From positions 1 through 35,010 of IMG/VR virus record IMGVR_UViG_3300017781_000053: a stretch of 35,010 nt of DNA; one strand, 5' to 3'. Position 1 is the stretch's first letter; every line of letters begins with the position of its first letter. A model generated the notes under the pieces. The model had not been told where the DNA came from. It saw only the letters and a program-made list of their open reading frames with translations, and did no database searches. Positions 1-35,010 of this stretch are shown one piece after another. Source of the DNA: a virus. Made by a program: the position numbers and the translations under genes.

Positions 1-534
1 CCTGGCGAAATACTTTTGCTTAGAAAAGAGCAAGAGCATTTAGAAAAGTTAGTGGCTACTATGAAGGATAGTCTTGAGATGAGTTCTATTATATATAGTA
101 GAGACAACAAGTTTGAAGTTCCTGGCACAGAATCTATAATGAATAATATGTGGAAAGGCAAAGCTGATATTGTAACTGACTCTGCTTTTCAAGTTATAGC
201 AGAGGACAAAGATGGTAATGAGCAAGTTATAGACTATAGTGATGGTGCAGTCATTGATTTAAAGACTACATCAGATATGACAAAGTTTAGATACTCATTT
301 TTTACATATAATTATGATGCTCAAAGTTATATCTACCAACGATTATTTAATAAACCTATGTTGTTCCTTGTAATTGACAAGCAAACAATGAGGTTGTCAA
401 TGAGACCTGTTTCTGCCGACACTATTGAAAGAGGTAAATTAAAAGTAGAACAAGCAACTAGAATTTATGAAAAATTTTTCGGTGACAAGGCGACTCATGA
501 TGTTAACACATTTATTGATAAACAAATTATATAG
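1..534 (+). CDS. PD-(D/E)XK exonuclease, exonuclease VIII-like (5' end outside window)
   Basis: This is the C-terminal part of a probable phage recombination exonuclease of the DUF3799/RecE-like PD-(D/E)XK group. The reading frame is open from base 1, so the true start lies before the window; the TTG at 16 is only the first start-like codon. What is visible is the nuclease core: a KGKADIV segment carrying the first catalytic Asp, then VIDLKTT carrying the D-x-K pair, then a helix YDAQSYIYQRLF typical of the family's conserved Gln region. Such enzymes resect double-stranded ends to give single strands for annealing. The SSB-like gene 135 bases downstream on the same strand fits a recombination/replication module. 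Members usually have 200-300 residues, so roughly a third may be missing. Another RecB/Cas4-like nuclease of the same fold cannot be excluded. Confidence 0.72.
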   Translation, partial: PGEILLLRKEQEHLEKLVATMKDSLEMSSIIYSRDNKFEVPGTESIMNNMWKGKADIVTDSAFQVIAEDKDGNEQVIDYSDGAVIDLKTTSDMTKFRYSFFTYNYDAQSYIYQRLFNKPMLFLVIDKQTMRLSMRPVSADTIERGKLKVEQATRIYEKFFGDKATHDVNTFIDKQII

Positions 535-556
535 CCTATATAAAGAGAAAACAAAA

Positions 557-601
557 CCAACTCACTTACAAGTGGATGTTCCAAACACTTGTAGTAGTTG
601 G
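557..601. other. Long imperfect hairpin between nuclease and SSB-like gene
   Basis: CCAACT at 557-562 pairs with AGTTGG at 596-601, AC 564-565 with GT 594-595, and TACAAGTG at 567-574 with CACTTGTA at 586-593. This gives a 16-bp stem with two single-base bulges and an 11-base loop. On the - strand the stem is followed by a T-rich run (TTTTGTTTTC), so it has the form of a leftward intrinsic terminator. On the + strand it would sit in the leader of the SSB-like mRNA. The function is inferred only. Confidence 0.6.
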
Positions 602-668
602 AAGGAAAGAAGACAAATTCTTTCTGTAACAAGAAAATTTTTGGAACAAAACATTAAAATTGTAAAAA

Positions 669-965
669 ATGAGTGAAGCAACTAAAAAGAACTACATTAA
701 AGTAGGAAAAGGTGTTGAAAAGTTTGACGGTGGCTTGATAGAAATATCAGTCTGTCTTTCTAAAATACCACAAGAACACCGTTACCAGTATGAAGGAAAA
801 TGGTATACTAAACTAAAAGTTAATAGAAACAGAGATGGTGTTGATGATTATGGTAAGTCTCACTATGTGACTATTAATGAGTGGAAGCCAGAGGCTAAAG
901 AACAAAAGCCAGCTCCACCAGTAGCAAAGAAAGAAGAAGAGGTTAGTCCTGATCTTCCATTTTAG
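669..965 (+). CDS. Small SSB-like protein with acidic C-terminal tail
   Basis: The product is a 98-residue basic/aromatic protein that I read as a probable phage single-stranded DNA-binding protein. Residues 8-75 contain alternating beta-type segments rich in Lys, Tyr and Trp (for example EGKWYTKLKVN and HYVTINEW), as in a small OB fold. They are followed by a Pro/Ala/Lys linker and a short tip ending SPDLPF. That tip resembles the DDDIPF tail with which bacterial SSBs recruit partner enzymes. It lies between an exonuclease and a primase-helicase, the usual place for a phage SSB. The ATG at 669 follows an A-rich leader (gtaaaaa) with no Shine-Dalgarno, as is common in Bacteroidota. OB-fold membership is an inference from composition and tail; a different small DNA-binding fold is possible. 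Confidence 0.5.
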   Translation: MSEATKKNYIKVGKGVEKFDGGLIEISVCLSKIPQEHRYQYEGKWYTKLKVNRNRDGVDDYGKSHYVTINEWKPEAKEQKPAPPVAKKEEEVSPDLPF

Positions 966-1012
966 TGTGTTTGGGTGTGAGAAATAGGAGGCGAAAGCCA
1001 CACTAACTCACA
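963..1012 (+). other. Candidate structured RNA (GNRA hairpin and pseudoknot-capable stems)
   Basis: Starting at the stop codon of the SSB-like gene, TAGTGTG (963-969) is complementary to CACACTA (999-1005). TGTGAG (976-981) is complementary to CTCACA (1007-1012). GGC-GAAA-GCC (990-999) forms a GNRA tetraloop hairpin. The first two pairings interleave, so together they would make an H-type pseudoknot, or they could be alternative states. I recognise no known riboswitch or RNA family. Confidence 0.4.
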
Positions 1013-1030
1013 ATCAAGACAATAGGGTAT

Positions 1031-1062
1031 GAGAAGAGTGTGGTTTCTCTTCTCTGCTCTTT
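1031..1062 (+). terminator. Possible intrinsic terminator after the SSB-like gene
   Basis: GAGAAGAG at 1031-1038 and CTCTTCTC at 1047-1054 form a perfect 8-bp stem with an 8-base loop. The stem is followed by tgctctttt, a moderately T-rich tract. It lies 66 bases after the SSB-like stop codon and could end the upstream transcript before the primase gene. The T-tract is interrupted, so efficiency is uncertain. Confidence 0.45.
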
Positions 1063-1225
1063 TGTCAAATGACAAATGACAAAAAAAATTTACTATAGAC
1101 CACTATAATAACAATTAGTATTATATTTTTTTATATTATTATATATTATTAAATATTGACATAATTGACATAACAGAGTAAAAGTTAAAATTAAATTAAA
1201 TTAAATCGACATCAAATGGACATCA
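1061..1225. other. Candidate replication origin: AT-rich tract with GACA repeats
   Basis: The stretch combines short repeats with an almost pure A/T tract. An inverted repeat TTTGTCA-aa-TGACAAA (1061-1076) is followed by a further TGACA (1077-1081). A perfect 9-bp tandem ATTGACATA lies at 1155-1163 and 1164-1172. GACATCA occurs twice at 1208-1214 and 1219-1225, the second inside the next gene. Between them, 1081-1154 is almost entirely A/T and would melt easily. It abuts the primase-SF3 helicase gene, and helper-type SF3 replicases often act at an origin next to their own gene. This is positional inference. The same region must also hold the leader, and probably the promoter, of that gene. 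Confidence 0.35.
1188..1207 (+). promoter_or_regulatory. Leader repeat AAAT(TAAAT)3C upstream of primase
   Basis: A 20-base A/T repeat ends 8 bases before the ATG at 1216. The identical 20 bases occur on the - strand at 29433-29452, ending 7 bases before the ATG of the gene starting at 29425. Equal sequence and near-equal spacing to two start codons suggest a translation-enhancing leader, but a chance low-complexity match in AT-rich DNA is possible. Confidence 0.4.
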
Positions 1226-3627
1226 CCATCTTTAAAGATATTAAAGAAACAGCACAACCATTCTATAGAAAGGTCGATGTTATCTTAAAAAGAATACAAG
1301 AAGGCTCATCAAAAGATTTAGTTAAAAGAATCCGAGCTGAGAAAGACAAAGAAAAAAGAAACTTATTAAAACAACAACTCCCAGCCATTTGTTTCAGTGG
1401 GACATTCACAAAAAGAAATGATTCCTCACTACAGAGTCACAGTGGCTTAATATGTTTAGACTTTGATGGTTATAAGACTAACAAAGACATGCTCCAGGAA
1501 AAAGAAAGGCTAAGTAAAAACAAATATATATTTGCTTTGTTTATTTCACCTAGTGGTAAAGGATTAAAGGCAGTTGTTAAAATACCTAAAGAGGCAGAAA
1601 ATCACAAAAATTATTTCTTGAGTTTACAACATCATGTAAACTCTGAGTATTTTGATAAAACTTGTAAAAACATTTCTAGAGTTTGTTATGAGTCTTATGA
1701 TCCATTGCTTTATGTCAATGCTAATTCTAGTACATGGGATAAAATTGTAGAGCAAGAGTATACAGAGGTTATAAAACATGTAGATATTCCTACCATACCA
1801 GTGACAGATGAGAATAAAATAGTTGACATTCTAACTAAGTGGTGGCAAAAGAAGTACCCAATGATAGAAGGTCAGAGAAATCAAAACATCTATATATTGG
1901 CCGCAGCATTTAATGATTTTGGTGTCAACCAGACTCTAGCAGAGTATATTATGAATAGTTTTTCTAGTCAAAGTTTTAGTGCTACAGAAATTAAAAGGAC
2001 TATATCTTCTGCATATGCACAAAAACAAAACTTTGGTACAAAGTATTATGAGGATGAGGACAAGGTTAACTTAGTTAGAGAGAAGTTAAAAAGAGGTGTA
2101 TCAAAAAAAGAAATCCGATCCCAGCTTGAAGAGTCTGATGTTGAGGTCGGCACAATAGAGAATGTTTTAGTCAGACTCGAGGATGAACAATCTAATAGTA
2201 AGTTTTGGACAAAAAATGATAAAGGTGTAATTAAAATTGTACACATATCTTTTAAAAGTTTCTTAGAAGAGAATGGTTTCTATAAATTCAATCCTGAAGG
2301 CAGTAGAAGTTATGTATTTGTAAGGGTTACAAACAACTTAATAGACCACACATCAGAAAAAGAGATTAAAGATTTTATACTTAACTACTTATTAGAAATA
2401 GATGATTTGACAGTTTACAATTACTTTGCAGAGCATACTAGATATTTCAGAGAAGAGTTTTTAACCTTATTATCATCTATTGATGTGTATTTTATTGAAG
2501 ACAATAAGAATACTGCATACTTATATTATAAATCTGGTGCAGTAAAGGTGACACACAATAGTGTTACACCTATAGACTATCTTGATTTAGGTGGGTATGT
2601 GTGGAAGGACCATGTGATAGACAGAACTTATGTGTCTTGTGAGTCTAATGAGTGTGACTATAAAAGTTTTATTACTAATATATGTGGTAAGGATGAGAGT
2701 AGAGTCAATTCAATGAGGTCTACAATAGGATATTTGCTACATGCTTGGAAAAATTTATCGTATAGCCCAGCTACAATACTTAATGATGAACAAATATCTG
2801 ATTCTCCTGAGGGTGGTACTGGTAAGGGTTTATTTATAAATGCATTGTCACATATGAAGAAGGTTGTCGTAATAGATGGTAAATCTTTTAATTTTGAGAA
2901 ATCATTTGCATATCAATTAGTGAGTGCAGATACACAGATACTATGTTTTGATGATGTAAGTAAGCATTTTAACTTTGAAAGATTATTCTCTGTTGTTACG
3001 GAGGGATTAACACTTGAAAAGAAAAACAAGGATGCTATAAAGATTCCTTTTTCTAAATCTCCAAAGGTTGCAATTACTACAAACTATGCAATTAGAGGTA
3101 AAGGCTCATCATTTGAAAGAAGAAAGTGGGAGTTAGAATTAGCACAACATTATACTAGAGAGCATACACCAGTAAAAGAGTTTGGTAAACTTATGTTTGG
3201 AGAGTGGAATGATGATGAGTGGTGTGCTTTTGACAATTTTATGATTGAGTGTCTTCAGCTTTACTTGAGAAATGGATTAGTTAAGAGTGAATTTGTTAAC
3301 TTGAAGATTAGAAGGCTATCTGCCGAAACATGTCATGAGTTTATAGAATGGTGTGGTATACTGGATGGAATGCCTTTAAATAAAATGTTAGCAACCAATA
3401 CAAAAATATTTAAACAAGACTTGTACTTTGATTTTATTGAAGACAATCCAGACTTTGCACCTAAGTCTAAAATGACAGTGTCAAGGACTAGGTTCTATAA
3501 ATGGTTAACTGCTTACAACCAGTACAAGCACAAGTGCGATCCTGAAGAGGGAAGAGAAGCAGGAGGTAGATGGATAGTATTTAGAAATGCACAGAAAATA
3601 GAAGAAAATGGAAAAATAGATTTTTAG
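1216..3627 (+). CDS. Primase-helicase: BT4734/VirE-type N-domain fused to SF3 helicase
   Basis: This 803-residue protein probably primes and unwinds phage DNA at replication forks. Residues about 55-170 match the BT4734-like (VirE N-terminal) domain. They contain LDFDG (81-85) with two Asp residues suitable for metal binding and SPSGKGLK (111-118), a layout reminiscent of archaeo-eukaryotic-type primases. Residues about 200-275 look like a primase C-terminal helical domain. The C-terminal third is a superfamily 3 / phage-plasmid primase helicase, with Walker A PEGGTGKG (531-538), Walker B ILCFDD (575-580) and motif C around KVAITTN (617-623). The final lysine position of Walker A is normal (GTGKG), but Gly replaces the usual Ser/Thr that follows it. 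The start follows an A/T leader with no Shine-Dalgarno. The gene stands alone, with non-coding DNA on both sides, and probably drives initiation at the adjacent candidate origin. Confidence 0.85.
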   Translation: MDITIFKDIKETAQPFYRKVDVILKRIQEGSSKDLVKRIRAEKDKEKRNLLKQQLPAICFSGTFTKRNDSSLQSHSGLICLDFDGYKTNKDMLQEKERLSKNKYIFALFISPSGKGLKAVVKIPKEAENHKNYFLSLQHHVNSEYFDKTCKNISRVCYESYDPLLYVNANSSTWDKIVEQEYTEVIKHVDIPTIPVTDENKIVDILTKWWQKKYPMIEGQRNQNIYILAAAFNDFGVNQTLAEYIMNSFSSQSFSATEIKRTISSAYAQKQNFGTKYYEDEDKVNLVREKLKRGVSKKEIRSQLEESDVEVGTIENVLVRLEDEQSNSKFWTKNDKGVIKIVHISFKSFLEENGFYKFNPEGSRSYVFVRVTNNLIDHTSEKEIKDFILNYLLEIDDLTVYNYFAEHTRYFREEFLTLLSSIDVYFIEDNKNTAYLYYKSGAVKVTHNSVTPIDYLDLGGYVWKDHVIDRTYVSCESNECDYKSFITNICGKDESRVNSMRSTIGYLLHAWKNLSYSPATILNDEQISDSPEGGTGKGLFINALSHMKKVVVIDGKSFNFEKSFAYQLVSADTQILCFDDVSKHFNFERLFSVVTEGLTLEKKNKDAIKIPFSKSPKVAITTNYAIRGKGSSFERRKWELELAQHYTREHTPVKEFGKLMFGEWNDDEWCAFDNFMIECLQLYLRNGLVKSEFVNLKIRRLSAETCHEFIEWCGILDGMPLNKMLATNTKIFKQDLYFDFIEDNPDFAPKSKMTVSRTRFYKWLTAYNQYKHKCDPEEGREAGGRWIVFRNAQKIEENGKIDF

Positions 3628-3698
3628 GGGTATGTAGGTATCACTAACTATGAGAAAGTCTCTTAGAACGCATCTATGAAAGCCGAATTTTAGAAAAT
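3628..3698 (+). other. 71-base gap with small hairpin before the methyltransferase
   Basis: CTATGAGA (3648-3655) pairs with TCTCTTAG (3659-3666) with one T-T mismatch and an AAG loop. No T-run follows, so it is not a convincing terminator. The gap also shares the short words CACTAACT, TGAGAAA and GAAAGCC with the structured region at 963-1012, in a different order. I see no TAnnTTTG box. Confidence 0.3.
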
Positions 3699-4889
3699 AT
3701 GAAGAAAATCACTGTTTTAGACCTTTTTTCAGGAATTGGTGGATTTCACAAAGGTTTTGAAAAAGCGGGTTATAAAGTTAAAACTTTCTTTTCAGAAGTT
3801 GATGCTCATGCCATTGCAGTGTATAAATATAATTTTAAAAATAGTAAATATGTCGGATCAGTTACAGATGTTCGAGGAACACAGTTACCAAAAATTGACG
3901 CTATCACCTTTGGAAGCCCTTGCCAAGACTTTAGTGTCGCTGGAAATCGTAAAGGGATGGGAGGAGATAGATCATCCCTTATCCTTGAAGCGATTAGACT
4001 CATTGATGAATGCCGACCGGGAATTTTTATCTGGGAAAATGTTAAAGGAACATTCAGCTCAAACGATGGCAGAGATTTTGCGGCAATCCTCCAAGCCTTT
4101 ACCAACATTGGGGGTTATAGACTTGAATGGCAATTGTGTAATACATCGTGGTTTCTACCCCAAAACAGAGAGAGAATCTACCTTGTCGGATATTCTGCAA
4201 ACCCCCCAAGAGATTGGAAAGGAGTTTTTCCTATCGAAATCAGCTCAAGCAAGACTCAAGGAATACAAAAAGGAGTAGCCCAGGTAAGTAACTTTTCTGA
4301 AAGAGAGTTTGGTTTTAAAGATACTGCACCAGCTTTGTTGTCGAGAGATTATAAAGATCCTAAGATAGTAAGAGCTGCAGACTACAGAAATGATGAAGGA
4401 CTACGAATTAGAACTGAAGGTGATAGCCCTTGTCTATCTGCAAGAAGACACAGTGAAAAAGATATTAGCACCATGCCTCCTTTAGTTTTATCTGGTGCAT
4501 TAAGAACAAGAGATAATGGTAAAGATTTGGAAACAAGAAAAGATAATGTGGCTAATGCAGTAACAACAAGTCCATTAGATAGTATAGTTGTACCAACACA
4601 ACTAGGTAATTCAGATAAATTTGGTAATGCAGTCAAAACTGATGGTGAGGATGCATTTACTTTAAGGTCCTCCGAACCTAATGGCATTATAGAAAATGAA
4701 TCTATAAGAAGACTGACACCTATAGAGTGTGAAAGACTACAAGGATTTCCTGATAACTGGACTGAGTATGGTATATATGATGGGGTGACTAAAAAGGTAA
4801 GCAACACTCAAAGATATAAGATGTGTGGGAATGCAGTGACTGTAGATGTTGTTCAAGCAGTGGTTAATAAATGCAAAGACATAATATGA
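3699..4889 (+). CDS. dcm: DNA (cytosine-5) methyltransferase
   Basis: The product transfers a methyl group from S-adenosylmethionine to C5 of cytosine, probably to protect phage DNA from host restriction; no restriction partner is in view. All main C5-MTase motifs are present in a 396-residue protein: motif I DLFSGIGG (8-15), motif IV with the catalytic Cys in GSPCQ (C75), motif VI ENV (113-115), motif VIII QNRERIY (155-161), motif IX around RRLTPIECERLQGFP (337-351), and motif X GNAV (377-380). Between VIII and IX (about 195-335) the target-recognition region holds several degenerate short repeats of the type A-x-x-L-x-x-R followed by Asp/Asn-rich turns. The first half of the gene is clearly GC-richer (47-48% in 3901-4020) than the second (about 30-38%), suggesting mosaic origin. 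Its stop codon overlaps the next start as ATGA. Confidence 0.95.
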   Translation: MKKITVLDLFSGIGGFHKGFEKAGYKVKTFFSEVDAHAIAVYKYNFKNSKYVGSVTDVRGTQLPKIDAITFGSPCQDFSVAGNRKGMGGDRSSLILEAIRLIDECRPGIFIWENVKGTFSSNDGRDFAAILQAFTNIGGYRLEWQLCNTSWFLPQNRERIYLVGYSANPPRDWKGVFPIEISSSKTQGIQKGVAQVSNFSEREFGFKDTAPALLSRDYKDPKIVRAADYRNDEGLRIRTEGDSPCLSARRHSEKDISTMPPLVLSGALRTRDNGKDLETRKDNVANAVTTSPLDSIVVPTQLGNSDKFGNAVKTDGEDAFTLRSSEPNGIIENESIRRLTPIECERLQGFPDNWTEYGIYDGVTKKVSNTQRYKMCGNAVTVDVVQAVVNKCKDII

Positions 4890-6118
4890 AATTAAGACAA
4901 TATCAATCTGACATCGTAGAAAAAGGTACAGAGGTTTTAAAAAAACATGGATTTTTGTATCTTGCTATGGAGGTTAGGACTGGTAAAACCTTGACAAGTT
5001 TGGCTATGAGTCTTGCTCTTCCAGTTCATAACCTCTTATTTATTACAAAGAAAAAAGCAATCTCCAGTATACAAGGAGACTATGACATGCTTAACCCCTC
5101 TTATAATATTACTATAATAAATTACGAAAGCCTACATAAAGTGTCTCATGAGACAAAGTGGGATATGATAGTTTGTGATGAAGCACATTCGATGGGTGCA
5201 TTTCCTAAACCAAGCCTAAGGGCAAAAACAGTTAAAGAGTTTATATTAAAACACAATCCCTATGTAATACTTTTATCTGGTACACCTACACCAGAATCTT
5301 ACTCACAAATGTATCACCAGGTTTATGCTATAAAAAATAATCCTTTTAATAAATATAAAAGTTTTTACAAGTTTGCTAAACAATATGTACAGGTAAAACA
5401 AAAAAAAATAGGAGCCATGACTATAAATGACTGGAGTCATGGTTTACAATCAATACTAGATGATATGAAACCATATACAATTGCATACACACAGAAAGAA
5501 GCTGGGTTTAAAGTAAACACAGATGAAGAAGTGTTACATGTTCCACTTACAAATGTTATAAAGTCATTAGTCAGAAGGCTTACCAAAGATAGAGTTGTTG
5601 AAGGATCAGAGAATGTAATATTGGCAGATACAGCAGTAAAACTTATGTCAAAATTACATCAACTGTATTCTGGTACAGTTAAATTTGAGAGTGGTGAGTC
5701 TATGGTTATAGATTTATCCAAGGCAGAATTCATCAGAAAACAATTTAGAAGTAAAAAGATTGCTATATTTTATAAGTTTAAAGAAGAGTTAAATGCTTTA
5801 AAAAAAGTATATCGTAAAGGTTTGTGTACAGAACTAGAAGAGTTTAACACTACTAATAAAAGTATTGCACTACAAATAGTTTCAGGAAGAGAGGGTATAA
5901 GTTTAAAAAATGCACAAGCCTTGGTATATTACAATATAGACTTTAGTGCTACAAGTTACTGGCAATCAAGAGACAGAATGACCACAAAAGATAGGTTATA
6001 TAATAAAATATACTGGGTATTTTCTGAGGGTGGTATTGAGGATGACATATACAAGAGTGTTATAAAGAAGAAAGATTACACCCTTAATCATTTCAAAAAG
6101 GATTTACTAAATTTGTAA
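4886..6118 (+). CDS. SNF2/SF2-type DNA helicase
   Basis: This is a 410-residue superfamily 2 helicase of the compact phage SNF2 kind, probably remodelling replication or recombination intermediates using ATP. It begins with a Q-motif-like KLRQYQ. Then come Walker A MEVRTGKT (28-35), DEAH (98-101) within VCDEAHSMG, motif III SGTP (131-134), motif V IVSGREGISL (about 331-340), and motif VI WQSRDRM (about 359-365), where the usual Q..GR.R appears as QSRDR. I chose the ATG at 4886 because it gives a 4-base ATGA overlap with the methyltransferase stop and puts KLRQYQ at the N-terminus. An in-frame ATG at 4871 would add five residues. Stand-alone VRR-NUC nucleases are often found next to such phage helicases, and one follows here. 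A role with a DNA polymerase cannot be judged because none is visible. Confidence 0.85.
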   Translation: MKLRQYQSDIVEKGTEVLKKHGFLYLAMEVRTGKTLTSLAMSLALPVHNLLFITKKKAISSIQGDYDMLNPSYNITIINYESLHKVSHETKWDMIVCDEAHSMGAFPKPSLRAKTVKEFILKHNPYVILLSGTPTPESYSQMYHQVYAIKNNPFNKYKSFYKFAKQYVQVKQKKIGAMTINDWSHGLQSILDDMKPYTIAYTQKEAGFKVNTDEEVLHVPLTNVIKSLVRRLTKDRVVEGSENVILADTAVKLMSKLHQLYSGTVKFESGESMVIDLSKAEFIRKQFRSKKIAIFYKFKEELNALKKVYRKGLCTELEEFNTTNKSIALQIVSGREGISLKNAQALVYYNIDFSATSYWQSRDRMTTKDRLYNKIYWVFSEGGIEDDIYKSVIKKKDYTLNHFKKDLLNL

Positions 6119-6119
6119 T

Positions 6120-6341
6120 ATGAGGTTTATTAAGTTTACTCTTATTTGGATAAGCCAGAACTTAGCAATACCTTTTTGGATTGTAGGGCACATACATTTA
6201 TCAATTCATAGTTTTCATGACTTAATTGAGTTAGTATCTTCAATAGGAATGAATGTGATTGTAGCTATAGGCTTTTATTTAGATTATAAAAATGACAGAG
6301 CAACAAATACAAAGCAAAAGAATAAAAGAGTTGGAAGCTGA
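6120..6341 (+). CDS. Small two-helix membrane protein, unknown function
   Basis: The product is 73 residues. It has two hydrophobic segments, roughly 5-24 (FTLIWISQNLAIPFWIVGHI) and 38-55 (LVSSIGMNVIVAIGFYLD), separated by a short His-containing loop. A basic C-terminal tail, KNDRATNTKQKNKRVGS, is probably cytoplasmic. I do not recognise a family; lysis or superinfection functions are possible for small phage membrane proteins, but nothing here proves either. It starts one base after the helicase stop, and its last 50 bases overlap the next gene in another frame, so it sits inside the same transcript. Confidence 0.55.
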   Translation: MRFIKFTLIWISQNLAIPFWIVGHIHLSIHSFHDLIELVSSIGMNVIVAIGFYLDYKNDRATNTKQKNKRVGS

Positions 6342-6531
6342 GGGATATTATGTGCTTAAATTAATTAAGACTAATAAAAATGGAATACCTGATTTACTGG
6401 CAATACCTCCGAACTGTGAAGTATTGTTTTCGGAAGTTAAAACTCCGAAAGGTAAGGTGTCTGTTTTACAGAAGTATAGATTAAAAGAATTAGAAGAATA
6501 TGGATTTAGAACCGAGGTACATAAAGGATAG
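6292..6531 (+). CDS. Stand-alone VRR-NUC domain nuclease
   Basis: This 79-residue protein is essentially a bare VRR-NUC (PD-(D/E)XK) domain, a family that includes Holliday-junction and flap-type nucleases. The signature is visible: GIPDLLAI with the metal-binding Asp34, then LFSEVKTPKGK with Glu48 and Lys50, then a Gln60-containing helix SVLQKYRLKELEEYGF. The length is normal for the phage stand-alone version. It lies two genes after the SNF2-type helicase, and helicase plus VRR-NUC pairs recur in phages, so joint action on branched DNA is a fair inference. The start at 6292 lies inside the end of the membrane-protein gene in another frame; the start with ATGACAG is the only ATG that keeps the full N-terminal helix. 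Confidence 0.85.
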   Translation: MTEQQIQSKRIKELEAEGYYVLKLIKTNKNGIPDLLAIPPNCEVLFSEVKTPKGKVSVLQKYRLKELEEYGFRTEVHKG

Positions 6532-6823
6532 AGGCTATGAAGTAGAGGATAACTTTGTAACCTCACTAGAAGAGATAGAAGAACCTATCGCTATAAAAAT
6601 AGCTTTGTTTATACAAGATAATCTAAGAGATATTTCTCCGAATAATTTTACTACTTATGTGTTAGGTGGTGTAGTACATTATTATAATGAACCCATTACT
6701 TTTGCTGTTGAAGTGATGAAAACACATGGAGAGTATTTAACACTTACAGACTTATCATTAATAAATATGAATGAATATTTAGATTTGATATGTTTAAACT
6801 CATACATAAAACCAAGGGAATGA
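6500..6823 (+). CDS. Hypothetical protein, 107 residues
   Basis: I do not recognise this gene. The product is acidic in its first third (VEDNFVTSLEEIEEP). It then has a probable amphipathic helix (IAIKIALFIQDNLRDISP) and a mixed region with FTTYVLGGVVHYYNEPITFAVEV, and shows no transmembrane segment or signal peptide. It overlaps the end of the VRR-NUC gene by 32 bases and shares an ATGA overlap with the next gene if that starts at 6820. The tight packing between two apparent genes on the same strand supports real coding. The next in-frame ATG is far inside the protein, so the start at 6500 is the best available. Confidence 0.6.
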   Translation: MDLEPRYIKDRGYEVEDNFVTSLEEIEEPIAIKIALFIQDNLRDISPNNFTTYVLGGVVHYYNEPITFAVEVMKTHGEYLTLTDLSLINMNEYLDLICLNSYIKPRE

Positions 6824-7035
6824 TATACAGAGTCGAAGATTTAGAATATTTCAAATCATATAAAAGAAATTTATATCAATTTTTAATTATTAATTGTTGT
6901 TATCCTGGGACCTATAATCCTAATGGTGGACGTATCCCTATATCTGCAAATAACATGTTAGGATTGCTTAAAGAGATTAGTAGACTAGAAATTCATATTG
7001 CTAAAATAAACCAAGAATTAGGTACTGACATTTGA
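6820..7035 (+). CDS. Hypothetical protein, 71 residues
   Basis: This is an unrecognised small protein beginning MIYRVEDLEYFKSYKR, with an aromatic, basic first half, a central GTYNPNGGRIPIS loop and a C-terminal helix NNMLGLLKEISRLEIHIAKIN that could form a coiled coil. I prefer the ATG at 6820 because it makes a 4-base ATGA overlap with the preceding stop. An in-frame ATG at 6790 would add ten residues and a 34-base overlap. A two-Cys pair (INCCYPG) lies near the middle, but there is no zinc-finger spacing. It ends just inside the promoter of the next gene. Confidence 0.55.
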   Translation: MIYRVEDLEYFKSYKRNLYQFLIINCCYPGTYNPNGGRIPISANNMLGLLKEISRLEIHIAKINQELGTDI

Positions 7036-7061
7036 ATCTTACTAAAAATTTTTTATATTTG
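7031..7061 (+). promoter_or_regulatory. Bacteroidota-type promoter before the 63-residue gene
   Basis: TTTG at 7031-7034 is followed after 19 bases by TATATTTG at 7054-7061. This matches the Bacteroidota housekeeping consensus (TTTG, 17-23 bases, TAnnTTTG). Transcription would begin near 7066, about 15 bases before the ATG at 7082, with an A-rich leader. It is the best promoter match in the left arm. Confidence 0.65.
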
Positions 7062-7081
7062 GTATAGATGGGTAAAAAAAA

Positions 7082-7273
7082 ATGAACGGTATATCTCAAG
7101 ACGATGTGAGTGCGATCAAGCATATTAACTTTGTGACAAACAATTCACACAACCTCATCACCGAATTATATGAAGACTTAATGGAGAGGGATCATCAAGA
7201 AGCAAAAGCTAAGGCACAAAAAGTTTGTAAACTTATGGCTGATTTAATTCAGTCATTATCTGATGAAGTTTAA
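7082..7273 (+). CDS. Small helical protein, 63 residues, with own promoter
   Basis: The product reads as two or three amphipathic helices (DDVSAIKHINFVTNNSHNLITELYEDLMERD and HQEAKAKAQKVCKLMADLIQSLSDEV) with no membrane segment. I do not recognise it. A clear Bacteroidota-type promoter at 7031-7061 and an A8 leader precede the ATG, so it may be expressed independently of the operon, as small early host-modulating phage genes often are; that role is only a guess. Its stop codon TAA (7271-7273) overlaps the stop of the giant - strand gene (7270-7272), making a tail-to-tail junction with no gap. Confidence 0.65.
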   Translation: MNGISQDDVSAIKHINFVTNNSHNLITELYEDLMERDHQEAKAKAQKVCKLMADLIQSLSDEV

Positions 7274-10200
7274 TTCCTTGTTCTTTTTTCTCTAGGAGCT
7301 CTCTTTCTCGTTTCTCTAGGAGCTCTCTTTTCTCTAGGAGCTCTCTTTTCTCTAGTATTTTTATTTAATTCCTCTAACATCTTAGCTCTTTTACTTTCAT
7401 CGTTGTCAATAACATAATCAGAATATCCTAATGCCCTTAACCAATAACCATTAGTAGTTAAGTAATTACCAGCTTTATCTTTACCAGTGATTAATTGATT
7501 TACATTGTATACTAATTGTGTAGCTTTAGTAACTGGAACTAAAGATAGTTCTGCAATTGAACCAAACGCATCTAAAGCATATTGATCTTTTTTAGGGTTA
7601 TCTGGTTTAGCATTATTCCATCTACTCCATTTTCTATATATATTTTCTGTAAATTCTTGATAAGATATACCCCTAACATCTCCCGCATATGGCTTGTCTT
7701 GAACCATATCAGCTAAAGAAGTTACCAAGTCACCCACTAAAAATAATCCATTGATGTTCCCTAATACTGCAGCTCTTATTAAATCATACTCATCTTCATC
7801 ATCATAGTCTGTTAGTAAACCAGGTAGCCCTAAAGTTACATATTGAAATGTCATAGGCATTACAAAATGATACAACATTAAATTTCTCATGTTATCTATA
7901 AGCGAACCTTTACCTGCATTAGCTGCAGCAGTAAAAGGATTTTCTCCTTTAAATGTAGCTTTAGTAAATGCATTAATCTTTCGATAAAGTTGTCTTATAG
8001 CATATCTTTCTTTTCTTAAATATTGTTTTGGAGTTGTCTTAAACATATTTAAACTTCTCATTAAAGGATCTGATGTTTGGAAGAAATCTTTGTCTTGTAA
8101 GTCTTGAGACTGTTGTGTTCCCTTAGTATCTTTTTCAAATCTTTTTATAGCAAAATCTATAGCTTCTTGTTTAGTTGCTTTAGGGTTATTTTTTAAATAC
8201 CTTTCTTTGTAGTACATATAATTAGGCACACCACCTAAATATATTGCTCCAGCATCCCCAGCTCTAGAAAATGCTAGTGATATTCCCATTAAAGTTTCTT
8301 TTCCTAATCCAGGAATTAATTGTGGTAATTTAGATGAGCCTTCTGCATATGATTCAAGTGATTTTTCAAAAGAATTCGAATATCTATCTTTTAGATAAAT
8401 TGAGTTCTGATGAATTTCTTTCATAGAACCAAACACTCTTCCTGTAGCTAGTCCCTTGCCATAATAATACATCCAATTAGCCACACCTATATCACCCATA
8501 TAAGTGAAAAGGGACAATAACTGTTTTACTGCAATTACTGGAGACAGTGCTAATCTTGTTCCTAAAAATATATCATTCATTGCATTTACAAAAACCGCAC
8601 CTCTTCCACTGCTTATACCTCTTGTTGCAATTTTTTGTATTATTTCATTAATTAAAAAATTATAATCTTCTCCTTTAGTACTTCTTATAGCGTCTTGAAT
8701 TAAAGGATTTGTAAATATTTTATTTACATCTCTTACATTTTCTCCATATGCAGCAAAGTAGTTCATGTCTGTCAAATAACTATTTAGGACACTATTACCA
8801 CTCATAGGTCTTATAGGTTTATTACTTGCTTGTCTTCCTAATAAAGATGAGCTTCCTACATTAGTTTGATATATATTAGATGAACCTATTAAATCAACAT
8901 TGTCATTATCTTTTTCTGCAATACCTTCTCTATAAATACGACCACTATATAATTTGTTCCAAGGTAAATCTGTTCGGTATATATTTTTATATACATTATT
9001 ATATCTTTCATATATAGAAGGAAAAAATTCATTAGTCTGCCAGTCTGCCCATGCTTTTAATTCTGGAGACATGGACTCAGTCAATTCTTTCATTATTCTA
9101 TCTGCATCTGGACCAAATAATTTGTTGTCTGGATTTAAAAAAGATGCTCTATTCGCTGGATCTTTAAATTGATTATACAAATAGTAAGTCTGAGAATCTG
9201 ATAATGTTATTTGTTGGTTTAATCGCACTTGGTTTAAGTTTGATTTAGCTTTTCTTCTATTAATAATACCTTGAGCCTCTTGATATTTTTTTTCTGCAAC
9301 TTCAACTGCTTTTACATCTCTGTATATAACTTTACCATCTTTTGATTTTCTTCCTTCTCTTCCTATAAAAGTTTGCTTTGGCTTTTCCATTGATCGTATT
9401 TTTTGCCTTGCTATAACTTTTCTAACTCTATCTGGCACTGGAATACCTTTTATTTTTTTTGGACCTCCAAAAAGTTCAACATATTTCTCAGCCATAATTC
9501 TATTGTCTTCTAACTGATATTGCTTGTAAACCCTAGAAGACTCATTTAACTTTTCATAAACTAACTCTTGAGTCCTTCCCTCAAACATTAAACCAGGTAA
9601 ATTAGATATTGCATCCATTATGTTTTGCAAACTATCTCCTCTTCTCAGAAATCCAACAGTAGCATTTTTGACAACCTTTAATATTTTTGTAACAGCGAAA
9701 CGAGAATTTTGCTCTGCTTTTTCTTTTGCAATTTCTCTTTCATTTAATATTTTCTTTGCTTTAGCTATGGCTTCAGGATCGCTAAAGTCTAATTTTTCTC
9801 CAGTTATATCTTCATAGATATATTCATTACGAACCCTATACCCTTCACTTGCTTCTGCTATTTGATTATTTAATTCATTTCTTCCACTAGCAACTAAACT
9901 TTCTAAATTTGCTAGAACATTATCTAAAGATTCTACCTTACTAGCTTGATCAATCCCCATATACATGGAACTGTTTATCTCAATAGCCAATTGATAGTCG
10001 GCAACCTCATTGTTTTGTTCTTCTGTTAATTCAATTCCGTTTAACAGTTTGTCTATACGATTTTGTAGAAGAGCATTTCTTTCTCCTATGATTTCTGCTA
10101 ACTTATTTTTCTTTTCTTCTGCTCTTTCTTTACCTTTTAAATCTTTATCTACAACACTACTTAATACACCTTTTGCTTGTTTTAATAAAACATATTGTTT

Positions 10201-13200
10201 TATCCTGTCTATTCGTTTTCTTATAGTATTAGATATTTTATTAGCTTTAGACTTATTGTTTTCGACTTTTACATATTTGTCATATAATAGATTATCTATT
10301 TTATTTTCTAAAATTTCACTATTAATAGTATTAATTTCTTCTACAACTTCATTTACTATATTATCAATGTTTTTTTGAACTGCATTGATGTCTTTTAATT
10401 TTCGCATCAACTTTATAACCCTTGGTTTTTTATAAGCTATATCTGGTAAAGATTTTCTAACAAAAGATAATAGTGCTTGTTGAATAGCATACCTGTTTTT
10501 TACACCTTTAGTTCTTTGTTTCATTGCTTTCACAGCAGTGCTTATTCTTTCTCTTATATTTTGAGTTGGTCTACTTCCTAGAGCTTTTACTGTAGCAGAA
10601 ACTAACAAAGTCTGTAAATCTGATTGTGTAGCTTTTTCAGCAACATCTGAAACAAATTCCTTAGAATTATCTCTTTCGATGTTTTTTACATTTGTTTGTG
10701 TAAATTCTGGTTGTTCTTGTAAATACTCTAAAGTTCTATCTACTATTTGTGCTTTAGTTAATTTAGTTTTTCTATTTTTATTTGAAGCTTCTAGTTTGTT
10801 AAATTTTTTCATTACCTTATTATACAAGGCTTTTCCTTTTTTCAACCCTAAATTTAAAAATACTTTAGGCATGACTGGACTTACACCAGTAAAGACATCA
10901 GCTGTCTCAATAGCACTTTTAATTTCTTTACTTGTAACTCCTTTAATTCTTTTTAAATAATCTATTATAGCAACATCTGATCTTCCTGCATTCCTTTCAT
11001 TTATTATAATTTGTGCGTTAGATGAGGAATCATCAAACTGATATCTTTGATTTTTTGCATAAGGATTATAAAACCTATTGTTCTTTTTCAAATAATATCC
11101 AGTAGGCTGATTGTAATTGTATGCTCTTCTATCTCTAACCCTTCCTATTTCTACTGTAAAGCCTAAATCTTTTGCTCTAGCTCTAAATGTTTTTAAATCT
11201 CTTGGTTGTAATTTATTGTAATCAATAAAACCACTATCTTCCATAGCATAAAACTTACCTAAACTTTTTATGTCTTTTTGGTTTCTAGTTTCACTTATAT
11301 TTATCGATGTAGTATCTAGTGCTACAACATCTTGACTTGTTCCAAACGTAGGAAATACATTACTTTCTCTTGTTGGTGTTACTATTTTATTTGTAGAGGG
11401 ATCTTTAGTTATTTGATTCCATTGTGGTCTATTAGTTAGTATATTAACAATTGATTTTTGTGACTTATCTACCGTTTCTATTGCAAAAGGATAAGATTCA
11501 TGCTTATTGCTTTCAACAGCTTTTACCTTACTATCTACCTCAAGCATAGCATATACTTGCCCTCCCTTATCTCTGGCATTAAAACCATCTTTTAAAATAG
11601 GTTCGGTTAACATTTCAGATAATGCCTGAATCATATTTGCTTTAGATATTTTTAATGACTTTCCTTGATATTTGAAATATTTATTTTGAATACCTTCGCT
11701 AAATATGGTGCCAAATTGTTCAACTGCTTTTGGGTTTTTAATTATTTCTTCAGACATCAAGCCAATTAAAGTTTGAGCAAATAACTTTCTGTCATTAAAT
11801 GAACTGTTGTCTGCTCCTAAAGCTGTTTTTATTTTTTTTAGATTAGATTGAAAACTATCTGTTTTTTTTAATTTTAATTGTTTTCCTAAACCTGTTTTTG
11901 TAATCGTAACTTTATCAGTCTTTTTGTTTTTTTTCTCAACTATACTTTCAAAGTTGGCAGCTTCTATAATTGCTTTTTGAACTATTGGCTTTCTTAATTT
12001 TAATTTTCTATCAAGAGCAATAGAATTAAAAAAATCTAAAACTGCATTAGACATAGTCGTACTAGAAAGTAATTTATCATATGGTGCACTGGTTAGAGCC
12101 ATGTATATTTTACCCCCATTAGCATCAAAAGATTTATTTAATTTCTCTGCCATTTCTTTAGCACTATCTCTTGTAGCTGCCCAAAAATAATTATCATCAT
12201 GAAATTTTAATGTATAATATATACCTCCTTTACCTTCTACTAACTTTTGTCCATCTTTAAATATATTACCACTAAATGCACCATCTGGTTGATGCAGAAC
12301 TACTGTTTTTCCATTAAAGTCTTGTATAGGTCTGTCTCTAGTAATAAAATTTTTATCTTCAAGCAATTTAAATTTTCCTTTGTTTTTTAAATATTCAAAA
12401 CTTAATCCAGACTGTTCATCTACAAAATCAGCTTGAAACCTATTGTTTTCTTTTTCAATCTTTGTTTCAGAAGTAGATTCTGTGGTTTGTTCTTTACTAA
12501 CCTTCTTTTTAGTTGTTTTTTTCTTAGGAGTAGTTTTTTTTGTATCTGTACTTTCTGTTGTAGATTCTGTAGGTAATTGTGTTTCTATATCCTTTAATAC
12601 CTGTAAGTCTTCTGCTACAATTTCAGTTCCAGAAGTAACTTTGCCAGCAACTACATTCATAAATTGTACAATATCATTATCTGTTTTTGTAAATTCACTT
12701 ACATATTTGTCTAGTTTTAATAATTTAAGAATATCATTAATAAATTTTCTAACAACACCTTGTTCTTTAGGTTTTAATGATTTAAAACTACCAGCAATAA
12801 GTCCAAATAATTCTGCAACTTTTTCTTCACTTTGTACATTTTCATCATATGTACTGGCAAATTCATCTAAGTAAGCTTCCAAAGATTTAGTATTTCCTTC
12901 TTTATCTTTAATCTTTACTTTAGATAAAGCTTTTGAATTTTTTATACTAGAAATCATTTTCTTAGTTAATCCTTGCAGATTACTATTTATACCTAAGGTC
13001 TCTATTAAAACTGCATGTGCTACTTCGTGAGCAATAGTTGTTGTTGAGGCTTTAGACGCATTTATGTATATTGTTTTTTTATCTACATTATAATTACCTC
13101 TTGTATCTGTACCTGTTAAAAGCCTATAGGTGTCGGCATCCTCTACTATTTTTATTTTAACATTTGGTAAAACTTTAGCTAATGCTTTACCTGCTTTAAT

Positions 13201-15426
13201 TGCAGTATTAACTACCTTATTATAACCAGCTATTGCTTTTTCACCTACTATATTTTCAATTTTTTGATAATTACTTACATTATCTAAAACAGTTTCTTCT
13301 TTAACTTTTATTTTAACACCGTCATTAGATGTTTCAGTTGTTTCGGTAGATTCATTTCTTTTCATTGGCGAATCTTGTTCAATAGATTTTTCTTCTATTG
13401 CTTGAGATTCACTAATTAATTCATCTAATTTAGTTTGTACTTGCTCTGGCGAAGGATCAACCACTCCATCTTTTTCTAGTTCCGATATAGCATCTTTATC
13501 TGTAATTGTTGTTTTCTTAACTATTTTCTCTTTCGTTGTTTCCGTAACCTCATTTTTGTCGGTTTGTTCTTGCTGACTCTGATCGGTAACTCCCCCGGTG
13601 GTGTCTCCTTTTCCCATCTTTTGGCGATTTTCGGTAGATTCTTGTGCATCCAGGCTCTTTGTTTCTGACTTAAAAATGGCATCTGCTTTTGATTTAATTT
13701 GTTCTGGAGATGGATTTTCCACCCCTTCTTTTCTTAGCTCTTCAACAGCTCTTTCATCTAGAGTACCATTGTACTTTTCTACTATAGCTTTAATTTCTTT
13801 TTTAATTGCTTTATTTTTTAATTGATTAGATTCTAATTCTAGATTACCTATTTTAGAACGTTCTACTTCTAAATCAATTAATCTTTCTCTTTCAGGACCT
13901 GCCGGAACATTAGGATCAACTTCTAATGAAAAATTTGCTCTAGACCTAGCATCTGTAACGATTTTATTTCTAGCAGGATCATTTTTTATTTGTATACCTA
14001 ACTCTGAAGATGCTAATTGTTCTGGAGTCATGGTGTTTATTAAATTATCAACATATGATTGTGTAACCCTTTCACCATTAACTATGTATTTGGGAACAGT
14101 CAATAAGCCACCAGTAATAGAAATAGGAGCTGTAGATAATCCAGCTATACCTTCTAAAAATATATCTTTTTTATCCATTTCTTGTCCTGCCGCTACTCTT
14201 CCTAATGCCTCCCCTCCAGAACCTAAACCTCCTTCAATAGCAATAGCACCTGTAACACCTCCGATTTTTTTTGCTTGTATGTTTTTTACTCCCTTTGTAG
14301 CTTTTGCTAATTTTCCCGTACCTCCTTTTAACCCTATTCTTCCTACAGTACCCACAAAAGCCTTACTCATACCAAACGACAAAGCTTCTACAGCGGCAAT
14401 AGTCATACCTCTTGACAGTGCTCTGTTTTTTACATTATTCATTGTTGTTTGATTTTGCAATGTCTCTCTAACACCCTCTACTGTCATAGGAGTGCCTTCT
14501 TTTTTCATTTCTTCACTCAAAAACTCTGTAAAACTTATTCCAGTTTCAAGCGCTGCAGTGGCACCTCCAATCATACCAGATATTGCTCCACCTCCTGCGC
14601 CTACAAATCCCGCTATAGCAGAACCTATTGGAGTTCCGATTGAACCAGCAGCAGCACCAATTCCACCTCCTGCTAATGCACCTGTACCTGCACCAATTCC
14701 ACCAGCTAATGCTGGAGCTGGTTGTAACATTGAGACAATAGATTGAACTAATACAGCTGGAGCTATACTAAAATTATTCATTAATCCCATAGTTAAGCCT
14801 TTTAAACCTCCCCCATTTTCATCAGAAATTCGACTAAATTCTTTCATTTCATCACTTTCTGGCTGACTATTCATATAATTTACTGCATTGATATAGTCTT
14901 GTATATCTTCATCGGTTAAATTTCTAGGCTTAGAACTCATTAACCCTAAAAACTCATCAACACCTTGACCTTGTGCAACACCAGTTTCGCCCGCTCTATA
15001 TATATCACCAAAAAAATCTGTAAGAGGGTTTTTACCAAATGTCCTTTCTAATAATGTTGGAGCCTCTTGGGTATCCATAAAGTCTTCTCTTTCTACTTCT
15101 TGAACTACAGGTGTTATTTGTTGTTGTTGTTGTAACTCTTGTTCAGTAGGTTGGTCTAATGAAACTCTATTGTCGAATATATCGGTTTGTTGTCCTTGTG
15201 GATTAATATCTGTTTCTATAGAATCATCAACAGGAGAAGAAAAAAATTGATCCTGAAAATCTAAAAATGATTTTGTATAGAGTTTATCTTTATTTAAAGA
15301 GTTGTAGAGTTTTTTTTGTTTAGTAGAATCACTAAACTGTTTTACAAAGTCTTCAAAACTTTTAGTATATAATTTAGACTTATACAATTCATCGTATAGC
15401 TTTCTTAAAGATTCGTTTTGTGCCAT
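7270..15426 (-). CDS. Giant polyvalent internal virion (ejection) protein with metallopeptidase motif
   Basis: This 2718-residue protein is the last and largest of the structural operon and is probably packaged and injected with the DNA. Residues 8-61 hold two copies of a short helical motif containing KLYTKSF. A poly-Gln stretch is near 98-103. A Gly/Ala-rich hydrophobic region (about 222-296) could insert in membranes. Two related segments containing NPSPEQ and DPSPEQ lie at about 560-586 and 645-672. HEVAH (800-804), preceded by a beta strand (TIYINA), is a gluzincin-type zinc peptidase motif. The middle (about 1040-1350) resembles domains seen in large polyvalent proteins. The C-terminal part has long coiled helices and hydrophobic segments near LALSPVIAVKQLLSLF. 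The last 27 residues repeat RAPREK. No RNA polymerase DxDxD motif was found. It starts 10 bases after the upstream stop. Confidence 0.75.
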   Translation of the reverse strand: MAQNESLRKLYDELYKSKLYTKSFEDFVKQFSDSTKQKKLYNSLNKDKLYTKSFLDFQDQFFSSPVDDSIETDINPQGQQTDIFDNRVSLDQPTEQELQQQQQITPVVQEVEREDFMDTQEAPTLLERTFGKNPLTDFFGDIYRAGETGVAQGQGVDEFLGLMSSKPRNLTDEDIQDYINAVNYMNSQPESDEMKEFSRISDENGGGLKGLTMGLMNNFSIAPAVLVQSIVSMLQPAPALAGGIGAGTGALAGGGIGAAAGSIGTPIGSAIAGFVGAGGGAISGMIGGATAALETGISFTEFLSEEMKKEGTPMTVEGVRETLQNQTTMNNVKNRALSRGMTIAAVEALSFGMSKAFVGTVGRIGLKGGTGKLAKATKGVKNIQAKKIGGVTGAIAIEGGLGSGGEALGRVAAGQEMDKKDIFLEGIAGLSTAPISITGGLLTVPKYIVNGERVTQSYVDNLINTMTPEQLASSELGIQIKNDPARNKIVTDARSRANFSLEVDPNVPAGPERERLIDLEVERSKIGNLELESNQLKNKAIKKEIKAIVEKYNGTLDERAVEELRKEGVENPSPEQIKSKADAIFKSETKSLDAQESTENRQKMGKGDTTGGVTDQSQQEQTDKNEVTETTKEKIVKKTTITDKDAISELEKDGVVDPSPEQVQTKLDELISESQAIEEKSIEQDSPMKRNESTETTETSNDGVKIKVKEETVLDNVSNYQKIENIVGEKAIAGYNKVVNTAIKAGKALAKVLPNVKIKIVEDADTYRLLTGTDTRGNYNVDKKTIYINASKASTTTIAHEVAHAVLIETLGINSNLQGLTKKMISSIKNSKALSKVKIKDKEGNTKSLEAYLDEFASTYDENVQSEEKVAELFGLIAGSFKSLKPKEQGVVRKFINDILKLLKLDKYVSEFTKTDNDIVQFMNVVAGKVTSGTEIVAEDLQVLKDIETQLPTESTTESTDTKKTTPKKKTTKKKVSKEQTTESTSETKIEKENNRFQADFVDEQSGLSFEYLKNKGKFKLLEDKNFITRDRPIQDFNGKTVVLHQPDGAFSGNIFKDGQKLVEGKGGIYYTLKFHDDNYFWAATRDSAKEMAEKLNKSFDANGGKIYMALTSAPYDKLLSSTTMSNAVLDFFNSIALDRKLKLRKPIVQKAIIEAANFESIVEKKNKKTDKVTITKTGLGKQLKLKKTDSFQSNLKKIKTALGADNSSFNDRKLFAQTLIGLMSEEIIKNPKAVEQFGTIFSEGIQNKYFKYQGKSLKISKANMIQALSEMLTEPILKDGFNARDKGGQVYAMLEVDSKVKAVESNKHESYPFAIETVDKSQKSIVNILTNRPQWNQITKDPSTNKIVTPTRESNVFPTFGTSQDVVALDTTSINISETRNQKDIKSLGKFYAMEDSGFIDYNKLQPRDLKTFRARAKDLGFTVEIGRVRDRRAYNYNQPTGYYLKKNNRFYNPYAKNQRYQFDDSSSNAQIIINERNAGRSDVAIIDYLKRIKGVTSKEIKSAIETADVFTGVSPVMPKVFLNLGLKKGKALYNKVMKKFNKLEASNKNRKTKLTKAQIVDRTLEYLQEQPEFTQTNVKNIERDNSKEFVSDVAEKATQSDLQTLLVSATVKALGSRPTQNIRERISTAVKAMKQRTKGVKNRYAIQQALLSFVRKSLPDIAYKKPRVIKLMRKLKDINAVQKNIDNIVNEVVEEINTINSEILENKIDNLLYDKYVKVENNKSKANKISNTIRKRIDRIKQYVLLKQAKGVLSSVVDKDLKGKERAEEKKNKLAEIIGERNALLQNRIDKLLNGIELTEEQNNEVADYQLAIEINSSMYMGIDQASKVESLDNVLANLESLVASGRNELNNQIAEASEGYRVRNEYIYEDITGEKLDFSDPEAIAKAKKILNEREIAKEKAEQNSRFAVTKILKVVKNATVGFLRRGDSLQNIMDAISNLPGLMFEGRTQELVYEKLNESSRVYKQYQLEDNRIMAEKYVELFGGPKKIKGIPVPDRVRKVIARQKIRSMEKPKQTFIGREGRKSKDGKVIYRDVKAVEVAEKKYQEAQGIINRRKAKSNLNQVRLNQQITLSDSQTYYLYNQFKDPANRASFLNPDNKLFGPDADRIMKELTESMSPELKAWADWQTNEFFPSIYERYNNVYKNIYRTDLPWNKLYSGRIYREGIAEKDNDNVDLIGSSNIYQTNVGSSSLLGRQASNKPIRPMSGNSVLNSYLTDMNYFAAYGENVRDVNKIFTNPLIQDAIRSTKGEDYNFLINEIIQKIATRGISSGRGAVFVNAMNDIFLGTRLALSPVIAVKQLLSLFTYMGDIGVANWMYYYGKGLATGRVFGSMKEIHQNSIYLKDRYSNSFEKSLESYAEGSSKLPQLIPGLGKETLMGISLAFSRAGDAGAIYLGGVPNYMYYKERYLKNNPKATKQEAIDFAIKRFEKDTKGTQQSQDLQDKDFFQTSDPLMRSLNMFKTTPKQYLRKERYAIRQLYRKINAFTKATFKGENPFTAAANAGKGSLIDNMRNLMLYHFVMPMTFQYVTLGLPGLLTDYDDEDEYDLIRAAVLGNINGLFLVGDLVTSLADMVQDKPYAGDVRGISYQEFTENIYRKWSRWNNAKPDNPKKDQYALDAFGSIAELSLVPVTKATQLVYNVNQLITGKDKAGNYLTTNGYWLRALGYSDYVIDNDESKRAKMLEELNKNTREKRAPREKRAPRETRKRAPREKRTRN
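7289..7355. repeat. 18-bp tandem repeat coding for the basic tail of the giant protein
   Basis: TCTCTAGGAGCTCTCTTT occurs at 7289-7306, 7313-7330 and 7331-7348, with a partial copy at 7349-7355. Copies 2 and 3 are directly adjacent, and copy 1 is separated by 6 bases. On the - strand each unit encodes K-R-A-P-R-E, giving a repeated Arg/Lys-rich C-terminus. Each unit also contains the palindrome GAGCTC. Confidence 0.85.
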
Positions 15427-15436
15427 ATAAATTTCA

Positions 15437-17494
15437 CTATAAGTTGTTAAATTTACCTATATTTCCAGACCTACTGTTTACGTTTGTGTCTGCTCTTTTT
15501 TGACTTCTTTGCTTTAAGTAAGGTTGAACAAAACCATCATAAACTCTTTTCCAAGTATTTGTATATTTGTCTTCCATAATGTCAGAAGCCTTATATTCAA
15601 ACACCACATTTCCTGTAGCTTTATCAATCACTTTGTATGTAATATATGATGGATCATCTTCTCCGTCTTTCTTACCTCCAGTACCATCATCATTCATACT
15701 AGCCATATAATCAGAAGTTATCGATAAACCTTCACTATCCATTTCATTCAATAATTCAGTTGGGAATGCATTTTCAACAATTTTATCTAAATTAATCGCT
15801 ATATTATCTATATCTTCATCATCAGTATAACCTCCTGGTTCTTCATATCCGCCCATAGCAGAAACAAAATCATTTCCAGATGTTGTAACATCTTTAGCAT
15901 CACTCATATCATAAGGTGCTTTAGCATATTCACCAGAAAATGCATCACCATCTCTTACATTACCTAACTTTATACCATAATCTGATACAGCTGATTTAAC
16001 TTGTTGTGCCGAGTTAAATGAGTTTGCTTTATCTCCACCCAGTTCATTGTATAATTGGAAAATTTGATTAGATAAATTAACCCCCTCATATTCACCAGTC
16101 TTAAAATCAGTTTCTACTACATCTAAAGTTTCAGGATTATCACCTAGAATAGCTTCTCTTCTTAATAAAGGGTTAGATTTTGTACCATCGGCATATGTAA
16201 ATGTAATTGTATCATCACTTAAATCATAACCAATTATTTTTTTGTTTGGATCAGTTTCTCTTCCTCTTTGAATTCTTATCTGACCATCAAGAACATCTCT
16301 AACTTCAGTTTCGTTACCACTAGTTAGTATGGTGTTATATTCTTTTATTATATCAGTCTTAGTCTTTCTTACATTTTTATCACCAGACGGTTCTTGAATT
16401 GGTCTTCCACTCATTTTAATAGTTTGACCTATTCTTACTTCAATAGCGTTTCGAGCAAGTCTTTTTGCTACATCTAGCTTTTCATCAGCAGCACCCATGT
16501 CGTATTCTGGCTTACCATCTACATATGAAACAGTTATCATTTTAGAAAAATCACATGGCACACCTTCTTTACAATATTTTTTTTCATACTCCTCCTTGTC
16601 TTGAGCTAAATTATATCCTTGTGCAGTAAGAATTTGAACAGCATCACTATCAATAGCAACAATACCATCTACTTGCTCATTTAACCATTCATCATAAGTC
16701 TGCTTTTCTCCATTCTCTTTGGTTCCAAAATCAGCATAATTTCTAAAATCATCATAGCTAGTGACAACACCATTATTTATTTCTTCTTGAATAAAAGGAG
16801 CAAGGTTCTCAACTACTAAATCTGCTTGTTTCCCTAATACCTTTCTGTTTTCTTTAAAATTCATCCTAGAGTTCATGTAATTAGGATTCATATATGCACC
16901 GGGATTATTTTTTACATCTGGCATATCAGTAAAAAGTCCAGTTTGTTTGTTTTTACCCATTTGCACTAATTGTAGTTGTCCATTAGCAGGGTTTGTCCAT
17001 AATATTTTATCATTTAAATTACCAAAAGCTAACATAGACTCATTGTTATAAATCTCAGCTGCAGAAGCCATAGAATTTATACCATCTTCTCCTGGTTCTA
17101 AACGAGCTTGAGCTTCTGTAAAGTATTTATCCCAATTTTGAACAGCAGTACTTAAATTAGCATAACCTGTTTTTTGTTGATTCATGAATAATTGATAGTC
17201 TTGTGGAGTTATTAAACCTCTTTTTAACAAATCAGTTTGAATCATTAGGTTTTCTTTGGACTGATTGCTTCCTCTTATTAATAATGCACTAGCTGTGCCA
17301 TTATTAACATCAGCAACTTCACTTAATTTAGCTAATGCTTCACTAGTAGCATCATCTATTGCTTGTTTTTTAGCTCTTCTTTGTCCGTCTACAGTAACAA
17401 TGCCTTTAGTAATATCTGAAGCTACTTTACCCCAGTTAACATATTGCTCTGTTGCACTCCTTTGAGAATAAAGCGAATATTTATTTTCTGCCAT
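15437..17494 (-). CDS. Probable internal virion / cargo protein, 685 residues
   Basis: I assign this by position and composition: it sits between a Gly-rich ejection-type protein and the giant internal protein, as internal virion proteins do in podoviruses. The sequence is mostly helical and charged in residues 1-180 (SDITKGIVTVDGQRRAKKQAIDDAT region), with an acidic, Gly/Asp-rich C-terminal part (GGYEEPGGYTDDEDID near 555-570, and NDDGTGGKKDGEDDPS). There is no signal peptide or transmembrane segment. A lone Cys pair (KYCKEGVPCDF, about 308-318) is the only cysteine-containing site seen. No enzymatic motif was recognised. The ATG at 17494 lies 11 bases past the preceding stop in the same operon. 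Confidence 0.55.
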   Translation of the reverse strand: MAENKYSLYSQRSATEQYVNWGKVASDITKGIVTVDGQRRAKKQAIDDATSEALAKLSEVADVNNGTASALLIRGSNQSKENLMIQTDLLKRGLITPQDYQLFMNQQKTGYANLSTAVQNWDKYFTEAQARLEPGEDGINSMASAAEIYNNESMLAFGNLNDKILWTNPANGQLQLVQMGKNKQTGLFTDMPDVKNNPGAYMNPNYMNSRMNFKENRKVLGKQADLVVENLAPFIQEEINNGVVTSYDDFRNYADFGTKENGEKQTYDEWLNEQVDGIVAIDSDAVQILTAQGYNLAQDKEEYEKKYCKEGVPCDFSKMITVSYVDGKPEYDMGAADEKLDVAKRLARNAIEVRIGQTIKMSGRPIQEPSGDKNVRKTKTDIIKEYNTILTSGNETEVRDVLDGQIRIQRGRETDPNKKIIGYDLSDDTITFTYADGTKSNPLLRREAILGDNPETLDVVETDFKTGEYEGVNLSNQIFQLYNELGGDKANSFNSAQQVKSAVSDYGIKLGNVRDGDAFSGEYAKAPYDMSDAKDVTTSGNDFVSAMGGYEEPGGYTDDEDIDNIAINLDKIVENAFPTELLNEMDSEGLSITSDYMASMNDDGTGGKKDGEDDPSYITYKVIDKATGNVVFEYKASDIMEDKYTNTWKRVYDGFVQPYLKQRSQKRADTNVNSRSGNIGKFNNL

Positions 17495-17505
17495 TTTTAA
17501 TACAT

Positions 17506-18420
17506 TTATCGTTTAAATAAAGAGTCTAATATTTCTGTAGGAATACCATTCTTCATAAAGTCTCTATATTGCTTACCAGTATATTTTTGCTCCAACAACT
17601 TATCTCTAATTTCCTCTTGCTTATAAGGTCTATATAATAAGTTATCTGCATACCCTACTTCACCTGGCAACGCATCTGGATTATAACCTTCTGGCGCTAC
17701 AAAATTAGGATCGGTTGCATTAACTTCTAATCCTGTTTTAGGATTTATATATGTTTTATTTGTCATATAGTCAGTTGATTTACCCATATCACCTGCAATT
17801 TTTCCAGCTAAATTAGTAGCTCTTGAGTCTGCTTGTGTTTTTGCATATAATGGTAAAGAAGAGCCTAATGCAGCTAAACCACTTGTAAGAGCTTGTACAC
17901 CTCCAGTAACTGATTGAGTTGCTGCAGCTTGTTCATCTTGTGATTTTTTTGCAAAGTCTGCTGCTTGACCAGTGTCCATTCTAACTAACTCTTCTTTAAT
18001 TTTTCCTTCTTCTTCTGCTTTGGCTTTATTTAATTTATATAAATCTTCACCCATAGCTATTCTCATAGCTTCATTAGACGCTGTTCCTAAAGCGCCTACC
18101 TTACCTATACCCGCTGCTAAACTCCTAGCATCGGCTCCTTGTAAAGAGTCTAATGCTTGTCTTTGTTGTGCTGTATTTGCTTTAAAACCTCTTTCATAAG
18201 CTTCTAATGGAACTCTTAATTCTTCAAGTGTATTTACTTGCATTCTATTTCTAGCTTGTTGCATAACCCTTGCAGAATCTGCTGCAGCTTGCGATGCTCT
18301 TCTTCTTTGTTTTGCCGCTTGACCAAAAGAAATACCTGCACCAGCTATTCCAACCCCTGCACTAGCTATTCCTGCTGCTATACCTATTGTTGCTAAAGTT
18401 CCTAATCCTACTCCTGCCAT
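17506..18420 (-). CDS. Probable ejection protein with Gly-rich membrane segment
   Basis: This 304-residue protein begins with a hydrophobic Gly/Ala segment of about 32 residues (from GVGLGTLATIGIAAGIASAG), resembling the glycine-zipper N-termini of podovirus internal proteins such as T7 gp14-like ejection proteins. A basic helical region follows (KQRRRASQAAADSARVMQQARNR), then long Ala/Gln/Glu-rich helices to about residue 200 and a short polar C-terminal region. A role in forming the channel for DNA entry is inferred from this layout and from the following large internal proteins. Its start overlaps the end of the cupin-like gene by 13 bases. Confidence 0.6.
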   Translation of the reverse strand: MAGVGLGTLATIGIAAGIASAGVGIAGAGISFGQAAKQRRRASQAAADSARVMQQARNRMQVNTLEELRVPLEAYERGFKANTAQQRQALDSLQGADARSLAAGIGKVGALGTASNEAMRIAMGEDLYKLNKAKAEEEGKIKEELVRMDTGQAADFAKKSQDEQAAATQSVTGGVQALTSGLAALGSSLPLYAKTQADSRATNLAGKIAGDMGKSTDYMTNKTYINPKTGLEVNATDPNFVAPEGYNPDALPGEVGYADNLLYRPYKQEEIRDKLLEQKYTGKQYRDFMKNGIPTEILDSLFKR

Positions 18421-18923
18421 AATAATTTATTTTTATTTATTAGTTCTATTGGAAGATTTCTATAGTTATTAGTATATACATCTTCTTCTGCCTCTTTAAA
18501 AGTTTTAGCAGAAGTTTTATACACACACGTCCAAACACAATCTTCATGCATATATGCTACTCTTTGTGTGCCTTTTTTTGTATTTAAATGTAAGGGCGCT
18601 TCAATTGTTTCAACCTTACCATCATCATTTATTATAGACATTTTTCCTTTTAAAAAAAATGAAGGATGATTTTGTGTATGTATCAAGCTAATTACTAAGC
18701 TCCCTTTTGGCATAAAAACTTCTCGTGTATACATGCCATTATCTAAATGTTCTTTTACAGGAAATATTTCCTGCATTTCTTTAGATTGTTTTTCTCCTGG
18801 AACATGTGTTACACAAGGAATGTTTTCTTTTAATAATTTTTCAAAACTTTCAATTTTATCCCACATTATTCCTCTACGAGAAACAACTGAGCTTAATACA
18901 TCATGAGCAACTTGTAATTCCAT
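18408..18923 (-). CDS. Cupin-like phage protein
   Basis: The 171-residue product has the pattern of a single cupin (double-stranded beta-helix) domain found in many phage structural regions. YTREVFMPKGSLVISLIHTQNHPSFFLKGKM (about 66-96) supplies the first strands and His residues of the metal-site type (H84 and H88). A turn with NDDGK and a second half with APLHLNTKKGTQRVAYMHEDCVW carry further His residues (for example H137). The family is often near tail or lysis genes; the substrate is unknown, and it may be a structural or sugar-binding fold rather than an enzyme. A TATCTTTG box lies 7 bases before its ATG. Confidence 0.6.
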   Translation of the reverse strand: MELQVAHDVLSSVVSRRGIMWDKIESFEKLLKENIPCVTHVPGEKQSKEMQEIFPVKEHLDNGMYTREVFMPKGSLVISLIHTQNHPSFFLKGKMSIINDDGKVETIEAPLHLNTKKGTQRVAYMHEDCVWTCVYKTSAKTFKEAEEDVYTNNYRNLPIELINKNKLLWQE

Positions 18924-18930
18924 GTTATAA

Positions 18931-18938
18931 CAAAGATA
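18931..18938 (-). promoter_or_regulatory. Possible -7 promoter box before the cupin-like gene
   Basis: TATCTTTG on the - strand matches TAnnTTTG and lies in the short gap before the ATG at 18923. No TTG is found at the expected -33 spacing, so this is a partial match. The same octamer occurs upstream of the gene starting at 28617. Transcription from here would serve the cupin-like and ejection genes. Confidence 0.35.
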
Positions 18939-18945
18939 ACAAATT

Positions 18946-19719
18946 CTAAGGATAACTTTTCATTACATTACTGCCTACAGAAAATAGCTCTACTGCACTA
19001 GTGTCATCATTAGTCATTGTAAACTCCATATAGTATCCTCGAGCTCCATGTGACTCTGCTATACTATTTTTATAATACAATATAAAAAAACCTACAGATG
19101 GTACAACAGCACCAGTAGCTACATCAATACTTACAGTAATAGTTTTGCTAGTTAATGATGTAACTGCACCAGCTATAACGGGATTTGTTTGTCCACTTCC
19201 TACATCTAAGCTATAAATAATATCTCCTACACTTAAAATATTTCCAATAGGGTTGTCAAATGTTATTACTGTAGCATTACTTGGGCCTGTAACTCCTATA
19301 CATTTAGCAATACCATTACCAGATCTTAGTTTCCAATCTACTGTTCCAGAGTTGCTTCTTATATAAGAATACCATTCACCCTCTTTTTGTTCAAAATATG
19401 TTTCTAACATTGAACCACTGCTTAAATCAGTATTCAAATCAGTAACTGCCCAACTGTGAGAGCTTTCATAAGACATAGTCTTAAATAACTTAATGCTTAA
19501 TGTAGGCTCTGGATTAAACACACTGGTGACGGTTGAAATACCTTGCACACCATAATAGTTGTTTCTTAAAGAATTTGTGTTATGCCTCCATAAATTTCCT
19601 TGGTAAAATGTATATAAATATCCATTCATGCCTTTAATGTATTCTGGAAAAAATGTATAAAAAGATGGCCACCCTGGGCTTCTTTTGTCATCGCTAAATG
19701 TTAAAGTTTCTGCTGCCAT
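18946..19719 (-). CDS. Tail-associated structural protein with small beta-domain
   Basis: This 257-residue protein resembles a tail/muzzle-associated protein seen beside large tail proteins of crAss-like and flavobacterial podoviruses. Residues 15-75 (GWPSFYTFFPEYIKGMNGYLYTF, then VFNPEPTLSIKLFKTM) form the recognisable part. Residues about 137-217 (from KCIGVTGPSNATVITFDN, through LSVGDIIYSLD, to VGFFILYY) look like a small beta-sandwich insert similar to one in the connector-type protein at 27188-28204. It contains no catalytic motif. It lies directly downstream of the probable receptor-binding gene in the same operon. The exact role is unknown. Confidence 0.55.
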   Translation of the reverse strand: MAAETLTFSDDKRSPGWPSFYTFFPEYIKGMNGYLYTFYQGNLWRHNTNSLRNNYYGVQGISTVTSVFNPEPTLSIKLFKTMSYESSHSWAVTDLNTDLSSGSMLETYFEQKEGEWYSYIRSNSGTVDWKLRSGNGIAKCIGVTGPSNATVITFDNPIGNILSVGDIIYSLDVGSGQTNPVIAGAVTSLTSKTITVSIDVATGAVVPSVGFFILYYKNSIAESHGARGYYMEFTMTNDDTSAVELFSVGSNVMKSYP

Positions 19720-19728
19720 AGTTTGTTA

Positions 19729-21453
19729 TTAAGGTGGTGTACAACTTGAGTCTAAAATTACTAAACCATTTGAATTTACACGTATATAAAAATTATTAGT
19801 TCCTACCGAATAAATATAAAAGTATGAATTACCACCATTTAAAGGATTACTACATCCTATAGTAGTATACACTGTATCTCCATTTACTGGATATGTACCC
19901 GATCCATTATGATAATACATATTGTCTATAGATGGAGTTGCACCAGGATTACATATAGCTCCAAAGGCCAAAGGATTACTACTTGGGTAAGCTGTACAAG
20001 TGCTACAGTTAGTTACAGATGCAACTACACCACTTCCTCCAGTTATTGTAATATAACTACCTCCATTGGTAGTTGTTATTTTATATAAACCATCGGGTAA
20101 TGTTATGGTCTTACATGCATCTGTATAGCATGTGTCACTAGCTACAGGCAGTGTACCAGAGCCATTATGATAAAATGTTGTTGTTAGTGATGCTGCACAT
20201 GCATCGGTTCCACTAGCTTGACTAGTACTTGAACTGAATGACGTGCCTAATACAAAACTTGATGGTCCACTAACCAGTCCAGCTGAACCAGTTATTTCTA
20301 TATAAGAAGTTACATTTAATTTGTAGAACCCAGCTGATAGTGGAGTTGTTCCACCCGCATCAGAGTATGCATTATCTCCAGATGTAGGTAATGTACCAGA
20401 ACCATTATGATAAAATGTTTGATCAATTGTGTCTGTACAAGCTGCGATAACTGAAGCTGCAGTTGATGAGGATGCAAATGCAGTGTTAGTTGGACATGTT
20501 GAAATTGCAGTAACAACACCTGAAACAACTTGAGCAACACTATTTGTTGCAGCATCTCTTTTATAAAAACCATCTGCTAAAGCAGTAACTCCATTGCTGT
20601 CAGAGAACACAAAGTTCCCTACTTGAGGAATTGTGTTACTGTCTGCCACTGGAGTTGCTTGACCTATAGTAGAAGAGTTTCGTGCAAAATAATATGTTTG
20701 ATCTTGAGTTGCGCTACAAGCTAATCCTGAATTAGTTTGAACTGTATTAGTAGTAAACGAAGGTAATGCCACTGGACAAATAGCAAGAAACTGAAATGCT
20801 GTTCCTCCACAAACTCCAACCATTTGTAATCTTAAATTAGAAGGTGTTACATTTGGCTTAGGTATTACCATGGTATAATAAATATTACCTGTAGCATTTA
20901 AATTTACTGTGCCTGAAGATGGTATAACTATGGTAGTATCTGTGCCAGTATCTACAAATGTAGTCCCATTATATGTATAATTAGAAACTGTGGTAGAACT
21001 TCCTTCTAAATCACTAGCTGTACAACCTCCAGTAGGTTTACCTACAAAATTTATTTCTCCTGCTGTGGCTAATTCAATACCATGATTATTAGTTGTTAAG
21101 GTGTTGTAAGTAGTGGAATCAAATGTTGCTAAAATACCATCTGGTATATTGTAAGGTTGAAAATATACAACAATTGCACCTACATCTGTTGTGGTATTAC
21201 CCATATCAATATCAATAACATAACTACCAACATTACCACTTCCACTAATATTACTTCCACATGCCACTGGACACTCACAGTTTGCCGCAGTTCCTAAAAC
21301 ACCACCAGTTTGTTGTCGATATGTAACTGTAGTTTCTGTAGGTGCTTGATACCACCCATCTGGTGCTTTAGTTGTTAATGCACTATCAGACCACACTGCT
21401 GTAGCTGTTGAGAACAAACTCGTGTCTATATAATATGTGTTATCTGTAGCCAT
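19729..21453 (-). CDS. Probable tail fibre / receptor-binding protein built of repeats
   Basis: This 574-residue protein is largely built from a repeated unit of about 50 residues, of the form T-(Y/F)-YHNGSGT-x-P ... (Y/F)(S/T)D ... L-x-(A/D)-G-(F/L)-YK ... SG-(L/V)-V, with Cys residues in the linkers. Copies lie at about 6-56 (divergent), 253-313, 346-394, 426-476 and 512-564. A non-repeat beta-rich domain fills about 70-235. Ser/Thr/Gly-rich beta repeats next to the large tail gene are typical of surface-exposed adhesins and fibres, so host recognition is inferred. Copies of the same unit end the upstream 1605-residue protein. No enzymatic or chaperone motif is seen. It starts 3 bases after the preceding stop. 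Confidence 0.6.
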   Translation of the reverse strand: MATDNTYYIDTSLFSTATAVWSDSALTTKAPDGWYQAPTETTVTYRQQTGGVLGTAANCECPVACGSNISGSGNVGSYVIDIDMGNTTTDVGAIVVYFQPYNIPDGILATFDSTTYNTLTTNNHGIELATAGEINFVGKPTGGCTASDLEGSSTTVSNYTYNGTTFVDTGTDTTIVIPSSGTVNLNATGNIYYTMVIPKPNVTPSNLRLQMVGVCGGTAFQFLAICPVALPSFTTNTVQTNSGLACSATQDQTYYFARNSSTIGQATPVADSNTIPQVGNFVFSDSNGVTALADGFYKRDAATNSVAQVVSGVVTAISTCPTNTAFASSSTAASVIAACTDTIDQTFYHNGSGTLPTSGDNAYSDAGGTTPLSAGFYKLNVTSYIEITGSAGLVSGPSSFVLGTSFSSSTSQASGTDACAASLTTTFYHNGSGTLPVASDTCYTDACKTITLPDGLYKITTTNGGSYITITGGSGVVASVTNCSTCTAYPSSNPLAFGAICNPGATPSIDNMYYHNGSGTYPVNGDTVYTTIGCSNPLNGGNSYFYIYSVGTNNFYIRVNSNGLVILDSSCTPP

Positions 21454-21915
21454 TATTTAGCAAGTTAATAAATTTTCTACCATACCAGAGCTGTTGACAT
21501 ATATTACTGATGTTGCACTCAGAGAATAATATCCCGCTGCAAGTAGAGTAGTTCCAGTGTTATTAGAATATACAAAATTATTTACAACTGGTGTCGTTCC
21601 AGTTCCATTGTGATAATATGTTTGGTCTTGAGCTAATCCACAAGCTTCTGACCTTAAAGACTTCATTATAGAAGAAGAATAAGAAGAGTATGTGCAACCA
21701 GTACAACATATATCTGAAGCACCTGTAGTGCTTGAGCATAATGGTATAGCAGTTCCACATGGAGCACAAGTTACTGAAGGCAATAAAAGTCCTGCAGATT
21801 GTTCTCTCACAATACTTGTTGCTTGATAAAATTGATTAGGCGCTTTAGTGTGTAAATTTGAATCTGTCCATACTGCTGTAGCTGTAGCAAAACTATCTGT
21901 GTCTATGTAATAACT
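19756..21915 (-). repeat. Array of YHNGSG-type repeat modules spanning two tail genes
   Basis: Seven related coding units are present. Two end the 1605-residue protein (about 21915-21760 and 21624-21475). Five are in the next gene (about 21438-21286, 20697-20511, 20418-20266, 20178-20020 and 19920-19756). A DNA word close to ccattatgataaaatgtt recurs at the start of three units, so recombination between them is possible. Confidence 0.75.
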
Positions 21916-24900
21916 GACAGAGTTTCCAGAGCAACATGCAGTTAAATCAGTCGATCCATCTCTAAGCACTATATTAGTTACATTTCTGTAATCCCATACC
22001 ATGTATAAATATTTGTCTGTTATAGGACTATTATTAGTATAAGTAAATGATGCTTGATACAATCCAGTTGATGGATTTGTTATTGGTGTTGCAGTTGTTG
22101 ATGCAGCATCAATTATAGCCCAATCATTTGCAATATATTGTATAGGACTTACTAGATATTTGAACTTGTCTACTGTGCCATCAAAAACAAAATCATCAAA
22201 ATCTTTTTTATTAGACTGCATTGTAATGGTTGCACCAGATACTGGCATAATCCCTACCGAAGTTTGTCCAGTAGTTGATATAAAACTTTCTACTGGATCG
22301 GCAGATGTAAATGTTACCAGCTCACTTGAAACTGGACTTGTTAAGGTTCCTTTGTTCCAGTAATATTGATTATGAATAAATTTACCATCATCAACTGGTG
22401 AACCTAAAGTTATTTGAACAACAGTAATTTCATTTGTTACTGGACATTGTGGTGTTATATCATATGTAACACTACCAGATGGTGTTATTGTTACGGTTGC
22501 AGTGTCTGGATTTGATTTGTTTTTATTAAATGTAACAGAGCCACTACCAGATATTGACTGATTTATTACAGTGTTATTATCCCAAACAACTAATAATGTT
22601 ACTGTGCCAGTCACATTAAAATCAAAACTTACAACACCTTGAGCACTTCCAAAATCTATAGCATATGAAGAGGCATTATTAACTGACTGTCTTGAAATTA
22701 ATGTTCCACATGGTAATGGTACAATTACTGATGGTATATCTGTTATAGTAGAAGATAATATATATTCATTCATATATGGATCAAATCCACCTAATTTTTG
22801 CTTATTAAAATTTTGTGTAAATAAGTCTCTAAAATAAGACCTCATACCTAATTCAGATATAACAACTAATGCTTGTTGTCTTCCTGCTCCTTTTAATTGT
22901 ATTACTGCATTTCTTTTTGCATCAGTAAAATACATAGAATCACCATGAGAAGCAAAACTTTCTGGATTGCTACTTATACCATACTCTTCTATTCTAGCCA
23001 CTTGTTGCCCTAATACTAAAGGTGAAGATGATAGTGCACCACCACCCGCTGCGGTTGTTAAAACGTCTTTTTGTGCTAAAACATAAGATATTCTATCTTC
23101 TTGTAAACACATTATATCAGTCTCTCTAGCGTGTAAAACTTGTATAGGACCATAAGTTACCTCACAGTCTTTAAAGTTTGCTAAACCTAAGTTAAACTCA
23201 TTTAATCTGTTTACATTAGACTCTTCACTATATAATCCACTGTAAGTCATTCCAGCAAACCTATCTGCTTCTTTATAATCTTGATCTGATACTGAGGTTA
23301 CTCTTTGTCCTAATGTAAATGATTGCCCTACAAGAGAATCTTCTACCTTAAAACTTTCTACTCCATTACCAAACGAAAAACAATCAAAAAACCCTAAAGT
23401 ACTTATAGCTGGAAGAGTGCTTGTTTGTGTCTGTGTAGTTCCAGTATGAAAACCACCTGTTATATCATAACATGCATCGTCTTCATAATATATGTCATTA
23501 TCAACATCTACTGGTATTGACTCAAAAGTTATTATTGAATTTGCAACTTGTACAGATATCCTGCCTTTTACTCTTGATGGGTGTCCTCCAACTCCTTGTG
23601 TACCACTTTTTAATGCTAAATATAAAAAATTAGTTTGTCCTGTTCCTGTAGATGGTGCATTTCCATTAGTTGTAGAAAACCTATATTGATTCTTACCTTG
23701 TATTCTTCCAGGTATACTTTTAGACGGTAATGGATTTTCATTAATAAATATATTTTGATTTGCACCAGAATCATCTGTGCTTGTGTCTACACCACCAGTA
23801 AAATCAATAGCCTCACCAACTACAAAATCATATAAATTATCGTAATCATTAGATGCTTGAAAAGTTTTATTGTAGTTGTATATTTCTGAACCTGCTCGGT
23901 TATTTCTTTCGCTTCTAAAAAACTCAAAATCAAATGTTACTAAACTCCCTTCTGGCAACACAACGTTTGTATCTCCACTCGTTCTGTTTCTAAAACAAGG
24001 TATTTGAATACTTGGGTAATTTCTTTTTGACTGATCAGATTCAGTTCCAGAGCTCCATGCAGAAGAATCTTCGGCTGTGTCTATATTAAAATTAGTTGGT
24101 TTTAATTCCATATATAAACCTGATAGCTCTGATATATAAGGCTCTACCCCACCTGATTCAATATTTGCAGCAGGAGTTAAAAAATTTTGTTCTTTTGCAT
24201 CTACACTCAAAACTTCTTGCGTTTGGTAAGTAGATAGAGGTCCAAATGTGTCTGCTTTAACTCTTAGTATTTCTCCAGTTCTTACTTTAGTTTGATTTTG
24301 CCCTTCTAATTTAAAATACACTGTGTTAGTAGTAGTATCTCTGTAATAAAAATTACTATAAATAGTTTCATAAGGCCCTTCAGCTCTTTTAACTACAAAT
24401 TTATACTTATTTGCCCAGTAAGGTGGTTTTTGAGTAATTGGGATAGTAACTTTAATTTGATTTTTTTGAGCTGATGTTGATGCAGGTGTAAATATAGTAT
24501 TGTCTGGAGAAACCAATGCGGTAGAACTTCTTAAATATTCATCCATATAAACCACCCCTACTTCGTAGTTTCTGTTACTATGTAAACTTTTAGTGTTACC
24601 ATTTCCTAGAAACAATACTTCACCAGAAGTGAATTTATAATATTCATATAAAGGTGCTGCTGCCGGTGCATTACCATCTATAAATTTCATTGCGGGTATT
24701 TGGAATGTAACTACATTTGAACCTGGTTGTGAAGTAATTCTAATTCCTTGATTTAGACCAGATATACCACTTTCGCTTTTTGACCATTGGATATTACTAT
24801 CACTGTCACCAGGATTAGTAACAGCACAGTTAAATGTATCAGTAAAACTTGTTCCATTAGAACAAGCATTAGCAACTGTCGTAAAGTATGCAGGTTCACT

Positions 24901-26274
24901 CCCAATTCTAGTTTTAAAATCTACACTATTTACCATTTCATAAACAGTGTTAAAATCTTGTGCTAATGTAAATATTGTAGAAATGTCTGTTGAAGGTTGT
25001 GAAGTTGTTGTTGTTCCACTATTACCAGAAAATGCTGAATGAATAAATGTAAAATCAAAATCTAATACAGCTCCACTTTTTAATTTTGTTGCTATATCAG
25101 ATAAATCTATAGAAACAGTACTATTGGCTATAGTTTGTGATGTGTCAATAGTGTATTGCGCTCCACTTACTAAAGTAGGGGTGAAATCATTTGTTTCAAT
25201 ATTACTACTCACTCTTTCTGCTTCAAAAGTCATTTGACAATTATTGCCATCACTATCCACCATATTGTAACCATCTACATAGTTGCCATATACCAATCTA
25301 TTGCCCATTAAAGTTTGTGCTTTTGCAGTTCTTGGCACATTATCATAAAGCCTTAATAACTCACTGTCTGGTAGTATAGTGTATATTTTGCTATTACTAA
25401 ATGTTTGTGTTTGAGTGGTATTATCTGGCCATCCATAATTAGACTTGTCAAATCTCTCAATAACATTTAATACGTTAGAGTCTGCAAATTTGAAAATTAA
25501 ATCAACTCCAACCACATTAGAGTCTCCAGTGTTAAAACTAAGCTCTACTGCATTATAAATGTTTTTCATACCACTATTTAAGTTTGTGGCTATATCGAGC
25601 TTAAACACACCTGGTACAAAGGCTATGTCGGTAAATTGAGACAATGCACTATATTCATCATCTTGATATTTATATCTATAAGCAAAAGATATCATACGGG
25701 TTTCCATATAATTTGCTTCAGTCGCCTGTGATATTAAATTAAATGTAGGTGCTGCTAAAGGTGGCTGAACAATAACATTTAGCTCTTTATCTGTTACAAC
25801 ATCTGCACCAGATAGTGGACTAGGATAATTTCTGGTAACATTAATTTTTCGTGGTGGATTTACATCATCAGTAAAAAACAATAAATTACCTATTTTGTTT
25901 ACGCTATTAATTAGGTTTGTAGTGTTAAAATTTAAAACGCTTACAGAAACTACGTGATAAGTGATTAGTTCATTTTTTGTATCAAAAGAAACAATCATAT
26001 CTACAGTTGTTGATGTTATAAACCAATATATAGTTTCATTAGCTCCATCATCATATGCACCAATACAAGTTGCATTTGTTAAATCAGCACCTTCATATTG
26101 TAATGTTGTAAGTTTAGTATTTCCTTTAGAGTTTTCTACAGCTCCTATTTCTGTGGTTTCAGTTGATCCTAGCCTAACATTTATAGCATTGACATATTCG
26201 CCTGGTGGGAGTAGCCTCTCATCCACGCTTTTATTCATTCTTCCGCGTACAAAATTTGTAGTTACTATAGGCAT
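21457..26274 (-). CDS. Large tail / muzzle-type structural protein, 1605 residues
   Basis: The N-terminus (FVRGRMNKSVDERLLPPGEY, then NAINVRLGSTETTEIGAVEN) matches a conserved opening of large tail or muzzle proteins in crAss-like and related Bacteroidota podoviruses. Residues about 50-170 look like beta-propeller strands (IYWFITST, LLFFTDDVNPPRKINV). The rest is a long beta-rich protein with no transmembrane segment. A conserved-looking region near 1040-1220 includes ETDIMCLQEDRISYVLAQKD and SHGDSMYFTDAKRNAVIQL. The last 155 residues are two units of the YHNGSG-type repeat separated by a Cys-rich linker. It probably forms the tail tip or DNA gate and anchors the receptor-binding protein encoded next. 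It starts 1 base after the preceding stop. Confidence 0.7.
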   Translation of the reverse strand: MPIVTTNFVRGRMNKSVDERLLPPGEYVNAINVRLGSTETTEIGAVENSKGNTKLTTLQYEGADLTNATCIGAYDDGANETIYWFITSTTVDMIVSFDTKNELITYHVVSVSVLNFNTTNLINSVNKIGNLLFFTDDVNPPRKINVTRNYPSPLSGADVVTDKELNVIVQPPLAAPTFNLISQATEANYMETRMISFAYRYKYQDDEYSALSQFTDIAFVPGVFKLDIATNLNSGMKNIYNAVELSFNTGDSNVVGVDLIFKFADSNVLNVIERFDKSNYGWPDNTTQTQTFSNSKIYTILPDSELLRLYDNVPRTAKAQTLMGNRLVYGNYVDGYNMVDSDGNNCQMTFEAERVSSNIETNDFTPTLVSGAQYTIDTSQTIANSTVSIDLSDIATKLKSGAVLDFDFTFIHSAFSGNSGTTTTSQPSTDISTIFTLAQDFNTVYEMVNSVDFKTRIGSEPAYFTTVANACSNGTSFTDTFNCAVTNPGDSDSNIQWSKSESGISGLNQGIRITSQPGSNVVTFQIPAMKFIDGNAPAAAPLYEYYKFTSGEVLFLGNGNTKSLHSNRNYEVGVVYMDEYLRSSTALVSPDNTIFTPASTSAQKNQIKVTIPITQKPPYWANKYKFVVKRAEGPYETIYSNFYYRDTTTNTVYFKLEGQNQTKVRTGEILRVKADTFGPLSTYQTQEVLSVDAKEQNFLTPAANIESGGVEPYISELSGLYMELKPTNFNIDTAEDSSAWSSGTESDQSKRNYPSIQIPCFRNRTSGDTNVVLPEGSLVTFDFEFFRSERNNRAGSEIYNYNKTFQASNDYDNLYDFVVGEAIDFTGGVDTSTDDSGANQNIFINENPLPSKSIPGRIQGKNQYRFSTTNGNAPSTGTGQTNFLYLALKSGTQGVGGHPSRVKGRISVQVANSIITFESIPVDVDNDIYYEDDACYDITGGFHTGTTQTQTSTLPAISTLGFFDCFSFGNGVESFKVEDSLVGQSFTLGQRVTSVSDQDYKEADRFAGMTYSGLYSEESNVNRLNEFNLGLANFKDCEVTYGPIQVLHARETDIMCLQEDRISYVLAQKDVLTTAAGGGALSSSPLVLGQQVARIEEYGISSNPESFASHGDSMYFTDAKRNAVIQLKGAGRQQALVVISELGMRSYFRDLFTQNFNKQKLGGFDPYMNEYILSSTITDIPSVIVPLPCGTLISRQSVNNASSYAIDFGSAQGVVSFDFNVTGTVTLLVVWDNNTVINQSISGSGSVTFNKNKSNPDTATVTITPSGSVTYDITPQCPVTNEITVVQITLGSPVDDGKFIHNQYYWNKGTLTSPVSSELVTFTSADPVESFISTTGQTSVGIMPVSGATITMQSNKKDFDDFVFDGTVDKFKYLVSPIQYIANDWAIIDAASTTATPITNPSTGLYQASFTYTNNSPITDKYLYMVWDYRNVTNIVLRDGSTDLTACCSGNSVSYYIDTDSFATATAVWTDSNLHTKAPNQFYQATSIVREQSAGLLLPSVTCAPCGTAIPLCSSTTGASDICCTGCTYSSYSSSIMKSLRSEACGLAQDQTYYHNGTGTTPVVNNFVYSNNTGTTLLAAGYYSLSATSVIYVNSSGMVENLLTC

Positions 26275-26275
26275 A

Positions 26276-27184
26276 TTACTTAATCCATTTAGCCTGACCT
26301 CTCATATTCATTAATAATCGACCAGGGTGTATATTACTCAATCTAATTTTTGCGTTTCTTAATAAAGAAGACTTATCTTTTCTAGCTCGATTTACAATAT
26401 ATTCTTGTACTCCTAATTTACCATTTAATATAGAATATTTAATATATGCATAAATAAATTCTTCAAATAACTTATTTACACTAATGTCAGCATCGTTGCC
26501 TTTTTCCATTCCATCAGAAACATATTCTAATACAATAGACTGCCCTGATGCAATAGAGCTAAAATTGATAACACCCCTTTGTTTATCTATAGAAAAAGTA
26601 GGATTAGTGTTAGCAGTTTCAGTGTTTAGTCCAAAATGTCCACCAATAGCAAAATCAAAATACCACATACCATCTACACAATAACCTTCACACCCATCAT
26701 ATAAACTTTCGTTATTTAAATAGATTGTTTTTTTTGACAAATCTAATGGTGAATCTTGTGGTTTTAAAACATTTCCATTTTGATCAAACAGTATATTATT
26801 ATTGTTGTCTTGTAAATAAGTACTAGCCCATTGTGTTTGTATGTTTTCAGTAAGAGGAAATAATACTCCATTTTGAAACATTGACACTCTAACCCAGTTT
26901 ACATAATCATGAGGTAAAACAAACAATAATGAATCATCTAAAGCTAATTGTAATATTTTTATTTCTTTCATTGCATCATAGTTCAACTCTTGTATCCCTC
27001 TTTTTGCATGAAATAAAACTTTATATCGTGAAATATTATTTACCAACTCATTATTACCTTGATACATTAACATAAAATTGTTAACGATTTCATCTAATGT
27101 AACATATTGATATGAACCCCAATTTTTATCTTTAGGTGTGCCACCTTCATTTGCATAATATTGATAATCGTTTAAATATGCCAT
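26276..27184 (-). CDS. Connector/ring-type structural protein, 302 residues
   Basis: This product resembles one of the conserved head-to-tail ring or stabilisation proteins of crAss-like podoviruses. Residues 24-95 are helical with a YVTLDEIVNNFMLMY opening and FHAKRGIQELNYDAMKEIK. They are followed by LPHDYVNWVRVSMFQNGVLFPLTE (about 95-119), then a beta-rich part with GQSIVLEYVSDG and a C-terminal helical KLFEEFIYAYIKYSILNGK. This alternation is typical of small adaptor proteins that stack under the portal. There are 3 bases between the preceding stop and this start, and 1 base to the next gene, so it is co-translated with the large tail gene. Confidence 0.6.
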   Translation of the reverse strand: MAYLNDYQYYANEGGTPKDKNWGSYQYVTLDEIVNNFMLMYQGNNELVNNISRYKVLFHAKRGIQELNYDAMKEIKILQLALDDSLLFVLPHDYVNWVRVSMFQNGVLFPLTENIQTQWASTYLQDNNNNILFDQNGNVLKPQDSPLDLSKKTIYLNNESLYDGCEGYCVDGMWYFDFAIGGHFGLNTETANTNPTFSIDKQRGVINFSSIASGQSIVLEYVSDGMEKGNDADISVNKLFEEFIYAYIKYSILNGKLGVQEYIVNRARKDKSSLLRNAKIRLSNIHPGRLLMNMRGQAKWIK

Positions 27185-27187
27185 AAT

Positions 27188-28204
27188 CTATATTTGTATT
27201 TGATTGTCTTCAACTATTTCTTGTTTTCCAAACTGATACACATCAGCTTCTCTAATTTCAACACCTACATACTGACAAATTTTTGCTACTATACCTGGTT
27301 CATCAGATAATGGTAATTCAAAATCTTGATAATCAGCTTGACTAGAATCAAATTCTGGACTTCCTGAAGTTCCTCCAACTGTTTGGTAGGTCCATTTAGG
27401 TGGTAAAGGATATCTTACATAGTCAGTTATAACCGATCCCACTGTACTTATGGTGGTTGGATATACTGTAACAGTATTACCTAACTGCCCTTGTGCAGAA
27501 TCTGTTGTTGCACCTACAATACCACTTGTAGCGCCACCTAATACATAAGCAGGAAACCCTGTAGTTGGTGCAGTCAATGGTGAGTTATTAAGATAAAATA
27601 TTTTATTTTGATTTACTCGTTCTACTTCTACAATACCAGTGGTATTATATGTAGAATATGTATCACCTCCAGCGCCACCTATAGGAAATATATTGGTGCT
27701 TAATGTTAATTGTGTATTACTATCAATGCTTACAATAAATGCACTAAAACCAGCATAATCACTGGTAGAAGTTGTATTTGTTATTATTTGCCCTATTTTA
27801 ACAACACCACTAGTAGAGAATTGAGCACCAGAATCAGTTAAACGGTTTGCTACTCCAGCAGCAGTAGTAAATCCACTATCTACAAAGTTTGGATAATAGT
27901 TTATTTTATTTATATAATAGTAGTCTGCAGGCAGATTAAACATATTATTTCCTTGTTTAATTAATCCTTTAGTTACAGAAAAACTATCAATTACTTCTAC
28001 TAAACTTTTTACTATATCTGCATAACCAGTACCAGACACTCTTTGGTTTTGTTTATTTATCCAACTATTGTATTGATAAAAATAGTCTTCAAACAAATCC
28101 ATTTGTGCTTGTTGCGCGTACAAATTAAAATCTTGTGGAGATATATATCCATAATTATTCTTGTTTGCAATTGCCTGTACGGTGTTTCTAACTGAATTAA
28201 TCAT
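27188..28204 (-). CDS. Connector/tail-tube-type structural protein with beta insert
   Basis: The 338-residue protein begins MINSVRNTVQAIANKNNYGY, with a helical first 60 residues containing QDFNLYAQQAQMDLFEDYFY. It then has NLPADYYYINKINYY, resembling the ring or tail-tube proteins paired with the next gene in crAss-like phages. Residues about 112-187 look like an inserted small beta domain (KIGQIITNTTSTSDY, IDSNTQLTLSTNIF). The C-terminus (PLSDEPGIVAKICQYVGVEIRE, then QFGKQEIVEDNQIQ) is helical again. I chose ATG at 28204 rather than the upstream TTG at 28231, because the TTG lies within the terminator T-run and upstream of the promoter box. It is the first gene after that promoter. Confidence 0.65.
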   Translation of the reverse strand: MINSVRNTVQAIANKNNYGYISPQDFNLYAQQAQMDLFEDYFYQYNSWINKQNQRVSGTGYADIVKSLVEVIDSFSVTKGLIKQGNNMFNLPADYYYINKINYYPNFVDSGFTTAAGVANRLTDSGAQFSTSGVVKIGQIITNTTSTSDYAGFSAFIVSIDSNTQLTLSTNIFPIGGAGGDTYSTYNTTGIVEVERVNQNKIFYLNNSPLTAPTTGFPAYVLGGATSGIVGATTDSAQGQLGNTVTVYPTTISTVGSVITDYVRYPLPPKWTYQTVGGTSGSPEFDSSQADYQDFELPLSDEPGIVAKICQYVGVEIREADVYQFGKQEIVEDNQIQI

Positions 28205-28218
28205 TCTAGTTCTTTTTA

Positions 28219-28247
28219 CAAATATAAACAAAAAAAAAGAGGCTCAA
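28219..28247 (-). promoter_or_regulatory. Bacteroidota-type promoter for the connector/tail operon
   Basis: On the - strand TTG (28247-28245), an 18-base spacer, and TATATTTG (28226-28219) match the flavobacterial consensus TTG-N17-19-TAnnTTTG. The -33 TTG lies in the loop of the terminator hairpin just upstream. Transcription would start near 28214, leaving only about 10 bases before the ATG at 28204. Confidence 0.6.
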
Positions 28248-28262
28248 TTGTTTAAGCCTCTT
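28230..28262 (-). terminator. Intrinsic terminator after the 109-residue head gene
   Basis: AAGAGGCT (- strand, 28262-28255) and AGCCTCTT (28244-28237) form a perfect 8-bp stem around a 10-base loop, followed directly by a run of nine T residues. It begins 26 bases after the stop codon at 28288. This is the best intrinsic terminator in the window. Confidence 0.85.
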
Positions 28263-28287
28263 CTTAATTTAAGTGTAATAGATTAAA

Positions 28288-28617
28288 CTATGCCCATGCT
28301 TTTTGAACTTGAGCAACAGTCGTAACAGGATATTTTGGTGAAAGACTAAAAATAGGTCTATTCCAGCTTGTAGCTAGTGCATCTTCAATAGCCTCTACGA
28401 TGCTACCAATTTGCTCTTTCTTTTTAGCTGTATCATCTGCTGTTGAAGCAGTTAATGTGACACCTATAACCTCACTTGCAGCAGTTGCTGAATGTCCGAC
28501 TATATCATATAAAATGTCTACAGCTCCAGTTGCTGATCCTTGTTCTACTGTAAGAATGTGATTAACATTAATTAAATAATCTTGATCACTTACAGTTACT
28601 TTTAAAAATTTTTCCAT
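28288..28617 (-). CDS. Small head-associated protein, 109 residues
   Basis: This short beta-rich protein has KFLKVTVSDQDYLINVNHILTVEQ at the start and GVTLTASTADDTAKKKEQIGSIVEAIEDALATSW in the middle. Its size, its position two genes after the capsid gene, and its own terminator fit a capsid decoration or auxiliary head protein made in high copy, but the role is inferred. A TATCTTTG box lies 32 bases before the ATG. No signal peptide or membrane segment is present. Confidence 0.55.
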   Translation of the reverse strand: MEKFLKVTVSDQDYLINVNHILTVEQGSATGAVDILYDIVGHSATAASEVIGVTLTASTADDTAKKKEQIGSIVEAIEDALATSWNRPIFSLSPKYPVTTVAQVQKAWA

Positions 28618-28649
28618 ATCTTATAAATTTATGGGGTTAAACAATTATA

Positions 28650-28657
28650 CAAAGATA
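28650..28657 (-). promoter_or_regulatory. Possible -7 promoter box before the 109-residue head gene
   Basis: TATCTTTG on the - strand matches TAnnTTTG, in the 49-base gap before the ATG at 28617. No TTG is seen at the usual -33 distance. The same octamer precedes the cupin-like gene, at 18931-18938. Confidence 0.35.
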
Positions 28658-28666
28658 AGTATTTAA

Positions 28667-29425
28667 TTAACTCTTTTTTAAGCGATTTTTAAGTAGCTTA
28701 TATATTTCAACACCATCATCTGATTGAAAAAACGAACCAACAATCCAACTAGCATCTTCTCCAAAAGGAACAGATATTAATCTTTTTTTATTGTTAGGAA
28801 GGTTATAATAAACCTCTTTACCATTGTTTCGTGTTTGTAAGAACCCAGCTTTAAATATTTGATAAACATCATCTTGCAACTGTAACATTGGATCATTTAT
28901 AGTATTGATAAAGTCTTCTGGATTATTCTTAGAGTATATTAACAAATCCCTTTTTAATTCTGGAATAGTCATACTATCAACAACATTGCCTAACAAAACT
29001 CTAGATACTTGTAATAGTTTCTGAGTATTACTTGAAAGTTCTTTAGCAATTATTTGAGCCTCTAAAACACTTTCAGCTTCTGAAAGCTCATCTAATGCAT
29101 CTTGTTCTTTATTTACTTCTAAAAATATCTTACCATTGCCTGGGTGATAATGTAAAAACTCTTGTAGTACTTGGTCTTCTTTTTGAGCTACTAACATACC
29201 ATCATCAAAAACTATTGGTTCTAGAATTGCATTACCATCTTGTTCATCCTCAAATGGGCTTTTTTGATTTCGTGCATATCTTAATGGTCTATTAACACCT
29301 TGTTCTTCATCAAAATATAACAAAGGAGACCTTTGAGAGTGTCTTGATGATAACATGTAAGAGAGAGGAGTTTGGTCACCTGCAAGTTTATATACTTTAG
29401 TGACGTATTTTGCTTTTTTTTTCAT
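28667..29425 (-). CDS. Head-associated protein, 252 residues, unknown function
   Basis: The gene follows the capsid gene and its terminator. The N-terminal half contains LSYMLSSRHSQRSPLLYFDE, NRPLRYARNQKSPFEDEQDG, and LEPIVFDDGML with LQEFLHYHPGNGKIF, a pattern I associate with an uncharacterised protein near capsid genes of Bacteroidota and marine phages. The C-terminal half is helical, with KNNPEDFINTINDPMLQLQDDVYQIFKAG. It may be a virion head component or head-maturation factor; I cannot name a function. Its leader contains AAAT(TAAAT)3C, identical to that of the primase gene, 7 bases before the ATG. Because the preceding terminator may end upstream transcripts, read-through or a nearby promoter (a TATATTTT sequence lies between) is needed. 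Confidence 0.55.
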   Translation of the reverse strand: MKKKAKYVTKVYKLAGDQTPLSYMLSSRHSQRSPLLYFDEEQGVNRPLRYARNQKSPFEDEQDGNAILEPIVFDDGMLVAQKEDQVLQEFLHYHPGNGKIFLEVNKEQDALDELSEAESVLEAQIIAKELSSNTQKLLQVSRVLLGNVVDSMTIPELKRDLLIYSKNNPEDFINTINDPMLQLQDDVYQIFKAGFLQTRNNGKEVYYNLPNNKKRLISVPFGEDASWIVGSFFQSDDGVEIYKLLKNRLKKS

Positions 29426-29432
29426 TGTATTT

Positions 29433-29452
29433 GATTTAATTTAATTTAATTT
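29433..29452 (-). promoter_or_regulatory. Leader repeat AAAT(TAAAT)3C before the 252-residue gene
   Basis: The sequence is identical over 20 bases to 1188-1207 on the + strand. It ends 7 bases before the ATG at 29425, compared with 8 bases at the primase gene. It may be a shared translation leader in a genome that lacks clear Shine-Dalgarno sites. Confidence 0.4.
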
Positions 29453-29468
29453 CAGTAAAATATAAATG

Positions 29469-29492
29469 TTACCCCCACCGAAGTGAGGGTAA
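29469..29492 (-). terminator. UUCG-loop terminator after the major capsid gene
   Basis: On the - strand TTACCCTCAC and GTGGGGGTAA pair over 10 bp (one U-G pair) around a TTCG loop closed by C-G, the exceptionally stable cUUCGg tetraloop. The A/T-rich CATTTATATTTT follows. It lies 15 bases beyond the capsid stop codon and would end or attenuate the abundant capsid transcript. Confidence 0.75.
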
Positions 29493-29506
29493 TATTTACA
29501 ATAATA

Positions 29507-30970
29507 TTAGTCCTTAAAGATAAAGAAGTTGTTTGCACCTAAAGTACATACAGCTCTTTCGCTTAAGAAATTGACTTCCATTGCATCTAAAGATGAAGTT
29601 CTTGCACCACCAGCTGAACCAGTTATCCAAGTTTTGTATCTTCTATCTTCAGTTTCAGAAGCTCTATATCTAACGTGTAAGAATGGTCTTTTAGCATTCT
29701 TTCCTAAGATTTGGTCATATACAGTAGTTGAACCAGCTGGAACTAATAATCCATTAACTGCTCCACCAACTAAACCACCTCTCATTGTAGGATCGTTTAA
29801 GTACTTCCAGTCAGACTTATAAAAATCATAACCTCTTCTAAATCCTGTAAATCCAAGATTTAATGCCATGTCTTTATCATTGTCAAATAGACCGTATGAT
29901 GTACCACCACCTCCATAAGAGTTTTGTTGTGCTAACATATCATCAATATCAAACGAGAAGTTTCTGTTTAAGAAAATAACATTTTCCTCAATAGAACCTT
30001 GTTTGTCTAATCTTTGAATAACACTATCAAACTGAGCTAAACTAGTTGGATTACCTCCACCAAAAATATTACCTCTAGTTTCAACAGCATAGAAAATACC
30101 ATCAGAACCAGATTTCTCTGCTGCTGATGCACCACCTGCTGCTAAACCTTGTAGGTAGTTACCTGCATCAGAACCTGCTTCTGCTGGAACTGCTTCCACC
30201 ATAGCTGTTTCTAAATAATCTTCAAATCTAAGTCTTGTTTCGTGCTCAGATTTAAGATACCATAAATATCCATTAGCTCCGTTTTCAGACTGGATTTCAA
30301 TCCAACCGATTTGAGCCATATCAGAACCAGATACTTCATACTTGTCTTTGATAATGATAGGTTTGTTTTGAAAGATAAAATCATCTGCTTCGTTAGAACC
30401 AACCATTCCAGTTGTTCCTTTTGCAAATTCAGAACCATAAATAAAACAATCAATAGAACCTGAAGTGAATGCAGGCATACCCGCTGCCGAGTAAAAACCT
30501 ACACTAAAAGTTCTTGCCGCTGCACCAGTTCCTGTTGGAGCTGCTGTTATAATTCCTTTAGCTGATAGTGTTGATCCTGCAACAGAAGAACTTAACATTA
30601 CTGTTTGTCCTGCTCTAAGAGCTGCCAAATTTGGCGAAGCTAATGCTGGATTAAAATCACCTGCTGGAATAACAAATACTGCTGTATCAGAAGCTGCTGC
30701 TGATGCTGTTGTTAAACCTGTGTATTTATTGTGTAACCTTCCTTGTTCTGCCCATTTAATAAGGTCAGAGTTAGAAGGCATTTCAGCGCCTACCATTCTT
30801 AAGAATGATGCTACTGTTCTATTCCCGTATCTTTCGAATTCTTTTTCGTAAGTGTCAGGAAGATATTGCTGTAACCAAGTAAAGTCTGCCGAAGACAGAT
30901 AATTAGTTGATACAGGGACTTGTTGTGAACTCGGTTGTAAATCGAATCCGGGTACCGCTTGTACTGCCAT
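29507..30970 (-). CDS. Major capsid protein (crAss-like, HK97 fold)
   Basis: The 487-residue protein forms the icosahedral shell. The N-terminal region with FTWLQQYLPDTYEKEFERYGNRTVASFLRMV and SNSDLIKWAEQGRLHNKY (about 29-82) matches the conserved opening of crAss-like major capsid proteins. A Thr/Ala/Gly-rich beta section follows (about 85-185), then IKDKYEVSGSDMAQIGWIE and a long E-loop/core region, ending RAVCTLGANNFFIFKD. HK97-type fold is family knowledge, not proven here. It follows the scaffold gene with a 22-base gap and is followed by a strong UUCG-loop terminator, as expected for a highly expressed gene. GC content and Ala/Gly codon use are slightly higher than in the neighbours, consistent with strong expression. 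Confidence 0.85.
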   Translation of the reverse strand: MAVQAVPGFDLQPSSQQVPVSTNYLSSADFTWLQQYLPDTYEKEFERYGNRTVASFLRMVGAEMPSNSDLIKWAEQGRLHNKYTGLTTASAAASDTAVFVIPAGDFNPALASPNLAALRAGQTVMLSSSVAGSTLSAKGIITAAPTGTGAAARTFSVGFYSAAGMPAFTSGSIDCFIYGSEFAKGTTGMVGSNEADDFIFQNKPIIIKDKYEVSGSDMAQIGWIEIQSENGANGYLWYLKSEHETRLRFEDYLETAMVEAVPAEAGSDAGNYLQGLAAGGASAAEKSGSDGIFYAVETRGNIFGGGNPTSLAQFDSVIQRLDKQGSIEENVIFLNRNFSFDIDDMLAQQNSYGGGGTSYGLFDNDKDMALNLGFTGFRRGYDFYKSDWKYLNDPTMRGGLVGGAVNGLLVPAGSTTVYDQILGKNAKRPFLHVRYRASETEDRRYKTWITGSAGGARTSSLDAMEVNFLSERAVCTLGANNFFIFKD

Positions 30971-30992
30971 AATAATTTAAATTTTTAATTTG

Positions 30993-32138
30993 TTAAACTT
31001 TTTTAATACTTCTAATTTTAAGTCCTCTTCCACTATTGGTATCTCCTACAGCCCTTATTCTCATACCATCTTTTGTGACAGTTTGTTGAGCAGCGTTTCT
31101 AATATCCATGTTTATGTTTTTAGATTTTCTAGAAACATTATCCACAGTTGCCGAAACACCTTGGTCGTAAAAAAATTGAGCAAATTTCTCAGGGTTCATA
31201 GCTACTGCTAGTGAACGATGATATCCCGTTGGATCAGACACAAGACCTGTGTTTTTGTCTAAAAATTTGTTAACCCAATTGTTAACATCTCCTTGTACAT
31301 TTTTAAGCTCTTCTGCCGTTCCTGGTTTAAAAGTTATATTATTATCTCCTACATTAAATTCAAAACCTTTGAATTCATTGTTAAAAACCTCATTAGTTTT
31401 TTGATGGAAATAATCAAATTTCTTTTGATTTTGCTCCTCAATAGATTTAGATTCTTTAAGATAACTTTCATAAGCATTTAAATTTTCTTGTTGATCGTTA
31501 GATAATTGATCCCCACTTGACTCAAGAGGCATTTTATATTTATCTTTCTGCTCATTCAAAAACTTTTTCGCTTTCGCAAGTTCTCGTTTTTTTGCTAATT
31601 TTTTCTTCTTAATATCTCGTGGCTCATCTAGTTCTTCATCAAAACTAAACTTATCCTCCATGATATCTTGAATATCTATAGCATCTAACCCATCTTCGGT
31701 TATGCTATAATAATTAGCTAGTACAGAGTCATCTTCCATGGTATCGTAATCTTTCTGTAAATTATAGAAATCTTGTATACCACGTCCAGTGTCTTTTTTG
31801 TACTTTAAATACGCGGACACATCTTCAGGTAATTCTTCGTTTGCTTCTTTTTCCTCAAACAATTCATCAACTGAGTTTATGTCTTTGTTGTATCTATCTC
31901 TAATATAAGAAAGAACGTTTTCATCATTTAACTCTGATGAGGGAGTTTCATCAATTGTCTCTGATGAGGGAGTTTCTTTTTCAGTATCGTTTTCATTTGA
32001 AACCTCTACTGTATCTGTTTGTTCTTCTTGTTGCTCACTGTCTTCAAACTTTTCTTCATGTTTTTGTAACAATGACTCTTCTATTTCAGCTTTAGACTTT
32101 TCTTCTTTATGACCTAAGTCTCTTACTTTTATTTCCAT
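30993..32138 (-). CDS. Scaffolding / capsid assembly protein
   Basis: This 381-residue highly acidic, largely helical protein sits between portal/phosphatase and capsid, the usual place of a scaffold. Residues 1-80 are Glu/Asp/Ser/Thr-rich and include a short duplicated segment (ETPSSETIDE, then ETPSSELNDE). Residues 90-170 contain YIRDRYNKDINSVDELFEE and DFYNLQKDYDTMEDDS, a pattern also seen in such proteins of other podoviruses. A basic Lys-rich stretch (DIKKKKLAKKRELAKAKK) lies near 185-202 and may contact the shell. The C-terminal part (KFAQFFYDQGVSATVDNVSRK, then RNAAQQTVTKDG) is more conserved-looking and may bind capsid. There is no protease motif. It starts 44 bases after the phosphatase stop, with a possible TAACTTTG box between. 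Confidence 0.7.
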   Translation of the reverse strand: MEIKVRDLGHKEEKSKAEIEESLLQKHEEKFEDSEQQEEQTDTVEVSNENDTEKETPSSETIDETPSSELNDENVLSYIRDRYNKDINSVDELFEEKEANEELPEDVSAYLKYKKDTGRGIQDFYNLQKDYDTMEDDSVLANYYSITEDGLDAIDIQDIMEDKFSFDEELDEPRDIKKKKLAKKRELAKAKKFLNEQKDKYKMPLESSGDQLSNDQQENLNAYESYLKESKSIEEQNQKKFDYFHQKTNEVFNNEFKGFEFNVGDNNITFKPGTAEELKNVQGDVNNWVNKFLDKNTGLVSDPTGYHRSLAVAMNPEKFAQFFYDQGVSATVDNVSRKSKNINMDIRNAAQQTVTKDGMRIRAVGDTNSGRGLKIRSIKKV

Positions 32139-32164
32139 AATATTAAATTAGATTAAATTTAAAA

Positions 32165-32172
32165 CAAAGTTA
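32165..32172 (-). promoter_or_regulatory. Possible -7 promoter box before the scaffold gene
   Basis: TAACTTTG on the - strand fits TAnnTTTG and lies 26 bases before the ATG at 32138. No good -33 TTG is seen at the expected spacing, so it is a weak call. It would allow scaffold and capsid to be made independently of portal. Confidence 0.3.
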
Positions 32173-32181
32173 AACAAAAAA

Positions 32182-32718
32182 TTAAACATTTTTTAGGTGA
32201 TTATATAAGTCCATTCCTAATTGCTCACCAACTCTTTTATCACTCTCATAATGCACATTAGCTAGTATTCTGCTTTTAGATATATTATCTGCTGCTTTTT
32301 GAAATTGCGAAGTTAATTCTGGAAATTTGTCACTTAAAACTTCTTTTATTAAATATGCTTGAGCCGAGTGACCAGATGGGAATGAAGCGGTTTGTGCAGA
32401 TGACATCTTTACATAAGGTAATGAAATACCAAATCCTTTTGCTATGACATTAGGTCGTTCACGATTATGATAATTTTTAATTTTTAATATTGGTTTTTTG
32501 CTTTCAGTTAATAAATTTTTAACCATTTCAAAAGGAAATATTCTTTTTTTATTAATAAAAATATTTTTAAAAACATTAAATATATTGTTATATTTTAACG
32601 CAAAGGCTTTATCTAAAGGTTTAGCCTGTAAATCTTTTATTTCGCTTAAAGTTTTCAAAGATGAATCAGATGGATATTTTATTGTTTTATATTTTTGTAA
32701 ATTAAAATTGTCAAACAT
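32182..32718 (-). CDS. PAP2-superfamily phosphatase (class A acid-phosphatase-like)
   Basis: The 178-residue product carries all three active-site motifs of the PAP2/class A acid phosphatase superfamily in order. K81-x6-RP (KNYHNRERP, 81-89) comes first, then PSGH (114-117) in SFPSGHSAQAY, then SR-x5-H-x3-D (149-160, SRILANVHYESD). The general acid and nucleophile histidines are therefore both present (H117, H156). There is no signal peptide and no transmembrane helix, so it should be soluble in the host cytoplasm or packed in the virion, unlike the membrane lipid phosphatases. It overlaps the portal stop by one base (TAATG), so it is co-translated with portal, and scaffold follows. Substrate is unknown; phosphate salvage, lipid or carrier-lipid phosphates, or a structural role are possible. 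Confidence 0.85.
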   Translation of the reverse strand: MFDNFNLQKYKTIKYPSDSSLKTLSEIKDLQAKPLDKAFALKYNNIFNVFKNIFINKKRIFPFEMVKNLLTESKKPILKIKNYHNRERPNVIAKGFGISLPYVKMSSAQTASFPSGHSAQAYLIKEVLSDKFPELTSQFQKAADNISKSRILANVHYESDKRVGEQLGMDLYNHLKNV

Positions 32719-35010
32719 TACCTTGGCTCAAATTCTGCTAAATCAAACCCATCTAAACTATCTTCATTAGATTCAAAATTTATTGCTGGTAAATTTCTTT
32801 TTTTCTGCTCAATCATTTTAGATGTTTGAGTTGATTGTTGACTAATACGAGAATTTTTAGCTTTTTCTCTTTCATTTTCTCTTGACTGTAAACCTTGTTG
32901 CTCAACACCTTTTAACTGCATTTGAAATTGAAATTCTGTCTGCATAAGCTGTTCTTTCAACATAGCTTCATTTTTTAACTTTTCTATTTCAAAACTTATT
33001 TCAGCTTGTTTTACTTGCATTTTGGATTGAGTTTCCATTTGCATTTTTTGAGCTTCTAACTGAGCTTGTGCTTGTTGCCCTTGCATTTGCATTTGAGCAG
33101 CCATCTGTTGTTCTTGTTGTTTTTGTTGTAGCTCTGACTCTTGTTTTTGCTTTCTTTTTAACTTAAGCAATTGATTAGCCATTTTAAGATTATTAATCTC
33201 TCTAATGTCAATAGCATCCTCAAGACTTATATTTTCCTTAGACAATGCCATTTGGATGTTTTGTTCCAACATAGCTTTTTGTTCTTCATCAGGAGCCATT
33301 TCTATAAAAATACCAAAGTCATACAAGTATAAATCTTTTATTTCTTCTAAAATTGAAGAATTATATTTGCCAATTTGCATTATAAATTCATCTTTAAAAT
33401 CAGCAAATTCTAATATATCAACAGTTCTAATAGACAAACATTCTGCAATTGTTCTAGTTATATATAAACTGCCATCTAAAATATGACGTGTAGCAGTATT
33501 GCTATTAAGTGCTGCTAATTTTTGTACTCCAACTAAAGCATTAGGATCTGGAGTTGTACCATCCCTCGCTTCATTTAAACCAGTAACACCTCTGATCATG
33601 TCTAGATAATGATTGTAGTTAGCAATAAGCATTTGCATTTTGCTTGAGCCACTGTTAGCTGTTAATTGTTGTATAGGCACTTTCGCATTATTAAATTCTC
33701 CATCTTGAGTAAAACTTCTACCAATAACACTACCTGTTTGAAAATATAATCTTAAAGCATCTTCTGGATTATATGCATTACCTGTTCCTAAATCAACTTC
33801 ATTTAATCCATCAGCATCAATAAAAACACCATCTGGTACAATTCTAGAAACTACTTGTTGAATTTTTAAATGAGTCATTTGTATTAAATCTGCAAACGGA
33901 ATCATTCTTCTAACCAAAGACTCTAACTGTCCTTTATACATTCTCGGTGCACATGCAACATAATTAGGCATCGCAAATTGATTTGCTGATTTTGGTCTTA
34001 CCATGTTTTCAGCTAATTTCCATTCTAAAACAATATTAGTACCCATGACCATTACACCAGTATACCATACATCAATTCTTTTTTCTACTTTTTCAAAATT
34101 ACCTTCTTCCATCATTTCTTGTGGTGGATTGAACTGATCATCTTTTTGAACAGTCTTGTAAGAACCATCTGATAATTTTTTCCGTTTATATACAAATGAA
34201 TGTGTGGTTTTATAATTAAAATATAATAATGTTGCAGTATCTCTATAAAACATACTGTTTTCATAAAACTGTGAAGTGTTAAAATAATTATACCATGATT
34301 GACTATATTTAGCTATCTCATTTAAATCTGCATTAGTTAAAGATGGATCTATCTTTATTAATTCCGTCATGGGAACTGTTTTTATTTCTCCCCAATAGAA
34401 ACAATCTTTAAAATAAGGATCTTCTGTATAACTATACACTACATTAGCAGGATCAACATAATTTATTTTAACCCCTTGTCCTGGTAAAAATTCATGTTTA
34501 GTTATTCCAATACCTAGCGTAGTTAAATCATAATCTACTCGCCCTCTAATATCATTATAATGATTTTCTGAAAACAATGTATCTATTGCAACCTCTTGTG
34601 CAATTTCTATAGCAGGTTTGTATTTCATATTCATATACAACTCCATTTCCTCATCATTTTCAGGCAACTCATCAGGATTAGTTTGAAACACATTAACTCC
34701 AAACTCTTGTTCTATTTGTTCAAACAAAGGTTTTGCAATTACTTCACCTTCTATTTGTTTTTGAAACTCATTTCTTTTTTCAGCAGACATTGCGTCTTCT
34801 GCATATGCTTTTACTTTAAAAAGCCTGTCTGACATACCGTTAACAACAACATCTACAAATTTTGGAATAATTGGCACTGGTGTCCAATCTAAATTTAAAT
34901 AAGATAAATCACCATCTATAGCTAATTCGTTTTTATATTTAGCAATAGACTGTTCCCCTCGCGCGTACAGGCGCAGGCGCATGAACTCACCCCATTGATC
35001 ATAAAATCTA
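32718..35010 (-). CDS. Portal protein (start outside window)
   Basis: The portal forms the 12-fold ring at the head vertex through which DNA is packaged and ejected. At least 763 residues are present, because the frame is open through 35010; the ATG at 34982 is internal (upstream codons read RFYDQWGEF). Near the N-terminus WTPVPIIPKFVDVVVNGMSDRLF and then HYNDIRGRVDYDLTTLGIG, FLPGQGVKINYVDPANVVYS and CFYWGEIKTVP match the crAss-like portal core. A clip/wing region follows, with MYKGQLESLVRRMIPFADLIQ and GVTGLNEARDGT. The C-terminal 140 residues are Gln/Met-rich coiled coil (QQEQQMAAQMQMQGQQAQ), as in barrel domains. The stop overlaps the phosphatase start as TAATG. Codons at 34953-34982 are unusually GC-rich. 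Confidence 0.85.
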   Translation of the reverse strand, partial: RFYDQWGEFMRLRLYARGEQSIAKYKNELAIDGDLSYLNLDWTPVPIIPKFVDVVVNGMSDRLFKVKAYAEDAMSAEKRNEFQKQIEGEVIAKPLFEQIEQEFGVNVFQTNPDELPENDEEMELYMNMKYKPAIEIAQEVAIDTLFSENHYNDIRGRVDYDLTTLGIGITKHEFLPGQGVKINYVDPANVVYSYTEDPYFKDCFYWGEIKTVPMTELIKIDPSLTNADLNEIAKYSQSWYNYFNTSQFYENSMFYRDTATLLYFNYKTTHSFVYKRKKLSDGSYKTVQKDDQFNPPQEMMEEGNFEKVEKRIDVWYTGVMVMGTNIVLEWKLAENMVRPKSANQFAMPNYVACAPRMYKGQLESLVRRMIPFADLIQMTHLKIQQVVSRIVPDGVFIDADGLNEVDLGTGNAYNPEDALRLYFQTGSVIGRSFTQDGEFNNAKVPIQQLTANSGSSKMQMLIANYNHYLDMIRGVTGLNEARDGTTPDPNALVGVQKLAALNSNTATRHILDGSLYITRTIAECLSIRTVDILEFADFKDEFIMQIGKYNSSILEEIKDLYLYDFGIFIEMAPDEEQKAMLEQNIQMALSKENISLEDAIDIREINNLKMANQLLKLKRKQKQESELQQKQQEQQMAAQMQMQGQQAQAQLEAQKMQMETQSKMQVKQAEISFEIEKLKNEAMLKEQLMQTEFQFQMQLKGVEQQGLQSRENEREKAKNSRISQQSTQTSKMIEQKKRNLPAINFESNEDSLDGFDLAEFEPR

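Follow-up and report, generated by a model that had tools for sequence, protein, structure and literature searches.

The 35,010-nucleotide stretch of DNA analyzed here, from a marine phage with known relatives among the phages of Flavobacteriia (the window; positions 1 to 35,010 of IMG/VR record IMGVR_UViG_3300017781_000053) encodes a soluble, PhoN-like phosphatase of the PAP2 family in its head-gene operon, directly downstream of the portal gene. The fold and the catalytic residues of this protein are conserved, and its gene is under purifying selection, occurs at a single location, has been gained and lost, and is found together with a distant pair of genes encoding a Lys/Met/Pro-rich basic protein and a small HExxH protein. 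The enzyme class is known; as far as our searches show, the non-secreted phage form, its fixed position and the three-gene association are new. The explanation that we prefer overall, with somewhat less than even confidence, is that the protein is a late cytoplasmic phosphomonoesterase that works with the gene pair and is perhaps virion cargo. A lone annotation thus becomes a testable system of three genes, comprising an exactly co-occurring distant pair and a fixed-site gene with an on/off distribution.

The ORF encodes a soluble protein with the class A acid phosphatase fold

The product of the phosphatase ORF (Table 1) carries the three intact PAP2 motifs that a preliminary description of this DNA had read from its 178 residues, namely K81-x6-R88-P89, P114-S115-G116-H117 and S149-R150-x5-H156-x3-D160. 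The Pfam PAP2 profile (PF01569) matched the window protein at E = 4.9e-6 with 26.8 bits, the gathering cut-off being 27.2. One relative (L082) passed the gathering score with 39.8 bits, and a match was obtained for all 17 relatives scanned (E ≤ 0.1; best 4.5e-10). When a profile of the family was compared with the PDB, PhoN class A acid phosphatases were found at 1.5e-10; the best 12 matches were acid phosphatases, with PhoN and other class A enzymes ranging from 1e-10 to 1e-5. Structure prediction, which had been proposed as a check of the class A assignment, gave an AlphaFold (AF2) model of high quality (pLDDT 96.2, pTM 0.92). Its top Foldseek matches were class A acid phosphatases (E 1.1e-5; TM 0.76 to PhoN), and membrane PAP2 enzymes scored well below these. 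The all-helical PAP2 fold was present in the model, and a non-PAP2 fold did not turn up.

Relatives of the phosphatase are encoded by 203 IMG/VR stretches. Among 83 distinct genes there were no internal stops, K81, R88, P89, S115, G116, H117, R150, H156 and D160 were invariant, and the median pairwise dN/dS was 0.125 (pairs with usable dS). These data confirm that the ORF encodes a real PAP2-family protein rather than a chance reading frame and show that the gene is under purifying selection. Hydropathy analysis found no membrane helix or signal-peptide segment in any of the 83 members, which extends the earlier remark on missing membrane helices to the whole family, and the N-terminus is charged and polar. 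The isoelectric points of the family range from 8.8 to 10.0 (median 9.6), whereas acidic proteins predominate among the head proteins of the window.

Class A acid phosphatases (Salmonella PhoN, EB-AP and PhoC; PF01569) share with the phage protein, besides the fold, all PAP2 catalytic residues, the Y-x-R-x-RP context and SR-x5-H-x3-D. However, the phage protein is only about 20–22% identical to them, is 178 rather than about 230 residues long, has no signal peptide and is the product of a late-operon phage gene. The class A signature G-S-Y-P-S-G-H-T is absent from the family, which reads T-[AP]-[AS]-[FY]-P-S-G-H-[SA]; the window protein has TPAFPSGHS where PhoN has GSYPSGHT. Membrane PAP2 enzymes (BcrC, PgpB and LpxE, including those annotated in phages) have the same catalytic motifs, whereas the phage protein is devoid of transmembrane helices (maximum 19-residue hydropathy, 1.03) and has lower structural scores against them. 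A viral protein in BFVD, A0A1B1IV46 (176 residues; 41% identical, TM 0.93), evidently belongs to the same family and has already been deposited without a name.

We found no close bacterial donor; the nearest cellular relatives were at most 38% identical over short stretches and about 30% over longer ones. Matches in GenBank phage records were fragments of at most 41% identity and included genes annotated as BcrC, as well as a contig that is filed as phage but is bacterial and contains a PhoN region. No cultured phage with the phosphatase gene was found among the GenBank phage records and the relatives inspected. PHROGs holds no curated family for a soluble, non-secreted enzyme of acid phosphatase fold in a phage head operon, and we found no paper describing such an enzyme, a literature search on phage PAP2 and portal proteins having returned nothing specific.

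Table 1. Features of the phosphatase locus in the window and of the distant gene pair in related phages.
Feature	Position	Strand	Details
PAP2 / PhoN-like phosphatase gene	32182..32718	-	178 aa; ATG start; pI 9.78; neither signal peptide nor TM helix
TAATG stop/start overlap, portal to PAP2	32716..32720	-	GGTAATGTTT
Portal protein gene	32718..34982	-	PHROG 6547 portal, 1.2e-132
TAnnTTTG-type -7 promoter box	32165..32172	-	TAACTTTG; after PAP2, before scaffold gene
Putative scaffold / head structural protein	30993..32138	-	381 aa; acidic, pI 4.69; PHROG 16786 (function not assigned)
Major-capsid-like virion structural protein	29507..30970	-	487 aa; PHROG 13704, 3.4e-98; weak Pfam Crass_capsid
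Lys-rich gene and abutting HExxH/LPWE gene (pair)	L330:15129-15874 (G006); L323:12754-13353; L335:7762-8307; L327:3562-4852		Lys-rich N-terminus KPMLNAIQKVKM; only in PAP2-bearing phages

The phosphatase gene is an optional cassette at one site

IMG/VR scans with PAP2 and with the portal yielded 213 unique portal-downstream junctions, of which 99 were empty, 90 contained PAP2, 22 contained other genes and 2 were undetermined. All PAP2 relatives whose flanks were retained sit between portal and scaffold, and none was located elsewhere. The TAATG coupling to the portal described earlier is present in the window, and the same -1 spacing occurs in 57 of the 90 unique PAP2 slots. The claimed position between portal and scaffold is likewise supported, the name scaffold being itself our reading of that gene (see below). 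Among 12 whole PAP2-positive records, an extra PAP2 copy was present only in a 105-kb contig (IMGVR_UViG_3300030101_004148, 105284 bases), in which two portals are each followed by their own, different PAP2, about 61 kb apart; this contig represents either two relatives that were joined in assembly or one genome that is duplicated.

In sets of slots sampled by portal alone, PAP2 was found in 17 of 67 nearer slots versus 0 of 67 more distant ones. The portal tree requires 9 changes of PAP2 state, at least 7 of them on well-supported branches. Four phages with portals 93–95% identical to that of the window (L026, L028, L030 and L031) have no PAP2. Alignment of the junctions revealed that PAP2 takes the place of a spacer roughly a dozen bases long and leaves the flanks intact. 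Natural clean deletions are available among phages with 93–95% portal identity. PAP2 and portal distances agree partly (Spearman 0.52), with clear allele swaps, for example in L070. PAP2 is an optional cassette that is exchanged at one site.

The Flavobacteriia phages Elemovirus, Maribacter phage Panino and Callevirus phi38:1, which are cultured, and the uncultured record MW202828 have portals 33–71% identical to that of the window and the same order of terminase, portal, scaffold-like and capsid genes. Unlike the PAP2-bearing phages, they have neither PAP2 nor the HExxH gene, and their scaffold-like gene directly follows the portal; the Lys-rich gene is absent from MW202828 and Elemovirus, the two tested. 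The order portal–phosphatase–scaffold that was expected of related phages thus holds in that the gene is never randomly placed or degraded, but the gene is absent from close relatives and from the cultured ones inspected. That it is optional, that its slot is common to small basic proteins and that a distant gene pair always accompanies it had escaped the preliminary description.

Other phages have small proteins of several unrelated families in this slot; most are extremely basic, and the commonest consist of about one-third Lys plus Arg. Lys/Arg-rich small proteins occupy it in L269, L274, L281, L289, L061, L091, L079, L080, L089 and L096, and one such family stands before PAP2 in L097, L142, L147 and L156. 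Two slot families (the KWVRIGTDG and AGIAWAKRTFD types) recur among the small basic genes arrayed around the HExxH gene, downstream of GroEL/GroES and about 10–22 kb upstream of PAP2.

Cellulophaga phage phi19:3, a distant relative, has at the equivalent site downstream of its portal a gene for a metallophosphoesterase-type exonuclease (PHROG 284) together with an HNH gene (L107:8273-9754). A calcineurin-like phosphoesterase gene (L310:7236-7994) was seen only in three PAP2-lacking records (G014, G015 and G017). A metallophosphatase as a general substitute for PAP2 was rejected on this count.

A distant gene pair accompanies the phosphatase

Gene content was compared first in 12 and then in 22 near-complete genomes, 11 with and 11 without PAP2, using the 80 families present in at least four of the 22. 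The sole family whose distribution matched that of PAP2 exactly (11/11 versus 0/11) encodes proteins of 112–122 residues (about 115), 10–22 kb from PAP2, with HExxH and LPWE motifs in all 31 partner proteins. A search of 57 records located the HExxH gene in 14 PAP2-positive and in none of 30 PAP2-negative records; from our reading of the contig coordinates, the PAP2-positive records without it end short of the expected locus. Conversely, an IMG/VR scan that started from the HExxH family recovered 32 contigs, and all 21 that reach the portal end carry PAP2.

The HExxH gene is directly preceded, in 29 of 31 loci, by a Lys/Met/Pro-rich gene whose length varies widely. An HMM of the latter (E < 1e-3) detected it in 10 of the 11 PAP2-positive versus 0 of the 11 PAP2-negative genomes, and in the eleventh PAP2-positive genome the end of the gene is visible by inspection, cut off at the contig edge. 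The pair lies near GroEL/GroES and structural genes. The window ends before this locus, so that the pair is known from relatives, and a copy belonging to the same genome would lie outside the stretch.

The model of the HExxH protein is of moderate confidence (pLDDT 68), and its structural matches, to the zincins IrrE, selecase and abylysin, are weak, with Foldseek E values of 0.29 or above only. Matches to PHROG 10499 and to metalloproteases were also weak. The match of the HExxH profile to one PDB chain (E 0.21) was discarded as an artefact, the alignment falling on the histidine tag.

Expression signals around the phosphatase gene

A TAnnTTTG box was found within 60 nt of the scaffold start (about 25 nt before it) in 189 of 210 slots, compared with 5% of random 60-mers, 1 of 213 portal ends and 0 of 194 regions upstream of the major capsid gene. 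TAnnTTTG is the -7 consensus of Flavobacterium sigma-A (PMC9723704). The cultured phages with portals related to that of the window infect Flavobacterium, Cellulophaga, Maribacter and Tenacibaculum. The box before the scaffold gene may be a late promoter signature of these uncultured phages. PAP2 lies upstream of the box and is thus probably transcribed together with the portal. The start of the portal gene is uncertain: 754 residues are read from the first ATG of the window, which ends at 35010, and the open frames of relatives span about 811. The gene after PAP2 presumably encodes a scaffold, as judged from its place ahead of the capsid gene and from how acidic the product is; relatives are annotated merely as structural protein or hypothetical.

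Proposed function and alternative explanations

According to the explanation that we favor, the gene product would be an active, soluble phosphomonoesterase with the class A acid phosphatase fold. By homology, His156 would serve as the phosphohistidine nucleophile, held by Asp160, and His117 as the acid; Lys81, Arg88, Arg150, Ser115 and Gly116 would bind the phosphate. Translational coupling to the portal and the position upstream of the capsid-gene promoter suggest that the enzyme is made late, at a portal-like level, in the cytoplasm of an infected Flavobacteriia-type host. There it would cooperate with the second, unlinked cassette, in which the gene for the Lys/Met/Pro-rich basic protein comes before that for a minimal, metalloprotease-like HExxH protein. 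We infer that the products of the three genes accompany the particle or are incorporated into it by processing: the protease may trim the basic protein, its putative substrate, and the basic phosphatase may be co-packaged and, soon after the next cell is infected, act on phosphorylated molecules of the host.

Capsid cargo proteins are packed in the podovirus-type Bacteroidota phage PhicrAss001 (PMC10172136), and this precedent, together with the company that the phosphatase keeps in its slot, is circumstantial support for packaging. The role of virion component suggested in the preliminary description is possible. Cultured relatives such as phi38:1, which have no PAP2 gene, count against our explanation. 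A more far-reaching version, in which the PhoN-like, HExxH and Lys/Met/Pro-rich proteins form an undescribed three-gene system whose two distant loci are passed on together and whose products the virion delivers, with protease and phosphatase acting, as infection begins, on substrates that belong to the host or are packaged, is rather unlikely.

The phosphatase could instead be an unpackaged cytoplasmic enzyme of anti-defence or host takeover that dephosphorylates a signalling nucleotide, a phosphoprotein or a nucleotide pool. Its gene would merely occupy a cargo slot in the late operon, and the HExxH protein would be a second counter-defence protein, a protease. Repeated gain and loss, the swapping of alleles, the soluble cytoplasmic form and the constant company of two unlinked enzymes would all suit such a role. 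However, neither PADLOC nor any other defence-related comparison gave a match, apart from a meaningless one to Cas3d at 0.011, and the late-operon position suggests expression too late for counter-defence unless the enzyme is packaged. We regard this alternative as unlikely.

Rather less probable is an optional role in assembly or maturation. As the procapsid is built, the phosphatase would dephosphorylate, or simply bind, the Lys-rich protein or one of the head proteins, and the HExxH protein would be a maturation protease. Its location between portal and putative scaffold, its coupling to the portal, its basic charge amid acidic head proteins and the proximity of the partner pair to GroEL/GroES and structural genes are in keeping with this role. 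Nevertheless, the phages with 93–95% identical portals and near-identical capsid genes that do without PAP2 argue against any general need for it in assembly, and the assembly factor proposed earlier is disfavored as one that these phages cannot do without.

PhoN-type enzymes are broad phosphomonoesterases, and the protein might thus be a metabolic helper that breaks down nucleotides and sugar phosphates inside the cell to release phosphate or nucleosides, that is, the product of an auxiliary gene for phosphorus acquisition. Acid phosphatase genes have been termed phosphorus auxiliary metabolic genes in marine viruses (PMC10721903), which counts in favor of this idea. On the other hand, extracellular organic phosphate would be out of reach of an enzyme without a signal peptide, and PAP2 is associated with a protease-like gene and with a structural slot rather than with a recognizable set of metabolic genes; we consider the idea improbable. 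The phosphate scavenging envisaged earlier was, for a secreted enzyme, rejected as the main reading, as no member has a signal peptide and the gene appears to be a late cytoplasmic one.

The co-occurrence of PAP2 and HExxH would carry no functional meaning if two unrelated optional cassettes had come to lie in the same lineages through shared ancestry and chance. The comparison comprises only 4–5 phylogenetically independent contrasts, all concordant, too few for a sign test to attain 0.05. Allele distances of PAP2 and HExxH showed no correlation beyond portal kinship (partial r 0.18, p 0.16); allele-level co-evolution was therefore dropped. Against this equally improbable account, the exact pattern recurs in only 1 of 79 other families, the reciprocal scan was concordant across several PAP2-bearing clades, and the basic genes neighboring the HExxH array occur in both PAP2-bearing and PAP2-lacking groups, so the association is not mere synteny.

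Elsewhere in the window (7270-15426, minus strand), a protein of 2718 residues contains a zincin-like motif, AHEVAHAVL. A family of similar-looking giant proteins was present in 5 of 6 PAP2-lacking versus 1 of 6 PAP2-bearing genomes in the 12-genome comparison, possibly an effect of clustering.
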